Made by a program: the position numbers and the translations under genes. 64,000 nt of DNA, from positions 1-64,000 of the forward strand of contig JASHOA010000074.1 of NCBI GenBank assembly GCA_030041375.1, read 5' to 3'. Numbering within the stretch: the stretch's first letter is position 1; every line of letters begins with the position of its first letter. Positions 1-64,000 of the stretch are shown one piece after another. Source of the stretch: Acetobacteraceae bacterium (lineage in GTDB: Bacteria; Pseudomonadota; Alphaproteobacteria; Acetobacterales; Acetobacteraceae). The notes under the pieces were generated by a model. The model worked only from the letters and a program-made list of their open reading frames with translations. It made no database searches and was not told the origin of the DNA.

Positions 1-31
1 CTGGTCACGGTTGAACGGTACGAAGTTCGAC

Positions 32-54
32 ATAGCTGGATGCTATCCAGCTAT
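32..54. repeat. Perfect 10-bp stem-loop
   Basis: The arms ATAGCTGGAT and ATCCAGCTAT are perfect inverted copies around a 3-base loop (GCT). There is no T-run on either side, so a rho-independent terminator is not supported. The gene upstream lies outside the window, so a 3'-end stabilising hairpin for that gene is possible but cannot be judged. The remainder of 1-453 holds two repeat elements (89-244) and about 200 bases without a recognisable feature. Confidence 0.6.
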
Positions 55-88
55 CGAGAATTTGGGTACCCCCCAATCCGACACGCTG

Positions 89-196
89 CTAGAGCAATTT
101 CCGTTCGCCATGGCTCACGGCAACTGCTCTAGCTCTTTGTTTTGGCGAGCATCTTCACGCGATCAGCCGATTCCGTCTGATCGCGATCTGCTCTAG
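89..196 (+). repeat. Dispersed repeat, family A (copy 1)
   Basis: A 108-bp element that starts CTAGAGCA and ends TGCTCTAG, i.e. with 8-bp perfect terminal inverted repeats. The first 44 bases (89-132) are themselves a near-palindrome centred on CCATGG. A second copy at 1956-2060 matches over almost its whole length with few changes. It has no coding capacity. The function is unknown; a non-autonomous mobile or REP-like sequence is the likeliest reading. Confidence 0.8.
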
Positions 197-244
197 CCCG
201 CGATCGCCCGAGGCGGAATCGTCGGAGGGCGCGAATCGCGGGCT
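193..244 (+). repeat. Dispersed repeat, module D (copy 1)
   Basis: About 50 bases running from CTAGCCCGCGATCGC to AATCGCGGGCT, an imperfect palindrome with GCGATCGC in one arm and a central GGCGGAATCGTCGGAGGG block. It shares its first CTAG with the end of the family A element. Other copies are at 2111, 8706, 13195, 17307, 19998 and 47464. This copy lacks the B palindrome that usually accompanies it. Confidence 0.8.
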
Positions 245-453
245 TGATCAAGCGGCGAACGGATACGAAACAGGAACATCGTTGGGCACGCAACGATCAC
301 CTGCACGGCACCCTTTCCCAGAACTCCGTTGCCCTGGCACGGAAACAGGCCGTTCGGATTCAGCCGCGGATGGCAAACACCTTGCCGCCAGGGACGGTTC
401 GGCTGCCAGTATCGGAGGGACCGGGACGCCGGGCGCCCCGCGCCGCGTGCTCT

Positions 454-723
454 TCAGACGGCCTTCTTGAGAGAAGGTGATGCCTTGAAACGGACGGTCT
501 TGCCCGCCTTGACCCGGATCGACTCACCAGTGCGGGGATTGAGCCCCTTGCGCGCCCTGGTCTTTCGCACAGTGAACGTTCCAAAGCTCGGCAACTTGAA
601 CTTCCCGGTCTTTTTCAGTTCCCTGACCACCGCCGCCATCAGTTCGCCGGCGGCACGATTGGCCGCAACGCCGGAGAGATCGGCCGATTCCTGGAGCACC
701 TGGGCTATGAACGCTTTCGACAT
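454..723 (-). CDS. HU-family DNA-binding protein
   Basis: An 89-residue histone-like protein of the HU/IHF family, a dimeric DNA-bending nucleoid protein. The C-terminal half shows the family pattern: GKFKLPSFGTFTV, then the arm region with R-K-T-R-A-R and GLNPRTGE, then the basic end VRFKASPSLKKAV. The length is that of a typical HU. I chose the ATG at 723 because AGAGG precedes it at good spacing; an upstream in-frame ATG at 804 would add a basic 27-residue tail (RKRNMAKPAKRRG) that could be real in some relatives. It stands alone, divergent from murQ. HU alpha/beta and IHF subtypes cannot be told apart here; the FTVRKTRARKGLNPRTGE arm favours HU. Confidence 0.85.
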   Translation of the reverse strand: MSKAFIAQVLQESADLSGVAANRAAGELMAAVVRELKKTGKFKLPSFGTFTVRKTRARKGLNPRTGESIRVKAGKTVRFKASPSLKKAV

Positions 724-877
724 TGCATCCTCTGTTTCCATCAGCGCGCCACGACGTTTCGCGGGCTTCGCCATATTTCGCTTGCGGGTTGCGGCGCTTC
801 GCAAAACTTGCGCCGGCCACGCGTTCTAGTGCAACGTGCCGGATTCGGCTAGTGCTTTCCACACAAATTTTTCGGCG

Positions 878-1798
878 ATGACCGTGCCCCCAACCGCCAC
901 CGAATCTGCTGATGCGCGCTTTGCCGAACTCGATGCCTTCTCGGCAGAGAGCGCGCTTGCCGTGCTCTGGGAATCGCAGCTGGCGGCGGTTGCCGCTGTC
1001 GGCCCCGCCCTGCCGGCCATCGCCGCGGCCGCAAGGGCCGCCGCCGGCCGCCTGGCAACCGGGGGTAGACTTGTCTACACTGGTGCAGGCACATCGGGAC
1101 GCATTGCAGCACAGGACGGGGCAGAGCTTTTCCCGACCTTCGGCTGGCCGGTCGAGCGCACCTTGCTGCTGCCGGCCGGCGGCAGCGAGGCCCTGCTCCG
1201 TGCGGTAGAGAGCGCCGAGGATGACGCCGCTGCGGCCCGGGCCGCGGTGCAAGCCAACGCAATCGGCAGCCCGGATGCCGTGGTGGGGATTGCTGCCAGC
1301 GGCAGCACGCCCTTTACTCTCGCCCTGATCGAGAGAGCGAAAGAGCGAGGCGCGCTGACGATTGGGATCGCCAACAATCCGGCAACGCCGCTGCTTGCCG
1401 CCGCGGAGTTTCCCGTGCTGGCGGAGACCGGCGCCGAGGCGATCGCGGGATCGACCCGCCTCAAGGCCGGCACGGCGCAGAAAGTCATTCTCAATCTCTT
1501 CTCGACTTTGCTCATGATCCAGCTCAATCGTGTCTATCGCGGCCGAATGGTCGATCTCGAGATCACCAGCGCCAAGCTGCAAGGGCGGGCAGTGCGCATC
1601 ATCGCGGATCTCTCCGGCGTCGAGGAGGCCGAAGCGCAAGCACTGCTCACCGCCGCCCGCGGGAGCGTGAAGCGCGCACTGCTGCTTGCCAGGGGCTTGC
1701 AGCCGGAAGCGGCGGATCGCCTGCTCGAGCAGCATCGCGGGAGTGTGCGGGCGGCGCTCGCCGGGCTCGGCGTTCAGCAGGCTCCGAGACGAACGTAA
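878..1798 (+). CDS. murQ: N-acetylmuramic acid 6-phosphate etherase MurQ
   Basis: Cleaves the lactyl ether of MurNAc-6-phosphate to GlcNAc-6-phosphate and D-lactate in cytosolic peptidoglycan recycling. The 306-residue protein is the usual family length. It has a SIS (sugar isomerase) fold with the phosphosugar motif YTGAGTSGR near residue 67, a second loop GIAASGSTPF, and the family signature GSTRLKAGTAQK. The C-terminal helices end in a small UBA-like segment (ARGSVKRALLLARGL). ATG 878 fits the family N-terminus (ADARFAELDAFSAESALAVL); a GTG at 836 in frame would add 14 residues. Neither start has a strong ribosome site. No anmK or sugar PTS gene is adjacent. Confidence 0.93.
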   Translation: MTVPPTATESADARFAELDAFSAESALAVLWESQLAAVAAVGPALPAIAAAARAAAGRLATGGRLVYTGAGTSGRIAAQDGAELFPTFGWPVERTLLLPAGGSEALLRAVESAEDDAAAARAAVQANAIGSPDAVVGIAASGSTPFTLALIERAKERGALTIGIANNPATPLLAAAEFPVLAETGAEAIAGSTRLKAGTAQKVILNLFSTLLMIQLNRVYRGRMVDLEITSAKLQGRAVRIIADLSGVEEAEAQALLTAARGSVKRALLLARGLQPEAADRLLEQHRGSVRAALAGLGVQQAPRRT

Positions 1799-1802
1799 CT
1801 CG

Positions 1803-1959
1803 CTAGGAGCCTGTCCATGTATCCCATACTGACCTTTCGACGTGAAACATTGATTCGTTTGGCCCAACGATGAGATTCTTTTTGACAGACATGAGGACCT
1901 TCTTGCGCAAGCATCTTTCATTTTTCGTTACGTTTGTGATTACTCAGACGAGCTCCTAG
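1803..1959. mobile_element. MITE-like element with 13-bp imperfect terminal inverted repeats
   Basis: The segment begins CTAGGAGCCTGTCC and ends GACGAGCTCCTAG. Comparing one end with the reverse complement of the other gives 11 of 13 matching bases after the shared CTAG. It is AT-richer than the surroundings (runs such as TTCATTTTTCG) and has no open frame. The terminal sequence GAGCCTGTCC and the CTAG flank resemble ends of IS5-family (IS427-like) insertion sequences that target CTAG; that family link is from memory and unverified. It abuts the family A repeat at 1956. Confidence 0.5.
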
Positions 1960-2060
1960 AGCAATGTCCGTTCGCCATGGCTCACGGTGACTCTAGCTTT
2001 TTGTTTTGGCGAGCATCTTCACGCGATCAGCCGATTCTGTCTGATCGCGATCTGCTCTAG
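1956..2060 (+). repeat. Dispersed repeat, family A (copy 2)
   Basis: A near-identical copy of 89-196 in the same orientation, again bounded by CTAGAGCA and TGCTCTAG. It differs by a few substitutions and a small deletion after ACGGT (1986 onward). Its left CTAG is shared with the MITE-like element and its right CTAG with the next B palindrome, so three elements are stacked on shared CTAG tetramers. Confidence 0.8.
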
Positions 2061-2160
2061 ACCCGTGTCGGGCTGACTGTGCAGCCCGACACGGGTCTAG
2101 AGATTTATTTGAGCCCGCGATTCACGCCCTCCGACGATTCCGCCTCGGGCGATCGCGAGC
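2057..2160. repeat. Composite repeat B-D (copy 1)
   Basis: Module B (2057-2100) is a perfect palindrome with 19-base arms starting CTAGACCCGTGTCGGGCTG and a 6-base loop. A short ATTTATTT linker leads to module D (2111-2160) in inverted orientation. Downstream of murQ and of gabD (convergent genes), its hairpins could act as a bidirectional terminator. Other composites are at 13141, 17307, 19998 and 47464. Confidence 0.8.
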
Positions 2161-2270
2161 TAAACGGAGGCGGTCGGGGTTCGCTCCGGCGGCTGCAGCG
2201 CGAGGCCCGGGCAGCTCCGGCCGAGACGGCGCGGGCGGCGGCGAGCCGTCACGCCCTCGCAACGTCCATG

Positions 2271-2294
2271 ACGGCGAGATTGGCCTCTCGCCGT
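2271..2294. terminator. Putative stem-loop terminator
   Basis: The perfect 9-bp arms ACGGCGAGA and TCTCGCCGT enclose a 6-base loop (TTGGCC), with a short TT tract to the right. It lies 74 bases past the gabD stop on the minus strand and faces murQ on the plus strand. The weak T-tract makes the terminator call uncertain. Confidence 0.4.
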
Positions 2295-2367
2295 TTATCG
2301 ATCGGGTGAAAAAAGCACGCTCCGGTTGTTGCGCGCGATGGCGCTAAACCTGGAAAAGGTAAGCGCG

Positions 2368-3801
2368 TCAGGCGCTCGCCTGCGAGACGAACTTGGTGGC
2401 GAGGTAACCCTCGATCGCCTCGAGCCCGCCTTCCGAGCCGTACCCGGAGTCCTTGACCCCCCCGAACGGGACCTCCGGCAGGGCAAGCCCGTGGTGATTG
2501 ATCGAGATCATGCCGCTCTCCACCGCGCCGGCGATCGCGTTCGCGGTCTTGGTGGAACGCGTATAGGCATAGGCGGCAAGACCGTAGGGCAGACGGTTGG
2601 CTTCGGCGACCACCTCATCGAACTCGCGGAACGGAGTGATCATCGCCACCGGGCCAAACGGCTCTTCGTTCATTGCGCGCGCGGTTTTCGGCACATTGGT
2701 GAGCACGGTCGGTTCGAAAAAATAGCCCTTGTTGCCGATCCGCTCGCCGCCCGTGACGAGTTCCGCACCCTTCTGCACCGCATCGGTGATAAATCCTTCC
2801 ATCGCGGCGACGCGCCGCTCATGCGCGAGCGGACCCATTTGCGTCGCCGGATCGAGGCCGTCACCGACCTTCAGTTTTTTGGCGACGGCGACGAAGCGAC
2901 TGACAAAATCGTCGTACAACTTCTCCTGCACCAGGAAGCGCGTGGGCGCGATGCAGACCTGCCCCGCATTGCGGAACTTGCTGGCGGAGAGAATCCTGGC
3001 TGCAGCGTCGAGGTCGGCGTCCTCGAAGACGATCGCAGGGGCGTGCCCGCCGAGCTCCATCGTAACCCGCTTCATGTGGGCCCCGGCCATCGCCGCCAGT
3101 TGCTTGCCGACCGCAGTCGAGCCGGTGAAGGAAATCTTGCGCACCAAAGGATGCGGAATGAGATAGCTCGAAATTTCCGCCGGCACCCCGAAAACAAGAT
3201 TGATGACGCCGGCCGGGACGCCGGCTTCGGTATAGGCGCGCACCAGCTCGGCGCACGAGGCAGGAGTCTCCTCAGGCCCCTTGATGATGATCGAGCAGCC
3301 GGCGGCCAATGCGGCCGAGATTTTTCGCACCGCCTGATTGAGCGGGAAATTCCACGGCGTGAAAGCAGCAACGACGCCGACGGGCTCCTTGATGACAAGC
3401 TGGTAGACGCCCTGCGCGCGCGCCGGAACGACCCGGCCATAGGTCCGGCGCGCCTCCTCGGCGAACCATTCGATGATATCGCCGGCAGCTGTCGTCTCGC
3501 CTTTTGCTTCGGCGAGCGGCTTGCCCTGCTCGGTGGTCATGACGCGTGCGATCGCGTCCACGCGGTCGCGGATCAGGCCGGCTGCCTTGCGCATGATCCT
3601 GGCGCGATCATAGGCGGAGATTTTGCGCCAGGTCTCGAAACCCTTGGCGGCGGCAGCGAGTGCACGATCAAGATCGGCAGCCTCGGCGCGCGCGACGTTG
3701 CCGATCGGCTCGCCGCTTGCCGGGTTGAGGACGGCGATCGTCTTGCCGGCGGCGCTCGCGCTCCAGGCGCCGTCGATAAACAACGAGACGTCAGAATACA
3801 T
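2368..3801 (-). CDS. gabD: NAD(P)-dependent succinate-semialdehyde dehydrogenase-like aldehyde dehydrogenase
   Basis: A 477-residue aldehyde dehydrogenase that oxidises an aldehyde, most likely succinate semialdehyde, with NAD(P)+. Family motifs are in order: FTPWNFPLN near residue 147, the KGPEETP cofactor loop near 174, FTGS near 225, the general base Glu249 in MELGG, the catalytic Cys283 in GQVC, and EEPFGP toward the C-terminus. The KPxEETP-type loop and the overall length agree best with GabD, but related semialdehyde dehydrogenases cannot be excluded. It is monocistronic, with no gabT or regulator next to it. The ATG at 3801 starts the standard N-terminal LFIDGAW strand. Confidence 0.85.
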
Positions 3802-3960
3802 CAGGTCTTCCTTCCATAATTGGCAGCAAAGGCTCCGGCCCTTGGCGCGATGCAGGCATCATGCGCCGGGCCGGCACGATGGTCGAGGGGAGGCCACATC
3901 AGCCGGCTGGCGCCCGCATGCGATGGTGAAGCGGGCACGATTTGCGGCTATCAACGAGGG

Positions 3961-4362
3961 ATGTCAGCAGCCCGCAGGCCGGCGCTTTCGACACTGGCCC
4001 GGCGCCGCCGCGGCCAGCAGGCCGCCGAGCGCGGCACGGCGGGAGAAGCCCGCGCGATCGCCGTGCTGGAGAACGAAGGCTGGACGATACGCGGCCGGCG
4101 CGTTCGCACCGCAGCCGGGGAAATCGACATCATTGCCGAGAAGGCCGGCCTCATCGTGTTCCTGGAAGTGAAAGCGCGTCCGCGGCTTGCCGAGGCCGCA
4201 GCGGCGCTTTCCGTGAAGCAGCGGGCCAGGCTTCTGAAAGCCGCCGAGATCGTGCTTGCCGGCCATCCCGGCTGGGGGCGGGAGGGTGTCCGCTTCGACG
4301 TGATCGTCGTCGACCGGCACGGCGCCGTGCGCCGGATCAGCGATGCTTTCCGCGAGGAGTAG
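3961..4362 (+). CDS. YraN family (UPF0102) nuclease-like protein
   Basis: A 133-residue member of the YraN/UPF0102 family, which has an endonuclease-like fold; its cellular role is not settled. Family signatures are RGTAGEARAIAVLE, then GEIDIIAEK followed by VFLEVKAR, giving the D-(E)xK-like catalytic arrangement. The start at 3961 has GAGGG directly upstream and leads into the typical short basic N-terminus; an open frame extends back to 3820 without a ribosome site. In many proteobacteria yraN sits beside rsmI; that gene is not here. Confidence 0.85.
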   Translation: MSAARRPALSTLARRRRGQQAAERGTAGEARAIAVLENEGWTIRGRRVRTAAGEIDIIAEKAGLIVFLEVKARPRLAEAAAALSVKQRARLLKAAEIVLAGHPGWGREGVRFDVIVVDRHGAVRRISDAFREE

Positions 4363-4388
4363 CAGAGCCGGCCGATGGACCCGGCGGG

Positions 4389-5561
4389 TCAGCGCTCGAT
4401 GCACATGGCAACGCCCATGCCGCCGCCAATGCAAAGCGTGGCCAGCCCCTTGTGGGCGTTTCTCTTCTGCATCTCGAAGAGCAGCGTGGTCAGGATGCGG
4501 GCGCCCGAAGCACCGATCGGATGGCCGATCGCGATCGCGCCGCCGTTCACGTTCACCTTGCTGGTATCCCAACCCAACTCCTTGTTCACAGCGCAGGCCT
4601 GGGCCGCGAATGCTTCGTTCGCCTCGATCAGATCGAGATCGGCCGCTTTCCATCCGGCACGGGCGAGCGCCTTGCGGCTGGCCGGGATCGGGCCGGTGCC
4701 CATCACCTTGGGGTCGACGCCGGCGGTCGCGAAGGCCGCGATCCGGGCCAGTGGCGTCAGGCCACGCCGGGCCGCCTCCTTGCTGCTCATCACCAGAACC
4801 GCGGCGGCACCGTCATTGAGCCCCGACGCATTGCCCGCCGTCACCGTCCCGTCCTTGCCGAAGGCCGGCTTGAGTTTGGCCATCGATTCGAGGTTGGCGT
4901 CGTGACGGATGTACTCGTCATCTGCGATGACGGTTTCGCCCTTGCGGGTCTTCACCGTGACGGGGGCGATCTCGTCCCGGAAGCGGCCGGACTTTTGAGC
5001 AGCAGAGGCCTTCTGCTGGGAAGCGAGGGCGAAATGGTCCTGCTCCTCGCGGGTAATCTGGTACGCCCGGGCGACGTTATCGGCCGTCGTGCCCATGTGG
5101 TAGCCGTAAAAGACGTCCCACAGGCCATCCTTTATCATGGTGTCCGCGAACCCCACCTCACCCATCTTCGTCCCTGCACGCAGATAGGCGGAGTGCTGGG
5201 CGAGCGTCATGCTTTCCTGGCCGCCGGCGATGACGATCGCGCTCTCTCCGCTGGTGACCTGCTGGGCGGCCAGGGCGACTGCGCGCAATCCCGAGCCACA
5301 CATCTGGTTGACGCCGAAGGCCGTCTTCGAATCGGGGATGCCGGCGGCGCGGGCCGCCTGGCGAGCCGGGTTCATGCCCTGGCCGGCGGTCAGGATCTGA
5401 CCCATGATCACCTCATCCGCCTCGCCCGGCTCGAGCTTCGAGCGGCTGAGCGCGGCCTTGATTGCCACGCAGCCGAGCTCGTGCGCGGGCGTGGTGGCGA
5501 AGGCGCCGCTGAAACTGCCAACCGGCGTGCGGGCCGCCGCTGCGATCACGATGTCGTCCAT
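4389..5561 (-). CDS. phaA: Acetyl-CoA C-acetyltransferase (beta-ketothiolase)
   Basis: Condenses two acetyl-CoA to acetoacetyl-CoA, the first step of PHB synthesis, or runs in reverse. The 390-residue protein shows the thiolase signatures: nucleophilic Cys88 in [10 protein letters not shown], the NEAFAAQ loop, [14 protein letters not shown] with the catalytic His, and the second Cys in CIGGGMG. GAGGGG lies 11 bases before the ATG at 5561. It follows phaC on the same strand after a 59-base gap, so co-transcription is likely and supports a biosynthetic (PhaA) role. No phaB reductase is in the window. The open frame continues upstream of the ATG through the phaC region but carries no family signal there. 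Confidence 0.92.
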
Positions 5562-5620
5562 TGCCGGGCTTCCCCTCTGCGAAAATGATGCGCAAGAACT
5601 TAGTGCCGGGAGAGCCAGGG

Positions 5621-6706
5621 TCAAACGCTGCCGACCCAGTCGCGCAACGGACGCCAGAGCGCAACCTTGGCGGAGGAACCGGCGACCATGCCGATATGGC
5701 CGGCGGCCGGCGTATGCAGAGAGGCGCCGGCGATGAGATCGCCGAGCGGCCGGGCACTTTCCGGCGGCACGATGCGATCCCTCTCCGGCACCGCAATAAA
5801 AGTGGGTCGGCGCAGGCGACGCGGATCGACGGGCAATCCGGCGATCCGCCACGCCAGGCGGCCGGAGGTATTGGCGCCGTACCAGCCGGCCAGGCACTCG
5901 CGGGCGACGGGCGCCGCGAGGGGGATGCCGTCGTTCAGCCAGTCTTCCAGAGCAACGAAGAGACGGGCACGCTCCGAATCGGGGTTGAGCCGCGCGAAGG
6001 CACGATACTTGGCACTGATGCCGAAGGGGTCCAAAGCGGCGAAGAGCATCTGCAGCAGATCGACCGGCAGACCCGCGGTGAAGGCAAGCGCGGGCTCGAA
6101 AATCGGCAACATCCGCCCGAGCAATTTGGCCGTCTCGGCGTTCACGGCGTGAAAATCCCAGGGCGTGGCGAGCAGGGCGAGCGCCTGGATGCGCTCCGGC
6201 CGCCGCAGCGCGAGGGCGAGCGCGAGCAGACCACCCATGCAGTAGCCGGCCAGGATGAGGCGCCGAGGTGCGGCCTCCAGCGCGCGTTCGAGCCTCCCGG
6301 CGACATAATCGGTGAGCGTGAAGCCTCGCTCCGCCTCGCCGGGCCAGCCCCAGTCGAGCAGCAACGGGCGAACACCCTCTTCCCCCAGCCAGCGCAGCAT
6401 CGAGGCGCCCTCGGCGAGGTCGAGCACATACGCGCGGTTGACCAGGCTCGGCACGAACAGCACCGTCGGTGCGCCGCGCTTGCGCCTGCCTCCGTAATCG
6501 AGCAGCCGGGTTTCGCCCTCCGCCCACAGTACCGGCGGCTCCGGCAGGTTGCGCCGGTAGGGATGGCGGCGATAGGCGGCGATACCGGCGATGAGCGCCC
6601 GATCCTGGCGCAGCGCCTCAGCCAGCACCGCGCGAGCGAATGCCGTCTCGTCGGGCCCCCCGGGCCGGCCGAGGCTTGCTGCCAGCCGTGCGGCGGCCTC
6701 TGCCAA
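5621..6706 (-). CDS. phaC: Class III-type poly(3-hydroxyalkanoate) synthase PhaC
   Basis: Polymerises hydroxyacyl-CoA into polyhydroxyalkanoate at the granule surface. It is an alpha/beta hydrolase fold with a lipase-like box GYCMGG whose nucleophile is Cys rather than Ser, the hallmark of PHA synthases. With a TTG start at 6706 the protein has 361 residues and the triad falls at Cys156, Asp310 (VPERDRIVPP) and His337 (AAGHIGM), close to class III PhaC enzymes of about 355 residues. An upstream ATG at 6892 is open but would overlap the neighbouring gene by 275 bases. Even the TTG start overlaps it by 89 bases. The start is uncertain; the identity is well supported. Confidence 0.85.
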   Translation of the reverse strand: MAEAAARLAASLGRPGGPDETAFARAVLAEALRQDRALIAGIAAYRRHPYRRNLPEPPVLWAEGETRLLDYGGRRKRGAPTVLFVPSLVNRAYVLDLAEGASMLRWLGEEGVRPLLLDWGWPGEAERGFTLTDYVAGRLERALEAAPRRLILAGYCMGGLLALALALRRPERIQALALLATPWDFHAVNAETAKLLGRMLPIFEPALAFTAGLPVDLLQMLFAALDPFGISAKYRAFARLNPDSERARLFVALEDWLNDGIPLAAPVARECLAGWYGANTSGRLAWRIAGLPVDPRRLRRPTFIAVPERDRIVPPESARPLGDLIAGASLHTPAAGHIGMVAGSSAKVALWRPLRDWVGSV

Positions 6707-7070
6707 ACGCGTACTCGAGCGCGGCCAGCCGCTCTTCGAGCCCGGCAAGACGCTGATCGAGGCGCTCGAGCGCAGCCATGCGAGGGTCAGGTGCAGAAGC
6801 AGGGGCCGCGGTCCGCGTCTCCTCAGCGGGCCCGGCGTGTCCGCCGGCCCGTTCATGGGCACCGGCGGAAGGTGGGGACGGCACAGAGGCAAGCAGGCTC
6901 GTCATCGCCCCGGCCCAAAGCGAGAGCAGCCGCAACCAAGCCTCCGCGACCTCGCGATCGCCCGCATAGGAGGCAAGCTCGCTCTGCCAGACGGTGATCC
7001 AGTCGCGCGCCAGCGCCTCGATGTCGCTGGCCGCGAACAACGACGAGTCCGCTGCCGGCGCCTCGGTCAT
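6618..7070 (-). CDS. Possible PhaE-like accessory subunit of the PHA synthase
   Basis: A 150-residue protein, first in the phaC-phaA operon. The N-terminal half is helical and tryptophan-rich (ALARDWITVWQSELASY, AWLRLLSLWAGAMTSLL). A Pro/Ala-rich stretch follows, then a short coiled coil (MAALERLDQRLAGLEERL) and a basic tail. Helical N-terminus plus C-terminal coiled coil next to a class III PhaC is what PhaE subunits look like, but this one is much shorter than classical PhaE (about 350 residues) and I see no clear signature. GGAGG stands 11 bases before the ATG at 7070. Alternatives are a phasin-like or unrelated granule protein. Confidence 0.6.
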   Translation of the reverse strand: MTEAPAADSSLFAASDIEALARDWITVWQSELASYAGDREVAEAWLRLLSLWAGAMTSLLASVPSPPSAGAHERAGGHAGPAEETRTAAPASAPDPRMAALERLDQRLAGLEERLAALEYAFGRGRRTAGSKPRPARGARRDGIRSRGAG

Positions 7071-7197
7071 CCTGCATCCATCCTCCAGGTCGGCGGAAGA
7101 TAGCCGCACCGCGCGGGCGGCGGAACATAGAGGCGGTGTGCAAGGGAACCCGGGCGGCGGCGAATCGGTTCGGAATTCCCGTCAGACGCGATCCGCT

Positions 7198-7333
7198 CTA
7201 GTGTGCCGACTCCAACGCTTGGTATCCGTTGATGCGCCGTAGCGATCGACACACTACTCTTTTTTATTTTCCGTGGCCTCGCATCCCCTGTTCGTTTGCT
7301 GCCGGCGGCAGCAAACGGTGGGGGCAGGACACT
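7198..7333 (-). repeat. Dispersed repeat, family C (copy 1, inverted)
   Basis: This 136-bp element is the reverse complement of those at 11610 and 47648. It contains the palindrome GTTTGCTGCCGGCGGCAGCA(AAC), a short AT-rich joint, and a second hairpin whose ends are GTGTGCCGAC-type. CTAG marks the left end; the right end is CACT. It fills most of the divergent region between the phaE-like gene and phaR, so it probably influences or carries one of those promoters. Confidence 0.8.
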
Positions 7334-7364
7334 GGCATAGCCGGGCGGTCGAGGAAGGGCAGAG

Positions 7365-8009
7365 ATGTCGGAAACCCCTGAACACGAGACGAGCACGCCG
7401 GAAGGCAAGGAAATGCCGCCGGTGGTGGTCAAGAAATATGCCAACCGTCGCCTCTACAATACCGAGAGCTCCAGCTACATCACCCTCGACACGCTGGCGG
7501 AGATGGTGCGCGGCGGGCGGGATTTCGTGGTCTATGACGCCAAGACCGGAGAGGACATCACCCGCGGGGTACTGACGCAGATCATCGTCGAAGAAGAGAA
7601 CAAGGGCCGTGCGCTCCTGCCGACCAGCTTCCTCCGCCACCTGATCGCCTTCTATGGGGACTCGCTGCAGAATCTTGTTCCTCGCTATCTCGACCAAGCG
7701 ATGGCCAACTTCGCCCGCCAGCAGCAGGACATACGGCTGGCCATGCAGCAGACCATGGGCAACCTGTTTCCCTTCAACATGGAGGAGATGGGGCGCCAGA
7801 TGGAGCGTGCGATGACCCTGTTCTCTCCCTTTTACAGGCCGCCGGGATCTGCGACGCCGGATGCGGCGCACGGAGCGGAGCAGGCGGAACATGAGGTCGA
7901 GATGTTGCGTGCCGAGGTGGCAGAGTTGCGCCGGCAACTCGCCGATGCACGCAGAGAGCGAGGCGGAAGCGGCGGGAAAATTCCCGCTGGGAGCGGGAAA
8001 AGCCCCTGA
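7365..8009 (+). CDS. phaR: PHA synthesis repressor PhaR
   Basis: A transcriptional repressor of PHA genes that also binds polymer granules, which titrates it away when PHB accumulates. The 214-residue protein has the conserved N-terminal PHB/PHA accumulation DNA-binding domain: VVVKKYANRRLYNTESSSYI, then GRDFVVYDAKTGEDITRGVL. The PHB_acc domain follows around residues 75-125 (LIAFYGDSLQNLVPRYLDQ), and a C-terminal coiled coil (VEMLRAEVAELRRQLADAR). It is divergent from phaE-like/phaC/phaA, which it is expected to regulate. A perfect 7-bp hairpin (GCGGGAA/TTCCCGC, 7972-7987) lies in the last codons and may help termination. Confidence 0.95.
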   Translation: MSETPEHETSTPEGKEMPPVVVKKYANRRLYNTESSSYITLDTLAEMVRGGRDFVVYDAKTGEDITRGVLTQIIVEEENKGRALLPTSFLRHLIAFYGDSLQNLVPRYLDQAMANFARQQQDIRLAMQQTMGNLFPFNMEEMGRQMERAMTLFSPFYRPPGSATPDAAHGAEQAEHEVEMLRAEVAELRRQLADARRERGGSGGKIPAGSGKSP

Positions 8010-8186
8010 CGCTTCGGTCAGCCTGCTGCTTCCAATCGCAGGTCGAGGTCAGCGCGGGACCTGGAAGCTTTTTGCGGGTCGGCTGAAATTTGCGACAGCG
8101 ATCAATTTTTCGCGGCTGGGACGGATTGTTCTTGCGCCGGCTGCGCTCTCTCGCGAGAAGCAATTAAGAATTGAGGGAGTGCGGGG

Positions 8187-8657
8187 GTGATCGACCACCC
8201 GAACTATGGGCGGGCCAGCGGGGTGGCCCAGGCAGTGAAGACCGAGGCGAAAACGGCCATTCGCGGTCGCGACAAGCCGCATGGACGTGCCGTGGCCGCC
8301 GATCGGCATGTCGGGATGCGGATTCGCGAACGCCGCCTGATGCTCGGGCTTTCCCAACAGCAGCTTGCCCGATTGATTGGCGTCACCTACCAGCAGGCGC
8401 ACAAGTATGAACGTGGGCTCAACCGGATTTCGGCCGGCCGCCTGTTCGAGATTGCCCAGGTCCTCCAGGTGCCGATCTCCTGGTTTTTCGAGGGGCTCGA
8501 CGAGGGGCTGCCGAGCCCGGGGCTGACGGCCGGCCAGAGGCGGGTGTTGGAACTTGCGCGTAATTTTTCGGCGATCAGCAACGAACGCCATCAGGAAGCG
8601 TTGAGCGAGATGGCACGTGTCCTCGCCGCGCAGGCGGTGGCAGAACGCAGCCCCTGA
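8187..8657 (+). CDS. XRE-family helix-turn-helix regulator
   Basis: A 156-residue regulator. After about 40 poorly conserved residues comes a complete HTH_XRE domain (MRIRERRLMLGLSQQQLARL, then GVTYQQAHKYERGLNRISA). The sequence continues IAQVLQVPISWFFEGL, the pattern of a family common in alphaproteobacteria (SinR/PraR-type). The C-terminal helical part (RRVLELARNFSAISNERHQEA) is also typical of that group. GTG at 8187 is the start used, with a G-rich stretch before it; the ATG at 8323 would also give an intact HTH. The target is unknown. The gene precedes the phage-like module but looks like a chromosomal regulator. Confidence 0.85.
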   Translation: MIDHPNYGRASGVAQAVKTEAKTAIRGRDKPHGRAVAADRHVGMRIRERRLMLGLSQQQLARLIGVTYQQAHKYERGLNRISAGRLFEIAQVLQVPISWFFEGLDEGLPSPGLTAGQRRVLELARNFSAISNERHQEALSEMARVLAAQAVAERSP

Positions 8658-8705
8658 ATCGGCGCCCCCCGGACAGTCGGCGCGACTACGGCATGACCTG
8701 ACAGC

Positions 8706-8760
8706 GCCGATCGCCTGAGGCGGAATCGTCGAAGGGCGTGAATCGCGGACGCGAATGAGC
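8706..8760 (+). repeat. Degenerate copy of repeat module D
   Basis: CCGATCGCCTGAGGCGGAAT, then GTCGAAGGGCGTGAATCGCGG, matches module D with several substitutions, most of them in the palindrome arms. It lacks both the CTAG boundary and the B palindrome, so it is probably an older copy. Confidence 0.65.
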
Positions 8761-8795
8761 CGCAAGGCTCAGGTGCACGGGGGGATGAATTCGTT

Positions 8796-9236
8796 TCACG
8801 CGGCAGGTGATGCCGGATCGGACGGATCCGCGGAGGGCGGCAGCCGGCCTGCCGCATCGAGGCAGGCTTCGGCGGAAGAGAGAACGGAACCCAACAGGTC
8901 GCGCAGGATGCGCAGATCGGGAAGGCTCAGTGTCGGGATCAAAGCCACGACGCTGCCCCAGGGACGGTCCGGCTCGATCCCTTGTTCGATGGTGAGAGCG
9001 ACATGGCCGTTGCTCGTCAACTGCGCGTCGATCGAAAGCCTGTCCCAGGCCAGCCCCGCGCGGTCGAGAAGGGAGAGATGGCCGAGCGCGATCATGTTCG
9101 TCTCCACGGTTGGATGGCCGTTGTGATGGCCCGCTCCGGCAGCCTTCCCCTGCGGGTGGGGCGCGCTGCGAGCGGGTTCGCAGCGCCAGAGCGGCTGTGC
9201 CTCAAGGCGACCTGCCCGCCTGCGCCGCGGAGGCAA
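8796..9236 (-). CDS. Hypothetical protein, phage-module neighbour
   Basis: I do not recognise this protein (up to 146 residues). The middle is well structured (LGHLSLLDRAGLAWDRLSID, HVALTIEQGIEPDRPWG, LSLPDLRILRDLLGSVL), while the N-terminal 45 residues are basic and low in complexity and may not be translated; an internal ATG near 9095 is possible. Its frame overlaps the end of the next upstream gene by 35 bases, as in phage operons. Coding is plausible from length and composition only. Confidence 0.35.
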   Translation of the reverse strand: MPPRRRRAGRLEAQPLWRCEPARSAPHPQGKAAGAGHHNGHPTVETNMIALGHLSLLDRAGLAWDRLSIDAQLTSNGHVALTIEQGIEPDRPWGSVVALIPTLSLPDLRILRDLLGSVLSSAEACLDAAGRLPPSADPSDPASPAA

Positions 9237-9552
9237 TGTTCAGCAGCCCATCGCTGAGGTCGCGATCCTCGAGCGCGGCGAGGCGCGCCAAGCCATGACG
9301 CAGCGCATCGGCAGCAAGGGAGAGCAGGCCGGCCGCTTCATCGGCGGCGAGCACCGCTTCGCGGCGCTCCAGGGATTCCGTGCTCGCGGCGAGGCTCTCA
9401 CCCAGCCGTTCGACCGCGACAAGAAAACCGGCGAGTGCGGCTCTACTCCGTCCGACGCTGCGGCTGGCGCTCGCCAGTTCGAGAGCGGTCGGTTGCGGTC
9501 GGTGGCCGCTACGCACGCGCGGATCCGGGTGTTGCCATGGCCACAATTGCAA
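9202..9552 (-). CDS. Hypothetical helical protein, phage-module neighbour
   Basis: I do not recognise this protein (up to 116 residues, TTG start at 9552). It is almost entirely predicted helix from the pattern of Leu/Ala heptads (LAGFLVAVERLGESLAAS, AAGLLSLAADALRHGLARLA). The true start may lie further inside. It is upstream of, and overlaps, 8796-9236. Two TGGCCA hexamers at 9538 and 9559 straddle its start and resemble the half-sites at the cI/cro switch, which is the only hint of shared control. Confidence 0.35.
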   Translation of the reverse strand: MQLWPWQHPDPRVRSGHRPQPTALELASASRSVGRSRAALAGFLVAVERLGESLAASTESLERREAVLAADEAAGLLSLAADALRHGLARLAALEDRDLSDGLLNIASAAQAGRSP

Positions 9553-9564
9553 TCAAAATGGCCA
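9538..9564. promoter_or_regulatory. Possible second operator (two TGGCCA boxes)
   Basis: TGGCCA occurs at 9538-9543 and 9559-9564, 21 bases apart start to start (two helical turns), around the start of the 9202-9552 gene. At the cI/cro intergenic region the same hexamer occurs paired with a 3-base gap. The different spacing makes this weaker. Confidence 0.3.
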
Positions 9565-9582
9565 TACTGTGCAGTTCCGACT

Positions 9583-9633
9583 TGCCGTCCGGGATCGCTT
9601 CGCGATTCCACGGAAGCGCGACCGGCTCTAGCA
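9583..9633 (+). repeat. Diverged fragment of repeat family A
   Basis: The segment ending in GCTCTAG (9627-9633) resembles the right half of family A: a GGATCGCTTCGCGATTCC-type core followed by CGCGACCGGCTCTAG. Similarity is imperfect. Its terminal CTAG provides the TAG stop codon of the minus-strand DUF6362-like gene. Confidence 0.4.
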
Positions 9634-10215
9634 TTTGGCACCGCCGTTCAGGCGATCGAGGATGGCGGCGATGCCTTTCGCGTGCCAGCGCTTGATTGCC
9701 CGGGCATCGGCGCCGAGCAAGCTTCCCAGGCGCCGCCAGGCGAACAGGTGCCGGCCGGTCAGGGGGCTGACCAGGGCGCGCGCGCCGACGATCCGGCGGA
9801 GCACGTAATTTTCGTGCGGTATCAGGCCGATCCAGCCCAGGGCTTCGTCCATCCGGCTGATGGTGGCGGCGGCCGGAATCGCGGGTCGCAGGCGAGCCCC
9901 GGACCATCCATAGGCATCGATCGCAGCGTGAATGACCGGCCATCTGCTGGTGCGCAGATCGCCCGGCATTCCTGATATTGGCAGGCAAAGCAGCGTCGCG
10001 CCGGCCTCTTCCAGGCGCTCGATGACCGATTCGAACGTGTACAGGCTCCCGCTCCTCGTCGCCCTGGCGGTTGCCGTATTTGGCGCGGCAGGCGATCCTG
10101 CCCTTCCTCCCCCCCTGCCCGGCAACGGCTTGGGCGCCTCAGGCCGGCTGCGCCCGCTGGTGCGGCCGGTAACAGGGGTGCCGTTCGGTTCTGAACACAC
10201 GATCATTCCGTCCAC
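9628..10215 (-). CDS. DUF6362-like phage-associated protein
   Basis: A protein of up to 195 residues; the first 55 or so are Pro/Gly/Arg-rich and may precede the real start. The remainder has the layout I associate with DUF6362: VIERLEEAGATLLCLP, WPVIHAAIDAYGWS, ISRMDEALGWIGLI, a WRRLGSLLGADARAI-type helix-turn-helix region and the closing KRWHAKGIAAILDRL. Such proteins are found in prophages and related islands of alphaproteobacteria; their function is unknown, with a terminase-small-subunit or regulatory DNA-binding role possible. It lies downstream of the cro-like gene on the same strand. Confidence 0.6.
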   Translation of the reverse strand: MDGMIVCSEPNGTPVTGRTSGRSRPEAPKPLPGRGGGRAGSPAAPNTATARATRSGSLYTFESVIERLEEAGATLLCLPISGMPGDLRTSRWPVIHAAIDAYGWSGARLRPAIPAAATISRMDEALGWIGLIPHENYVLRRIVGARALVSPLTGRHLFAWRRLGSLLGADARAIKRWHAKGIAAILDRLNGGAKC

Positions 10216-10266
10216 CCGCTCATCCGGTCGTGGTTGTTCGAGCGACCCATCGGCTTCGGCGCCGCC

Positions 10267-10572
10267 TCAGCCCAGATCCGCGCCTCGCCATTCATCGAGG
10301 GCGTGACAGAGATCGCAGACAAACCGGTATCTGGAATCGACATCGAACAGGTGGCGGCACCGGAGGCAGCGGCGGCGAAACATCACCTTCTGCTCGTGCG
10401 GGCGCCGGATACTGCGAAACTTCACGCGGGTTGCCATGGCCCGTGCTGCAACGGCGTTAATGGTCCGTCCCAAGGCGTTTGCGACGTCTTGCTTGGTACG
10501 GCCACTGGCCGCCATCAGGCGCATCTTTTCGTCCTCCTGAGGAGTCCAGTTGGGATAGCGAGAGGTGTCCAT
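10267..10572 (-). CDS. SANT/GcrA-like DNA-binding protein with zinc ribbon
   Basis: A 101-residue protein with two parts. Residues 8-50 (WTPQEDEKMRLMAASGRTKQ, then DVANALGRTINAVAARA) form a tri-helical Myb/SANT or GcrA-type DNA-binding unit. Residues 70-90 have two CxxC pairs (CLRCRHLF and CDLC), suggesting a small zinc ribbon. It is encoded just after the cro-like gene, overlapping its 3' end by 116 bases in another frame. GGGTGG precedes the ATG at 10572. It is probably a phage regulatory protein. Confidence 0.6.
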   Translation of the reverse strand: MDTSRYPNWTPQEDEKMRLMAASGRTKQDVANALGRTINAVAARAMATRVKFRSIRRPHEQKVMFRRRCLRCRHLFDVDSRYRFVCDLCHALDEWRGADLG

Positions 10573-10810
10573 CCGACCACCCTTTGCGGCAATGAGAACT
10601 GAGACCGGTGTGCTGGTTCACGAAATCGTCCGCGGTCACCTGTGCGCCGGTGATTTCGCGGATGCGGCGCAGTACCGCCGGTGGTGGAAAGCGCATCCCA
10701 GCCGCGTACCGCTGCACGGTGCGGACGGCACCGGTGCCGCGAAGCCCGATCAGCTCGGCGAGCCGCTGGTAGGTGAGCCGATGCAGGCGGCGATATTGCT
10801 CGAGCGTCAT
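10457..10810 (-). CDS. Cro-like helix-turn-helix protein
   Basis: A 117-residue protein, with a DNA-binding domain in the first 60 residues (LEQYRRLHRLTYQRLAELIG, VRTVQRYAAGMRFPPP, VLRRIREITG) followed by TADDFVNQH, a Cro/YdaS-type ending. The residues after this are unusual and overlap the next gene for 116 bases, so the original stop may have been lost by a frameshift. ATG 10810 lies about 9 bases from the predicted transcription start, with no Shine-Dalgarno sequence, which suggests a leaderless or very short-leader mRNA. It faces the cI-like repressor across an operator-bearing region. Confidence 0.7.
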   Translation of the reverse strand: MTLEQYRRLHRLTYQRLAELIGLRGTGAVRTVQRYAAGMRFPPPAVLRRIREITGAQVTADDFVNQHTGLSSHCRKGWSDGHLSLSQLDSSGGRKDAPDGGQWPYQARRRKRLGTDH

Positions 10811-10818
10811 GGGCCAAG

Positions 10819-10848
10819 AAACTGTGGCCAACTTGGCCATCTTGTCAA
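10819..10848 (-). promoter_or_regulatory. Promoter of the cro-like gene
   Basis: A consensus -35 box TTGACA (minus strand, 10848-10843) is followed after 18 bases by CAGTTT as a weak -10 box. The palindromic operator at 10825-10839 lies wholly between or overlapping these boxes, so a bound repressor would block polymerase. Confidence 0.55.
10825..10839. promoter_or_regulatory. Operator OL-type, TGGCCA-N3-TGGCCA
   Basis: TGGCCAACTTGGCCA is a perfect 15-base palindrome with 7-base arms. It sits in the promoter of the cro-like gene. The second site at 10890 has the same architecture, so the pair are the probable binding sites of the cI-like and/or Cro-like proteins. Confidence 0.65.
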
Positions 10849-10889
10849 CCATTGATTGATAAATCGGCACTGGAAACCGGGCACGAATT

Positions 10890-10904
10890 TAGCCATAATG
10901 GCCA
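10890..10904. promoter_or_regulatory. Operator OR-type, TAGCCA-N3-TGGCCA
   Basis: TAGCCATAATGGCCA is a 15-base palindrome with one mismatch, ending one base before the cI start codon at 10906. It overlaps a possible -10 box (CATAAT, 10894-10899), consistent with autoregulation of cI. Confidence 0.6.
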
Positions 10905-10905
10905 T

Positions 10906-11613
10906 ATGGACCGATTCGCACCGCCTCGCTCCCGCGTCGACGAAATTCGCCTTGCCCGCGGCCTCAGCAGCGTCGATCTCGCGCGTCAGGCCGGGATCGA
11001 GACTTCGACACTGCACAAGATCGTCAGCGGCAACCGGCTCAGGCCCAGCGAGCGGTTTGCCGACCCTCTGGCAAAGGCCTTGGGAGTGCATCGGGAGACG
11101 CTCTTCGCCAAGATCGGAACCCCGATCTACTGGCTCGACGAACCCGGCCGCACCGCCGTCTTCCCGACCCGTTCGAGAGAGCCGCCGCCTGAGGCCGCGC
11201 GCTCCCGGGACGTGCCGGTCTACGGCACGGCCGAGGCCGGGGCGGATGGTGCGTTCCAGTTGAACAATGGCGAGGCGATCGATTGGGCCAGGCGGCCCTC
11301 CGGCCTGATCGGGGTCCAGGGCGTGTTCGCCATCTACACCGAGGGCGATTCAATGGTTCCCTGGCGGGAGCCGGGCGAACTCGTGTTCGTGCACGAGAAC
11401 CGACCCGCCGCCCCGGGCTGCCACGTGATTGCCGAGATCTGGGAGCGCGAGAAGGGGCATCCGCCGCGCGCCTTCCTGAAGAAATTGGCACGACGCACCG
11501 CAACGCGGGTCGAGCTCGAGCAGTACAATCCGCGGAAGGTCATTGCATTCGAGAAAGAGCGGGTGGGTCGGCTCTACCGGGTGATCGAGTGGGCCGAGGT
11601 TCACGGGGTCTAG
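10906..11613 (+). CDS. CI-like phage repressor with S24/LexA-type peptidase domain
   Basis: A 235-residue repressor. The N-terminal XRE-type HTH covers roughly residues 10-65 (IRLARGLSSVDLARQAGIET, LHKIVSGNRLRPSERF). A linker leads to a C-terminal S24 domain with a likely Ala-Gly self-cleavage point in TAEAGADGAF, the serine in EGDSMVP and the catalytic lysine in FLKKL. This predicts RecA-stimulated self-cleavage and SOS induction. ATG 10906 follows the operator directly without a ribosome site, as in leaderless cI mRNAs; the open frame reaches back to 10852. The TAG stop (11611-11613) lies inside the CTAG end of a family C repeat. Confidence 0.88.
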   Translation: MDRFAPPRSRVDEIRLARGLSSVDLARQAGIETSTLHKIVSGNRLRPSERFADPLAKALGVHRETLFAKIGTPIYWLDEPGRTAVFPTRSREPPPEAARSRDVPVYGTAEAGADGAFQLNNGEAIDWARRPSGLIGVQGVFAIYTEGDSMVPWREPGELVFVHENRPAAPGCHVIAEIWEREKGHPPRAFLKKLARRTATRVELEQYNPRKVIAFEKERVGRLYRVIEWAEVHGV

Positions 11614-11743
11614 TGTCCTGCCCCCGACGTTTGCTGCCGGCGGCAGCAGACGAAAGGGGATGAGAGGCCACTGAAAATAAAGAGGAGTGTGCCGACCGCT
11701 AGGGTGCATCCTACGGTATCAAGCGTTGGCGTCGGCACACTAG
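11610..11743 (+). repeat. Dispersed repeat, family C (copy 2)
   Basis: A 134-bp element bounded by CTAG on both sides. Left part: TGTCCTGCCCC and the palindrome GTTTGCTGCCGGCGGCAGCA. Middle: CACTGAAAATAAAGAG. Right part: a hairpin with ends GTGTGCCGAC and GTCGGCACAC. It begins inside the cI stop codon and ends 51 bases before the DAO-family gene. Confidence 0.85.
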
Positions 11744-11794
11744 CCGGCCCGGGAAAGCCAGCCGCGCCTGGCAAAGCGAGACGAACGGCACAGC

Positions 11795-12934
11795 ATGATC
11801 CAGGTCGTGGTCATAGGCGCGGGAATACTCGGAGCGAGCACCGCCTTTCACCTCGCGCGCGAAGCTGCTGCCGTGACGGTCGTCGATGCCGCCCATGCCG
11901 GGCGAGCGACGGCGGCAGGCGCCGGCATCGTCTGCCCATGGGTCAGCGGCGCCGAGGATGCCGCGTTCTATGCGCTCTACGCGGCCGGGGCGCGGTACTA
12001 TCCGCAGATCTTAGCCGACCTCGCAGACCTCGGAGAGGCCGATACCGGTTATTCGCGTGTCGGTGCCCTTTGCGTGGCGGAGGGCGCGGAAACGCTCGCC
12101 GCGATCGAGGGTCTCGCGCTTCGCCGGGCGGCGGCGGCGCCCGAAGCAGGCGCTGTCGAGCGGCTTGGTCCGGCGGCGGCGCGGGCACTGTTTCCGCCGC
12201 TGAGGCCGGGACTCGGAGGCGTTTTCATCGCCGGCGGCGCCCGCGTCGACGGACGGCGGATGACTGCGGCGCTGCTTGGCGCGGCGACGCGCCTCGGCGC
12301 CGTGCAGAGACGCGGCCAGGCCGAGTTGCTGGCAGATGGAGGCCGCGCCGCCGTACGCCTGGCGGGAGAGACGCTCGCCGCCGACATCGTGGTCGTAGCC
12401 GCCGGCGCCTGGGCGGCGGAATTGCTGCAACCGCTCGGGATCGAACTCGGAATTGCCCCCGAGCGGGGCCAGATCGTGCATCTCGGGCTCGCGGGCGCCG
12501 ATACCTCGCGCTGGCCGGTCGTGCTGCCCTCGGGCTCGCATTATTTGCTTGCTTTCGAGGATAGCCGGGTGGTGGCAGGAGCGACCCGCGAAGATGTCGG
12601 GTTCGATCATCGCGTGACCGCGGCCGGCCTGGCCGAGGTTCTGGAAGCGGCACTTCGCGTCGCGCCCGGCCTTGCGGCGGCGAGCGTGATCGAGACCCGC
12701 ATCGGCTTCCGCCCGGTGGGGCCAGGCTATCGGCCGATGCTCGGCTGGGCGCCGGGCGTGCAAGGGCTCCTGGTCGGCAACGGTCTTGGTGCGGCAGGTC
12801 TGACCATCGGGCCTTTCGCAGGCCGCATGCTCGCCCAAATGGCACTTGGCCGAAATCCGGACCTCGATGCGGAGCCGTTCCGACCCGCGCACTCTCTGTC
12901 ACCCGGCCGGCAGCCCCGGACCGTTCTCCGTTGA
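11795..12934 (+). CDS. FAD-dependent oxidoreductase, DAO family
   Basis: A 379-residue flavoprotein of the D-amino-acid dehydrogenase/sarcosine oxidase-like DAO family, oxidising an amine or amino acid. The N-terminal Rossmann motif is VVVIGAGILGASTAFHLA with the adenine-binding acidic strand end VTVVDA; a second FAD segment is ADIVVVAAGAWAAELL; the C-terminal family motif is GFRPVGPGYRPMLGWAPG, then GNGLGAAGLTIGP. D-amino acid dehydrogenase is the best guess; the substrate cannot be read from sequence. It is transcribed alone, its upstream region being almost entirely the family C repeat. Confidence 0.85.
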   Translation: MIQVVVIGAGILGASTAFHLAREAAAVTVVDAAHAGRATAAGAGIVCPWVSGAEDAAFYALYAAGARYYPQILADLADLGEADTGYSRVGALCVAEGAETLAAIEGLALRRAAAAPEAGAVERLGPAAARALFPPLRPGLGGVFIAGGARVDGRRMTAALLGAATRLGAVQRRGQAELLADGGRAAVRLAGETLAADIVVVAAGAWAAELLQPLGIELGIAPERGQIVHLGLAGADTSRWPVVLPSGSHYLLAFEDSRVVAGATREDVGFDHRVTAAGLAEVLEAALRVAPGLAAASVIETRIGFRPVGPGYRPMLGWAPGVQGLLVGNGLGAAGLTIGPFAGRMLAQMALGRNPDLDAEPFRPAHSLSPGRQPRTVLR

Positions 12935-12946
12935 TCCGCTGTACCG

Positions 12947-13009
12947 AAAAGCGAGCAGCAGGACAGTGATGGCGGCCAGGCCAGTGGAGACGCCCTCATC
13001 GCCGCCCTC
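12947..13009 (-). pseudogene. Fragment of a Cys/Met-metabolism PLP-enzyme gene
   Basis: On the minus strand 21 codons read [21 protein letters not shown], matching the metC product in this window (EGG....[15 protein letters not shown]) apart from a two-residue deletion and a few changes. At DNA level 27 bases (12966-12992) are identical to 15371-15397 in metC. No further homology is visible on either side, so this is a remnant of a decayed paralogue or a duplicated piece of metC. Confidence 0.6.
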
Positions 13010-13140
13010 GCCCGGAAAGATTCCGGTCGAGAGTTGGAGTCAGTAACTTACTGATGACTCCTGCGCACGACAGGCGGTTTGGGAAGCCTCCAGAGTGCTC
13101 GAGGAAACAACGGCCGGTCCGAAAATTTTTGCGTCACGGC

Positions 13141-13244
13141 GAGACCCGTGTCGGGCTGACTGGGCAGCCCGACACGGGTCTCGCGCTTTATTCGAGCCCG
13201 CGATTCACGCCCTCCGACGATTCCGCCTCGGGCGATCGCGGGCT
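13141..13244. repeat. Composite repeat B-D (copy 2)
   Basis: Module B here reads GAGACCCGTGTCGGGCTG, loop ACTGGG, and its inverted copy, so the CTAG ends have become GAGA/TCTC. A GCGCTTTATTC linker leads to module D in the same inverted orientation as at 2057. It lies just after the stop side of vapC, between convergent transcription units. Confidence 0.8.
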
Positions 13245-13255
13245 AACCTGCTCGT

Positions 13256-13675
13256 TCATCGTGCCTGCCAGGGATCGACCAGCGGGACGCCGGTGGATTC
13301 GACATCGCGCGTGTTGCGGGTGACCAAGGTAAGGCCGTGGCTGATCGCTGTCGCAGCGATCAACGTATCGATCACGGGCAGACTCCGGCTGGCGGACAAC
13401 TCACCCCAGCACCGGGCCGTCGCGGCATCGATGGGCAGCACCCGGTCGGCGAAGATCGTCTCGATGCCGTCCACCCAGGCGCCAAGCCGCTCAGCGGTGT
13501 CAGGGTCGGTCCGGCGCTTGGCCGCAACGCCCTTGCGTAATTCTCCCAGGGTCAGAACGCTCAGAAACAGTCCTGCCGGCTCTGTTGCCGACAGGAATGC
13601 GATCACACCACCATCGGCGCGAGATTTGCGCGTTTCCGATATGACACTGGTGTCGAGAAGATAGCCGGTTGCCAC
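13256..13675 (-). CDS. vapC: PIN-domain toxin, VapC/FitB type
   Basis: A 139-residue PIN-domain ribonuclease, expected to be the toxin of a type II toxin-antitoxin pair. The PIN acidic residues are visible: Asp in YLLDTSVISE at the start, Glu in LTLGELRKGV, Asp in LPVIDTLIAATA and the terminal NTRDVE. The TLGELRKGV and VIDTLIAATA pattern fits the FitB-like branch. It starts three bases after the antitoxin stop, typical of co-translation. Confidence 0.9.
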   Translation of the reverse strand: MATGYLLDTSVISETRKSRADGGVIAFLSATEPAGLFLSVLTLGELRKGVAAKRRTDPDTAERLGAWVDGIETIFADRVLPIDAATARCWGELSASRSLPVIDTLIAATAISHGLTLVTRNTRDVESTGVPLVDPWQAR

Positions 13676-13678
13676 GCG

Positions 13679-13924
13679 TCAAAGCGCGACGTCACGGCCG
13701 GTATCGTGGTCGCGCTCGATAGGGAAATCATCCACCTTGGGACCGCCGAGCAGATAGGCTTTGAAATCCGGCTTGTGCGCTGCCAGGGCGCGGTAATCCT
13801 CGATCGACAGCACGACCGCGCGCTCCGTGCCGTGGCGGGTGATGGTTTGCGGCCCCTCGGCACGGGCGCGCTCGATCACCTCGCTAAGCCGCGTTTTGGC
13901 GTCCTGGACTTGCCATGTCGCCAT
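13679..13924 (-). CDS. vapB: Phd/YefM-type antitoxin
   Basis: An 81-residue antitoxin of the Phd/YefM family. The N-terminal DNA-binding part reads WQVQDAKTRLSEVIERA, then GPQTITRHGTERAVVLSIED YRAL, the family pattern; the C-terminal tail (KPDFKAYLLGGPKVDDF) would wrap the toxin. ATG 13924 has AGGCGG about seven bases upstream. It is expected to neutralise the PIN toxin and repress its own promoter. Confidence 0.88.
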   Translation of the reverse strand: MATWQVQDAKTRLSEVIERARAEGPQTITRHGTERAVVLSIEDYRALAAHKPDFKAYLLGGPKVDDFPIERDHDTGRDVAL

Positions 13925-13953
13925 TGCCAACCGCCTTTCTGCCCTGTCTGACT

Positions 13954-13982
13954 ATAATACAGATATTCTGGTTGAAATTCAA
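13954..13982 (-). promoter_or_regulatory. Promoter of the antitoxin-toxin pair
   Basis: On the minus strand TTGAAT, a 17-base spacer and TATTAT form a near-consensus sigma-70 promoter about 30 bases before the antitoxin ATG. The spacer contains CAGAATATCTG, a short inverted repeat that may be the antitoxin operator. The AT-rich patch stands out in this GC-rich window. Confidence 0.55.
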
Positions 13983-14070
13983 TGGCCGAATGAGGATGAA
14001 CCGGGGATTGGTCGTTCCGGAATCTCGTGGATAAGGGCTTTCCCACCCTGGCGACGCTGCGCGGCCGGCG

Positions 14071-14098
14071 GCGCCGCACCGAATAGAGCGTGCGGCGC
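14071..14098 (-). terminator. Stem-loop after hisI
   Basis: The perfect 9-bp arms GCGCCGCAC and GTGCGGCGC flank a 10-base AT-rich loop, four bases beyond the hisI stop. No U-run follows, so it may terminate weakly or protect the 3' end of the alaX-hisI transcript. Confidence 0.5.
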
Positions 14099-14102
14099 TC
14101 GT

Positions 14103-14465
14103 TCAGTCGATTTCCGTCAATGCGCCGTCGTGCATGGCGCGAAAAAAACAGGTGCGGCGGCCGGTGTGGCAGGCGGGACCGGTCTGCTCGACACGCAGCA
14201 GGATCGCATCCCCGTCGCAGTCGATCCTGAACTCGACCAGCCGCTGTGTATGCCCGGAGGTCTCGCCCTTGCGCCAGAGCGCCTTGCGGCTGCGGCTCCA
14301 GTAGGTGGCGAAGCCGGAAGCAAGCGTTGCGGCAATCGATTCAGCATTCATCCAGGCCAGCATCAGCACCTCGCCACTGGCGTGGTCCTGCGCGACGGCG
14401 GGAATGAAGCCGGAACGATCGAAGCGAAGGACCACGGCGAGGCCGGGCGGGAGATCAACCGGCAT
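14103..14465 (-). CDS. hisI: Phosphoribosyl-AMP cyclohydrolase
   Basis: Opens the purine ring of phosphoribosyl-AMP in histidine synthesis (third step), a zinc enzyme. The 120-residue protein carries the whole signature: [28 protein letters not shown], and the metal-site cysteines Cys83, Cys99 and Cys106 ([19 protein letters not shown]). The start at 14465 overlaps the metC stop by 11 bases; an ATG at 14483 is also in frame. It is the standalone HisI form without a HisE domain. No other his gene is nearby, so it has been recruited as last gene of a sulfur/aminoacyl operon. Confidence 0.95.
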
Positions 14466-15663
14466 GGGCGGCGAGTACGGCAAGACCGCGCTCGAGATCG
14501 GCGATCAGGTCGGCCGGATCTTCGAGCCCGATATGGAGCCGGATCATCGGGCCGCCAAAATCCTTCTGTTCGGCCGTGCGCGTGACAAACCCGGTGGTCG
14601 GAAGCGCCAGGCTCTCGTAGCCGCCCCACGAGGCGCCGATACCGAACAGATCGAGGCTGTCGATCATCGCCCGCGTGGCATCCGGGCTGAAGCGCGGTTG
14701 GAAGACAACGCCGAACAGGCTCGGCGCACCCGAGAAATCGCGCTTCCAGAGCCCGTGCCCGGGTGCTTCGGGAAGGGCGGGATGCAGCACGCAATGAACC
14801 TCGGGCCGGGCCGCGAGCCAGCGCGCGACGGCTAGTCCCGATTGCATCTGCCGATCGAGTCTCACGCCGAGCGTCCTGAGGCCGCGGATGGCCAGCCAGC
14901 AATCATCCGGGCTCGCGTACTGGCCAAGCTGGAGCGTGGTGGTTCGCACACGCTCCCAGTCAGCCTCCCCGGCAGTGGTGATCGAACCGAGCAGCGCGTC
15001 CGAATGGCCGAGCGCGTATTTCGTCAACGCCTGGATCGAGACATCGACTCCGAAGCGAAACGGCTGAAAGAAATGCAGTCCCCAGGTGTTGTCCATCAGT
15101 ACCTTCAGGCCACGCGCATGCGCGAAGGCCGAGAGCGCGGGTACATCCTGCATTTCGAAGGTGTGGCTGCCGGGGCTTTCGAGATAAAGGACGCGGGTGT
15201 TCGGCCGGACCAGGCCGTCGAGCGCCGCAACCGCGACCGTGGGCGGGTAGAACGTCGTCTCGACACCCAATCGTTGGAGCACTCCGCCCGCGAAATTGCG
15301 CGCCGGTCCATAGACGGAATCCGGCATCAGGCAGTGATCGCCGGCACCGAGAAAGGCCAGCAGCGGGGTGGTGATGGCGGCCAGGCCAGTGGAGACGATC
15401 TGGCAGCGTGTGCCGCCCTCGATCTCGGCGATCATGTCCTCGAGGACGAAATGCGTCGGCGTGCCATGCGTTCCGTAAACCAGCACCTGGTCGAGACGAC
15501 GCTTGCCAAGCGCGATGCGATCCGCGCAGGTGGGGTAAAGGACGGTCGAGCCGCGCACGAGCGGGGGATTGACGAAGCCGTGCGTGCCCCGCCCGGCCCG
15601 CCCGGCGTGCGACAGGCGCGTGGAGAATCCTTGCGGGCGGCGGCCGGTGGTGTCGTCAGGCAT
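14455..15663 (-). CDS. metC: Cystathionine beta-lyase
   Basis: A PLP enzyme of the Cys/Met-metabolism family (402 residues) that cleaves cystathionine to homocysteine, pyruvate and ammonia. The PLP lysine is Lys215 in [10 protein letters not shown]; phosphate-binding STGLAAIT is near residue 91 and the cofactor Asp is in LMDNTWG near 191. [14 protein letters not shown] and the [16 protein letters not shown] segment are characteristic of MetC rather than MetB or MetZ. The ATG at 15663 lies eight bases after the sseA stop. A related short gene fragment lies at 12947-13009. Confidence 0.9.
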
Positions 15664-15671
15664 GGCGGACC

Positions 15672-16523
15672 TCAGCGTTCGATCGGGGTGTCGGGGCGGC
15701 CACCCCATTCGGTCCAGGAACCATCATAGAGGGCACCTTGCGGAAGGCCGGCCAGCACCAGGCCGAGCGTCAGGATGGCGGCGCTGACGCCGCTGCCGCA
15801 ACTCGTTACGACCGCGCGGGAGCCGTCAGCTCCGGCGGCGGCGAACCGCTGGCAGAGCGCCTCCGGCGCGCGGAATGTGAAGTCCGCGTTCAGAAGTTCG
15901 GAATAGGGAAGGCTCGCAGCCCCGGGAATATGACCCGAACGCATGCCCGGGCGCGGTTCCGGGGCGGTTCCCTTGAAGCGGGCTGCCGCCCGTGCATCGA
16001 GCACCAGTTCGGTCTCCTGTTGGAGATTGGCCAGAAGATCGCCGATGCCGCGCACACGCTGGGCGCGATAATTCGGGACGAATGGTTCCGGCGTGGCGGG
16101 CTTCGGCTCTCCGGCCTCGATGGGGCGGCCTTCGGCACGCCATTTCGGCAGGCCGCCATCGAGCACCGCCGCGTTGTCGTGGCCGAAAACGCCCATCATC
16201 CACCAACCGCGCGCCGCCGAGGAAAGCCCCTTCTGGTCATAGAAGACGACAGCGGATCGGTTGCCGACTCCAAGCGCGCCTATCAGCCGGGCAAAGCTGC
16301 CGGGCGTGGGGAGCATATGCGGCAGCTCCGTCTGCTCATCGGCGATGGCATCGATATCGAAGAAGCGCGCGCCGGGGATGTGAGCGCGCAGATATTCACT
16401 GCGCCCGTCCTCGGGCTCGTTCGGCAGATACATCGTGGCATCGAACACGACAAGGTCCGATCGGCCAAGATTCTCGGCCAGCCACTGCGTGCTGACAAGA
16501 GGCTGCATCATGGTTTCCTTCAT
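15672..16523 (-). CDS. sseA: 3-Mercaptopyruvate sulfurtransferase
   Basis: Transfers sulfur from 3-mercaptopyruvate (or thiosulfate) to acceptors such as thioredoxin or cyanide. The 283-residue protein has two rhodanese domains: N-terminal, inactive (VVFDATMYLP, HIPGARFFDID, FYDQKG), and C-terminal, active with Cys242 in SCGSGVSA; the CG(S/T)GV loop is that of mercaptopyruvate rather than thiosulfate sulfurtransferases. Its ATG overlaps the alaX stop as ATGA, so translation is probably coupled. Confidence 0.92.
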   Translation of the reverse strand: MKETMMQPLVSTQWLAENLGRSDLVVFDATMYLPNEPEDGRSEYLRAHIPGARFFDIDAIADEQTELPHMLPTPGSFARLIGALGVGNRSAVVFYDQKGLSSAARGWWMMGVFGHDNAAVLDGGLPKWRAEGRPIEAGEPKPATPEPFVPNYRAQRVRGIGDLLANLQQETELVLDARAAARFKGTAPEPRPGMRSGHIPGAASLPYSELLNADFTFRAPEALCQRFAAAGADGSRAVVTSCGSGVSAAILTLGLVLAGLPQGALYDGSWTEWGGRPDTPIER

Positions 16524-17236
16524 GCCGCTAGAGCAATGACGACACGCCGGTTCTGCCGCCCCTTGTTCTCGATTTTCTGCACCGCGATGGAGCCGATCTC
16601 GGCCGTGGAGGCGACGTGCGTGCCACCGCAGGGTTGCAGATCGACCGGCGGTTCGCCCGCGCCGATGCGCACCAGGCGCAGCCGCCCGCTGCCTCGCGGC
16701 GGCTTGACGGAGAGTGTGCGCACCAGTTCAGGCGAAGAGTCGAGAAGGGATTCATCGACCCACTCGGCAGTAACCGGATGATCAGCCGCAATCAGCAGCC
16801 TGAGGCCCGCTTCGAGAGCAGTGCGTTCGGGTGATTCGCGCAAGTCGAAGTCGAGCCGCGACCGCTCCTCGCCGACCTGGCCGCCGGTGACGCCGGCGCC
16901 GGGCAGCAGACTGCACAAGAGATGCATCGCGGTATGCATGCGCATCAGGCGATAGCGCCGTGGCCAGTCGATCTCGACCTCGACGGCGGCACCCTCCGGC
17001 GGGAGCCCGGCGCCGGGAGCCGGAATATGGACGATTTCTTCGCCCTCGCCTTTCACGGCCTCCGAGATCGGCGTTTCGCCACCCACCCAGCGCAGAACCC
17101 CACGGTCACCTGGCTGGCCGCCCGAGCGCGCATAAAAGACGGTGCGGTCGAGGATGATGCTCTCCCTGCTTGCAGCCAGCACGGCGGCCTTGGCGCACGT
17201 CAGGCGCGGATCGGTGAGGAACAGTCTCTCGGTCAT
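16520..17236 (-). CDS. alaX: Alanyl-tRNA editing protein AlaX
   Basis: A freestanding trans-editing enzyme that hydrolyses mischarged Ser-tRNA(Ala) and/or Gly-tRNA(Ala). The 238-residue protein resembles the editing domain of AlaRS: a glycine-rich TVFYARSGGQPGDRG segment near residue 32, the zinc motif HTAMH (His101, His105) and CGGTH (Cys203, His207). It is the first gene of the alaX-sseA-metC-hisI unit. No AlaRS gene is here. Confidence 0.92.
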   Translation of the reverse strand: MTERLFLTDPRLTCAKAAVLAASRESIILDRTVFYARSGGQPGDRGVLRWVGGETPISEAVKGEGEEIVHIPAPGAGLPPEGAAVEVEIDWPRRYRLMRMHTAMHLLCSLLPGAGVTGGQVGEERSRLDFDLRESPERTALEAGLRLLIAADHPVTAEWVDESLLDSSPELVRTLSVKPPRGSGRLRLVRIGAGEPPVDLQPCGGTHVASTAEIGSIAVQKIENKGRQNRRVVIALAA

Positions 17237-17306
17237 GCGTTACTTCCCGCTTCCGGGCGAGGCGCCGAGTGATAGCACGCCGCGCCGGGCCGTCCAGGGC
17301 AGCACC

Positions 17307-17411
17307 AGCCCGCGATCGCCCGCGGCGGAATCGTCGGCGGGCGTGGATCGCGGGCTCGCATAAACCGCATGACCCGTGTCGGGCTGACTGTGCAGCCCGA
17401 CACGGGTCTAG
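17307..17411 (+). repeat. Composite repeat D-B (copy 3)
   Basis: Module D (AGCCCGCGATCGCCCGCGG... GATCGCGGGCT), an ATAAA-containing linker, then module B with arms GACCCGTGTCGGGCTG and a final CTAG at 17408-17411. It lies in the divergent region between alaX and tatD and ends 16 bases before the tatD ATG, so tatD's leader is repeat-derived. Confidence 0.85.
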
Positions 17412-17427
17412 CCAGGGCCGGGGTGGC

Positions 17428-18228
17428 ATGACAAACAGCACGGCCATGCTGATCGATTCTCACTGCCATCTCGACTATTACGATGCAGCGGAACTTGCCG
17501 CCGTGCTGGCGCGTGCTGCGGCTGCCGGGGTGGGCGAAGTGGTCAGCATCGGCACCACGCTCGCCCAGTCCCGCGAGATCCTGATCCGCGCGCGCGCACT
17601 TCAGAACGTGTGGTGCACCGTCGGCGTGCATCCGCATCACGCGGCCGAGACGCCGCAAGCGGCGCCGGAAGAGATTGTACGCCTGACGGCAGACCCGAAG
17701 GTCATCGGCATCGGCGAGTCGGGGCTCGACTGGTTCTACAAGGAGCCGGCGAGAGAAATCCAGGAACGGAATTTTCGCGCCCATATCCGTGCCGCGCAGC
17801 AGGCGGGCCTGCCGCTCGCCATTCATGCCCGCAGCGCCGACGAGGACATCGAGCGCGTGCTGACCGAGGAGTTCGATTCGCTCGGCCCGTTCGCCTTCCT
17901 GATGCACTGTTTCTCGTCTTCCCGCCGTCTCGCCGAATTCGCCGTCGCCCGCGGCGGCTACGTGAGCTTCTCCGGCATTCTGACCTTCCCGAAATCCGAG
18001 GAACTGCGCGCGATTGCGCGTGATCTGCCCGGCGAACGCCTGCTCGTCGAGACGGACGCGCCTTACCTCGCTCCCGTGCCCATGCGCGGCAAGCGCAACG
18101 AACCGGCCTTCGTCGCCCATACGGCCGCCGTCCTCGCCCGCATTCGCGGCCTCGAGATGGATGAGCTGGCACGCATCACCACGGAGAATTTCCGCCGCCT
18201 CTTCCGCAAAGCCGCATGCGCGTCGTGA
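17428..18228 (+). CDS. tatD: TatD family metal-dependent hydrolase
   Basis: A TatD-type DNase/hydrolase with a TIM-barrel fold. The metal ligands appear as DSHCHLD near residue 10, Glu in GIGESGLDW, His in AIHARSADED, His in LMHCFSSS and the final Asp in LLVETDAPYL. The 266-residue length is normal. The ATG at 17428 is weakly placed; one at 17446 (MLIDSHCHLD) is equally possible. The gene is coupled to the next by a 13-base overlap. Confidence 0.92.
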   Translation: MTNSTAMLIDSHCHLDYYDAAELAAVLARAAAAGVGEVVSIGTTLAQSREILIRARALQNVWCTVGVHPHHAAETPQAAPEEIVRLTADPKVIGIGESGLDWFYKEPAREIQERNFRAHIRAAQQAGLPLAIHARSADEDIERVLTEEFDSLGPFAFLMHCFSSSRRLAEFAVARGGYVSFSGILTFPKSEELRAIARDLPGERLLVETDAPYLAPVPMRGKRNEPAFVAHTAAVLARIRGLEMDELARITTENFRRLFRKAACAS

Positions 18229-19004
18229 TGCTGGGCTCCGGCGGATCGGCCGGAGTTCCCCTGATTGGCGGAGCGGACGGGCGCGGCAACTGGGGTGCGT
18301 GCGATGCGAACCAACCCAGGAACCGCCGCACCCGGGCGGCGATCGTCATCGAAAGCACCGGGGGCCATCGCCTGCTGGTGGACACACCTCCCGACCTTCA
18401 CTTCCAGCTCCTCGCCTGCGAAGTGCCGGGCGTGGATGCGATTCTCTTCACCCATTCCCATGCCGATCACATCGCCGGCCTCGACGAGGTGCGCATCCTG
18501 AACCGCATCGCCGGCCGCCCGCTTCCCGCTTTCGCCACTGCCGCCGTCCTCACCGACCTTGGGCAGCGATTCGATTACGCCTTCCGCCCCTGGCGGGGTC
18601 CCGGCTTTTTCCGGCCGGTGCTCGAGACCCGTGCGGTGAGCCCGGGCGAGACGGTCGCCATGGCAGGCATGCCGGTGCGGCTTTTCGATCAGGATCATGG
18701 TTTCGTCCACACTCTCGGCCTGCGGGTCGATAATTTCGCATACTCGACCGATGTGCTCGATCTCGACGAGCGCGCTTTCGCCGCGCTTGCCGGTATCGAA
18801 ACCTGGGTCGTCGGCTGCTTCCAGCGCCACGGTCCGCATCGCACTCACGCGCATCTCGAAAAGGTGCTCCGCTGGGTAGCGCGGCTATCCCCTCACCGCA
18901 CCATCCTCACGCACATGGGCACCGACATGGACTGGGGCTGGCTGATGGCCCATCTGCCGCCGGGTGTCGAGCCTGGCTATGATGGATTGGTGATCACCTG
19001 CTGA
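18216..19004 (+). CDS. MBL-fold metal-dependent hydrolase (PhnP-like)
   Basis: A 262-residue metallo-beta-lactamase-fold hydrolase. Features: the start LGSGGSAGVPLIGG, a cysteine pair region GNWGACDANQPRNRRTR, a DTPPDLHFQLL acid loop, the metal motif HSHADHIAG, a second His in DQDHG, Asp in YSTDVLDL, and a final His in LTHMGTD. This layout is that of PhnP-like phosphodiesterases often paired with TatD in alphaproteobacteria. The substrate is unknown; a cyclic nucleotide or phosphoribosyl phosphodiester is plausible from PhnP. It overlaps the tatD end by 13 bases. Confidence 0.85.
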   Translation: MRVVMLGSGGSAGVPLIGGADGRGNWGACDANQPRNRRTRAAIVIESTGGHRLLVDTPPDLHFQLLACEVPGVDAILFTHSHADHIAGLDEVRILNRIAGRPLPAFATAAVLTDLGQRFDYAFRPWRGPGFFRPVLETRAVSPGETVAMAGMPVRLFDQDHGFVHTLGLRVDNFAYSTDVLDLDERAFAALAGIETWVVGCFQRHGPHRTHAHLEKVLRWVARLSPHRTILTHMGTDMDWGWLMAHLPPGVEPGYDGLVITC

Positions 19005-19137
19005 CCCACTGGCTTTCCGCTTTACCATCGCCCTGACGGCAAGACTCCGGGTGCCCGGCTTGACCTGGATCAAGTCCTGGACACAAGCTGACAGCTAGAT
19101 GTTTCGGGTGCGGCAGTCCGCCGGAACGGAGAAGATT

Positions 19138-20001
19138 GTGCCCATCAAAACCATTCTTGTCGGCGCCAGCGGCGGCACCGCGAGCAACGGTGCGCTCGCG
19201 CTTGCCTGTCGTCTGGCGGCGCACCTTGGCGCCAGTCTCGAAGCCATCCACGTCAAGGTCGATGTCGAGCAGGTGCTGTTGGCGGCCGGATCCGCCGGTG
19301 GCGTGATGCCGTTCGGCGGCGAATGGATCCAACAGATGATCGCCAGGGAGGATGAGCTGGCGGCGCAAACGGAGGCAGCTTTCATCGAAGCCGCCGGCCG
19401 GCATCATCTTTCGATGGCGGCTTCCGCGGAGCCGGGCCAGCAGGGTGCACGCTGGCACGAAGAGACCGGCGAGGCGTCAGCGTGCCTTGCCCAACGTGGC
19501 CGCTTTTTCGACCTGGTCGTGCTGGGTCGTTCCGAACGCGTGGTCGAGCAGCCGCACACGGATGCCATCGAGCAAGTGCTGATCCAGTCCGGTCGCCCTG
19601 TTCTGCTTGCCCCGGCGGAACCGCCCGCGGAGTTCGGCGCCAGCATCGCGATCGCCTGGAACGGCTCCGCCGAGGCCGTGCGTGCGACCGTTGCGGCGCT
19701 CCCTTTCCTGGCCGAGGCAAAGACGGTCTCGATCATCACGCTCGAGGAGCGGCACGAGGCGAGCGCGGAGTCGCTCAAGGAATATCTCGGCCGGCACGGC
19801 GCATCAGCCAGGGTACATCATTTCCTTGCTGCGCCGGGCCTCCGGCCGGGCGAGCAGCTTCTCTCCTCAGCCCGCGAAGATGGGGCGGATCTGCTGGTGA
19901 TGGGCGGCTACAGCCGCTCGCCGTGGCGTCAAACGCTGTTTGGCGGGACGTCCAGGACCGTGATCGGGACGAGCCTGATGCCGTTGCTGATCGCCCACTA
20001 G
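19138..20001 (+). CDS. Tandem universal stress protein (UspA family)
   Basis: A 287-residue protein with two Usp domains in tandem, about 1-150 and 155-287. The first starts IKTILVGASGGTASNGAL; the second carries AIAWNGSAEAVRA, and the ATP-binding glycine pattern DLLVMGGYSRSPWRQTLFGG. The GTG at 19138 has GGAG six bases upstream; an ATG at 19099 is in frame but poorly preceded. The stop codon TAG (19999-20001) is the CTAG end of the following repeat. Confidence 0.88.
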   Translation: MPIKTILVGASGGTASNGALALACRLAAHLGASLEAIHVKVDVEQVLLAAGSAGGVMPFGGEWIQQMIAREDELAAQTEAAFIEAAGRHHLSMAASAEPGQQGARWHEETGEASACLAQRGRFFDLVVLGRSERVVEQPHTDAIEQVLIQSGRPVLLAPAEPPAEFGASIAIAWNGSAEAVRATVAALPFLAEAKTVSIITLEERHEASAESLKEYLGRHGASARVHHFLAAPGLRPGEQLLSSAREDGADLLVMGGYSRSPWRQTLFGGTSRTVIGTSLMPLLIAH

Positions 20002-20103
20002 CCCGCGATCGCCCGTGGCGGAATCGTCGGAGGGCGTGAATCGCGGGCTCGAATAAACCGCGAGACCGGTGTCGGGCTGCACAGTCAGCCCGACACCGGT
20101 CTA
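19998..20103 (+). repeat. Composite repeat D-B (copy 4)
   Basis: CTAG, module D, a GAATAAACCGCGA linker, then module B with arms GACCGGTGTCGGGCTG and ACCGG changes mirrored in both arms (compensatory). The mirrored substitution shows that the hairpin, not the exact sequence, is maintained. It fills the gap between convergent usp and dps genes, where it could serve as a terminator. Confidence 0.85.
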
Positions 20104-20123
20104 AAATGTCCGGCCCTGCCGCC

Positions 20124-20651
20124 TCAGCCGGAATCACCGCGTCGCCCGGCTTCGAACAGGAACCAGACCCGCCGCTCCGCCTCGTCGATCCAGACCTCGA
20201 TCATGCTCGTGCTTGCCACGTCGCCGTGCTCGCCGCAGACGCCGTGGGTCTGACGGAGGGAGCTCACCAGGGCAAGATTGTCCTCCCGCAGTTCGGCCAG
20301 CATGTCGGCGGGCGTCACATAGTCCGCATCGTTGTCCTTCAGCCGCTGCAGCCTTGCGATATGGCCGATCGAATGGATCGTCGTGCCGCCGAGCTTGCGC
20401 ACGCGTTCGGCAACTCCGTCGGTCGTTGCGAAAATCTGATCAGCCTGCTCGTCCATGAGCAGATGGTAGTCGCGGAAGTGCGGACCCGAGACATGCCAAT
20501 GGAAGTTCTTCGTCTTGAGATAGAGCGCGAACAGGTCGGCGAGCAGCGCATTCATCGCCCCTGCGATATCCCTGGTGGCATTGGCTCCGAGACTGGTCGG
20601 CGTAACGATCGGCGCCGCCTGCCGCGCCTTCGCATCCTTGGCGCTCGCCAT
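20124..20651 (-). CDS. dps: Dps-family DNA-binding ferritin-like protein
   Basis: A 175-residue starvation protein that stores iron and protects DNA from oxidative damage as a dodecamer. The ferroxidase site spans subunits and is visible as FHWHVSGPHFRDYHLLMDEQ (His, His, Asp, Glu). The remaining four-helix-bundle pattern and the terminal IDEAERRVWFLFEA fit. The N-terminus is Lys/Ala-rich (SAKDAKARQ) as in DNA-binding Dps. AAGGAG lies eight bases upstream of the ATG. Confidence 0.92.
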   Translation of the reverse strand: MASAKDAKARQAAPIVTPTSLGANATRDIAGAMNALLADLFALYLKTKNFHWHVSGPHFRDYHLLMDEQADQIFATTDGVAERVRKLGGTTIHSIGHIARLQRLKDNDADYVTPADMLAELREDNLALVSSLRQTHGVCGEHGDVASTSMIEVWIDEAERRVWFLFEAGRRGDSG

Positions 20652-20811
20652 ATCCGTTCTCCTTCCCTGCCCTTCCTTCAATCGCGAGATCCACGCGAGT
20701 ATGCTCGGCCGAGGAACATCGTCTGGCAAGAGAAAAAGCAAAGCGGAGCCTTGGCGCGGAGGCCACCGGGTGCCGCTGGCAAAGTCCTGAAGGTTCAGGA
20801 ACGCACGACCA

Positions 20812-22452
20812 TCAGAATCGCTTCGGCATGGCGGCCAGGGCTTCCGGCGTGTCGATGTCGCGCAGCACCGCCTCGTCCGCCATTTCCACTTCGGCCACTT
20901 GCTCCATGTGCCTGGAAAGCAGGAACCGCGCGCCGATATCGCCGGAAATGGTGGCAATCTCCGGGAAGAAGCGGCGGTCCCACAGCATCGGGTTGCCCTG
21001 CTTGCCGCGGAAACTCGGCAGCACGATCGCGCGGCCCTCGTCGGGATCGAACGCGGCGAGCAGACGGTCAATCATCCGGCCGGTGACGAGCGGCATATCG
21101 CCGAGGCAAACGACAGCGCCGGCACATTCGGGTGGCACCGCGGCGATTCCCGCCTTCAGGCTCGCCGAAAGGCCTTGCGCGTAGTCGGGCGCGTGCACGA
21201 AGCGCAGCGGCCGGCCGGCGAGAACGCGCTCCACCTCGTCGGCCTGATGCCCGGTCACCACCAGCACCGGGCGGGCGGAGGAGGAGAGCACATTGTCAAC
21301 GACGCGGACAATGATCGGCTTGCCGCTCGGACCGGTGATGAGGAGCTTGTTACGCGGCGCCATGCGTCGTGAACGCCCGGCGGCGAGCACGATCGCAGCG
21401 ATGGTCGGGCGGGCGCGCGGCTGGGCGCCGGCCCGCGGCACAGCCGGCGCATCCGCGCGCGGCATCGGGCGTGTCTCGATTTCCTTCAGAAGCCCACCCA
21501 CGCCCATCGCCGCAACTTCGGCAGGGCCGACGGGGAGGCCCGCAAACAGCCGCGAGAGCACGAAATCGATTCCGTTGAGCTTCGGGCTGCGGGCACAACC
21601 GGGCAGCACGAGGGCCGGTTTATCGCCGATCGCGCCGATGCAGATGAGATTGCCGGGATCGACCGGCATGCCGAAGTGGATGATGCGTCCGCCGGCGCCC
21701 ACGATGCCCTCCGGCCCGACGTCGCGCCGATCGACGACAGCCGAGGCCCCGGCGATGAGCATGATTTCGGCGCCTTCGGAGAGCAGCGCCCTGAGTGCAT
21801 CGGCGATCGGCCCCGCCGCATGTCGGGTCCGCCGCGGCGGCAGCAACGTGCCCGTGAGCGCCGCCACACGCGCCTCGGTGGCTGCGACCGTGTGCTGAAC
21901 CACGCTTTCCTTCATTCCCGAAAGCTCGGTCATCACCAGGCCGACCTTGTAGGGGCGGAACGGGTAAAGGGTCAGCGCCGGGTTTTCCTGGCGCGCCAGC
22001 GCCTCTGCCACTGCGAGCGTGGTCGCGGCGATCGCGAAGGGAATGATCTTGATCGTCGCGATCAACTCCTTCGGAGCCACGACTGCATAATCAGGGAGCG
22101 TGGCCAGGGTCACGGATTCATCGAGCCGATTCATCCGATCGACCGTTGCAGCAGCCACACGCAGCAGGCCCGGCACTTCGGCAAAGAGATTGACCCGCCC
22201 CGTGGCGGCGCGCGAACGCCCGATCAACGGGGTGAGAAGCGCGGTCGCGAGGCGGTCGGCCGCCAGATCCTCAGGCACCTCGCCCGTTTCCAGGCGGGCA
22301 GCGACGATCTTCTCGTGACCCGCTTCACCGAGGGCCGTGACCGCCTCTTCGTTGAGCACCGAACCTTTGCGCAGCATGCGGCCTGGCAGGCGGATGCTGT
22401 GTGCGAGAATTGCCCCCTTGGCGTCGGCCAATGGCAAAGACTCGAAAATCAC
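20812..22452 (-). CDS. MoeA-like/MobA-like fusion: molybdopterin-binding and molybdenum-cofactor nucleotidyltransferase
   Basis: A 546-residue two-domain protein. Residues 1-340 resemble a molybdopterin-binding MoeA/CinA-type unit (SIRLPGRMLRKGSVLNEEAV, IMLIAGASAVVDRRDVGPEG). Residues 350-546 are a MobA/MocA-type nucleotidyltransferase: LAAGRSRRM with the basic NKLL, VTGHQADEVE, VVCLGDMPLV, and the Asp of GQGNPMLW-like substrate loop KQGNPMLWDR. Expected to attach CMP or GMP to molybdopterin for insertion into a xanthine-dehydrogenase-family enzyme. The GTG start overlaps the previous stop as GTGA. It is last in the operon 26235-20812. Confidence 0.85.
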   Translation of the reverse strand: MIFESLPLADAKGAILAHSIRLPGRMLRKGSVLNEEAVTALGEAGHEKIVAARLETGEVPEDLAADRLATALLTPLIGRSRAATGRVNLFAEVPGLLRVAAATVDRMNRLDESVTLATLPDYAVVAPKELIATIKIIPFAIAATTLAVAEALARQENPALTLYPFRPYKVGLVMTELSGMKESVVQHTVAATEARVAALTGTLLPPRRTRHAAGPIADALRALLSEGAEIMLIAGASAVVDRRDVGPEGIVGAGGRIIHFGMPVDPGNLICIGAIGDKPALVLPGCARSPKLNGIDFVLSRLFAGLPVGPAEVAAMGVGGLLKEIETRPMPRADAPAVPRAGAQPRARPTIAAIVLAAGRSRRMAPRNKLLITGPSGKPIIVRVVDNVLSSSARPVLVVTGHQADEVERVLAGRPLRFVHAPDYAQGLSASLKAGIAAVPPECAGAVVCLGDMPLVTGRMIDRLLAAFDPDEGRAIVLPSFRGKQGNPMLWDRRFFPEIATISGDIGARFLLSRHMEQVAEVEMADEAVLRDIDTPEALAAMPKRF

Positions 22453-23159
22453 GCCGCCGCTTTCGCGCCGATCTCGGCCCCGCGACGGACAGCCACAATT
22501 TCGGCGAGGATTGCCAACGCGATCTCCGGCGCCGTCACCGCCTCGATGGACAGCCCGACCGGACCATGGATCCGTGCCAGTGCCGGCTGCGCGTGGCCGA
22601 GCGCCGCGAGGCGCGCCAACCGCGCCTGGTGCGTGCGCCTCGAGCCGAGCGCGCCGATATAGAAGGCGGGCGACTTGAGCGCCCGATCGAGCGCGGGATC
22701 GTCGAGCTTCGGATCGTGCGTCAACGTCACGATCGCGCTCCTGGTGTCCGGCCGGAGCTCGTCGAGGGCCTCGTCGGGCCAGTCCGTGCGGACGGCGATG
22801 CCAGGAAAGCGCTCGGGCGAGGCAAACGAGCGGCGCGGATCGATGACGATGACGGAAAAGCCGAGCATGGCGCCGATCGGTGCCAGGGCCTGGGCAATGT
22901 GCACGGCGCCGACGAGGATCAGGCGCGGGGATGGATTGTGGACGTGCAGGAACCATTCGGCGCCCGCCGCGCGGACGGTACGGCTGCTGTCGGCAGCAAG
23001 CGCGGCATCAGCGGCCGAATTGAGCTCGGCCGGAGCGGCAGGATCGGGGAGCAGGCATTGCGCGCCGGCTGCATCCGCGGGCGCGATCCGCGTCGCCAGC
23101 ACCACCGGCCGGTGCTGGGCGCGGGCCCGCGCGAGGGAGTTGAGGATCTCCGGCGTCAA
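22449..23159 (-). CDS. XdhC-family accessory protein, Rossmann part
   Basis: A 236-residue protein matching the C-terminal half of XdhC/CoxI: RLILVGAVHIAQALAPIGAM near residue 75, FSVIVIDPRRSFA, AIVTLTHDPKLDDPAL, FYIGALGSRRTHQARL, and the HGPVGLSIEAVTAPEIA ending. XdhC proteins protect or sulfurate the Mo cofactor before insertion into xanthine-dehydrogenase-like enzymes. The start is TTG at 23159, overlapping the upstream stop as TTGA. In many bacteria the N-terminal and Rossmann parts are one protein; here they are two genes. Confidence 0.85.
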   Translation of the reverse strand: MTPEILNSLARARAQHRPVVLATRIAPADAAGAQCLLPDPAAPAELNSAADAALAADSSRTVRAAGAEWFLHVHNPSPRLILVGAVHIAQALAPIGAMLGFSVIVIDPRRSFASPERFPGIAVRTDWPDEALDELRPDTRSAIVTLTHDPKLDDPALDRALKSPAFYIGALGSRRTHQARLARLAALGHAQPALARIHGPVGLSIEAVTAPEIALAILAEIVAVRRGAEIGAKAAA

Positions 23160-23497
23160 GCGAGCTTCTCCACGAACACCTTCATCTTGCCGCCGCACGC
23201 AAGTCCGACTTCCCAGGCGCGTTCGTTGCTGATGCCGAAATCAAGAAGCTGCGGCCGGCCGCTGCGAATCGTTTCGGCCGCCGCATCGGCAACCGCTCCC
23301 TCGATGCAGCCGCCGCTGACCGAGCCGGCCATGCGTCCGGAGCCGGTAACGGCAAGCTGGCTGCCGGCAGGGCGAGGCGAGCTGCCCCAGGTTTCGGTGA
23401 CGGTGGCGAGCGCCACTTCTTCGCCCTCGTCGCGCCAGCGGGCGGCGAGAGCAAGAATATCCTCAATTTGCGCGGGATTGTTTTCGAGATCACTCAT
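23156..23497 (-). CDS. XdhC-family accessory protein, N-terminal part (CoxF/CoxI-like)
   Basis: A 113-residue protein equal to the XdhC/CoxI N-terminal domain: EEVALATVTETWGSSPRPAG, SGRMAGSVSGGCIEGAV, and GLACGGKMKVFVE, where the conserved cysteines and glycine loop lie. Likely acts with the downstream Rossmann-type partner in molybdenum cofactor maturation. It is coupled to both neighbours by 4-base overlaps. Confidence 0.88.
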   Translation of the reverse strand: MSDLENNPAQIEDILALAARWRDEGEEVALATVTETWGSSPRPAGSQLAVTGSGRMAGSVSGGCIEGAVADAAAETIRSGRPQLLDFGISNERAWEVGLACGGKMKVFVEKLA

Positions 23498-24714
23498 GCG
23501 GCTTTCCTCCAGATGTCGAGGGAGCGCCCGCGCGTGGCGGGACGGGAGAGCAGGCTCACGAGCGCACGCAGGCTGCGCAGATTATGTACCGGACGGAACT
23601 CGTCCACGTAGGGAAGCATGGCACGGATGCCCTGCGAGCGGGGCGTAAATCCGTCCCAGCGCAACAACGGATTGAGCCAGATCAGAGAGCGGCACGAGCG
23701 ATGCAGCCGATCCATATTCTCGGCCAGCCCGCGGGCGCCTTCGCGATCAAGCCCGTCCGAGACCAGCAGCACGACCGCCCCTTCCGCCAGCACGCGGCGC
23801 GCCCAAAGCCGGTTGAAGGTTGCCAGAGCCTCGCCGATCCGGGTTCCGCCGGACCAGTCAGGCACGATGTGCGCCACCAACTGGAACGCCACTTCCGGAT
23901 CGCGGTGGCGGAGCTGGCGAGTGACATTGGAAAGGCGCGTCCCAAAGAGAAAAACATGCACGCGCTCGCGGAGATTGGTCAGCGCGTGCAGGAAATGCAG
24001 CAGCAGTTGCGTGTAGCGCGCCATCGAGCCGCTGATGTCGCAGATGACGACCAGCGGCGGCGGGCGGGTGACGCGCCGGCGGCGCGCAAGGCGGAGGATC
24101 TCGCCTCCCTGGCGAAGACTGAGGCGGAGGGTGCCGCCGAGATCGATTTCGGGCCCGGCCATATCGGCCCGACGGCGGCGGGTGCGGCGGAGGTCGAGCG
24201 GCAGGACGAGGCGGCGGATCTCGGCCTTGGCAGCGGCGATTTCGGCGGCACTCATGGCTTCGAAATCGAGCTCTTGCAGACGCTCGCGTTCGCTGGCGGT
24301 CAGCACCGCCTCGATGGCAGGCGGCGCGTCCTGCTCCCTCGGCCTTGCCGTGCGCGGCGGAGAGAATGCTTCCTGGAGCCGGCGGCTGCCGGGCGGAGGC
24401 CGTTCCGGCCGCAGCTTTTCGGGTGCGAGCAAGGAGAGCATGGCCTCCTGGCGGGTGGCCGCCGGATCACGCCAGAAAAGCGCGAACGCATGGTCGAACA
24501 GTTCCCGATGCTCCTGACGGTGCACCATGGTGGCGGCCAGCGCCGTTTCGACCTCGGCACGGCTGCCGAGATTCACGAGCGCGAGCGCCTCCTGGGCGGC
24601 GATCACCTCGGCGGTGCCAACCGGAAGCCCGGCCCGGCGGAGGAGACGGGCAAACTGCATCACGTTCGCGGCCAGATACCGCCCTCGGGGCCGCACCGGC
24701 GGTGGCCTGCTCAT
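23494..24714 (-). CDS. VWA-domain protein, CoxE family
   Basis: A 406-residue member of the CoxE-like VWA family that works with a MoxR AAA+ ATPase. The N-terminal helical part (FARLLRRAGLPVGTAEVIAA) and the MIDAS motif DISGSM at about residue 230 (VICDISGSMARYTQ) are visible; later MIDAS residues are GGTRIGEAL and VSDGLD. In CO dehydrogenase clusters CoxD and CoxE help build the CuSMo active site; here they may do so for an enzyme encoded elsewhere. ATGA overlaps at both ends. Confidence 0.88.
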   Translation of the reverse strand: MSRPPPVRPRGRYLAANVMQFARLLRRAGLPVGTAEVIAAQEALALVNLGSRAEVETALAATMVHRQEHRELFDHAFALFWRDPAATRQEAMLSLLAPEKLRPERPPPGSRRLQEAFSPPRTARPREQDAPPAIEAVLTASERERLQELDFEAMSAAEIAAAKAEIRRLVLPLDLRRTRRRRADMAGPEIDLGGTLRLSLRQGGEILRLARRRRVTRPPPLVVICDISGSMARYTQLLLHFLHALTNLRERVHVFLFGTRLSNVTRQLRHRDPEVAFQLVAHIVPDWSGGTRIGEALATFNRLWARRVLAEGAVVLLVSDGLDREGARGLAENMDRLHRSCRSLIWLNPLLRWDGFTPRSQGIRAMLPYVDEFRPVHNLRSLRALVSLLSRPATRGRSLDIWRKAA

Positions 24715-25607
24715 GCCGCGGCGGCACGCGCCTCGGCCACGATGCGAGCCGCCTCGGCGCCCCTGATTTTTGCAATGTCGTCCTGATATTTCAGAAGGAT
24801 GCCAAGTGTCTCGTCGACCGTTGCGGGATCCAGCTCCTGCTGGTCGAGGGCATTGAGCGCGCCCGCCCAATCGATCGTCTCGGCAACCCCGGGGAGCTTG
24901 AAAAGGTCCTCGCGGCGCAGCCTCTGCACGAATGCCACCACCTCGGCCGAAAGCCGCTCCGGCAGGCCCGGAGCCTTCCGGGCCAGGATGGCGCGTTCGC
25001 GGGCGGCATCCGGATAATCCACCCAGTGGTAGAGGCATCGGCGCCGGATCGCGTCGTGCACCTCGCGAGTACGGTTGGAGGTGAGGACCACGACCGGCGG
25101 GATGCGGGCACGGAGGGTGCCGAACTCGGGCACGGTGATCTGGAAATCGGCCAGCAGCTCGAGCAGGAAAGCTTCGAACGGCTCGTCAGCGCGATCGAGC
25201 TCATCGATCAGCAGGACGGCGGGCGGCTGATCGGGGTCGATCGCCGACAGCAGCGGGCGCTCCTGCAGGAAAGGGCGCGTGTAGATATCGCTCTCCAGCC
25301 GGGCGCGATCGGGCTCGCCGGCCGCCTCGGCGAGACGAATCGCCATCAACTGGCGGGCGTGGTTCCACTCGTAGGCGGCGGCGGCAAGGTCGAGTCCGTC
25401 GTAGCATTGCAGCCGCACCAGACGGCGATCGAGGCCGGCAGCCAGGACTTTCGCAATCTCGGTCTTGCCGGTGCCCGGTTCTCCCTCGAGGAAGAGCGGC
25501 CGGTGCATGCGGAGCGCGAGATGCACCGTAGTCGCCAGGGCGCGATCAGCGAGGTAGTCCTGGGCGGCAAGCAGGGCAGCGGTTTCGCGAACGGATTCCG
25601 GAATCAT
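24711..25607 (-). CDS. MoxR-family AAA+ ATPase (CoxD-like)
   Basis: A 298-residue AAA+ ATPase, a chaperone-like motor for metallo-enzyme maturation. Walker A is EGEPGTGKTE, Walker B LLIDELDRADEP, sensor 1 VVLTSNRTREV, and the arginine-rich RRRCLYHWVDYP arginine-finger/sensor 2 region. The partner VWA gene follows immediately with an ATGA overlap, the usual MoxR/VWA arrangement. The gene starts at ATG 25607, 37 bases after the coxG-like stop. Confidence 0.9.
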   Translation of the reverse strand: MIPESVRETAALLAAQDYLADRALATTVHLALRMHRPLFLEGEPGTGKTEIAKVLAAGLDRRLVRLQCYDGLDLAAAAYEWNHARQLMAIRLAEAAGEPDRARLESDIYTRPFLQERPLLSAIDPDQPPAVLLIDELDRADEPFEAFLLELLADFQITVPEFGTLRARIPPVVVLTSNRTREVHDAIRRRCLYHWVDYPDAARERAILARKAPGLPERLSAEVVAFVQRLRREDLFKLPGVAETIDWAGALNALDQQELDPATVDETLGILLKYQDDIAKIRGAEAARIVAEARAAAA

Positions 25608-25644
25608 CGACGATCCATTGGCCTTCGCGGCCCCGGATGCGGCA

Positions 25645-26235
25645 TCAGAGATAGCTTCCGAACACCAGGATGATGATGGCCAGGCAGATGACGCCGGCGA
25701 TCCAGACCACCATGGGCATGCCCAAGGGCTCGGCGGGAAGCCGCGCGGGGATGGGGGCCGCTGCTGCCGGCTGCCCGGCCAGGGCCGCTTCCGGCGCCGC
25801 GCCGAGAGAGGCGGCGAAGCGGTCGAAGAAGGTGTCGGCCATCTGCTTGGCACTGGCGTCGATCAAGCGCGCGCCGAGCTGGGCGATCTTGCCTCCGACC
25901 TGTGCCTGCACGTCGTAGTGAAGGAGAGTGTCGGCTCCCGCGTCCGCAAGCCGAACCTTGGCTCCGCCCTTGGCGAAGCCGGCGACGCCGCCTTGGCCCT
26001 CTCCGCTGATGGTGTAGCCGTTCGGCGGGTCGAGATCGGAAAGCAGGACCTTGCCGGCGAAGTGGGCGGCAATCGGCCCGATGCGGACCGCCGCGGTCGC
26101 CTTGAGTTCGTTGTCCGAGAGTCTTTCCAGGCTTTCGCAGCCCGGGATGGCGGATTTGAGGACCGCCGGGTCATTCAAGGCGTCCCATACCTTCCGGCGC
26201 GGCGCGGGAATACGCCGCTCGCCCGTCATCTCCAT
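25645..26235 (-). CDS. CoxG-family SRPBCC protein with C-terminal membrane anchor
   Basis: A 196-residue protein of the carbon-monoxide-dehydrogenase subunit G (CoxG) family. The SRPBCC fold covers about residues 1-145 (GERRIPAPRRKVWDALNDPA, LKSAIPGCESLERL, AHFAGKVLLSDLDPP). A Pro/Ala linker and one transmembrane helix (VVWIAGVICLAIIILVFG) at the C-terminus give a tail-anchored protein. CoxG is proposed to tether form I CODH-like enzymes to the membrane. It is the first gene of the maturation operon. Confidence 0.88.
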   Translation of the reverse strand: MEMTGERRIPAPRRKVWDALNDPAVLKSAIPGCESLERLSDNELKATAAVRIGPIAAHFAGKVLLSDLDPPNGYTISGEGQGGVAGFAKGGAKVRLADAGADTLLHYDVQAQVGGKIAQLGARLIDASAKQMADTFFDRFAASLGAAPEAALAGQPAAAAPIPARLPAEPLGMPMVVWIAGVICLAIIILVFGSYL

Positions 26236-26309
26236 CGAAAAGGTTCCCCATTGCGCGCGCCGGACGTTACTTGCACGGTCCCGGCCATGCAACCAAGGGC
26301 AGTTCCCAG

Positions 26310-27707
26310 GTGATCGCGAGATGGGCGTGGCTGCTTCCTGCTGCCATGCTTTTCCTGCCTGCCAGGGTCTTGGCCGCGACCGTGGCACCGGGCGCCGTGG
26401 CATCACCGGACTTGATTTCCGGCGTTCCCTTTGCCGGGCTGCTGCTCTCGATCGCACTCGGGCCGATGTTGGCGCCGCGCACCTGGCATCGCTGGTCGCG
26501 CATCGTCATGCTGGGCTGGAGTCTCGCCCTGCTGCTGGGTGATGCGGCGGTGCTCGGTCCGCTGCCCGCCGCAGCCTCACTGCGCGACGCGATCCTGGTG
26601 CAGTATCTTCCTTTCATCACGCTGCTGCTGGCGCTTTATGTCGCGGCCGGGGGGATCGTCATCGCCGGCGGTCCGTGGGGGCAGCCGGCGGGAAATACGG
26701 CGCTCCTCGCCATCGGAACGCTGGTGGGCGGCGTCGTGGGCACCACGGCGGCGGCGATGACGCTGATCCATCCGTTTCTCAGGGCCAACGCCCATCGGTC
26801 CCGCAAAGGGCATCTGGTGGTTTTCTTCATCGTGCTGGTCGCCAATGCGGGCGGGGCGCTCAGCCCAATCGGCAATCCGCCACTCTATGTCGGATTCCTG
26901 CAGGGCGTGCCGTTTCTCTGGCCGATGATCTGGCTGACCTGGCCGCTGGTGCTGCTGAGCGCACCGCTGCTGCTCGGCTTCTATCTGTTGGATGGTCAGC
27001 TTGCGCGCTCCGAGCCACACCCGCGGCAGCAGGAGCCGCTCAGGTTGCACGGGGCCGGCAATCTCGGGCTGATCGCCGTGGTTGCGGCCAGCGAGATGGC
27101 ATTCGGGGCGTGGCGCAGGGACACCGTTGCAATCTTCGGGGCAAGTGTCCCGGCCGGGCATTTGGCGAGCGTTCTGCTGTGTGTTGCAGTGAGCCTTGTT
27201 TCGGTTGCGATCACGCCCAACGCACATCGCCGCCGCAACATGTTCTCCTGGGCGCCGATGGGTGAGGTGGCGGAACTCTTCGCCGCGATCTTCATCACGA
27301 TCGGCCCGGTAACGGCGATGCTCCAGACGGGTCCGGCCGGGCCGCTCGGCGGTGTGTTCCGGTTGGTTACGAACGCGGCGGGCGCGCCGGTGCCGGCGGC
27401 CTATTTCTGGCTCACCGGCCTCTTTTCCGCGTTTCTCGACAATGCGCCGACCTATCTCGTTTTCTTTGGCCTGGCCGGCAACGATGCGTCTCTGCTCAGC
27501 GGCCCGCTCGCACGGACATTGGTGGCGATCTCGGCGGGCTCGGTATTCTTCGGTGGCCTGACCTATGTCGGCAGCGCGCCCAACTTGATGATCCGCGCCA
27601 TTGCCGCACACCGCGGGGTGCGCATGCCCGGGTTTTTCGGCTATTCCCTCTTCGCCACGCTGGTGCTGGCAGGGCCGCTGTTGCTGGTGACGTGGGCAGT
27701 GCGCTGA
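26310..27707 (+). CDS. Na+/H+ antiporter-like membrane protein (NhaD/citrate-transporter superfamily)
   Basis: A 465-residue polytopic protein with about 12 hydrophobic segments, of the ArsB/NhaD ion transporter superfamily. Two conserved Pro/Gly-rich re-entrant loops are seen: NAGGALSPIGNPPLYVGFLQ near residue 185 and GGLTYVGSAPNLMI near 425; FSAFLDNAPTYLVFF is also characteristic. The likely role is Na+/H+ exchange or export of a dicarboxylate/anion; sequence alone does not decide. I chose GTG 26310 because it is preceded by AAGGGC and begins a signal-like N-terminus; a TTG at 26271 is an alternative. It is divergent from the coxG-like gene. Confidence 0.78.
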   Translation: MIARWAWLLPAAMLFLPARVLAATVAPGAVASPDLISGVPFAGLLLSIALGPMLAPRTWHRWSRIVMLGWSLALLLGDAAVLGPLPAAASLRDAILVQYLPFITLLLALYVAAGGIVIAGGPWGQPAGNTALLAIGTLVGGVVGTTAAAMTLIHPFLRANAHRSRKGHLVVFFIVLVANAGGALSPIGNPPLYVGFLQGVPFLWPMIWLTWPLVLLSAPLLLGFYLLDGQLARSEPHPRQQEPLRLHGAGNLGLIAVVAASEMAFGAWRRDTVAIFGASVPAGHLASVLLCVAVSLVSVAITPNAHRRRNMFSWAPMGEVAELFAAIFITIGPVTAMLQTGPAGPLGGVFRLVTNAAGAPVPAAYFWLTGLFSAFLDNAPTYLVFFGLAGNDASLLSGPLARTLVAISAGSVFFGGLTYVGSAPNLMIRAIAAHRGVRMPGFFGYSLFATLVLAGPLLLVTWAVR

Positions 27708-27724
27708 CCCTGAGGAGACCGACG

Positions 27725-28645
27725 ATGCCCTATCTGGTTGCCGCCGATCTGCCCGAGATCCCCGCCGGGGATCGATTCCGGGCCCTGCTGGCGGCGGGCG
27801 GGATTCTCGGCATCCCCGGCGCACAGAACGGATTGGCCGCGCTGCAGGCCCGCGCAGCGGGGTTTTCGGCGCTCTATCTCTCGGGGGCGGCGATGAGCGC
27901 CTCGATGGGACTGCCCGATCTCGGCGTGATAACGATGGAAGATGTGTGCTTTTTCATCCGCCAGGTGGCGCGGGCGGCTGCCTTGCCTGTCCTGGTGGAT
28001 GGCGACACCGGCTATGGCGAAGCGCTCAATGTCATGCACATGGTGCGGAGCTTCGAAGATGCCGGCGCCGCGGCCGTGCATATCGAGGATCAGGTGCTGC
28101 CCAAGAAATGCGGGCATCTCAACGACAAAAAGCTTGTACCCGCTGAGGAGATGGCGGCCAAGATCGCGGCGGCCGTGCAGGCGAAACGGCACCTTTTCAT
28201 CGTCGCGCGCACGGATGCGGCGGCGAGCGAGGGGATCGAAGGCGCGGTTGCGCGTGCCCGGACGTATGTCGCAGCGGGGGCGGATGCGATCTTTCCCGAG
28301 GCTCTCACGTCGAAGGCGATGTTTCGCGCGTTTGCCGAACGCATGCCGGACGTGCCGCTGATCGCCAACATGACGGAGTTCGGTCGCACGCCCTTCATCA
28401 CCGCCGGGGAATTCGCGGCTCTCGGCTACCGGATGGTGATCTGGCCGGTGAGCAGCCTGCGCGTTGCCGCGCGCGCCCAGGAGGAGCTTTATCACGTCCT
28501 CCGCCGCGATGGCGGCACGGCAGCGATGGTGGAGAGGATGCAGACACGAACCGAACTCTATGCAACGATCGGCTATCGGCAGTACGAGGAACTCGACGCT
28601 TCCATCATCAGATCGGTCGTCTCCGAGGGAATGCCACAGTGTTGA
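27725..28645 (+). CDS. prpB: Isocitrate lyase/PEP mutase family protein, likely methylisocitrate lyase
   Basis: A 306-residue member of the ICL/PEPM superfamily. It has the active-site Asp/metal loop VLVDGDTGYGEA, the catalytic cysteine motif KKCGH in VLPKKCGHLNDKK, IVARTDA, and the ANMTEFGRTP segment typical of 2-methylisocitrate lyases. The reaction is cleavage of 2-methylisocitrate to pyruvate and succinate (propionate methylcitrate cycle). GAGGAG precedes the ATG. No prpC or prpD is adjacent, and other 2,3-dihydroxy-acid lyases remain possible. Confidence 0.82.
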   Translation: MPYLVAADLPEIPAGDRFRALLAAGGILGIPGAQNGLAALQARAAGFSALYLSGAAMSASMGLPDLGVITMEDVCFFIRQVARAAALPVLVDGDTGYGEALNVMHMVRSFEDAGAAAVHIEDQVLPKKCGHLNDKKLVPAEEMAAKIAAAVQAKRHLFIVARTDAAASEGIEGAVARARTYVAAGADAIFPEALTSKAMFRAFAERMPDVPLIANMTEFGRTPFITAGEFAALGYRMVIWPVSSLRVAARAQEELYHVLRRDGGTAAMVERMQTRTELYATIGYRQYEELDASIIRSVVSEGMPQC

Positions 28646-29187
28646 CGACGATGGTTGCCGAGGCGGGTGGGCGGCGCGGGATTTTTCCCCGACTGCTGCG
28701 TCATGGCCTGATTGCGTGTTTCGCCGCCCTTTTCGTTGCCGCCGCTGTTCTGGCGCACGCGCAGGCTGTTGCGGAACCCACCCGCGCACAGCCGACGCTG
28801 CCGACCGAGCAGCTTGTGATCGTCAGTGCCGGCGGAGCGCGGCATGTGTTCCGGGTGGAGATCGCAAAAACGCCGGAGCAGCAGGTCACCGGGCTGATGT
28901 TTCGCAACAGCGTGGCCGCGGATGGCGGAATGCTGTTTCCCTGGGATCAGCCAATCGAATCCAAGATGTGGATGAAAAACACGCTCGTGCCGCTCGACAT
29001 GGTGTTCATCAAGGCGGACGGGACGATCGAGCGGATCGCGGAGAATACGGTGCCGCAAAGCCTTGCCATCATTTCGAGCGACGGCCCCGTGGCAGCCACC
29101 CTCGAGCTGCAAGGCGGGATCACCAGCAAGCTCGGTATCCTGGTTGGCGACCACGTAATCTCCAAGACGCTGGGCACGGCACCCTGA
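28639..29187 (+). CDS. DUF192 family exported protein
   Basis: A 182-residue DUF192 protein of unknown function. An N-terminal signal peptide (LLRHGLIACFAALFVAAAVL) is followed by a mature domain with family motifs KTPEQQVTGLMFR, MLFPWDQPIESKMWMKNT and PLDMVFIKADGTI. Family members occur in bacteria and archaea as small secreted domains. The GTG start at 28639 overlaps prpB and follows GAGGGA; an ATG at 28651 also exists. Confidence 0.85.
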   Translation: MLTTMVAEAGGRRGIFPRLLRHGLIACFAALFVAAAVLAHAQAVAEPTRAQPTLPTEQLVIVSAGGARHVFRVEIAKTPEQQVTGLMFRNSVAADGGMLFPWDQPIESKMWMKNTLVPLDMVFIKADGTIERIAENTVPQSLAIISSDGPVAATLELQGGITSKLGILVGDHVISKTLGTAP

Positions 29188-29246
29188 TCATGCGGCTGGC
29201 CCAACACCTTGATGCGACCCGCCGGAGGCCATAGGTTGCGCCCCAT

Positions 29247-29324
29247 CGGGGCGTGGCGCAGCCTGGTCAGCGCGCGTGTTTTGGGTACACGAGGCCGCCG
29301 GTTCGAATCCGGCCGCCCCGACCA
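29247..29324 (+). tRNA. tRNA-Pro(UGG)
   Basis: The 7-bp acceptor CGGGGCG pairs with CGCCCCG; D arm GCGC/GCGC; anticodon arm CGTGT-TTTGGGT-ACACG with anticodon TGG; T arm GCCGG-TTCGAAT-CCGGC; CCA encoded at 29322-29324. It is 78 bases including CCA. Confidence 0.95.
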
Positions 29325-29400
29325 TTGGGCTGGGGCGCTTAAACGATGCGCGAAGCGCCCTGCTTTTGCTGGCGAACCGGCGCCTCAGGGAGAGCGAGAG

Positions 29401-29712
29401 TTGGCAGGTCTGGCACGAATTTACCGCCCGCCGAAGACGGCAATGCAATCGGGCTGGGCCGGGACACATGAATGGGTCCTGGACTTCGAGCCCGACGAGC
29501 CGCAGCGCGCCGACCCATTGATGGGCTGGATCGGCGGCGGAAACACGCGAGCGCAGGTGCAGTTGCGCTTCGAGACCCGCGAAGAGGCGATCGCGTATGC
29601 AGAGAAGCATGGCCTTGCCTATGAGGTGGAAACTCCGCCGCCACGGAGATTCGAGCCGAAATCCTATGCCGAAAATTTCCGCTATGGCCGGCTGGAGAAC
29701 TGGACACATTGA
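29401..29712 (+). CDS. NDUFS4-like Complex I accessory protein
   Basis: A 103-residue protein of the ETC complex I NDUFS4 family, found in alphaproteobacteria and mitochondria as a supernumerary subunit near the N-module. Motifs: ARIYRPPKTAMQSGWAGTHE, WVLDFEPDEP, PLMGWIGGGNT, QVQLRFETREEAIAYAEKHG and the C-terminal PKSYAENFRYGRLENWTH. The TTG at 29401 has GGAGAG upstream and gives the standard length; upstream in-frame DNA overlaps tRNA-Pro and is not expected to be coding. It lies between two tRNA genes. Confidence 0.9.
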   Translation: MAGLARIYRPPKTAMQSGWAGTHEWVLDFEPDEPQRADPLMGWIGGGNTRAQVQLRFETREEAIAYAEKHGLAYEVETPPPRRFEPKSYAENFRYGRLENWTH

Positions 29713-29719
29713 CGATTCG

Positions 29720-29796
29720 GCGCCCTTAGCTCAGTTGGATAGAGCAACAGCCTTCTAAGCTGTGGGTCGCTGGTTCGAGTCCAGCAGGGCGCGCCA
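29720..29796 (+). tRNA. tRNA-Arg(UCU)
   Basis: Acceptor GCGCCCT/AGGGCGC; D arm GCTC/GAGC; anticodon arm ACAGC-CTTCTAA-GCTGT with anticodon TCT; T arm GCTGG-TTCGAGT-CCAGC; CCA at 29794-29796. It ends 40 bases from the convergent lhr stop. Confidence 0.95.
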
Positions 29797-29836
29797 CAGC
29801 CGGCGACATCAGCCCCGCCGCGACGGGAACAAAGCG

Positions 29837-32800
29837 TCAATGTGCGGTGAGATCGACCAGCGATGTGCGCGTTGCACCGCGCAGCAACGCTTTTCGCGCC
29901 TGCCACTCGGTCGGCGGATCGAGCGTTTCGTAGAAATGCGCCTCACGGCCGGCCAGCGATGCAACCGGCACACCATCGCGATAGAGAACGCGGTTGCCGG
30001 TCAGCGCGGCGAGCTTCGGGCCCGGCGTCAGAATGCCGGCCAGATTGAGCGGGTCTGCGCCGCTCAGAGAAATCCAGTCCCCCGAGCCGTTCTTGCGTCT
30101 CGTTTCGCGCAGCAGGCCGACGGCATCGGGCAGTGCAAACTGCTCGCCGGCAAAGCCGGCAACGAACCGGCCTCCCCTGATCTCGCCCCGTGCCTCCAGA
30201 CGTCGATACACCCGAAGCAAGTCCCGCCAGGGCGGCAACCAGGGGGCTTCGCGTTCCAGCATCCGCCAGAACACGATGCCGTAGCGCAACAGCAGCGCCC
30301 GCGCGGCGTGCTCGACAGCTTCAGTGCCGGCAGGCTGCCCGCCTCCGTTGCCGCCGGTGCGACCGACGATCGACCAGCGGCCGGCATCTTCCATGGTGAA
30401 CGGGATGCTGCGGCGCCTGCGGTAGCCGCCGGCACCCGGTTGCCGCCGTTCGGAGGGGACGAGCAAGGCCCGCAGCCCGGCAAAGCCATCCGAAGCGACG
30501 AGGCCCAGTGCGACCAGTTCGGCCAGCGCCTCTTCGACCTTGGGACGAAGCAGCCCCGTGCCCGTCACGAGCTCGTCGAAAAATGACGCGCCGTGCCCGC
30601 GAATATAATCCGCCACTGCCTGCGCCGGGCCGCTTGGCTGCGCGCCTTCGGCATTGGCCGACAAATCCATCCAGAGCGCTCTCCGACGGCGCGCAACCAG
30701 CGTAATCGGCGTGGTTCGAACCGGCGTCGGCCCGCGCTCTCCGCCATTCGGGCGCGGGTTCCGAGGCGCCAATCGGGCCCAGGCGATCCGGCCGGCGAGG
30801 CACGCCTCGTCGAGCCAGGCCGGCTCATAGTCGGCGATCCGGGCCGGCAGGATTTCGCTCTCCCATGCCGCTGCGGGAGCCTCGAATCCTTCGAGTTGGG
30901 CCATGATCGCCCCGGCGGCGTCCGGCCCTTCCATGCGCGCCTCGGCACTGACGCGCTGCCAGGCGAACAGGAAGCGCAGGAAGTCCCGCGCGGCAACGGG
31001 TTCGATCTCGGCTCTCAGGCGCTTGACGGTGTAGCGATGGATGCGAGCGAGCAGATGCCGGTCGCACCACTCTTCCGCATTGGTTCCGGGCGTGAACCGC
31101 CCGCGCATGGCGAAGCCCTCGATTTCCAGCGCCGCCAGCGCGGCTCCGATCTCGTCCGGCTGGAGCCCGAGCGGAGCGGCCAGCGCATCGGGCGTAACCG
31201 GACCCTGGCCTTCAAGCCGGCCACGCAAAACTTCGATCAGCGCCTCCTCGCGCGTGCAGGCGCGCGACCGGTGGGCGGCCGGTGGCGCCATTGCCGGATC
31301 GAGTGTCGCGTCGGGGAAGATGGCCTTGAACTGCGCCAACCGCTCGGCCGCGATCCAGATCTCGGCGCCGGGCGCATGCAGCAAAGCGACGCGGTTCTCT
31401 TCCGCGAGCGCCTTGAACCAGCCGATCCAGGCAGTCTCCGCTTCCTCGGCACTGAGGAATCCGAGCCACACCAGCGCGTCATGCGCTTCGTCCGCAGTCG
31501 CCGGCTCGGGCCAGGCCTCGGCACGCACGCGTGCGATCGCCTGCCCGTCGAGTCGGCCGATGTCCGCTGCGGTTTCAGGATCGAGCCACCGGCGGCTGGC
31601 GACCGCCTGGGTCCGCCGCTCCTCGAGCGGCGCATCGTCCAGATAGGCATAGGGCCGCGCCGCCAGCACCTCGCGCGCCAGCGGCGAGGGTTCGGTGAGA
31701 TCGCGCGCAATGATCCGGATCTCGCCGGCTTCCAGCCGGCGCAGCAGCCGCTCGAAGCCGGCGATATCCATGGCTTCGTTCAGGCAATCGGAAATCGTCT
31801 GGTTGACCAGCGGGTGGTCCGGGATTTCCCGCTCGCCGACGAGGTTTTCCGCGCAGGCGATCTGATCGGGGAAGACGGCACCGATCAGATCCTCGGCCTC
31901 CATCCGTGCAATCTGGGGCGGAATCCGCTTTCCGCCCCGCATGCGCGGCAGGGCGAGCGCAATGCCGGCGACCCAGCGCCAGCGCGTGGTGAACATCGGC
32001 GCGTCGAGCAGCGCCTGGATCAGGACCGTCCGGGCGCTCGAGGAATGCAGGTAGCGCGCTGCTTCGGCAAGTTCGAAGCTGTGCGCGGCCGTCAGCGAAA
32101 GCACGATGTTGTCTTCGGTCGCCGCCGCCTGCAGCTCGAAGTTGAACTTGCGGCAGAATCGCTTGCGCAGTGCGAGCCCCCAGGCGCGGTTGATCCGGCT
32201 GCCGTACGGCGAATGGATCACGAGCTGCATACCGCCGGATTCGTCGAAGAATCGTTCCAGGACGATCGTTTCCTGCGTCGGGAGTGAGCCGAGTGCAGCG
32301 TGCGAGGCGGCCAGGTATTCGGCAAGCTGGGTGGCGGCCGGCTCCTGGAGAGTGAATTTTGTCGTGAGCCAGTCCGCCAGGGATGCACCGTCGGCGCCGG
32401 CGGCGAGCCGGGCGGCACTCTCGCTCCTCAGGCGGGAGACCGACTGGGAAAGTTCGTCGCTGCGGCCCGGGGCCTCTCCCAGCCAGAAGGGAATCGTCGG
32501 CGGCAGACCGTGCGCGTCCTCTACCCGCACGATGCTGCGCTCGACGCGGATGATGCGGTACGACTGGTTGCCGAGCTGAAAGATATCGCCGGCCTGGCTC
32601 TCCACAGCGAAGTCCTCGTTCACCGAGCCGATCGAATGGTTTTCCGGTTCCAGGAACACCTGATAGTCAGCGGTGTCGGGGATCGTGCCGCCGGAAGTCA
32701 GCGCCGTCAGGCGCGCGCCGCGCCGGCCCCTGAGCTTGCGATTGACGGAGTCATGATGCACCAGCGCGCCGCGCCGGCCGCGCCTAGTTGTGAAGCCGTC

Positions 32801-34171
32801 GGCAAGCATATCGACCACTTCGGCGAACTCTTCGTCCTTCAGCGCCCGGAACGGCCAGGCCCGGCGGACGAGGGATCTGAGCGCATCCTCGCCCCATTCC
32901 TGCGCCGCGACCTCGGCGGTGATCTGCTGGGCCAGCACGTCGAGCGGCCGCTCGGGAATGGAAAGCCGGTCGAGTTCGGCGCTGCGGACGCTCTCGAGCA
33001 GGGCCGCACATTCGACCAGCTCGTCACGCGACAACGGAAAGAGCCGACCCTTCGGCGTTCCGCCAACGGCGTGTCCGGAACGCCCGATCCGCTGGAGAAA
33101 GCTCGCGATCGAGCGCGGCGAGCCGAGCTGACAGACCAGATCGACATCGCCGATGTCGATGCCGAGCTCGAGCGAGGCGGTTGCGACCAGCGCCCTCAAG
33201 GCGCCGTGCTTGAGGCGCTGCTCGGCATCCAACCGCAGCTCCCGCGCCATGCTGCCGTGATGCGCGGTGACCACGTTTTCGTCGAGGCGCTCGGAGAGTT
33301 GCCGCGCCACCCGCTCGGCCATGCGGCGTGTATTGACGAAGACGAGCGTCGTGCGATGGGCCGAGATCAGCTCGGCCAGCCGGTTATAGAGCTCCGTCCA
33401 GACCTCTGCCGACATCACCGCTTCCAGAGGCGAGGGCGGCATCTCCAGGGCGATGTCGCGGGAGCGGATATGGCCCCAGTCCACGATTTCGCACGGGAGG
33501 GTCTCTTGCCCGTCGTTCCCGACCAGGAACCGGGCGACCGCCTCGATCGGCCTCTGGGTGGCGGAAAGGCCGATCCGCTGCAGCCGGAGGGGACACAGCG
33601 CCTGCAGGCGCTCGAGCGAGAGTGCCAGGTGGGCACCGCGCTTGTTGGGCGCGAGGGCGTGGATCTCATCGACGATCACGGTCCGCGTCGTCGCCAGCAT
33701 GGCGCGGCCGGACCCGGAGCCGAGCAGGATGTAGAGCGATTCCGGGGTGGTCACGATGATATGGGGAGGCTTCCGCCGCATCTGATTGCGCTCGGCGGCC
33801 GGCGTGTCCCCGGTCCGGACCCAGGCGCGGATATCGACCTCCGGCAGCCCCTGCTCACGAAGCTCGGCCCGGATGCCGGAGAGCGGTTCCTCGAGATTTT
33901 TTTGAATGTCGTTCGAGAGCGCCTTGAGTGGCGAGACGTAGACGACGGATGTCTCGTCCGCGAGACGGCCCTCGATGCCCTGCCGGACGAGCGAGTCGAT
34001 CGCCGCCAGAAAGGCCGCGAGCGTCTTGCCGGAGCCGGTCGGTGCGGCGAGCAGGGTATGGCGCCCGGCATGGATGGCCGGCCAGGCTGCCGCCTGGGCC
34101 GGGGTGGGCGCGCCGAAGCGGCGCGCGAACCAGGCGGCAACGGCCGGGTGAAAAAGATCGGGGAGAGGCAT
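29837..34171 (-). CDS. lhr: Lhr-type DEAD/DEAH-box helicase
   Basis: A 1444-residue helicase of the Large helicase-related family, an ATP-driven 3'-5' DNA/RNA helicase thought to act in repair. RecA1 motifs: Q-region [12 protein letters not shown], Walker [12 protein letters not shown] near residue 40, [19 protein letters not shown], Walker B VDEIHAL, GLSATQR. RecA2: [37 protein letters not shown]. Beyond ~residue 420 are the winged-helix and beta-barrel Lhr core and a long C-terminal domain, making it full length. I chose ATG 34171; an ATG 63 bases upstream (34234) adds weakly conserved residues. It is divergent from the flp locus. Confidence 0.92.
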
Positions 34172-34295
34172 GAGGCGCGTATTGTGGAGGATGTTCGGCT
34201 CCAGGGCGGATGACGGCGCGAAGCCGCGGGACATTTCATTTCATCATATAGGCATGATCCGGCCGGCCGGCGTCACCCCGATTCTGACGCCTGCT

Positions 34296-34311
34296 TTAAC
34301 CCTTCGGCAAG
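34296..34311 (+). promoter_or_regulatory. Conserved 16-bp site upstream of first Flp pilin
   Basis: TTAACCCTTCGGCAAG lies 54 bases before the flp1 ATG. A 14-of-16 match (TTAACCTTTTGGCAAG) lies before flp2 at 34664. TTAACC is the half-site of the alphaproteobacterial cell-cycle regulator CtrA, so CtrA-type control is a reasonable guess; the GGCAAG part is unexplained. Confidence 0.4.
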
Positions 34312-34364
34312 GTCGCCCGGGCGTTGATAGGGTGCTGCTGCCCGAGGCCCCCGGAGGGCGAACG

Positions 34365-34535
34365 ATGGACGCGCTTCTGACCGTTTCACGCACATTTGTT
34401 AGCGATCGCCGGGCCGTTACAGCTCTCGAATATGCGCTGATCGCCTCGGTGACGATCGCCGCGATGGCGGTCGCGGTGCCTATCATCGGCACGCGCCTCC
34501 TGAGCATATTCAGCAATCTCGCGGCCAGCTTCTGA
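34365..34535 (+). CDS. flp: Flp-type pilin 1
   Basis: A 56-residue Flp/Tad pilin prepilin. A short basic leader ends DRRA, then the hydrophobic pilin helix begins VTALEYALIASVTIAAMAVA with Glu at +5. Most Flp prepilins have Gly at -1; here it is Ala, which prepilin peptidases accept less well. GGAGGG stands eight bases before the ATG. It is the first gene of the tad locus; a second pilin follows at 34822. Confidence 0.88.
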   Translation: MDALLTVSRTFVSDRRAVTALEYALIASVTIAAMAVAVPIIGTRLLSIFSNLAASF

Positions 34536-34663
34536 TACCGGGAGCCACATCCGGGGGACCGGTTTTCGCGACCATGCGCAGTCAGGAGCGGCCATGCAGC
34601 AAGGGCCGACCCGAATGCCGGATGCAAAACCTGATTCCGGGTCGGGCGAAGATGATCGAGCGC

Positions 34664-34679
34664 TTAACCTTTTGGCAAG
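34664..34679 (+). promoter_or_regulatory. Conserved 16-bp site upstream of second Flp pilin
   Basis: TTAACCTTTTGGCAAG, 143 bases before the flp2 ATG and 14 of 16 identical to the site before flp1. The flp1-flp2 gap (286 bases) has no other recognisable feature apart from GC-rich inverted segments just after flp1. Confidence 0.4.
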
Positions 34680-34821
34680 CGGTTCCGTGATTTCCTGGGG
34701 AAGACGAGGTCTCGCGCTCTCAGTGCGCCAACCTTTCGGAGAAAATTCCGGGTGTTCGTCACGCAACCTCTCGTGGACCGCCGGCCCTCATGCCGTGCGG
34801 AGGAAAACAGGAACCGGAATC

Positions 34822-35001
34822 ATGATCCCGTATCTGATGACATGGCTCGAGTTGAAGACCGATCGGCGCGCCGTCACCGCGCTCGAGTATGGAATGATCG
34901 CCGCGCTGATCGCGGCGGTGATCGTCGGCACGGTGGCGACGCTGGGAAATCAGCTCGAAGCCGCGTTTACGACCGTCTCCACCGCGCTCACGGCGGGATA
35001 G
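34822..35001 (+). CDS. flp: Flp-type pilin 2
   Basis: A 59-residue Flp pilin. Leader MIPYLMTWLELKTDRRA, mature part VTALEYGMIAALIAAVIVGT, Glu at +5 and again Ala at -1. The C-terminal part (LGNQLEAAFTTVSTALTAG) is closer to the common Flp pattern than that of pilin 1, so this may be the major pilin. Long intergenic leader with the same 16-bp site as flp1. Confidence 0.88.
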   Translation: MIPYLMTWLELKTDRRAVTALEYGMIAALIAAVIVGTVATLGNQLEAAFTTVSTALTAG

Positions 35002-35113
35002 GTCGGCCCGGCAGGCCGGCCGCCGGCGCCGGCAGGGCACGCCTGACAAGGCGCGTCCGCCTGCACCGGTCCGGCATGTCGGCTCAGCAGCCTCACCCAA
35101 AACGGGTGGCGTG

Positions 35114-35680
35114 ATGCTGCACCATTTTCCGCAGCTCGCCGCGGCCGCGCTGACGGCTGCAAGCGTGGTGCTGTTGCTCGCGGCCAGCGCGACCGACCTC
35201 GCCTTCCGCCGGGTGCCGAACATGGTCTCCGCCTTGTTGACGATCAGCGGCCTCATTCTGCGGGCCGTGTCAGGTTCCCTGGCGAGCGGCCTGCTCGCGG
35301 CGCTGGCGGTGTTTGCGATGGCGGCCTTCTGCTGGCGGCGCGGCTGGCTCGGCGGCGGCGACGTCAAGCTCTTGGCGGCGGCAACCCTTTCGCTGCCGCC
35401 GCTGCTCACGCCTTCATTCCTGCTTGCCGTGGCGCTGGCCGGTGGTGTGCTGGCGCTTCTTTACCTGGCTCTTTCGCTGCTGCTGCGAGGGAGCAGTGCC
35501 GGCGGGCGAGAAGCCGGACTTTCTGCGCTGCCGTCCGAGGCGTTGCCCGGGCGCGCCGGGATGGTGCGATTCTTCCAGCGCCTGCTTCGCATCGAGCGGT
35601 GGCGGATCCGGCAGCGGGGCTCTCTTCCTTATGCCGCAGCGATTGCCGCGGGCGCCTTCTTCGTCCTGATCAAGCAATGA
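35114..35680 (+). CDS. cpaA: Prepilin peptidase CpaA/TadV
   Basis: A 188-residue A24-family aspartic prepilin peptidase that cleaves the Flp prepilins. The two catalytic aspartates are visible: Asp in ASATDLAFRRVPN (first loop) and Asp in the GxGD motif WLGGGDVKLLAA. Five or six hydrophobic segments. The N-methylation domain of long PilD enzymes is absent, as expected for TadV. A GTG at 35111 directly precedes the ATG chosen. Confidence 0.9.
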   Translation: MLHHFPQLAAAALTAASVVLLLAASATDLAFRRVPNMVSALLTISGLILRAVSGSLASGLLAALAVFAMAAFCWRRGWLGGGDVKLLAAATLSLPPLLTPSFLLAVALAGGVLALLYLALSLLLRGSSAGGREAGLSALPSEALPGRAGMVRFFQRLLRIERWRIRQRGSLPYAAAIAAGAFFVLIKQ

Positions 35681-35687
35681 GGTTGCC

Positions 35688-36536
35688 ATGGCCGTGCGCA
35701 TTGCCCTCTTCGCTCTCATGGCACTCGGGCTGGCCGGCTTCGGCACCGTGGCCTGGATCGCCACCCGGGCGCCGGCGCATCACAAGGTGGTGCTCGCTCC
35801 GCCGCAGAAAGTTGCCGTTCTGGTAGCAGCGCATCCGCTGAAGCCCGGAGCACTTCTGCAGCCGGGCGATCTTGCTTCGGAGAGCGTGCTCTCCACCGCG
35901 GTGCCGGCCGGCGGCACCGCGGATTCGCCGAGCGAACGGGCCGGCCTGATCGGCGCCATGATCCGCCGTCCGATGGTGAAAGGCCAACCGATCCTGCCGA
36001 TCGACGTGATGCGCCCGGGTGATCATGGCTTCCTGGCGGCCGTGCTCACGCCCGGGATGCGTGCGGTGACCGTCGGGATCGATGCCATCAGCGGCAGCGC
36101 CGGCCTGATCTGGCCGGGAGACCAGGTCGACCTCGTGCTGACCCAGCAGATCTCCGACAACAACCTGCCACTGGGCGAGCGTCTCGCCGCCGAGACGGTA
36201 CTCACCGATGTCCGAGTGATTGCGATCGACCAGCGTCTCATGCAGGGCGAGGATCCGAACGGGCTGCACGCCGCCACCAACCTTGGCCGCACGGCCACCC
36301 TCGAGGTAACCCCCCTCGAGGCCGAGCAGGTAGCGGTTGCAACGCGGCTCGGCCAACTCTCCCTGGTGGTGCGCTCGGCCGACCATCCCACGCAGCAGGC
36401 GGAGAGCGATCCCCCGGCGATCGCCTGGGCGGGCGAAGTATCGCCCGCGCTCAAGGTGGCAACCCCGACGCAGGGCCCGGGCAAAACACTCGATCTGTTC
36501 CGAGGTGCGGCGAACGTCGAGAAGGTGCATTTCTGA
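35688..36536 (+). CDS. cpaB: Flp pilus assembly protein CpaB/RcpC
   Basis: A 282-residue periplasmic assembly factor. An N-terminal membrane segment (IALFALMALGLAGFGTVAWI) is followed by an SAF/CpaB domain: VAVLVAAHPLKPGALLQPGD, GAMIRRPMVKGQPIL and then RAVTVGIDAISGSAGLIWPG, the region that aligns with RcpC. Its TGA stop shares a base with the cpaC ATG (TGATG). Confidence 0.92.
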   Translation: MAVRIALFALMALGLAGFGTVAWIATRAPAHHKVVLAPPQKVAVLVAAHPLKPGALLQPGDLASESVLSTAVPAGGTADSPSERAGLIGAMIRRPMVKGQPILPIDVMRPGDHGFLAAVLTPGMRAVTVGIDAISGSAGLIWPGDQVDLVLTQQISDNNLPLGERLAAETVLTDVRVIAIDQRLMQGEDPNGLHAATNLGRTATLEVTPLEAEQVAVATRLGQLSLVVRSADHPTQQAESDPPAIAWAGEVSPALKVATPTQGPGKTLDLFRGAANVEKVHF

Positions 36537-39502
36537 TGCGCCCTCGTCCAATGCGCGTGAGCGCGGCGCTTGCGTTCGCACTCTGTTCGATGGCCGCGCT
36601 CGCAGGGGCGGCAATGGGCCAGCCTCTGCCGGGTGAAAGCCGGATCGTTGTTGCGGCATCCGGAGACGACTGGATCAGCGTGGCCGACGCTTCCGGGCAT
36701 GTGATTCTCGGCCGGCTTCTGCACGCGGGCGACAAACTCGCCCTGCCGGAGGGACCGGGGTTCAGCTTCACAGCCGGAAACGCCGCGGCAACAACCCTGC
36801 TGGTCGACGGCCGGGCGGCGGCACCGCTCGGGGCTGAGCACCAGGTCGTGAGCAACCAACCGCTGGAGGCGGCGCTGATCGCAGCCGGGCGCCTGCCGGC
36901 GCAACGCGCGGCTGCACGAAACGCCGCCGCCGCTCCTGCTTCGGCACCCGCCGCAACGTCCGGCACTCCGCTGCCGAAGGCGGCCGCCCGCGAACCGCTT
37001 CAGAAGGTTGCTGTGACGTCGCCGCAGCCGGTATCTCAGCCTGCCGCCCCTCCGGATGCAGGCAATAGCCCCACGAGCCGGATTGTTGTCGCGGCAACCG
37101 GGGACGATTGGATCAGCGTCTCGGATGCATCGGGGCGCATGATTCTCGGCCGGCTTCTGCACAAGGGCGACAAGCTCGCACTCCCGGAAGGTTCGGGGCT
37201 CGTCTTCACTGCCGGCAACGCTGCCGCAACGACTCTGCTGGTCGATGGCCAGGCTGCGCCGCCGCTCGGGGCGGAAGGCGAGGTCGTCAGCAACCAGCCG
37301 CTGGAGGCAGCGCTGATCGCGGCCGGGCGCCTGCCCGCGCAACGCGCGGCTGCTCGCACGGCCGAAGCGGGTCCAGACGCGGCCAGGGCGGTGACGATTC
37401 CTGTACCACAACGGAACGAGACGGTCGCCGGGCCCCTTCACAAGGTTGCCTCGGCGATAGCAGAGTCGCCGGCGCAGCACCCTCCCGCGATTGCCGAGCC
37501 AGGCCACGCGGCCGCCAGCCGGATCGTCGTCGCCGCCTCCGGCGATGACTGGATCAGCGTCGCGGACGCTTCGGGACGCGTGATTCTCGGCCGGCTTCTG
37601 CACAAGGGCGACAAGCTTGCGCTCCCGGAAGGTTCGGGGCTCGTCTTCACCGCCGGCAACGCTGCCGCAACGACCTTGCTGGTCGATGGCCAGCCGGCGG
37701 CACCGCTCGGGGCGGAAGGCGAGGTCGTCAGCAACCAGCCGCTGGAGGCGGCGCTGATCGCGGCCGGGCGCCTGCCCGCGCAGCGTGCAGCGGCTGGCGG
37801 AACGGCAATGCGGATCGCCGGTGCCGCAGCGCCCGCCCCCCTGCCCGGGCCCCGCGTCGCGGCTGCCGCGCCGGCCTTGAGCGCGGCGATGACCGCGGCA
37901 CCGGACCGCAACGAGGCTGTTGCCGATCCGGTGCAGAAACACGCCATGGTCGTCGCTCAACCGCAGCCTTCCCCGGCGAGCACCGCTCCCCTCGCAGCGA
38001 TGACTTCGGCCATGGCAAGCACGCCACGGCACGCCGCTTCTCTGCGGCCGGTCGCCATGGTGGTTCCCGTCGAATCTCCCGATTCGAGCGAACCCGCCCC
38101 GCCGCCGGCTGTCGAGCCTCTCAAGCCGGCCGGCGTGCAGCGTCGTGCACCCATCGCCGGGCCGCTGACGACAGCCGCACCTCCCACCGCGATCGCCTCA
38201 GCAGATCCCGGTTCGATCGGTAACACGCTCGCGCTGAGGTCCGGGTCGGGCCAGGTTGTCTCGCTCGCGGTGCCGGCAGCCAGCGTGTTCACCGCGGATC
38301 CGAAAGTGGCCGACGTGCGCCCGGCCAGCCCGACGAGCCTGTTCGTGCTCGGCGTCGCACCCGGGGAAACCACGATTGCCGCACTCGACCAGGCCGGTCA
38401 CCCGATCGCCCAATATCGCGTGATCGTCACGCCATCGGCCTTCGGGCCGGATGCCGCAGCCGCCGCCATCAGCCGCCTCGTGCCGGGCGCTCAGGTCAGC
38501 CTGAGCGCGCTGCCCGATGGGCTCACGGTTTCCGGAACCGTCGCCAACGCGGCCGATGCCACCGAGATCATGGCGCTGGTCAGCGGCTTCGCCGGTCCGA
38601 AACAGACGGTGCGCGACGAGCTCAACGTGCTCTCGAACGTGCAGGTTTCATTGCAGGTGCGGGTGGCAGAGATGGACCGCACGGTCACGCGCGAACTCGG
38701 TGTCAACTGGCAGGATCTTGGCACCACGGGCGGGAAAATCACCGCCAACTTCATGGCGCCCAGCGCGCTCGCATTCCTGAACGACGCGCAGAACACGTTC
38801 AACTTCACGTACCAGAGCGGGAACACGAACGTGAACGCGATCATCGACGCGCTGGCGCAGGATCAGCTCGCACGCCTGCTTGCCGAACCGAACCTGACCG
38901 CCATGAGCGGCCAGACGGCGAGCTTCCTGGTCGGCGGCGAATTCCCGATTCCCGTCTCGCTGCAGAACGGCGAAATCTCCGTCCAGTTCCAGCCCTACGG
39001 CGTCTCGCTCTCGTTCGTCCCGACCGTGCTGGCGGACAATCGCATCAGCCTGCGCGTCCGCCCGGAGGTGAGCCAACTGACCACCCAGGGAGCGGTGCAG
39101 CTCAGCGAAGGCAATTCGACAATCCAGATCCCTGCCCTTCTCGTCCGCCGTGCCGAGACCACGGTCGAGCTGGGCAGCGGCCAGAGCTTCGCGATTGCCG
39201 GGCTTTTGCAGGACCAGGGGACACAGGTTGACCAGGGCCTGCCGGGCCTGAACGAAATCCCGATCATTGGCGCACTCTTCAACTCCAACAGTTTTCAGCG
39301 TGAAGAGACCGAACTCGTCATCGTCGTGACGCCCTATATCGTGCGCCCGGTCAGCCGCCCGTCCCTCTTGAGTTTGCCGACCGACAACTGGTCTCCGCCT
39401 TCGGATCTCGATCGCATTCTGTTCCACCGCCAACAGGCTCTCGGCACCGGGGCCACGCCGGTTGCCCGGATTCCGGGGGATGCCGGGTTCATCGCGCAAT
39501 GA
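36536..39502 (+). CDS. cpaC: CpaC secretin with three N-terminal RodZ-C-like domain repeats
   Basis: A 988-residue outer-membrane secretin of the Flp/Tad system, about twice the usual CpaC length. Residues 1-29 are a signal peptide. Residues 35-127, 181-273 and 328-420 are three near-identical 93-residue repeats (IVVAASGDDWISVADASG, VILGRLLHKGDKLALPEG, TAGNAAATTLLVDGQ) joined by Ala/Pro-rich linkers. Their pattern (D-W-I-S-V-x-D-x-x-G, LPEGxGLxFTxGNA, LLVDG, PLG) resembles the C-terminal domain of RodZ (DUF4115). From about residue 560 the protein is normal CpaC: pilus/MSHA_N and BON-like part, then secretin core with VRVAEMDRTVTRELGVNW, GGEFPIPV, TTVELGSGQSFAIAGLLQ and IPIIGALFNS. Confidence 0.92.
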   Translation: MRPRPMRVSAALAFALCSMAALAGAAMGQPLPGESRIVVAASGDDWISVADASGHVILGRLLHAGDKLALPEGPGFSFTAGNAAATTLLVDGRAAAPLGAEHQVVSNQPLEAALIAAGRLPAQRAAARNAAAAPASAPAATSGTPLPKAAAREPLQKVAVTSPQPVSQPAAPPDAGNSPTSRIVVAATGDDWISVSDASGRMILGRLLHKGDKLALPEGSGLVFTAGNAAATTLLVDGQAAPPLGAEGEVVSNQPLEAALIAAGRLPAQRAAARTAEAGPDAARAVTIPVPQRNETVAGPLHKVASAIAESPAQHPPAIAEPGHAAASRIVVAASGDDWISVADASGRVILGRLLHKGDKLALPEGSGLVFTAGNAAATTLLVDGQPAAPLGAEGEVVSNQPLEAALIAAGRLPAQRAAAGGTAMRIAGAAAPAPLPGPRVAAAAPALSAAMTAAPDRNEAVADPVQKHAMVVAQPQPSPASTAPLAAMTSAMASTPRHAASLRPVAMVVPVESPDSSEPAPPPAVEPLKPAGVQRRAPIAGPLTTAAPPTAIASADPGSIGNTLALRSGSGQVVSLAVPAASVFTADPKVADVRPASPTSLFVLGVAPGETTIAALDQAGHPIAQYRVIVTPSAFGPDAAAAAISRLVPGAQVSLSALPDGLTVSGTVANAADATEIMALVSGFAGPKQTVRDELNVLSNVQVSLQVRVAEMDRTVTRELGVNWQDLGTTGGKITANFMAPSALAFLNDAQNTFNFTYQSGNTNVNAIIDALAQDQLARLLAEPNLTAMSGQTASFLVGGEFPIPVSLQNGEISVQFQPYGVSLSFVPTVLADNRISLRVRPEVSQLTTQGAVQLSEGNSTIQIPALLVRRAETTVELGSGQSFAIAGLLQDQGTQVDQGLPGLNEIPIIGALFNSNSFQREETELVIVVTPYIVRPVSRPSLLSLPTDNWSPPSDLDRILFHRQQALGTGATPVARIPGDAGFIAQ
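36638..37795 (+). repeat. Three in-frame 279-bp coding repeats in cpaC
   Basis: Repeats at 36638-36916, 37076-37354 and 37517-37795. The second and third are almost identical at DNA level across long stretches (for example CTCCCGGAAGGTTCGGGGCT in both), differing mainly at synonymous sites; the first is slightly more diverged. This indicates recent duplication or ongoing gene conversion. Confidence 0.92.
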
Positions 39503-39858
39503 GGGGAACGATCGTGCGCATTCTTCGCCTGTCTCTGGCGCTGCCAATCCTGCTCGCGGCATCCGGCTGCACGATGGTGCAGGACCCCATGATGCGCGAG
39601 GGCACATGGCACCCCACGGATGCCAACGCGGCCAACCTGGCAGCCATGGTCGCCAACCCGCATGATCTCGTCGAGGGTGAGCAGGCATCCGGCACGACCG
39701 GCCCTGAGGCCGTGCTGCCGGTGGCGCGGCTCAGGGCAGACAAGGTCAAGCCGCTGCCGAACAATTCCATCGTGCAGATCGGTGGCACGACAACCAACGA
39801 CAGCAGCAGCTCGGGCGGCGACTCGGGCGGCAGCGCATTGTCCGGGAGCGGCGACTGA
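39499..39858 (+). CDS. Short CpaD-like pilus lipoprotein
   Basis: A 119-residue lipoprotein with lipobox LLAASGC (Cys at residue 24). The mature segment TWHPTDANAANLAAMVANPH, DLVEGEQ and later AVLPVARLRADKVKPLP matches the C-terminal half of CpaD pilus proteins, while most of the usual N-terminal domain is missing. The tail is Ser/Gly-rich. Position between cpaC and cpaE supports a CpaD role. ATGA overlap with cpaC. Confidence 0.75.
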   Translation: MRGTIVRILRLSLALPILLAASGCTMVQDPMMREGTWHPTDANAANLAAMVANPHDLVEGEQASGTTGPEAVLPVARLRADKVKPLPNNSIVQIGGTTTNDSSSSGGDSGGSALSGSGD

Positions 39859-41113
39859 TGCCCGACGACGGCGTTCTGTCCGCGAGATCTCCCGCCGAGG
39901 CCGGGGTCAAGGGCGAGCGCACGGCGATTCTTGCGTTCGTCGCCGACGCGGACTCGGAGACGGTGCTGCGCGAGGCAATCGTCGAAGCACTGCCGCAGGG
40001 CATGGAGGTGCGGCGGGGCAACATCCGCACGGCGATTTCGGTGCTCTCGCGAACCGCCACTCCGAGGGTTTTGATCGTCGATGTCAGCGGCGAGGAGCAG
40101 CCGCTCACCGCGCTCGGTGATCTTTCCCAGGTGGTCGAGCCGGACGTGCGCGTGTTGGTGATCGGAGACCTGGAGGACGTCAACTTCTACCGGCACATCA
40201 CGCGCGGGCTCGGTGCGCTCGAGTATCTCTACAAGCCGCTCTCGCGCGACATGGTCGCGCGGCACTTCCGTCCTTTCATCGTCGACGAGAAGAATTCGTC
40301 CGAGGCCGTGCTCGGAGGGCGCATCGTCACCGTCACCGGGGTCCGGGGCGGGGTCGGGGCCACCACCATTGCCGCCAACCTGGCCTGGCATTTCGGCTTT
40401 TCGGCGCGCCGGCACACCGTATTGTTCGACCCGGATCTCTATTGCGGAAGTGCGGCGCTCCTTCTCAATGCCAAGACCGGCAGCGGTTTGCGCACGGCGC
40501 TCGAATCACCGCAACGGATCGACGAGCTGTTCGTCGAGCGCGCCACACAGCCGGTCGCCGAGCGGCTGCACGTACTGGCGGGCGAGGAGAAGCTCGCCGA
40601 CTCCCTGACCTACGCCCCCGATGCGGCGGCGAAACTCCTGGAGGCGCTCAGGCGGCGCTACAATTTCGTTGTCGCCGACGTGCCATTCCTGCCGCTGGCA
40701 CTCAACCGCGACCTCCTGGATCTCGCGCATCAACGCGTGCTGGTGCTCGACCCCACGCTGGCGGCGGTACGCGATACCTTGCGCCTGCTTGCCCTGCCGC
40801 CCGGGCCGGCACAGCCACGCCGTGCCGTCGTGATCCTGAACCGGGCAGGCCGTCCGGGCGGCCTCACGACCCGGGAAATCGAGGACGCGCTGAAGATGAA
40901 GCCCGACGTGACGATGCCGGACCTGCCGCGCGTGGTGGGGACGGCGGCCAGCATGGGCGAACCGGTGGTTGCGGCGCGCGGACCGTTTCGTGCGGGCATC
41001 ATCGAACTGGCACGCGAGGTGGCGTTCGTCCGGCTGCTCGATTCCTCGGCCGGAGCCGGCAGCACCGAGCTTCTCGATCCGAAGAGGCGACGGCGATTCT
41101 TCGGGCTGTTCGG

Positions 41114-41117
<4 letters not shown>
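39858..41117 (+). CDS. cpaE: Pilus assembly/localisation ATPase CpaE (TadZ)
   Basis: A 419-residue TadZ/CpaE protein. The N-terminal 140 residues form a receiver-like domain (TAILAFVADADSETVLREA, VLIVDVSGEEQP, VLVIGD, LEYLYKPLS); the C-terminal part is a MinD/ParA-type ATPase with deviant Walker A GVRGGVGATT near residue 165 (Ala instead of the catalytic Lys, as usual in CpaE). It likely positions the pilus machine at a cell pole. TGATG junction with the preceding gene. Confidence 0.9.
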
Positions 41118-42522
<1,405 letters not shown>

Positions 42523-42526
<4 letters not shown>

Positions 42527-43488
42527 GCCCACTCCTGCTCGAGCTGTTCCTCGGCGCCTCCGTCGGCCTGGTCGGGCTCGGCATCTCCTCTCTGCTCATC
42601 ATGCAAATGCAGCGTGTCAACGACCAGCGGCGGAGGCGCATCCAGGCTGCGACCAAGCCACATCTGCCGGTGGCCGAGGCCGAGCTCGTCAACCTGTTCC
42701 GTCGCGCCAGAGTAACCCGGATGGCGGTGCTCGGGCGGCGCGCGGCGAGCCTGATTGCCTACGATCCGGCCCGGCGCGATGTCTATCCCGCGCCCTGGTG
42801 GGTGGTCGTGATCGCATCGCTCGCACTGGCCCGCGCCGCAGCCGGCATTCTCGGAGGATTGTTCGGATCGGTCTCGCTGGTGCTGGTTCCGCTCGGAGCC
42901 GTGTTCCTGGCGCGGGCGTTTTTCGGCTGGTGCGATGCCCGGCGCAGCCGGACCCTCTTCCAGCAGATGCCGGATGCGCTGGCGATGATCGTCCGCTCGG
43001 TGCGTGTCGGCATCCCGATGCAGGAGGCGCTGCAGGTCGTGGCCCGTGAGGGGCCGGAACCGACGGCCAAGGAATTCAACATGCTTGGCAACCGCGTCAT
43101 GATCGGCATGCCGCTCGACGAGGCATTGCGGGAGATGGCGGATCGCAACAAGCTCGCGGAATATCGCTTCTTCGCGACTGCCCTCTCTCTGCAAAGCCAG
43201 ACCGGCGGCGGGCTTACGGAGACGCTGGAAAATCTTGCCGATGTCATCCGCAAGCGGGTGGCTCTCCGGGCCCGGGGCCATGCGCTGGCCTCGGAAGCGC
43301 GCACCAGCGCGGGGATCCTGGCGGCACTTCCCGTCGTCTCGGGCGTGGCGCTCTGGTTTCTCAATCGCAAATATGCCATGCAGTTGTTCGTCGATCCGAC
43401 CGGCGAGAAGATTTTCGGCACGGCGGTGATCTCGCTGGCGATCGGCATCCTCGTCATGCGCAGCATGATCCAGCGCAGCCTTTCATGA
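42523..43488 (+). CDS. tadB: Flp pilus inner-membrane platform protein TadB
   Basis: A 321-residue T2SF-type inner-membrane protein. Hydrophobic segments at the N-terminus and C-terminus flank the cytoplasmic T2SF domain: LFQQMPDALAMIVRSVRVGI, PMQEALQVVAREGPEPTAKE, RVMIGMPLDEAL, FFATALSLQSQTGGGLTETL. GTG start overlapping the cpaF stop (GTGA). Confidence 0.93.
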
Positions 43489-44426
43489 GCGGGGCGGATC
43501 TTCTGCTGCTGGTGGGCGGGGCAGCCCTGTTCTGCCTTGTCTCGGCCGGGCTGCTTCTGCAAGTGACCGCCCGGCAGAGCCGGTTCCGCGCGCGAGTCCG
43601 GCTGGTGCAGGCGAGCACGGGGCTCTTGCCGGCCGACCCACCAGCCATGGCGAGCGGCCACGGCATCCTTCGGCTCGTCGCCATGATCGGCACCGCCTTT
43701 GCGCGGAGCGGCCTCTTTTCCACCCGCACCCTCACCGAGTTCGAGCAGACGCTGATCTCGTCCGGCTTCCGTGGCCCGAACGGGCTCGGCCTTTTCATTG
43801 GCGGCAAGCTGCTGCTGGTCTGCACGCTGCCGCTTGTCGCGTGGCCGCTGGTGGGATCGCTGCATCTGCCGGGACTGCTTCGTAACGTCTTCGTCCTCGG
43901 CGCCGCGGTTCTTGGCCTCTTGGGTCCGGATATGATCGTGCGGCAGATGCGCAGCCGATATCTCCGCCAGCTCGAAAAGGGAGTTCCGGACGCGCTCGAT
44001 ATGCTCGTCATCTGTGCCGAGGCGGGCCTGAGCCTGGAGCCGGCGATCAGCAAGGTCGGGGTCGAGATCGGCTTTGCCAACCGCGCCGTCTCCGAAGAGC
44101 TCGCCCGGACCGCCGGCGAGCTTCGCATCACTTCGGATACGCGTGCCGCGCTCGTCAATCTCGGCAAGCGCACGGGGCTCGAATCGTTGAAGCGGCTCGG
44201 CGCCGTTCTGACGCAGAGCATCCAGTACGGCACGCCACTGACCCGCGCGCTGCGCGTCCTTTCCGCCGAGATGCGGGAGGAGATGCTGACCCGCTTCGAG
44301 GCGAAGGCTGCTCGCCTGCCCGTTCTGCTCACGATGCCGATGATCGTGTTCATTTTGCCTTGCGTGTTCATGATCGTGGGCGGTCCGGCGATGCTCAATG
44401 TCCTGCACGCGTTTCACCACCATTGA
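43485..44426 (+). CDS. tadC: Flp pilus inner-membrane platform protein TadC
   Basis: A 313-residue T2SF-domain protein, paralogue of TadB and its usual partner. The domain reads YLRQLEKGVPDALDMLVICA, EAGLSLEPAISKVGVEIG, and LGKRTGLESLKRLGAVLTQS; a final hydrophobic pair (RLPVLLTMPMIVFILPCVFM) is typical of TadC. ATGA overlap with tadB. Confidence 0.93.
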   Translation: MSGADLLLLVGGAALFCLVSAGLLLQVTARQSRFRARVRLVQASTGLLPADPPAMASGHGILRLVAMIGTAFARSGLFSTRTLTEFEQTLISSGFRGPNGLGLFIGGKLLLVCTLPLVAWPLVGSLHLPGLLRNVFVLGAAVLGLLGPDMIVRQMRSRYLRQLEKGVPDALDMLVICAEAGLSLEPAISKVGVEIGFANRAVSEELARTAGELRITSDTRAALVNLGKRTGLESLKRLGAVLTQSIQYGTPLTRALRVLSAEMREEMLTRFEAKAARLPVLLTMPMIVFILPCVFMIVGGPAMLNVLHAFHHH

Positions 44427-44437
44427 GGATTGGCAAA

Positions 44438-45163
44438 ATGCGAATCCTGTTCATCTTTGCGGCGCTCGCACTGGCTTCCTGCGCAGCGCAGCCAGAGACC
44501 TCCGGGATGGCGGCGGCCGGCAAGTTGAAGGTTGCCGACGCCGCTCTGCAGGGGGGAGACCCGGACATGGCGCTGCACGTAGCCGACGCCGTGCTGGCCC
44601 ACGATCCCACCGATGTCGAGGCGCTGGTGCGCGAAGGGGATGCGCTCGCCGCACTCGGCCGTGAGGATGAGGCGGCGCTCAGCTATCAGCACGCGCTTGC
44701 GCTCCGGCCCGGCTCGCAGGAAGCCCGCATCGGGCTCGGGCGCATCCGCCTGAAGACCGACCCGGCGGAAGCGGAGCGGCTGTTCGCCGAAGTGGTGGCG
44801 GCGCACCCGAACGAGGTGGCGGCACTCGTCGACCGCGGCATTGCCCTCGACCTCCAAGGGCAGCATCAGGCCGCCGCTGCGTCCTACCGTGCCGCGCTTG
44901 CCGTGCAGCCGGATGATACTGCGGCAGAGGTCAATCTTGCTCTGTCCCTCGCCCTGGCAGGCCATGCCAGGCAGGCGGTCGCCATGCTGCAGCCGCTCGC
45001 CGAATCGGGAACCGCGAGCAGGCGCGTCCAGGACGACCTTGCGGTGGCATTGGCGATGAGCGGCCAGACCGAGGCCGCCTCCAACGTCCTTTCGCCAGAG
45101 CTCAACCAGAACCAGATCGCGACGGCGATTGCCGGTTACCGGGCGTTGCAGGCCGATCCCTGA
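44438..45163 (+). CDS. tadD: TPR lipoprotein, TadD-like
   Basis: A 241-residue lipoprotein (lipobox ALASC at the N-terminus) made of tetratricopeptide repeats: GDPDMALHVADAVLAHDPTD, EALVREGDALAALGREDEAA, ALRPGSQEARIGLGRI and so on to EVNLALSLALAGHARQAVAM. TadD proteins act as pilotins for the secretin. GAGGA precedes the ATG. It is the last gene of the locus; no tadE, tadF or tadG pseudopilin gene follows. Confidence 0.85.
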   Translation: MRILFIFAALALASCAAQPETSGMAAAGKLKVADAALQGGDPDMALHVADAVLAHDPTDVEALVREGDALAALGREDEAALSYQHALALRPGSQEARIGLGRIRLKTDPAEAERLFAEVVAAHPNEVAALVDRGIALDLQGQHQAAAASYRAALAVQPDDTAAEVNLALSLALAGHARQAVAMLQPLAESGTASRRVQDDLAVALAMSGQTEAASNVLSPELNQNQIATAIAGYRALQADP

Positions 45164-45297
45164 TCCGCAACCGGCCCACCAACTTAGGTCTGAGGGGTTT
45201 GACACTTCCGGTCGGGCAAGCCGAGTATGGGTGTTTGCCCCGGCAGCGGCGCTATGACGTGCCGGGGGAGCGCGCACTGGAAGGAGTTGATCGCCGG

Positions 45298-46494
45298 ATG
45301 ATCCCCCCACTGATGCCAACCTATAATCGTTCCGACCTCGCCTTCGAGCGGGGCGAAGGCGCTTGGCTGGTGACGGGGGACGGCCGACGATTCCTCGATT
45401 TCGGCGCCGGCATCGCCACCTCCTCGCTCGGGCACGGTCATCCGCACCTGGTGGCTGCGATCGCCGCGCAGGCAGCGAAGGTGATGCACGTCTCCAACCT
45501 CTATCGTATTCCGGAGGCGGAACGCCTGGCCGAGAGGCTGATTGGGGCGACGTTCGCGGACTCCGTGTTCTTCTGCAACTCGGGCGCCGAGGCAAACGAG
45601 GGCATGGTGAAGCTGATGCGCAAGGCAGCGGCCGCAGAGGGTCGTCCGGACCGCTTCCGTGTGATCTGCTTCGAGGGTGCCTTCCACGGCCGCACCCTGG
45701 CGATGCTGTCGGCGACCGGCAATGCCAAGTACCTGCAGGGGTTCGGCCCGCCGGTGGACGGCTTCGACCACGTTCCTTTCAACAATCTCAATGCCCTGCG
45801 CGCCGCAATCGGGCCCGAAACGGCAGGCATCCTGGTTGAGCCGGTGCAGGGAGAGGGCGGGATTCGTCCGGCGAGCCTGCAATTCCTGCGCGACCTCCGC
45901 GCGACATGTGACGAGTTCGGCCTGCTGCTCGGCCTGGACGAAATCCAGTCCGGCATGGGCCGGACCGGCAAGCTCTTCGCGCATGAGTGGGCCGGCATGA
46001 CGCCCGACGTGATGTCGGCGGCGAAGGGAATTGCCGGCGGCTTCCCGATGGGTGCGATCCTGGCCACGGAACGGGTGGCACGGCATATGACCGCCGGCAC
46101 GCACGGCAGTACGTTCGGGGGCAATCCGCTCGCGTGCGCGGCCGGGAACGCAGTGCTCGAAGTGATGCTGGCACCCGGATTCCTGGCCGAAGTGGAGCAC
46201 ACCGGCCGGCGGCTGTGGCGCGATCTGGAGCGCCTGGTGGCCGACTATCCGGAGGTTTTTTCCGAGGTTCGCGGCGCCGGCCTGATCCTCGGCCTCAAAT
46301 GTGTGCCGTCGCAAGCCGAGGTCGTCGCTGCGTGCCTGGCAGAGGGCCTGCTTGCGATCACTGCCGGGGAAAATGTGCTGCGCCTGGTGCCGCCCTTGAT
46401 CGTGCGGGAAGCGGAATGCACGGCCGCGATGGAAATGCTGGCGCGCGCCGCGCGGCGATGCCTGCCCTCGAACGCCCGGCTGGCCGCGAAATGA
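45298..46494 (+). CDS. argD: Acetylornithine aminotransferase
   Basis: A 398-residue class III PLP aminotransferase converting N-acetylglutamate semialdehyde to N-acetylornithine in arginine synthesis. Starts [20 protein letters not shown], the classical ArgD N-terminus. [15 protein letters not shown] binds phosphate, [15 protein letters not shown] carries the cofactor Asp, and the PLP lysine is in [18 protein letters not shown] precedes the ATG. The bases between the pilus locus and this gene (45164-45297) have no recognised feature. Confidence 0.93.
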
Positions 46495-47453
46495 GCGGGG
46501 CGCTGAGAAGGGCGGCGGCGGAGCCGGAAAATCCGGCGGTGCCGCGGCCAAGGCATTTCCTCGATCTTCGCGATTTCGACACCCCGACACTGCGACAAAT
46601 GCTCGACGTCGCGAGCGGCTTCAAGCACGCGGGCGGAGTCACCTCGCGCCCGCTTGCCGGCCGGATGCTGGCGATGATCTTCGAGAAGCCCTCCACCCGC
46701 ACGCGCGTGAGCTTCGAAGTGGCGATGCGCCAGCTCGGCGGGGAAGTGATCGCTCTGTCCGGCAACGAGACGCAGCTTGGCCGCGGCGAGACGGTGGCAG
46801 ACACCGCGCGCGTGCTTTCACGCTATGTGGATGCCATCCTGTTGCGCACCGACCGCTCGGAAAAGCTTGCCGAGATGGCGGCCCATGCAACCGTGCCGGT
46901 GATCAACGGCCTGACCGAAGCGTCGCATCCGTGCCAGCTCATGGCCGACGTGATGACCTTCGAGGAGCATCGCGGCCCGATCGCGGGGCAGATCGTGGCC
47001 TGGTCCGGCGACGGTAACAACGTCGCCCGGTCCTGGATCGAAGCAGCGGCGCGATTCCAGTTCACGCTGAAGCTGGCAACGCCCGATTTGTTGCGCCCGC
47101 CGCCGGAGCTGCTCGACTGGGCGCGGGCGGAGGGGGCGCGAATCGAGCTCACCGCGTCGCCGGAAGCAGCGGTCACAGGCGCGCGCTGCGTGGTCACGGA
47201 TACCTGGCTCAGCATGTCCGACGATCCGAACGAGAGCCGGCACAACCTGCTCGCCCCCTACCGCGTGACTTCGCGGCTGATGGCACACGCAGCGCCCGAC
47301 GCGATCTTCATGCATTGCCTGCCGGCGCACCGCGGCGAAGAAGTGGACGGGGCGGTAATCGACGGACCGCAATCGGTGGTGTTCGACGAGGCGGAGAACC
47401 GGTTGCACGCCGAAAAAGGCGTGCTGGCCTGGGTGCTCGGCGCCGCGCGATAA
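46491..47453 (+). CDS. argF: Ornithine carbamoyltransferase
   Basis: Carbamoylates ornithine to citrulline in arginine synthesis. The 320-residue enzyme shows the carbamoyl phosphate motif [12 protein letters not shown], then [26 protein letters not shown], and the ornithine-binding [12 protein letters not shown]. It overlaps the argD stop as ATGA. A repeat-filled 341-base gap to dnaB follows. Confidence 0.95.
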
Positions 47454-47463
47454 CGAGTGCGGT

Positions 47464-47570
47464 CTAGCCCGCGATCGCCCGAGGCGGAAACGTCGGAGGG
47501 CGTGAATCGCGGGCTCAAATAAATCGCGAGACCCGTGTCGGGCTGCGCAGTCAGCCCGACACGGGTCTAG
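47464..47570 (+). repeat. Composite repeat D-B (copy 5)
   Basis: CTAG, module D, linker CAAATAAATCGCGA, module B with arms GACCCGTGTCGGGCTG (loop CGCAGT) and a final CTAG. Both ends are intact CTAG tetramers. It starts 11 bases after the argF stop and may end its transcript. Confidence 0.85.
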
Positions 47571-47647
47571 GCCCGCGGGCGTATGCCGGCGGCCTTTCAT
47601 GCCCGCATTCCACCTTATCCACAGGCTGCGTAGCGAGAGCCAAGGCG

Positions 47648-47782
47648 CTAGTGTCCTGCCCCCGACGTTTGCTGCCGCCGGCAGCAAACGAAAGGGGATT
47701 AGCAGGCCACTGAAAACAAAGAGTGGTGTGCCGACCGCTATGGTGCATCCTGCGGTATCAAGCGTTGGAGTCGGCACACTAG
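47648..47782 (+). repeat. Dispersed repeat, family C (copy 3)
   Basis: A 135-bp copy highly similar to 11610-11743, same orientation, CTAG at both ends. It ends 12 bases before the dnaB ATG, so the dnaB 5' leader and probably its promoter lie in or across the element. Confidence 0.85.
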
Positions 47783-47794
47783 AGTGAGCGCCGC

Positions 47795-49279
47795 ATGAAC
47801 ACCATCGAGTCGCCACTGCTCGGCCAGACTCTGCGCCGCCCGCCGTCCAACCTCGAGGCCGAACAGGCTCTGCTCGGTGCGCTGCTCGCCAACAACAAGG
47901 CGTTCGAGCGGGTTTCGGAATTCCTCGAGCACGACCACTTCGCCGACCCGGTGCACGGGCGCATTTTCGAGGCAATCCGCCGGCGGATCGAATCCGGACA
48001 GCTCGCCGATGCGGTGACGCTCCGGGGCGAATTCGAGCATTCCGGCCTGCTCGAGGAGGTGGGAGGCACCGCCTACCTCGCGCAGCTTCTTGCGGCCACC
48101 GTCGGCATCATCAATGCCGGCGAATATGGCCGCGCAGTACACGATGCGTGGGTTCGCCGCCAGCTCATCGAACTCGGCGAGGTGGTGGTGAACCGGGCCT
48201 TCGGCAGCGAGCCGGAGATGGCCGGGCCGGCACAGATCGAAGCGGCGGAACAGGCGCTTTACGATCTGGCGACACGCGGCACGCCGGGCGGCGGCTTTCT
48301 GACATTCGAGCGCGCCCTGGCAGAGGCGATCCTGGGCGCCGAACGCGCCTTCAAGCGCACCGGCCATGTCTCGGGGCTGGCGACAGGACTGCGCGACCTG
48401 GACGCCAAGACCGGCGGTCTCCACCCCTCGGATCTGGTGGTCCTGGCAGGCCGCCCCGGCATGGGCAAGACGGCGCTCGCGACCCGTATTGCGGCCGGCG
48501 CCGCGCGCACGCTGCTGGCCGACGCCGGAGGAGAGCGCAGGAAGGGCGCGGTCGCGGTCTTCTCGCTCGAGATGAGCGCCGAGCAACTGGCAACCCGGGT
48601 GCTGGCCGAGCAGGCCCGCATCAGCGGTGACCGGATCCGCCGCGGCGATATCGGCCAGCGTGACTTCGACCGTTTCGTCTCGGTCTCGCGGGAAATTGGC
48701 AACCTGCCGATCGAAATCGACGACACACCGGCGATCACGCTGTCGGCGCTGCGCACGCGAGCGCGTCGGCTCAAGCGTACGCGCGGGCTGGAATTGATCG
48801 TCATCGACTATCTGCAACTGATGCGGCCGGCAGCCGGTACGCACCCGGAAAGCCGCGTGCTCGAGATCAGCCAGGTGACGCAAGGGCTCAAGGCGATCGC
48901 GAAGGAACTCTCCGTGCCCGTACTCGCTCTGGCCCAGCTCTCACGTGCCGTCGAAGGACGCGAGGACAAACGCCCGCAGCTCTCCGACCTCCGCGAGTCC
49001 GGAACGATCGAGCAGGATGCGGATTCGGTGATGTTCATCTATCGCGACGAGTACTATCTCGCACAACGTGCGCCGAAGCAGATGGCTTTCGACTCCGAAG
49101 AGCGCTTCCTCGAGGCGACCGAGAAATGGCAGCGCGATATGGAGCGCGTGCACAACCGGGCCGAGCTTTTCCTGGCCAAGCAGCGGCACGGCCCGACCGG
49201 CAAAATCGACCTCTTTTTCGAGGCCGAATTCACCCGCTTCGCCGATCTCGACCTGCATCACGGCGATGTGGCCGGCTGA
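47795..49279 (+). CDS. dnaB: Replicative DNA helicase DnaB
   Basis: A 494-residue hexameric replicative helicase. N-terminal domain: PPSNLEAEQALLGALLANNK and FADPVHGRIFEAI. RecA-like core: Walker A VLAGRPGMGKTALATRIAAG, then FSLEMSAEQLATRVLAE, Walker B LELIVIDYLQLM, LAQLSRAVEGREDKRP, LSDLRESGTIEQDADSVMFI, and the C-terminal FLAKQRHGPTGKIDLFF. The stop lies inside the next gene (14-base overlap with alr). Confidence 0.95.
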   Translation: MNTIESPLLGQTLRRPPSNLEAEQALLGALLANNKAFERVSEFLEHDHFADPVHGRIFEAIRRRIESGQLADAVTLRGEFEHSGLLEEVGGTAYLAQLLAATVGIINAGEYGRAVHDAWVRRQLIELGEVVVNRAFGSEPEMAGPAQIEAAEQALYDLATRGTPGGGFLTFERALAEAILGAERAFKRTGHVSGLATGLRDLDAKTGGLHPSDLVVLAGRPGMGKTALATRIAAGAARTLLADAGGERRKGAVAVFSLEMSAEQLATRVLAEQARISGDRIRRGDIGQRDFDRFVSVSREIGNLPIEIDDTPAITLSALRTRARRLKRTRGLELIVIDYLQLMRPAAGTHPESRVLEISQVTQGLKAIAKELSVPVLALAQLSRAVEGREDKRPQLSDLRESGTIEQDADSVMFIYRDEYYLAQRAPKQMAFDSEERFLEATEKWQRDMERVHNRAELFLAKQRHGPTGKIDLFFEAEFTRFADLDLHHGDVAG

Positions 49280-50360
49280 CATTTCGCCCGCCGTCCTTGA
49301 AATCGACCTCGGTGCCATCGTCGCCAACTGGCGGCTTCTCTCGGCCCGGCATCCCGCCGGCGCGGTTGGCGGCGTCGTCAAGGCTGATGCCTACGGACTT
49401 GACGCGCAGAAAGTTGCTCCGGCGTTGCAGCAGGCGGGCTGCCGGCACTTCTTTACGGCACTGCTCGAGGAGGCGTTGACGCTCCGCCCACTCCTGCCGG
49501 GGGCCATGCTCGCCGTACTGGATGATCCGATCGTCGGCACCGAGCACGTCTATCGCGAGCAGGGAATCGTGCCGGTGCTCGGCTCGCTCGACGAAATTGG
49601 GCGCTGGCAGGCCGAAGCGCGCCGCGCAGGGACATCGCTCGAAGCGATCCTGCACATCGACACCGGGATGGCCCGCCTCGGTTTGATGGAAAGGGAAGTA
49701 CTGACCCTGGCAGCCGATCCGTCTCTTCTCGAGGGAATCTCGATCCGCTACGTGATGACGCATCTCGTCAGCGCCGAGTACCCCGAAGATCCCCTCAACG
49801 AGAGCCAGCGGGAACGATTCGAATCCCTGGCGGCCCGCTTGCCGCCGGCTCCGCGCTCGCTCGCCAATTCCTCCGGGATCTTCCTTGGTTCGCACTTCGC
49901 CTCCGACCTCGCGCGGCCGGGAGCGGCGCTCTACGGCATCAACCCCACACCGGGAGAGCCCAATCCCATGCACCCGGTCGTTCGCCTCAGCGCGCGCGTG
50001 CTGGCCGTGCGCGCGCTGGAGGCAGGCCGGAGTGTCGGCTACAACGCGACCTGGCGCGCTCTCAGGCCGAGCCGGATCGCGACACTTGGGGTCGGCTACG
50101 CGGACGGTTGGCCGCGCAGCCTTTCCAACCGTGGGGCTGCCTTTTTTGACGGCCGGCGGCTGGCGCTGGTAGGCCGTGTTTCCATGGACCTGACCACTTA
50201 CGATGCAACCGGCCTGGCGCACCTCGCGCCGGGTGCGTGGCTGGAGCTGATCGGCCCCGCCCAGCCGCTCGCCGCCGTGGCCGAAGCGGCCGGCACCAAT
50301 GAGTACGAGGTCCTGACTTCGCTCGGGCGGCGCTATCACCGCGTGTGGCGCGGCGCGTGA
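49266..50360 (+). CDS. alr: Alanine racemase
   Basis: A 364-residue fold-type III PLP enzyme making D-alanine for peptidoglycan. The PLP lysine is Lys39 in VVKADAYGL; HIDTGMARLGL, SSGIFLG, ARPGAALYGINP and the tyrosine-bearing GVGYADGWPRSLSNRG, then RVSMDLTTYD are all present. ATG 49266 overlaps the end of dnaB by 14 bases, suggesting coupled expression. Confidence 0.94.
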   Translation: MWPADISPAVLEIDLGAIVANWRLLSARHPAGAVGGVVKADAYGLDAQKVAPALQQAGCRHFFTALLEEALTLRPLLPGAMLAVLDDPIVGTEHVYREQGIVPVLGSLDEIGRWQAEARRAGTSLEAILHIDTGMARLGLMEREVLTLAADPSLLEGISIRYVMTHLVSAEYPEDPLNESQRERFESLAARLPPAPRSLANSSGIFLGSHFASDLARPGAALYGINPTPGEPNPMHPVVRLSARVLAVRALEAGRSVGYNATWRALRPSRIATLGVGYADGWPRSLSNRGAAFFDGRRLALVGRVSMDLTTYDATGLAHLAPGAWLELIGPAQPLAAVAEAAGTNEYEVLTSLGRRYHRVWRGA

Positions 50361-51142
50361 ACCTGCCCGCGGATGTTTTCGCGGGCATCGGGCGGCCGGT
50401 GCTCGGCGTTTGCTTCACTGCCGGCCGGCTCGCGCTGTTCGCACTCGATGGCCTTTCGCATCTGCTGCGCCCGCCCTTTCATTTCCGGCGATTCGGAGCC
50501 GCCTTGGTCGAAATGGCCTATTTCAGCCTGCCCGTGGTGGCCTTGACGGCGATCTTCACCGGCATGGTGCTGGCGCTGCAATCCTACACCGGTTTCGCCC
50601 GCTTCTCCGCGCAAGGTGCGGTCGCCTCGGTGGTGGTGCTGTCGATGACGCGGGAACTCGGGCCGGTGCTGGCCGGGCTGATGGTGGCAGGCAGGGTCGG
50701 TGCCGCCACCGCGGCGGAGATCGGCACCATGCGCGTGACCGACCAGATCGATGCCCTTTCGACACTTTCGACCGATCCGATGAAGTATCTCGTGGCGCCG
50801 CGCCTCCTGGCCGGTATCGTCGCACTGCCGATGCTGGTGGTGGTGGCCGATATCCTCGGCGTGTTCGGCGGCTTCATCGTCAGCACGGCTTCACTCGGCT
50901 TCAACCCGACGATCTACCTGCACAGCACGTTCACGTATCTCGAGACCATGGACGTGGCCTCGGGGCTGATCAAGGCGGCCGTATTCGGCTTCCTGATCGC
51001 GTTGATGGGTTGTTACAACGGCTATACGAGCCGCGGCGGAGCGCAGGGGGTCGGGCATGCCGCCACCGCCGCGGTCGTTTCTGCGTCGATCCTGATTCTC
51101 GCCTTCGATTATGTGCTGACGCAGCTCTTCTTTGCGCGATGA
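50357..51142 (+). CDS. mlaE: MlaE-family lipid-asymmetry permease
   Basis: A 261-residue inner-membrane permease of the Mla phospholipid-transport ABC system. Motifs: FTGMVLALQSYTGFARFSAQ, LTRELGPVLAGLMVAGRVGA (here SMTRELGPV), EIGTMRVTDQIDAL and NGYTSRGGAQGVGHAATAAV. About five membrane helices. GTG 50357 overlaps the alr stop as GTGA. MlaF follows; mlaD, mlaC and mlaB are not in the window. Confidence 0.92.
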   Translation: MNLPADVFAGIGRPVLGVCFTAGRLALFALDGLSHLLRPPFHFRRFGAALVEMAYFSLPVVALTAIFTGMVLALQSYTGFARFSAQGAVASVVVLSMTRELGPVLAGLMVAGRVGAATAAEIGTMRVTDQIDALSTLSTDPMKYLVAPRLLAGIVALPMLVVVADILGVFGGFIVSTASLGFNPTIYLHSTFTYLETMDVASGLIKAAVFGFLIALMGCYNGYTSRGGAQGVGHAATAAVVSASILILAFDYVLTQLFFAR

Positions 51143-51915
51143 CCACGCCGCTGCCGAAAATCCGTGTCCGCGGCCTCGCCAAATCGTTCGGCGAGAAGCG
51201 CGTGCTCGACGGCGTCGATCTCGACGTTCCGGCAGGCACTTCAATGGTAGTGATCGGCGGTTCGGGCTCCGGCAAATCCGTACTGATCAAGTGCATCCTT
51301 GGCCTCATCGAACCCGATGCCGGCCGGATCGAAATCGACGGAGTGGACGTACTGTCGTTGAGACCAAGGAAGCGCCGTGCGGTTACGGCAAGGATCGGCA
51401 TGCTGTTCCAGAACGGAGCGCTCTTCGATTCGCTGCCGGTCTGGGAGAACGTCGCCTTCGGTCTCATGGCGCAGAAAATGGTGCGCCGGATCGAAGCGCG
51501 GGCCCGGGCGGACGAGATCCTGGGCCAACTCGGGCTCGCCGCGAGTGTCGGAGAGCTGTTCCCGGCCGAACTCTCGGGCGGCATGCAGAAGCGCGTGGCG
51601 CTGGCACGCGCGATCGCCGCGACGCCGGATATTCTCTTCTTCGACGAGCCGACAACGGGGCTCGATCCGATCATGGGCGCGGTGATCGACGGCCTCATTC
51701 TCGACTGCGTAAAGCGGCTCGGCTCGACCGCCGTCGCGATCACCCACGACATGGCCTCGGCGCGGCGGATCGGCGATGCCGCGGCGATGCTGCATGGAGG
51801 AAGGATCGTCTGGAGCGGCCCGGCCGCGTCTCTCCTGGAAAGCGGCAATCCGCTGGTCGATCAATTCACACATGGCCGGCGTGAAGGTCCGATCAGGATG
51901 GAGCTTCGCGCCTGA
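51139..51915 (+). CDS. mlaF: MlaF-family ABC transporter ATP-binding protein
   Basis: A 258-residue ABC ATPase. Walker A IGGSGSGKSVLIKCILGL near residue 40, Q loop MLFQNGALFDSL, signature LSGGMQKRVALARAIA, Walker B ILFFDEPTTGLDP, H loop AITHDMASAR. The LFQNGALFDSL Q loop and the signature are typical of MlaF. ATGA overlap with mlaE and TGATG with radA. Confidence 0.94.
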   Translation: MTTPLPKIRVRGLAKSFGEKRVLDGVDLDVPAGTSMVVIGGSGSGKSVLIKCILGLIEPDAGRIEIDGVDVLSLRPRKRRAVTARIGMLFQNGALFDSLPVWENVAFGLMAQKMVRRIEARARADEILGQLGLAASVGELFPAELSGGMQKRVALARAIAATPDILFFDEPTTGLDPIMGAVIDGLILDCVKRLGSTAVAITHDMASARRIGDAAAMLHGGRIVWSGPAASLLESGNPLVDQFTHGRREGPIRMELRA

Positions 51916-53294
51916 TGGCCAGGCCCGCGACGCGCTATGTCTGCCAGTCCTGCGGCGCCGTTGCGGCCCGCTGGCTGGGGCGCTGCGAAGCCTGCGGGGA
52001 ATGGAACACGCTGCTCGAAGAGGCTGCCGCAGCCGGACCTCAGGCCAGGCAGAGCCGGGCGCCGCCGGTTGGCTTTGTCTCTCTCGCCAGCGAGAGTGCA
52101 CCTGAACCGCGCACCGCGACCGGAATGGGTGAACTCGATCGCGTGCTCGGCGGCGGGCTGGTGCCGGCATCCGTCGTGCTGGTGGGCGGTGATCCCGGCA
52201 TCGGCAAGTCCACCTTGCTCCTCCAGGCAGCCGCGACGCTGGCACGTGCGGGCCGACGCGTGCTTTATGTTTCGGGCGAGGAATCGATCGAGCAGGTCAG
52301 GCTGCGGGCGCGTCGGCTCGGGCTTGCCGATGCGCCGGTGGAACTTGCCGCGGCGATCGATCTCAATGCCATTGCTGCGGCGCTCGAGCGGAGCGGGGCT
52401 CACCTCGTCGTCATTGATTCGATTCAGACGATGTGGATCGAGGCAGTCGAATCCGCGCCTGGTACCGTGAACCAGGTGCGCGCGAGCGCGTTCGAATTGA
52501 CACGGCAGGCGAAGTCGGCCGGCTTTGCGCTGGTGCTGGTCGGGCACATGACCAAGGATGGCGCCATCGCGGGGCCGCGCGTACTCGAGCACATGGTCGA
52601 TGCCGTCCTCACCTTCGAGGGCGATCGCGGACACCAGTTCCGAATCCTGCGCGCAACCAAGAACCGGTTCGGCGCCACCGACGAGATCGGCGTCTTCGAG
52701 ATGACGGATCGCGGGCTTGCCGAAGTGGCGAACCCGTCGGCGATCTTCCTTGCCGAGCGGCGGGGCAACGTGGCCGGGAGCGCCGTCTTCGCCGGGATCG
52801 AGGGCACCCGGCCGGTGCTTTTGGAAGTGCAGGCGCTGCTGGCCCAGGGCGCGGGCGGGACCCCACGGCGGACGGCCATCGGCTGGGACGGGGGGCGGCT
52901 TTCCATGCTGCTGGCGGTTCTGGAGGCCCGGGCAGGGCTTTCTCTCGGCGGGGCCGACGTTTATCTGAACGTCGCCGGCGGGCTTCGGATCAGCGAGCCG
53001 GCCGCCGACCTCGTCGTGGCGGCAGCCGTGGTTTCCGCTGCCACCGGGATGCCGACGCCGGCGGATATGGTGTTCTTCGGCGAGGTCGGGCTGTCAGGGG
53101 AAATCCGGCAGGTGGCACAGGCGGAAGCGCGCCTGAAGGAGGCGGCGAAGCTCGGTTTCACGGCGGCAGCATTGCCCCGCCGGGTGGCACGGGGAGCCCG
53201 GCCGCTCGCCGCGCCGGAGGGGTTGGAGCTTGCCGGGCTGGGTCATCTCTCCGATCTCGTCGCGCGCTTCCGCAAGCCGGGACGACCATCGTGA
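51915..53294 (+). CDS. radA: DNA repair protein RadA
   Basis: A 459-residue RecA-like ATPase that helps process recombination intermediates. Zinc finger CQSCG...CEACG at residues 9-30; Walker A GGDPGIGKSTLLLQAA near residue 97; the RadA-specific KNRFG motif (ATKNRFGATDEIG) near 251; C-terminal Lon protease-like domain (LNVAGGLRISEPAADLVVAA, FFGEVGLSGEIRQV). Confidence 0.95.
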   Translation: MARPATRYVCQSCGAVAARWLGRCEACGEWNTLLEEAAAAGPQARQSRAPPVGFVSLASESAPEPRTATGMGELDRVLGGGLVPASVVLVGGDPGIGKSTLLLQAAATLARAGRRVLYVSGEESIEQVRLRARRLGLADAPVELAAAIDLNAIAAALERSGAHLVVIDSIQTMWIEAVESAPGTVNQVRASAFELTRQAKSAGFALVLVGHMTKDGAIAGPRVLEHMVDAVLTFEGDRGHQFRILRATKNRFGATDEIGVFEMTDRGLAEVANPSAIFLAERRGNVAGSAVFAGIEGTRPVLLEVQALLAQGAGGTPRRTAIGWDGGRLSMLLAVLEARAGLSLGGADVYLNVAGGLRISEPAADLVVAAAVVSAATGMPTPADMVFFGEVGLSGEIRQVAQAEARLKEAAKLGFTAAALPRRVARGARPLAAPEGLELAGLGHLSDLVARFRKPGRPS

Positions 53295-53354
53295 TGAGGC
53301 TTGGCGAATCCGAGGCGAGTGGGGCTATACGAGGCGGGCGAGGGCAGCGGTTGT

Positions 53355-53921
53355 ATGAACTGGGTGGATCTGCTGGTTCTCGGCGTGGTCGGCCTTTCGG
53401 CGCTGTTCGGCTTCGTTCGCGGCTTGGTGCGGGAGGTGCTCGGGATCGGCGCCTGGATCGGCGCGGCTCTGCTGGCGGTACTGGCCTTTCCGTGGGCTTC
53501 ATCCGAGGCACGCGGCATGATCACCAATCCGGACATTGCCGACGGGGTCGCGATCGCCGCGGTATTCCTGGTCTGCCTGGTCGCACTCTCGCTGATCGCG
53601 GCCTGGATTGGCGGAGTGGTCCGTAACTCCGCGCTCGGCGGGCTCGACCGCACGCTCGGCCTGATTTTCGGCATGGCTCGGGGTGCGGTGCTGATCATGA
53701 TCGCCTATATCGTCGTCGGGTTGGTCGAATCACCGGCGGCATGGCCGCCGGCGGTACTCGGCGCCCGGGCATTGCCCTATGCCTATGACGGAGCCGCCTG
53801 GATGGTTCACCTTCTGCCGCAGCACTATCGTCCGGAGGTCGCTCCGCCGCCGTCTCCCGGTGCCGATGCGGATGTAACGCCAGAACCGCAAGGCCCATCA
53901 CTCGATCCGGCAAAGCCATAG
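53355..53921 (+). CDS. cvpA: CvpA family membrane protein
   Basis: A 188-residue protein of the CvpA (colicin V production) family, with four predicted membrane helices: VDLLVLGVVGLSALFGFVRG, IGAWIGAALLAVLAF, VAIAAVFLVCLVALSLIAAW, and MARGAVLIMIAYIVVGLV. The family's FVRGLVREVLGIGAWIGA motif is present. The C-terminus is Pro-rich and soluble. Expected to act in envelope homeostasis; precedes purF as in many proteobacteria. An upstream in-frame start at 53301 is possible. Confidence 0.9.
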   Translation: MNWVDLLVLGVVGLSALFGFVRGLVREVLGIGAWIGAALLAVLAFPWASSEARGMITNPDIADGVAIAAVFLVCLVALSLIAAWIGGVVRNSALGGLDRTLGLIFGMARGAVLIMIAYIVVGLVESPAAWPPAVLGARALPYAYDGAAWMVHLLPQHYRPEVAPPPSPGADADVTPEPQGPSLDPAKP

Positions 53922-53932
53922 CGGAGTTGCGG

Positions 53933-55402
53933 ATGACACCTCGCGCCGATTGTCCTGAGGATGACAGGCCGCACGAGGAGTGTGCGGTGTTCGGCGTCTG
54001 GAACGCAACGGACGCGGCGCCCATCACCGCGCTCGGGCTGCACGCGCTGCAGCACCGCGGGCAGGAGGCGACCGGGATCGTCTCCTTCGACGGCGATCAC
54101 TTTCATTCGTACAAAGGTCTCGGCCTGGTCGGCGACAATTTCGGTGACGCCCGCGTGATGGCCGGGCTGCCGGGAACCCACGCAATCGGGCATAACCGCT
54201 ATGCGACCACCGGGGAAACGGTGCTGCGCAACGTGCAGCCTCTCTATGCCGACTTCGAGTTCGGCGGCCTGGCGGTGGGGCACAACGGCAACCTGACCAA
54301 TGCGCGGCGTCTTCGGCGGGAACTCGTGCGCCGCGGCTGTCTCTTCCAATCGACCACCGATTCCGAAGTCTTCGTCCATCTGATCGCGATCAGCTCCTAC
54401 TCCACGGTGCTTGACCGGTTGATCGACGCGCTGAAGCAGGTTGTCGGTGCCTACAGCCTGGTCGCGTTGACCAACACCGCCTTGATCGGGGCGCGCGATT
54501 CGCTTGGCGTCAGGCCGCTCATTCTCGGCCGGCTGGCCGGAGCGGACGGCAATCCGGGCTATGTTCTGACCAGCGAAACCTGCGCGCTCGAGATCGTGGG
54601 CGCGGAGTTCGTGCGCGATATCGAGGCGGGCGAGATCGTCGAGATCAGCGCCAAGGGCGTGCGCAGCATCCGCCCGTTCGGTCGCGCGCATCCCCGCTTC
54701 TGCGTCTTCGAGCACATCTATTTCGCCCGCCCGGATTCCACGATGGACGGCCTCTCGGTCTATGCGGCACGCAAGCGGATTGGCGTGGAGCTTGCCCGCG
54801 AAGCGGGCGTTGCCGCGGATGTGGTGGTGCCGGTTCCGGATTCGGGCGTGCCGGCGGCCATGGGCTATGGCATCGAGAGCGGCCTTCCCTTCGAGCTTGG
54901 CATCATCCGCAACCATTATGTCGGGCGGACCTTCATCGAGCCGACCGACCAGATCCGGCATCTCGGGGTCAAGCTGAAACACTCGGCCAACCGCGCGGTG
55001 CTGGCGGGCAGGCGAGTGGTGCTGGTGGACGATTCGATCGTGCGCGGAACGACCAGCCGCAAGATCGTCGAGATGGTGCGCGCCGCCGGGGCGAAGGAAG
55101 TGCATATGCGCATTTCCTCCCCGCCGATCCGGCATTCCTGCTTCTACGGCATCGACACTCCCGAAGAGAGCAAGCTACTGGCCTCGCGGTACGACATTGC
55201 CGAAATGGCCGCGCTCATCGGTGCCGACAGCCTCGCCTTCATTTCGATCGACGGTCTTTATCGGGCGCTCGGCAAAGGCGCGCGCGATCCCCGCCGCCCG
55301 GCTTTCTGCGATGCCTGCTTCACCGGCGATTACCCGATCCCGCTCACCGATTTTACCGCCAACACCGAACAGCAGCTTTCTCTTCTGGCAGAGGATAGCT
55401 GA
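53933..55402 (+). CDS. purF: Amidophosphoribosyltransferase
   Basis: Transfers glutamine ammonia to PRPP, the first step of purine synthesis. The 489-residue enzyme has a short propeptide, then the N-terminal nucleophile Cys17 (HEECAVFGVW), HRGQEATGIV, GHNRYATTGETVLRNVQPLY, the PRPP loop VLVDDSIVRGTTSRKIV, and the C-terminal CDACFTGDYP. This form has no Fe-S cysteine signature that I can trace confidently. GCGGAG precedes the ATG. Confidence 0.95.
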   Translation: MTPRADCPEDDRPHEECAVFGVWNATDAAPITALGLHALQHRGQEATGIVSFDGDHFHSYKGLGLVGDNFGDARVMAGLPGTHAIGHNRYATTGETVLRNVQPLYADFEFGGLAVGHNGNLTNARRLRRELVRRGCLFQSTTDSEVFVHLIAISSYSTVLDRLIDALKQVVGAYSLVALTNTALIGARDSLGVRPLILGRLAGADGNPGYVLTSETCALEIVGAEFVRDIEAGEIVEISAKGVRSIRPFGRAHPRFCVFEHIYFARPDSTMDGLSVYAARKRIGVELAREAGVAADVVVPVPDSGVPAAMGYGIESGLPFELGIIRNHYVGRTFIEPTDQIRHLGVKLKHSANRAVLAGRRVVLVDDSIVRGTTSRKIVEMVRAAGAKEVHMRISSPPIRHSCFYGIDTPEESKLLASRYDIAEMAALIGADSLAFISIDGLYRALGKGARDPRRPAFCDACFTGDYPIPLTDFTANTEQQLSLLAEDS

Positions 55403-55405
55403 GGA

Positions 55406-56128
55406 TTGCCAGGCCCGCTGGAAGGCCGGCTGGCGCTCGTCACCGGCGCCAGCCGCGGACTTGGTGCGGCGACGGCGGTGGCGCTTGCCCGGCTTGGCGC
55501 CGATCTCGTGATCAGCGCGCGCACCATCGGCGGTCTCGAGGAGACGGACGATGCGATCCGCGCGGCGGGCGGGCGGGCCAGCCTGGTGCCGCTTGATCTT
55601 CGCGACGGCCCCTCGGTCGATAGGCTCGGCCCGAGTATCGGAGAGCGTTTCGGCCGGCTCGACGCACTCGTCGCAAACGCCGGGGTGCTCGGGCCGCTGA
55701 CGCCGGCTGGCCATATCCTGCCCGACGCCTGGGCAGAGGTGATCGAGGTCAATCTCGGTGCGGCCTGGCGGCTCATCCGCACCGCCGCGCCGCTGCTGCT
55801 CGCCGCCCCCGCCGGACGGGCCGTATTTGTCACCGATCGACGCGCGAGAATGCCGCGTGCCTATTGGGGAGCCTACGGAGCAAGCAAGGCCGGAATGGAG
55901 TACCTGGCACTCGCCTGGGCCGAGGAGACCCGTAACACGCGGCTGCGTGTCAACCTGTTCGATCCGGGACCGATGGCAACCAGGCTCCGGCTCAGGGCAA
56001 TGCCGGCCGAGGATCGGAGCGCGCTTCCGGCCCCGGAAGAAATCGCCCCGGCGCTCGCCGCGCTGTGCCTGCCCGAGGAGAACCGCCACGCCGCATTGAT
56101 CAGCCGAGCCCCATCGCCTGGCGGATGA
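55406..56128 (+). CDS. Short-chain dehydrogenase with unusual active site
   Basis: A 240-residue SDR. Cofactor loop VTGASRGLGAATAVAL at residue 12, NAGVLGP near 90, YGASK at about 152 for the Tyr-Lys pair. The residue 13 before the Tyr, normally the catalytic Ser, is Asp (VFVTDRRARMPRAYW). The TTG start at 55406 lies four bases after the purF stop; the 3' end overlaps the convergent ubiH-like gene by 29 bases. The substrate is unknown; the missing Ser could mean a changed or lost catalytic function. Confidence 0.8.
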   Translation: MPGPLEGRLALVTGASRGLGAATAVALARLGADLVISARTIGGLEETDDAIRAAGGRASLVPLDLRDGPSVDRLGPSIGERFGRLDALVANAGVLGPLTPAGHILPDAWAEVIEVNLGAAWRLIRTAAPLLLAAPAGRAVFVTDRRARMPRAYWGAYGASKAGMEYLALAWAEETRNTRLRVNLFDPGPMATRLRLRAMPAEDRSALPAPEEIAPALAALCLPEENRHAALISRAPSPGG

Positions 56129-57326
56129 AGAAGCGCTTGAGCGGCGGAATCCGATTGACCCCGGCAATCCCGAGGTCACGGACGAAGCGAAGCGGCGGCA
56201 GATCGTTGCCGAAAAGCCGCTCCAGCCCGTCGGTTGCGGCCAGCATCAGAAGATTCCGCCCCCGCACGGCACGCTGATAACGCTCAAGAACGACGGGGCT
56301 TCCCGGATCTTCGCCGACGGCTACGGCTTTCTCAATCAAGCCCGCAAGCGCCATCGCGTCACGCAAGCCGAGATTGAGGCCCTGGCCGGCGATCGGATGA
56401 ATGCCGTGCGCCGAATCGCCCGCCAGCGCGAGCCTCAGCCCGGTGACGCGATCCGCGAAGTGGGCGCCAAGCGGGTAGTGGAAGCGCTTGCCGAGTGGGC
56501 GAACGGTGCCCAGGTGCGGGCCGAGCCGGCGCTCGATCTCGGCCGCGAAGCGGGTCTCGTCGAGACGATAGAGAGCCTCGGCCAGGCGTGTCGGTTCGGT
56601 CCAGACGATCGCGGAGACGTGCTCGGCCAGCCCGTCCGGGGTGACGGCAGGGCTCATCGGGAGCTGGGCGAAGGGCCCGGCCGGCAGGAAATGTTCAAGC
56701 GCGATGTTGTGGTGCGGGCGGGCATGCGCGATCGCGGTGACGATCGCCTGCTGGTGATAGGAAAACCGGGTGAACGGAATGCCGGCGGCGCGCGCAAGAG
56801 GGCTCGCCTTCCCCTCGGCGGCAACCACCAGGCTGGCAATGATCTCTGCACCGTCCGCCGCCGTCAGGCGGGCTTCGTTCTCCTGTCGCACGATGCGAAC
56901 CGTGGCCGGCGCCAACACGAAGAGTGACGCTAGCTCGCTCAGGCGCGCGTTGAGCGCCATCCTGAGGCTCCGCGCCTCGACCATCCAGCCGAATGGGCCG
57001 GCAGCCTCGCCCGCCTCCCGATGGCCGAAACGTAACGAGAGCGGCGATGGCGGATGGCCGAGGCGCCCGTCCGTCACGCGGATGCCGAGGATCGGGCAAG
57101 GCGCATAAGGCAGGAGGTCCCAGATACCCCCTGCCTCGAGCAGAGGGCGCGACCCGGCGGCGATCGCATAGGCACGACCGTCGAAATCCGGGTGCTCCAT
57201 CGGCGGTAGGGCGGCGCGGTCGATCACGGCGGTCGCGATGCCCGCGGCGGCGAGGCGGCAGGCCAGGGCGCCGCCAACCGGCCCCGCACCCACCACGGCT
57301 ACGACGACCTCGATTCTTCCCGGCAT
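56100..57326 (-). CDS. FAD-dependent ubiquinone-biosynthesis hydroxylase, UbiH/UbiF family
   Basis: A 408-residue class A flavin monooxygenase. Rossmann motif [19 protein letters not shown] at the N-terminus, [20 protein letters not shown], a central [17 protein letters not shown] segment and the second FAD motif [20 protein letters not shown] near residue 300. The likely role is ring hydroxylation in ubiquinone synthesis; which position cannot be told. It is divergent from ftsK. Confidence 0.88.
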
Positions 57327-57413
57327 CGTGCGCCCGGAGCCCTTTTTCCATCAGATGGTTCCGCTTTATACGCTAAGATATCGATTGAACGGAGCCGGAG
57401 TTCCGGATCGGCT

Positions 57414-59783
57414 ATGGCCGCTGCCGCTTCGATGCAGAATCTTGCCTCACCGACGCTCAAGGCACTGATCCGCCGCCGGACGGCCGAGTTGGTGGGGGTG
57501 GTGCTGGGGCTCGCCGCGATTGCGCTTCTGCTCGCGCTTGCATCCTATGACCCGAGCGATCCCTCGCTCGATTCGGCGAGCGGTGCAGCCGTGCATAACC
57601 TCGCCGGACCGGTGGGCGCTTGGCTTGCCGACTTTCTGCTGCAAGGTTTCGGATTGGCCGCCCTTCTGCCCGGGCTGGTGGGACTCGCCTGGGCCTGGCG
57701 TATCGCCTCGCAACGCGGTCTTGGCCGGCTCGCTCTTCGGGTTGCGGGCGCGGCGGTCACTGTGCCGGCGCTCGCTGCGGTTCTCGGCGGCCTGACCCCA
57801 CCCTCCGGAACGTTCGCCTGGCCGGTTGCCGCGGGCCCAGGCGGAGCGATCGGCCAGATACTCGGCAGTGCGGTGCTCGGAGCGGGCCACGGGCTACTGG
57901 GGCCGTTCGGCCTCGTTCTCGCGTGGATCTTGCTTGCCGGCCTCGCCGGCTGCTCGGGTTGGATCGCGCTTGGCCTGACCGGCACGGAGTGGCAAGCGGC
58001 GGGACAGGGCGTCGGGGGGGCAGCACGCCTGTCGGCAGGGCACGGGCGGCGCGTGCTCGGCTTTCTTCTCCGCACAGGCTGGCGGCGCCAGGCAGCATCC
58101 GATTCGGGCAGGGCGGTCGTCGATTCGCCGAACCCGATCAGGACGGAACCGCACCTGGAAAGGGCGCCCGCGTCCGCTCCTCAGCCCGCGAGCGCTCCGG
58201 CCGGCCCTCGGATATTGCCGCGGCGCACGCCGCCGCCGCCAAGGCAGGAGAGCCTCCCGCTGGAGGAAGGCTTCCAGTTTCCGCCGCTTTCACTGCTCAA
58301 GTCGGCACCGGCACGGGCCATCAGCGGCCCCTCGCCCGAATCGCTGCAGGCGAACGCGAGGCTCCTGGAATCGGTGCTCGCCGATTACGGCGTCCAGGGC
58401 GCGATCGTGGAGATCCGGCCCGGGCCGGTGGTCACGCTTTACGAACTCGAGCCTGCGCCCGGGATCCGCAGTGCCCGTGTGATCGGACTGGCCGACGATG
58501 TGGCGCGCAGCCTGTCGGTCACTGCCGTGCGGATCGCAACCGTGCCCGGGCGAAACGTGATCGGCATTGAAGTTCCGAATTCGCGGCGGGAGACCGTCTA
58601 TCTTTCCGAACTGTTGGCAACCGAGGATTGGGTGAAACACCCGGCGCGGCTGGCGCTGGCACTGGGCAAGGATATTTCCGGCGCCCCTGTCTTCGCCGAT
58701 CTGGCGCGGATGCCCCATCTCCTGATCGCCGGTACCACCGGCTCCGGCAAATCGGTCGGCGTGAACGCCATGATTCTTTCGCTGCTCTATCGGATGCCGC
58801 CCGAGCAGTGCCGGATGATCCTGATCGATCCGAAGATGCTCGAACTTTCCGTCTATGAGGGCATTCCGCACCTGATCGCGCCGGTGGTGACGGAACCCCC
58901 GAAAGCGGTGACCGCCCTCAAATGGACGGTGCGCGAGATGGAGCGGCGCTACCGGGCGATGAGTCAGCTCGGCGTACGCAACATCGGCGGCTACAATGAA
59001 CGCGTCGCGGCGGCCCGCCTCAAAGGCGAAGTGATGACGCGGCGCGTGCAGACCGGCTTCGACGCCGAGACCGGCCGGCCGATTTTCGAGGAGCAGCCGC
59101 TCGCGCTCGAAGCGCTGCCGTTCATCGTCGTGGTGATCGACGAGATGGCAGACCTCATGATGGTCGCCGGCAAGGACATCGAAGCGGCGGTGCAGCGTCT
59201 GGCGCAGATGGCGCGCGCGGCCGGGATTCACGTCATCATGGCCACCCAGCGCCCCTCCGTCGATGTCATTACCGGCACCATCAAGGCGAACTTCCCGACC
59301 CGCATCAGCTTCCAGGTGATCAGCAAGTTCGATTCGCGCACCATCCTCGGCGAGCAGGGAAGCGAACAACTGCTCGGGCAGGGCGACATGCTTTACATGA
59401 TGGGCGGCGGGCGCATCACGCGCGTGCACGGGCCCTTTGTCTCCGACGCCGAGGTCGAGGGAGTGGTCGAGTTTCTGCGCGAGCAGGGGGAGCCGGCCTA
59501 TATCGAAGAGATCACCGAAGCTGCAGAGGAAGAATCCGCCTCGCCACTCCCGAATCTCGGTGACGTCGGCCCGGACGGCGAACGCGGCTTGTACGAGCAG
59601 GCCGTGACGCTGGTCGCCCGCGAAGGCAAGGCTTCGACCTCCTTCATCCAGCGCCATTTGCAGATCGGTTACAACCGCGCGGCGCGGCTGATCGAGCAGA
59701 TGGAAAAGGACGGCATCGTCGGCCCGTCCAACCACGTGGGCAAGCGCGAAGTGCTGCTCGGCGGCGGCCGCAACGAGGACTGA
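57414..59783 (+). CDS. ftsK: DNA translocase FtsK
   Basis: A 789-residue FtsK/SpoIIIE-type DNA pump for chromosome segregation at the division septum. Four membrane helices in the first 180 residues, a Pro/Ala linker, then alpha ([20 protein letters not shown]), beta with Walker [21 protein letters not shown] near residue 440, [51 protein letters not shown], and a C-terminal gamma winged helix ([20 protein letters not shown]) that would bind KOPS. Confidence 0.95.
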
Positions 59784-59793
59784 GAGCGCTCAG
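59780..59793. terminator. Small palindrome joining two convergent stops
   Basis: CTGAG-AGCG-CTCAG. The ftsK TGA (59781-59783) and the TGA of the convergent gene (59790-59792, minus strand) lie in the two arms. It is short and not followed by a T-run, so the terminator call is weak. Confidence 0.3.
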
Positions 59794-60350
59794 GCCGCGA
59801 TCGGCACCAGGCGCACTTCCGGGGCATCAGGCGCCGCCGCGACGAGCGGCTCGCCGTTATCGCCTTGGCCGGCCAGTAACGCGAGCGTCTTCTCGATTGC
59901 CTGAGCGACCTTGCGATACTCGCGGCGGAGCTGCTGAACGTCTGCCTTCCCTGCCTCGAAACGATAGACCGCCGAACCGGCCGCCTTGGTGTGCGCTGCC
60001 GCGAGCGCTTCCATCCGTTCAACCAGCACATAGGTGGGAACGATGGCGGCGATTTCCTCCTCACGGAGGAATGTCAGGCGCCCGATCGTGCCTCGATAGA
60101 CGGCGGCAGAGCCCCGGGCGGACAACACATACCCCGCATCGGTGCGAATCAGGCGGAGGTTCTCGCGCATGAGGTCGAGCAAACTCGCGAGTTCGGCGGC
60201 GAGCGCGGCACGATGGCGGCGGCTGTCGCGACAGGACTGGAAGATGAGGTAGCCGCGGTTGCAGCCAACGTTCCCGATCAACATCAAAAGCACGGCAATG
60301 AGCGGAATGAAATGCCAGGGAAGATGCAGATCGGTGCCGTAGGCGAACAT
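59790..60350 (-). CDS. Hypothetical single-pass membrane protein
   Basis: A 186-residue protein I do not recognise. One hydrophobic helix near the N-terminus (WHFIPLIAVLLMLIGNVGCN), then mostly helical cytoplasmic or periplasmic domain with charged heptads (AALAAELASLLDLMRENLRL, QLRREYRKVAQAIEKTLALL). GGAG stands about 10 bases before the ATG at 60350. It is convergent with ftsK. Confidence 0.65.
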   Translation of the reverse strand: MFAYGTDLHLPWHFIPLIAVLLMLIGNVGCNRGYLIFQSCRDSRRHRAALAAELASLLDLMRENLRLIRTDAGYVLSARGSAAVYRGTIGRLTFLREEEIAAIVPTYVLVERMEALAAAHTKAAGSAVYRFEAGKADVQQLRREYRKVAQAIEKTLALLAGQGDNGEPLVAAAPDAPEVRLVPIAA

Positions 60351-60492
60351 TGTCGGGGTTCTCCGTGAGTGCGGGCGGACGCGCCGCCCCGGGGCTATTG
60401 CGGGGCCAGCATATCGGCCGGCACATCGATCTGGAATGCAAATCATCGGCGGTTGGAACGCGCGACCCCCGTGAAGCCTCCGACGATCGCCG

Positions 60493-60528
60493 CCCATTTT
60501 TTATGAACTGCCCATTTTTCATGAACTG
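60493..60528. repeat. Tandem 18-bp direct repeat next to tRNA-Leu
   Basis: CCCATTTTTTATGAACTG (60493-60510) and CCCATTTTTCATGAACTG (60511-60528) are adjacent and differ by one base. They end two bases from the encoded CCA of tRNA-Leu. This AT-rich patch may be a processing or termination region, or scar of an integration event at the tRNA. Confidence 0.7.
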
Positions 60529-60529
60529 A

Positions 60530-60860
60530 TGGTGCGGACGGCGGGACTCGAACCCGCACTCCCCACTGGGGAAGCAGATTTTCCTGCCACTTCGGCTTCC
60601 GCCGCCGCCGGCCATGACTGCCGGTGTTCGTGGTCTGGACTATCCCTTCACCATGGTCCGCCAGGACTTCAGGCGCCGCCCGTCTAGTCTCTACACCTTC
60701 CCCGAATCGAAATTCGGGGCTTGGCTCGGGATTGGCCCGTGCCCCGCAGAATTTGCCGGGCCGCCGGCGTTCCCCGAATTTGGGCAGTTCTGCACCGCGG
60801 GTTTCCTCGCGGGCACTCCGCTTACGAAGTCTGCCGCGTCTGCCTTTCCGCCACGTCCGC
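60530..60860 (-). tRNA. tRNA-Leu(UAA) gene interrupted by a group I intron
   Basis: Minus strand. 5' exon 60860-60827, 3' exon 60582-60530. Joined exons fold as a class II tRNA: acceptor GCGGACG/CGTCCGC, D arm GCG/CGC, anticodon arm GCAGA-CTTAAAA-TCTGC (anticodon TAA), long variable arm (CCCC AGT GGGG), T arm GCGGG-TTCGAGT-CCCGC, CCA encoded (60532-60530). The intron falls between U34 and A35 of the anticodon, the same position as the well-known cyanobacterial and plastid tRNA-Leu(UAA) introns. All arms are perfectly paired, so the gene should be functional after splicing. Confidence 0.9.
60583..60826 (-). ncRNA. Group I self-splicing intron in tRNA-Leu(UAA)
   Basis: A 244-nt intron without an open frame. 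The 5' exon ends in U and the intron in G, as group I splicing demands. P1 can form between the exon end ACUU plus intron CG and the guide CGGAGU, placing the diagnostic U.G wobble at the splice site. The R-type element UAGAGACUAGACGG (60694-60681) and S-type element GGGAUAGUCC (60646-60637) pair GACUA with UAGUC to make P7, the guanosine-binding helix. These are the conserved core of group IC3-type tRNA introns. Confidence 0.88.
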
Positions 60861-60885
60861 GTCTCGTTCTGGAACCTTCCTCCTT

Positions 60886-61800
60886 TCAGGCCTCGGCCGC
60901 GATACGGCACGCGATATCGAGCCCGCTTCGAATCAGTTTTTCGCTCGCCTCGGGCGTGCGGAACCCACTGTGCGCCGAAAGCGTGACATTTTCGAGCCTG
61001 GTCAGCGGGTGGTCGGCCGGTAGCGGTTCGGTCGCGAATACGTCGAGCGCCGCATGGCCGATCTTTCCTGCCTCGAGTGCCGCAAACATCGCCTCTTCGT
61101 CCACCAGCGCAGCGCGTGCGGTATTGACGAGGATCGCCCCGGGGCGAAGCCTGGCGATGCGCGCGGAATCGAGGAAGCCCCTTGTCGCGTCGGTCAGCAA
61201 CAGATGCAGCGAGACGACATGGCTTTCCGCGAGCAGCGTCTCGAGCGGAACGAAGCTGACACCGGGAGCGGATTTCGGCGTCCGGTTCCACGCCATGACC
61301 CGCATTCCAGAGCCCGCCGCGATGCGCGCCACTTCGGCTCCGATGCCGCCGAATCCGATCAGCCCGATGCTCTTCCCGGTCAGTTCCATCCCCTCGGTGC
61401 GCAGCCACTCGCCCTGGCGCATCGCGCGATCCATGCGCGCAACCCCACGCGCCGCCGCCCACATCAGCGCGATCGTGTGCTCGGCGACCGCCGTATCTCC
61501 GTAACCCTTGATGATGTGGACCTGGATACCGAGGCCGGCAAGCTCTTCCGGGTGCATGTAGCTGCGGGCGCCGGTGCCGAGGAAGATGATGTGCCGGAGG
61601 CCGCGGCAGCGACGCATCGCTTCCGTCGGCATGGGTGTGTGATCGTCGATCACGAAATCGGCACCGTCGAGCAGGCGGGGCAGGGTTTCGGCCGGGACGT
61701 GATCCTCCTCGTAGAGAACGACAGGCGGGTCGCCGGCCCGGCGCACCTTGCGGTAAACGTCGCCGAGAGCGTCGCTTGCGTCGATGAACACGCCTTGCAT
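60886..61800 (-). CDS. D-2-hydroxyacid dehydrogenase family protein
   Basis: A 304-residue NAD-dependent 2-hydroxyacid dehydrogenase. N-terminal catalytic part with FVIDDHTPMPTEAMRRCRGL and GTGARSYMHPEELAGLGI; NAD motif IGFGGIGAEVARIAAGSGMR near residue 155; catalytic Arg/Glu and His in LVNTARAALVDEEAMFAAL and LSAHSGFRTPEA. The conserved GxGxxG-(x)17-acid is loosely kept (NRTP, so NADP is possible). Substrate unknown; phosphoglycerate-like, glyoxylate and formate types are alternatives. GGTGGAG precedes the ATG. Confidence 0.82.
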   Translation of the reverse strand: MQGVFIDASDALGDVYRKVRRAGDPPVVLYEEDHVPAETLPRLLDGADFVIDDHTPMPTEAMRRCRGLRHIIFLGTGARSYMHPEELAGLGIQVHIIKGYGDTAVAEHTIALMWAAARGVARMDRAMRQGEWLRTEGMELTGKSIGLIGFGGIGAEVARIAAGSGMRVMAWNRTPKSAPGVSFVPLETLLAESHVVSLHLLLTDATRGFLDSARIARLRPGAILVNTARAALVDEEAMFAALEAGKIGHAALDVFATEPLPADHPLTRLENVTLSAHSGFRTPEASEKLIRSGLDIACRIAAEA

Positions 61801-62050
61801 GCCGTTTTCTCCACCTTCCGGGCCGATAGTGCGGAAGACCCGATCGCGCGGCAAGGCACTGCCCTCGCCCGTTTGCCAGCCGGCGGAACCCTCCGGCCGG
61901 GACCGGTTGACTTGCGCCATGCCGGGGCTGCAAGTTTCATATGAACAGGGTGCAGTAAGGCCCTGCCGGGGGAGGTAATCGACAAGGTGGCGCTCGTACC
62001 CGGAAGGCATCATCCTGCCGCCGAGGATCGTTCCAGAAGAGGAGGCGCAC

Positions 62051-63298
62051 ATGAAAACAAAGCTGCTGGTAGCCTGTTTCGGCTTGGCACTGTTGGCGGG
62101 AGCGTGGTGGCCTGGTCCAGCGAGAGCCGCTACGTCCGGGCCCGTCACCGACCCGCTCGGGGTCATCCGCATTCCCAAGGGTGCGCCGATCGTCATCGGC
62201 GGCTACTGGGTCCTGTCGGGCCCGGATACCGCTCTCGGGCTCGACGAGAAGCGGGCGGTCGAAGTGGCCATCCACGACATCGGCGGCAATTTGCTCGGGC
62301 ACCCGATCGAGTTTCAGGCCGAGGATGATCAGTGCGACGCCGAAGGCGGGCAGACGGCGGCCACCAAGCTCGCCTCGATCCCCAACATGGTGATCGTGAT
62401 CGGCCCCGCCTGCTCCAGTGCCGCCACACCGGCGGCGCCTATTCTCTGGCAGGCCGGGATCGTCGATATCGGCACCGCCTGCACTGCGCCCTCGCTCACC
62501 GCGCCCGACCGCAAGGCAACGTACGACGGCTTCGTGCGAACCGTCTTCAGCGACAACGACCAGGGCGCCTTCGACGCGCACTACATCTACGACGTCCTGA
62601 AGCTGAAGACGGCGGTCGCCGTGCATGACGGCAGCCCCTACGCCGAGCAGCTTGCGCACGTCTTCGCCGGCGCCTTCAGCCAACTCGGGGGCAAGGTCCT
62701 CTCGATCGAGGCGGTGTCGCCGACCGAAGTGGATATGCACCCGGTGCTCACTCGCATCGCCAGCGAGAAGCCGGACGTGATCTACATGCCGATCTTCGTC
62801 GCGGCGTCGGCGCAGATTCTCCGCCAGGCCAAGGAAATACCCGGCCTCCAGCATGCCTTGATCTATGGCGGGGCCTCGCTGATGGCGCCCGACATGATCG
62901 AGGCCGCCGGGCCCGCCGTGGTCGGGTTCCATATCGGCTACCCCGACGTTTCGCCGACCTCGATGGGCAAGACCTACCCCAAGCTGGTCACCGAGTACAC
63001 GAAGATGTTCGGCGAAGCGCCGATCTCGGGCTTCCACGCCAACGCCTATGACGGGGCGACGCTCGCCTTCAAGGCCATCGAGGCAGTCGCCAAAACCGAC
63101 TCCGCGGGCACTCTCTATATCGGCAAGAAGGCGCTCCGGGATGCCGTGTTCGCCACCACGTTCGACGGCATGAGCGGCCCGATCGCCTGCGATCAGTATG
63201 GCGAATGCGCCAAGTTCAAGGGAGCGGTCTTCGAGTACACGAACGCCGATCCGAAGACTTTCAAGATCGGCGTGAACCCGAAGAAGATCTGGCCCTGA
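62051..63298 (+). CDS. Branched-chain amino acid-type ABC transporter substrate-binding protein
   Basis: A 415-residue periplasmic binding protein of the LivJ/LivK (Peripla_BP_6) family. Signal peptide LLVACFGLALLAGAWWPG. Mature part begins VIGGYWVLSGPDTALGLD and has VEVAIHDIGGNLLGHPIEFQ, ECAKFKGAVFEY etc. The ligand may be a branched-chain amino acid, amide or urea. The downstream permease is in the same direction but separated by a repeat-filled 355-base gap. Confidence 0.88.
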   Translation: MKTKLLVACFGLALLAGAWWPGPARAATSGPVTDPLGVIRIPKGAPIVIGGYWVLSGPDTALGLDEKRAVEVAIHDIGGNLLGHPIEFQAEDDQCDAEGGQTAATKLASIPNMVIVIGPACSSAATPAAPILWQAGIVDIGTACTAPSLTAPDRKATYDGFVRTVFSDNDQGAFDAHYIYDVLKLKTAVAVHDGSPYAEQLAHVFAGAFSQLGGKVLSIEAVSPTEVDMHPVLTRIASEKPDVIYMPIFVAASAQILRQAKEIPGLQHALIYGGASLMAPDMIEAAGPAVVGFHIGYPDVSPTSMGKTYPKLVTEYTKMFGEAPISGFHANAYDGATLAFKAIEAVAKTDSAGTLYIGKKALRDAVFATTFDGMSGPIACDQYGECAKFKGAVFEYTNADPKTFKIGVNPKKIWP

Positions 63299-63329
63299 GC
63301 GTAAGCGCCCGTTCCCGTTGCCCGGTCTG

Positions 63330-63383
63330 GTGTGCCGACTCTGGCGCTCGTCACCCGGGAATTGACGGCGCCGGTCGGCACAC
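63330..63383 (+). repeat. Family C right-hand hairpin, solo copy
   Basis: 54 bases with ends GTGTGCCGAC and GTCGGCACAC, identical to the ends of the right half of family C. The middle has diverged. Its right end abuts the following full-length copy. Confidence 0.7.
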
Positions 63384-63515
63384 GACTGTCCTGCCCCACC
63401 GTTTGCTGCCGCCGGCAGCAAACGGAAAGGGGATCAGCAGGTCACTGAAAATAAAGAGGAGTGTGCCGGCCGCTACGGCGCATCAACAGCGACCACGCGT
63501 GCGAGCCGGCACACT
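63384..63515 (+). repeat. Dispersed repeat, family C (copy 4)
   Basis: Full-length family C copy in the same orientation as 11610 and 47648; here the CTAG ends are degraded (GACTGTCC left, CACTGG right). The GTTTGCTGCCGCCGGCAGCA palindrome and CACTGAAAATAAAGAG are intact. Confidence 0.8.
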
Positions 63516-63653
63516 GGCTTTCTCCCGTAGTGGCCCATCCGGGCACGGAACGGAACGTCCTGCCCGGGTCGGTCTTCTCCCTGGTCGCCCGCCAGCATGA
63601 GCGCCGGCCCACTCGCCATTCCTTCTGTCGCCGGGCGGCGCGGCGCCGCTCGC

Positions 63654-64000
63654 ATGAGCGCCGTCTCCCTTGCCCTGTGGACGGTCAGGTTTCTGGTGGT
63701 GGCACTGGTCGTCGCCGGCACGATCGGCACCATTCTCAAGGATCGTTACACGACCGCCCAGTGGTTCGAGTTCGTCCTGTTCGGACTGACCATCGGCAGC
63801 CTGTATGCACAGGTCGCACTCGGTTACACGATGGTTTACGGCGTGCTGCGCCTGATCAACTTCGCCCATGGCGATATCATGATGTGCGGCGCCTTCGCCG
63901 GTTACTTCGTGGCGACACCACTCGAGAATTCGGGTTTTCTCGAGGTGCATCCGGTGCTCGGCATGACGGCGATCCTGGCCGCAGGGATGGTTGTCTCGGG
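63654..64000 (+). CDS. LivH-type ABC transporter permease, partial
   Basis: The N-terminal ~115 residues of a branched-chain amino acid ABC permease, cut by the window end. It shows TIGSLYAQVALGYTMVYGVL, then RLINFAHGDIMMCGAFAG, the LivH family motif, and hydrophobic segments. The start may be 63654 or an in-frame ATG at 63597; neither has a clear ribosome site. It is the expected partner of the binding protein at 62051. Confidence 0.85.
   Translation, partial: MSAVSLALWTVRFLVVALVVAGTIGTILKDRYTTAQWFEFVLFGLTIGSLYAQVALGYTMVYGVLRLINFAHGDIMMCGAFAGYFVATPLENSGFLEVHPVLGMTAILAAGMVVS

Follow-up and report, generated by a model that had tools for sequence, protein, structure and literature searches.

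Within the window, i.e., the whole stretch of 64,000 nucleotides analysed here, a tRNA-Leu(UAA) gene occupies positions 60860-60530 of the minus strand and is split between U34 and A35 by an intron of 244 nt. We conclude, with a probability of roughly 0.93, that the gene is functional, that its insert after U34 is a group I intron without an ORF that belongs to an alphaproteobacterial clade, and that splicing, as predicted, restores the tRNA. Group I introns in tRNA genes are already known, and this gene adds a clear-cut but unremarkable example of that ribozyme type. Such introns are common in Alphaproteobacteria and other bacteria, and their distribution is unexpectedly broad. This breadth, together with the additional host tRNAs reported below, is of more interest than the single gene.

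The split gene and its ribozyme core

All features described in this section lie on the minus strand. The 5' exon (60827-60860, GCGGACGTGGCGGAAAGGCAGACGCGGCAGACTT) ends at U34, and the 3' exon (60530-60582, AAAATCTGC...GTCCGCACCA) extends from A35 to the encoded CCA; both agree with uninterrupted orthologues. The intron between them (60583-60826) has G as its last base, contains no ORF and offers no space for an endonuclease gene. Joined in silico after U34, the exons yield an 87-nt class II tRNA-Leu with anticodon TAA and an intact cloverleaf. An earlier note on this DNA had given the coordinates, the length and the boundaries correctly. Its identification of the gene as tRNA-Leu(UAA), and of U34/A35 as the site also used by the cyanobacterial and plastid introns, is borne out by the in silico splicing together with uninterrupted orthologues, i.e., empty sites. 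The upstream neighbour (60886-62196) is a putative 2-hydroxyacid dehydrogenase-like gene, with its function named from sequence, and marks the orthologous locus in relatives. Directly downstream of the tRNA (60488-60530), two near-identical copies follow in succession, CAGTTCATGAAAAATGGG and CAGTTCATAAAAAATGGG.

The splice boundaries read ACUU|...GAGU and ...CAGG|AAAA, with the P1 helix and the terminal G that are characteristic of group I introns. P1 (60815-60830) pairs the exon end ACUU with the internal guide GAGU, with the U.G pair located at the 5' splice site, and CG/CG and the loop UAAG cap the helix; the minimum-energy fold contains the identical hairpin. Reading further into the intron, we find a putative P2 hairpin, CCGCG/CGCGG (60795-60812), the P3 5' strand CUGCCC (60782-60787), and P4, in which UUCGGGG (60778-60772) pairs with UCCCGAG (60731-60725) and P5 lies in between. 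These are followed by the P6/P6a region (60690-60724), which includes the hairpin CCCCGAAUUUCGAUUCGGGG. P4 and P6/P6a are both present in the alignment consensus, with covariation in the former and agreement with the minimum-energy fold in the latter. Covariation likewise delineates the P7 5' strand (R) GACUA (60685-60689), the P3 3' strand GGGCGG (60676-60681), the P8 hairpin (60649-60675) and the P7 3' strand (S) UAGUC (60638-60642). A putative P9 region, read from the sequence, extends up to the 3' splice site (60583-60637). The intron thus contains the P3, P4, P6, P7 and P8 core with the P3/P7 pseudoknot; P1 with its U.G pair and the R and S elements, all named in the earlier note, are present. 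The Rfam model RF00028 (Intron_gpI) matches 60836-60627 over its full length (model positions 1-253) with 33.2 bits and E=1e-6, which is below the curated cut-off of 50 bits, so that the intron is listed only with an E-value threshold and is absent from a default scan. It is the sole match of this model in the genome.

For a covariation test, the cores of 50 related introns were aligned and 31 pairs from P3 to P8 were evaluated, with the P3/P7 pseudoknot written out. Within these 50 introns, 97.5% of the core cells are paired; shuffles reach 82.6% and slid controls 26-44%. The percentage for the real core is favoured by the procedure, because all helices except P7 were derived from the RNAalifold consensus of the same alignment. 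None of 500 shuffles equalled the pairing of the real core. Two-sided changes occur in 21 of the 31 pairs, including all six pairs of P3, and the covariation score is 0.427, whereas shuffles give 0.141 and slid controls no more than 0.10. These two-sided changes are not accounted for by deriving the structure from that alignment. The outer (closing) pair of P7, for example, is A-U, G-C, C-G or U-A among the relatives. Covarying core and full-length model match together sustain the claim of a group I intron; the covariance model did find a core, the absence of which had been named beforehand as a reason to abandon the claim. By its likeness to bacterial tRNA introns, the intron can be assigned to IC3, the small bacterial tRNA-intron type. 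It resembles, by description, the Azoarcus intron of this class (Tanner and Cech 1996), which is also small, ORF-less and located in the anticodon loop; the Azoarcus intron resides in a different tRNA, tRNA-Ile(CAU), and serves as a model for the mechanism.

Judged from sequence comparison and from established knowledge of group I introns, the 244-base intron RNA almost certainly excises itself. The transcript would fold such that guide GAGU and exon end ACUU form P1, and a guanosine held in P7 would then cleave after U34. The released 5' exon would attack behind the terminal G of the intron, and ligation of the exons would give the mature tRNA-Leu with anticodon UAA.

It is highly improbable that the locus is instead a degenerate pseudogene, or resembles a split tRNA gene by chance, and produces no tRNA. 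This alternative could draw on the Rfam score under the curated threshold and on the rarity of UUA codons, of which there is 1 in five window genes. Against it stand conserved exons, compensatory changes in the intron and the intact cloverleaf with its CCA. Within the genus, 0-3 of the 87 exon positions vary, compared with 14-43 of 229-244 in the intron, which is present in all five genus genomes searched. Furthermore, the draft genome (95 contigs) holds 42 complete tRNA genes, among which no second tRNA-Leu(UAA) was found; the earlier note had regarded an uninterrupted copy elsewhere, with the split gene not expressed or spliced, as fatal to its claim. The other leucine anticodons are CAA, GAG, TAG and CAG. 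According to the decoding rules, anticodon CAA cannot read UUA. tRNA-Ile(GAU) and tRNA-Ala(UGC) are likewise missing from the list, and the draft is therefore incomplete for tRNAs and may lack an unassembled second tRNA-Leu(UAA).

The locus in relatives and the origin of the intron

An uninterrupted tRNA-Leu(UAA) lies at the orthologous locus beside the dehydrogenase gene in four family members (G120, G089, G081 and G096), the best of these sharing 91% identity with the window tRNA after splicing. In a further genome (G031), the orthologous locus is filled by an intron of a different lineage. Empty and differently filled loci fix the splice points and indicate that introns were gained, lost or replaced at this position in the genome. 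The alphaproteobacterial nature of the host, as proposed earlier, is confirmed by a genome of the same family (G134), the locus of which matches that of Acetobacteraceae bacterium AT-5844 without a difference; this places the host in the Acetobacteraceae.

In phylogenetic trees, the window intron falls into a clade of alphaproteobacterial Leu introns from Acetobacteraceae, Rhodobacterales, Hyphomicrobiales and Sphingomonadales, with modest support (89/75 in one tree, 74/79.8 in another). Mean identity, computed over 201 columns, is 83% between the window intron and the rest of its own clade. For the tRNA-Arg(CCU) introns of Alphaproteobacteria the mean is 71%, for the remaining non-cyanobacterial Leu introns 70%, and for 29 cyanobacterial Leu introns 56%, with a best value of 60%. 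Exon identity is 0.90 inside the window clade across orders versus 0.78 to other Leu-intron clades within an order. As the exons track the intron clade over the host order, this suggests that tRNA exons and intron often moved together; the clade would have passed between orders, often with its exons, along a transfer route that we infer. Part of this co-segregation could stem from selection for compatibility of exon and intron instead of joint transfer.

Five loci (L089, near 3514-3565, L093, L114, L140 and L166) carry a truncated tRNA-Leu 5' half that ends in the anticodon loop and sits 80-200 nt upstream of the intron-bearing tRNA-Leu(UAA). The spacer is alike in L089, L093 and L114 despite hosts of different orders or families. 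These halves are possibly the scar of a gene replacement or integration; with respect to an integrative element, inspection by eye of the ORFs listed within 8 kb of the latter three loci gave no obvious integrase.

The tRNA-Leu intron of cyanobacteria and plastids (Paquin et al. 1997, as cited in a passage of PMC4033280) shares with the window intron the tRNA gene, the insertion point U34|A35, a P1 with U.G and the core helices P3-P8. The earlier note had left the choice between a horizontal transfer of this lineage and an independent insertion. A recent transfer from cyanobacteria or plastids into the host could build on the common gene, site and core, and grouping the window clade with the cyanobacteria survives AU tests on two data sets (p=0.31 and p=0.53, the latter from a data set whose free search was incomplete, since constrained trees scored higher). 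The identity of 56% contradicts it, set against 83% within the own clade and 71% to alphaproteobacterial Arg introns, as does the fully supported cyanobacterial clade (100/100), which is set off by a branch 1.7 changes per column long and leaves the window intron outside. In addition, cyanobacteria share a different P7-P9 segment, with the 3' P7 region GAGAGTCCAATTC, where the window intron has GATAGTCCAGACC instead. We therefore consider a recent cyanobacterial donor very unlikely on the basis of these comparisons.

Two other origins are left to weigh, and both concern the origin of the intron only and are compatible with a functional, split tRNA-Leu(UAA) gene. One is the other half of the earlier choice, namely that an intron of the alphaproteobacterial tRNA-Arg(CCU) type moved independently to U34|A35, for example by reverse splicing, and converged on the cyanobacterial case. 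The Agrobacterium-type introns of Reinhold-Hurek and Shub (1992) reportedly reside in tRNA-Arg(CCU). Arg(CCU) introns are the nearest large group after the alphaproteobacterial Leu introns, and they are common in the family of the host, sometimes in the same genome as a Leu intron (G005, G013, G021 and G024); unlike the window intron, they insert at 36|37 and carry another guide sequence. The tRNA-Arg(CCU) gene of the host genome itself is uninterrupted. In a larger, quick tree of 222 rows, in which one row labelled Leu (L214) is really Arg, the window clade and the Arg(CCU) introns come together (SH-aLRT 86), and the likelihood favours holding the window clade with Arg introns over holding it with cyanobacteria. 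The occurrence of the intron lineage also in Thr, Lys and Leu(CAA) tRNAs points in the same direction. However, the join with Arg introns is without strong support, every Leu row lies on one side of a branch in a smaller tree (66/94), and a single all-Leu clade survives the AU test (p=0.77 in the data set with the incomplete free search). We thus offer an independent insertion as a tentative possibility.

The other origin assumes one ancient Leu(UAA) intron lineage across phyla, of which the window and the cyanobacterial introns are old branches, followed by transfers, losses and moves to other tRNAs. It is supported by the recurrence of the same gene and insertion site across seven or more phyla, and by the all-Leu monophyly that the AU tests leave standing; indeed, these tests reject none of the three groupings, be it window clade with Arg, window clade with cyanobacteria or the all-Leu clade. 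On the opposite side are the patchy occurrence, with only about 15 of 200 family genomes and uninterrupted orthologues at the same locus, and the Arg, Thr and Lys introns nested among Leu introns in the larger tree. We regard an ancient common lineage as a possibility just as tentative as an independent insertion.

Distribution in bacteria and the annotation gap

Scanning genome contigs for the Leu-intron pattern returned at least 118 stretches. In silico splicing identified 103 of these, plus 12 loci of relatives, as tRNA-Leu(UAA) genes that are interrupted at U34|A35, including a few doubtful loci with odd insert lengths (L122 and L145). Among the matches listed, the introns occur in at least seven phyla, i.e., Cyanobacteriota, Pseudomonadota (alpha and gamma), Acidobacteriota, Planctomycetota, Bacteroidota, Bacillota and Vulcanimicrobiota, and many of the non-cyanobacterial ones are alphaproteobacterial. 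Proteobacterial carriers comprise Rhodobacterales, Sphingomonadales, Hyphomicrobiales, Acetobacterales, Rhodospirillales and Gammaproteobacteria. Related introns are also present in cultivated bacteria, for instance Rhodovulum steppense and Xanthobacter agilis. The site is thus not foreign to Proteobacteria; the earlier note had placed the described proteobacterial tRNA introns mostly in tRNA-Arg(CCU) and tRNA-Ile(CAU). Of 200 family genomes sampled evenly, 88 carry an intron of this type; judged by exon patterns, the Leu(UAA) intron accounts for the approximately 15 genomes mentioned above, and most other carriers have it in Arg(CCU). At the class level, 50 of 385 genomes contain such an intron.

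Vepritskiy et al. (2002, J. Bacteriol.) reportedly described a group I intron in the tRNA-Leu(UAA) gene of a subsurface gammaproteobacterium, which is prior art for our main claim. By this description, the two introns have a proteobacterial tRNA-Leu(UAA) in common, and their hosts belong to different classes. In the literature searched, we found no report of tRNA-Leu(UAA) introns in Alphaproteobacteria. The distribution found here can be set beside the count of four interrupted tRNA genes in a 2007 paper (PMC1995217; see also PMC11408192).

Interrupted alphaproteobacterial tRNAs number at least seven, namely Leu UAA, Leu CAA, Arg CCU, Thr GGU, Thr CGU, Lys UUU and Lys CUU. Related group I introns were observed in Thr GGU (L014, L015, L266, L277 and L313), Thr CGU (L320), Lys UUU (L016, L303, L316, L326 and L329), Lys CUU (L246, L248, L256 and L336) and Leu CAA (L282 and L325). 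These additional introns use the sites 33|34, 34|35, 35|36 and 36|37, and the spliced exons yield the expected tRNAs. Host-tRNA labels of His, Thr and Pro assigned automatically by ARAGORN proved spurious, as exon patterns and checked splicing identify these cases as Arg(CCU) introns; three candidate Thr introns (L272, L279 and L302) were likewise rejected and are Arg instead.

It is an evenly balanced proposition that the Leu(UAA) introns at U34|A35 form a bacteria-wide, horizontally moving ribozyme family, in which the cyanobacterial and plastid trnL intron is one long branch, and which in Alphaproteobacteria has spread into at least seven tRNAs and been missed by annotation. With many outgroups at hand, the long-standing question of whether cyanobacteria have the trnL intron as an ancient trait becomes testable.

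The split gene is overlooked by default tools. ARAGORN without introns called no tRNA at 60860-60530, and a default Rfam scan at the gathering threshold did not report the intron; standard annotation would therefore skip the gene, and the genome may seem to be without a tRNA-Leu(UAA). When introns were allowed, ARAGORN labelled the gene Phe(GAA), because the last G of the intron plus AAAATC resembles a Phe anticodon loop. This label was rejected, as the uninterrupted orthologues give Leu(UAA). tRNAscan-SE 2.0 is, according to its authors, not designed for such introns (PMC8450103).

Several individual loci deserve mention. One intron (L308, G103:C107) apparently lies, by our reading by eye, within a putative tRNA-Arg(UCU). 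In two genomes (L024 and L227, from G028 and G139), an intron interrupts what seems to be an unusual class II tRNA; with the presumed splice sites, its anticodon loop lacks U33 and reads around CUAG (7 or 8 nt). An acidobacterial contig (L166) contains two intron-bearing tRNA-Leu(UAA) genes with similar yet different introns. An AT-rich contig in an alphaproteobacterial genome (L333, G278:C103) has a tRNA-Leu intron of cyanobacterial type and is probably a plastid or cyanobacterial contamination of the assembly. Finally, the Leu(UAA) intron of the cyanobacterium Myxacorys almedinensis (L146) groups with Acidobacteriota (Blastocatellia), apart from other cyanobacteria, and possibly represents an intron replacement.
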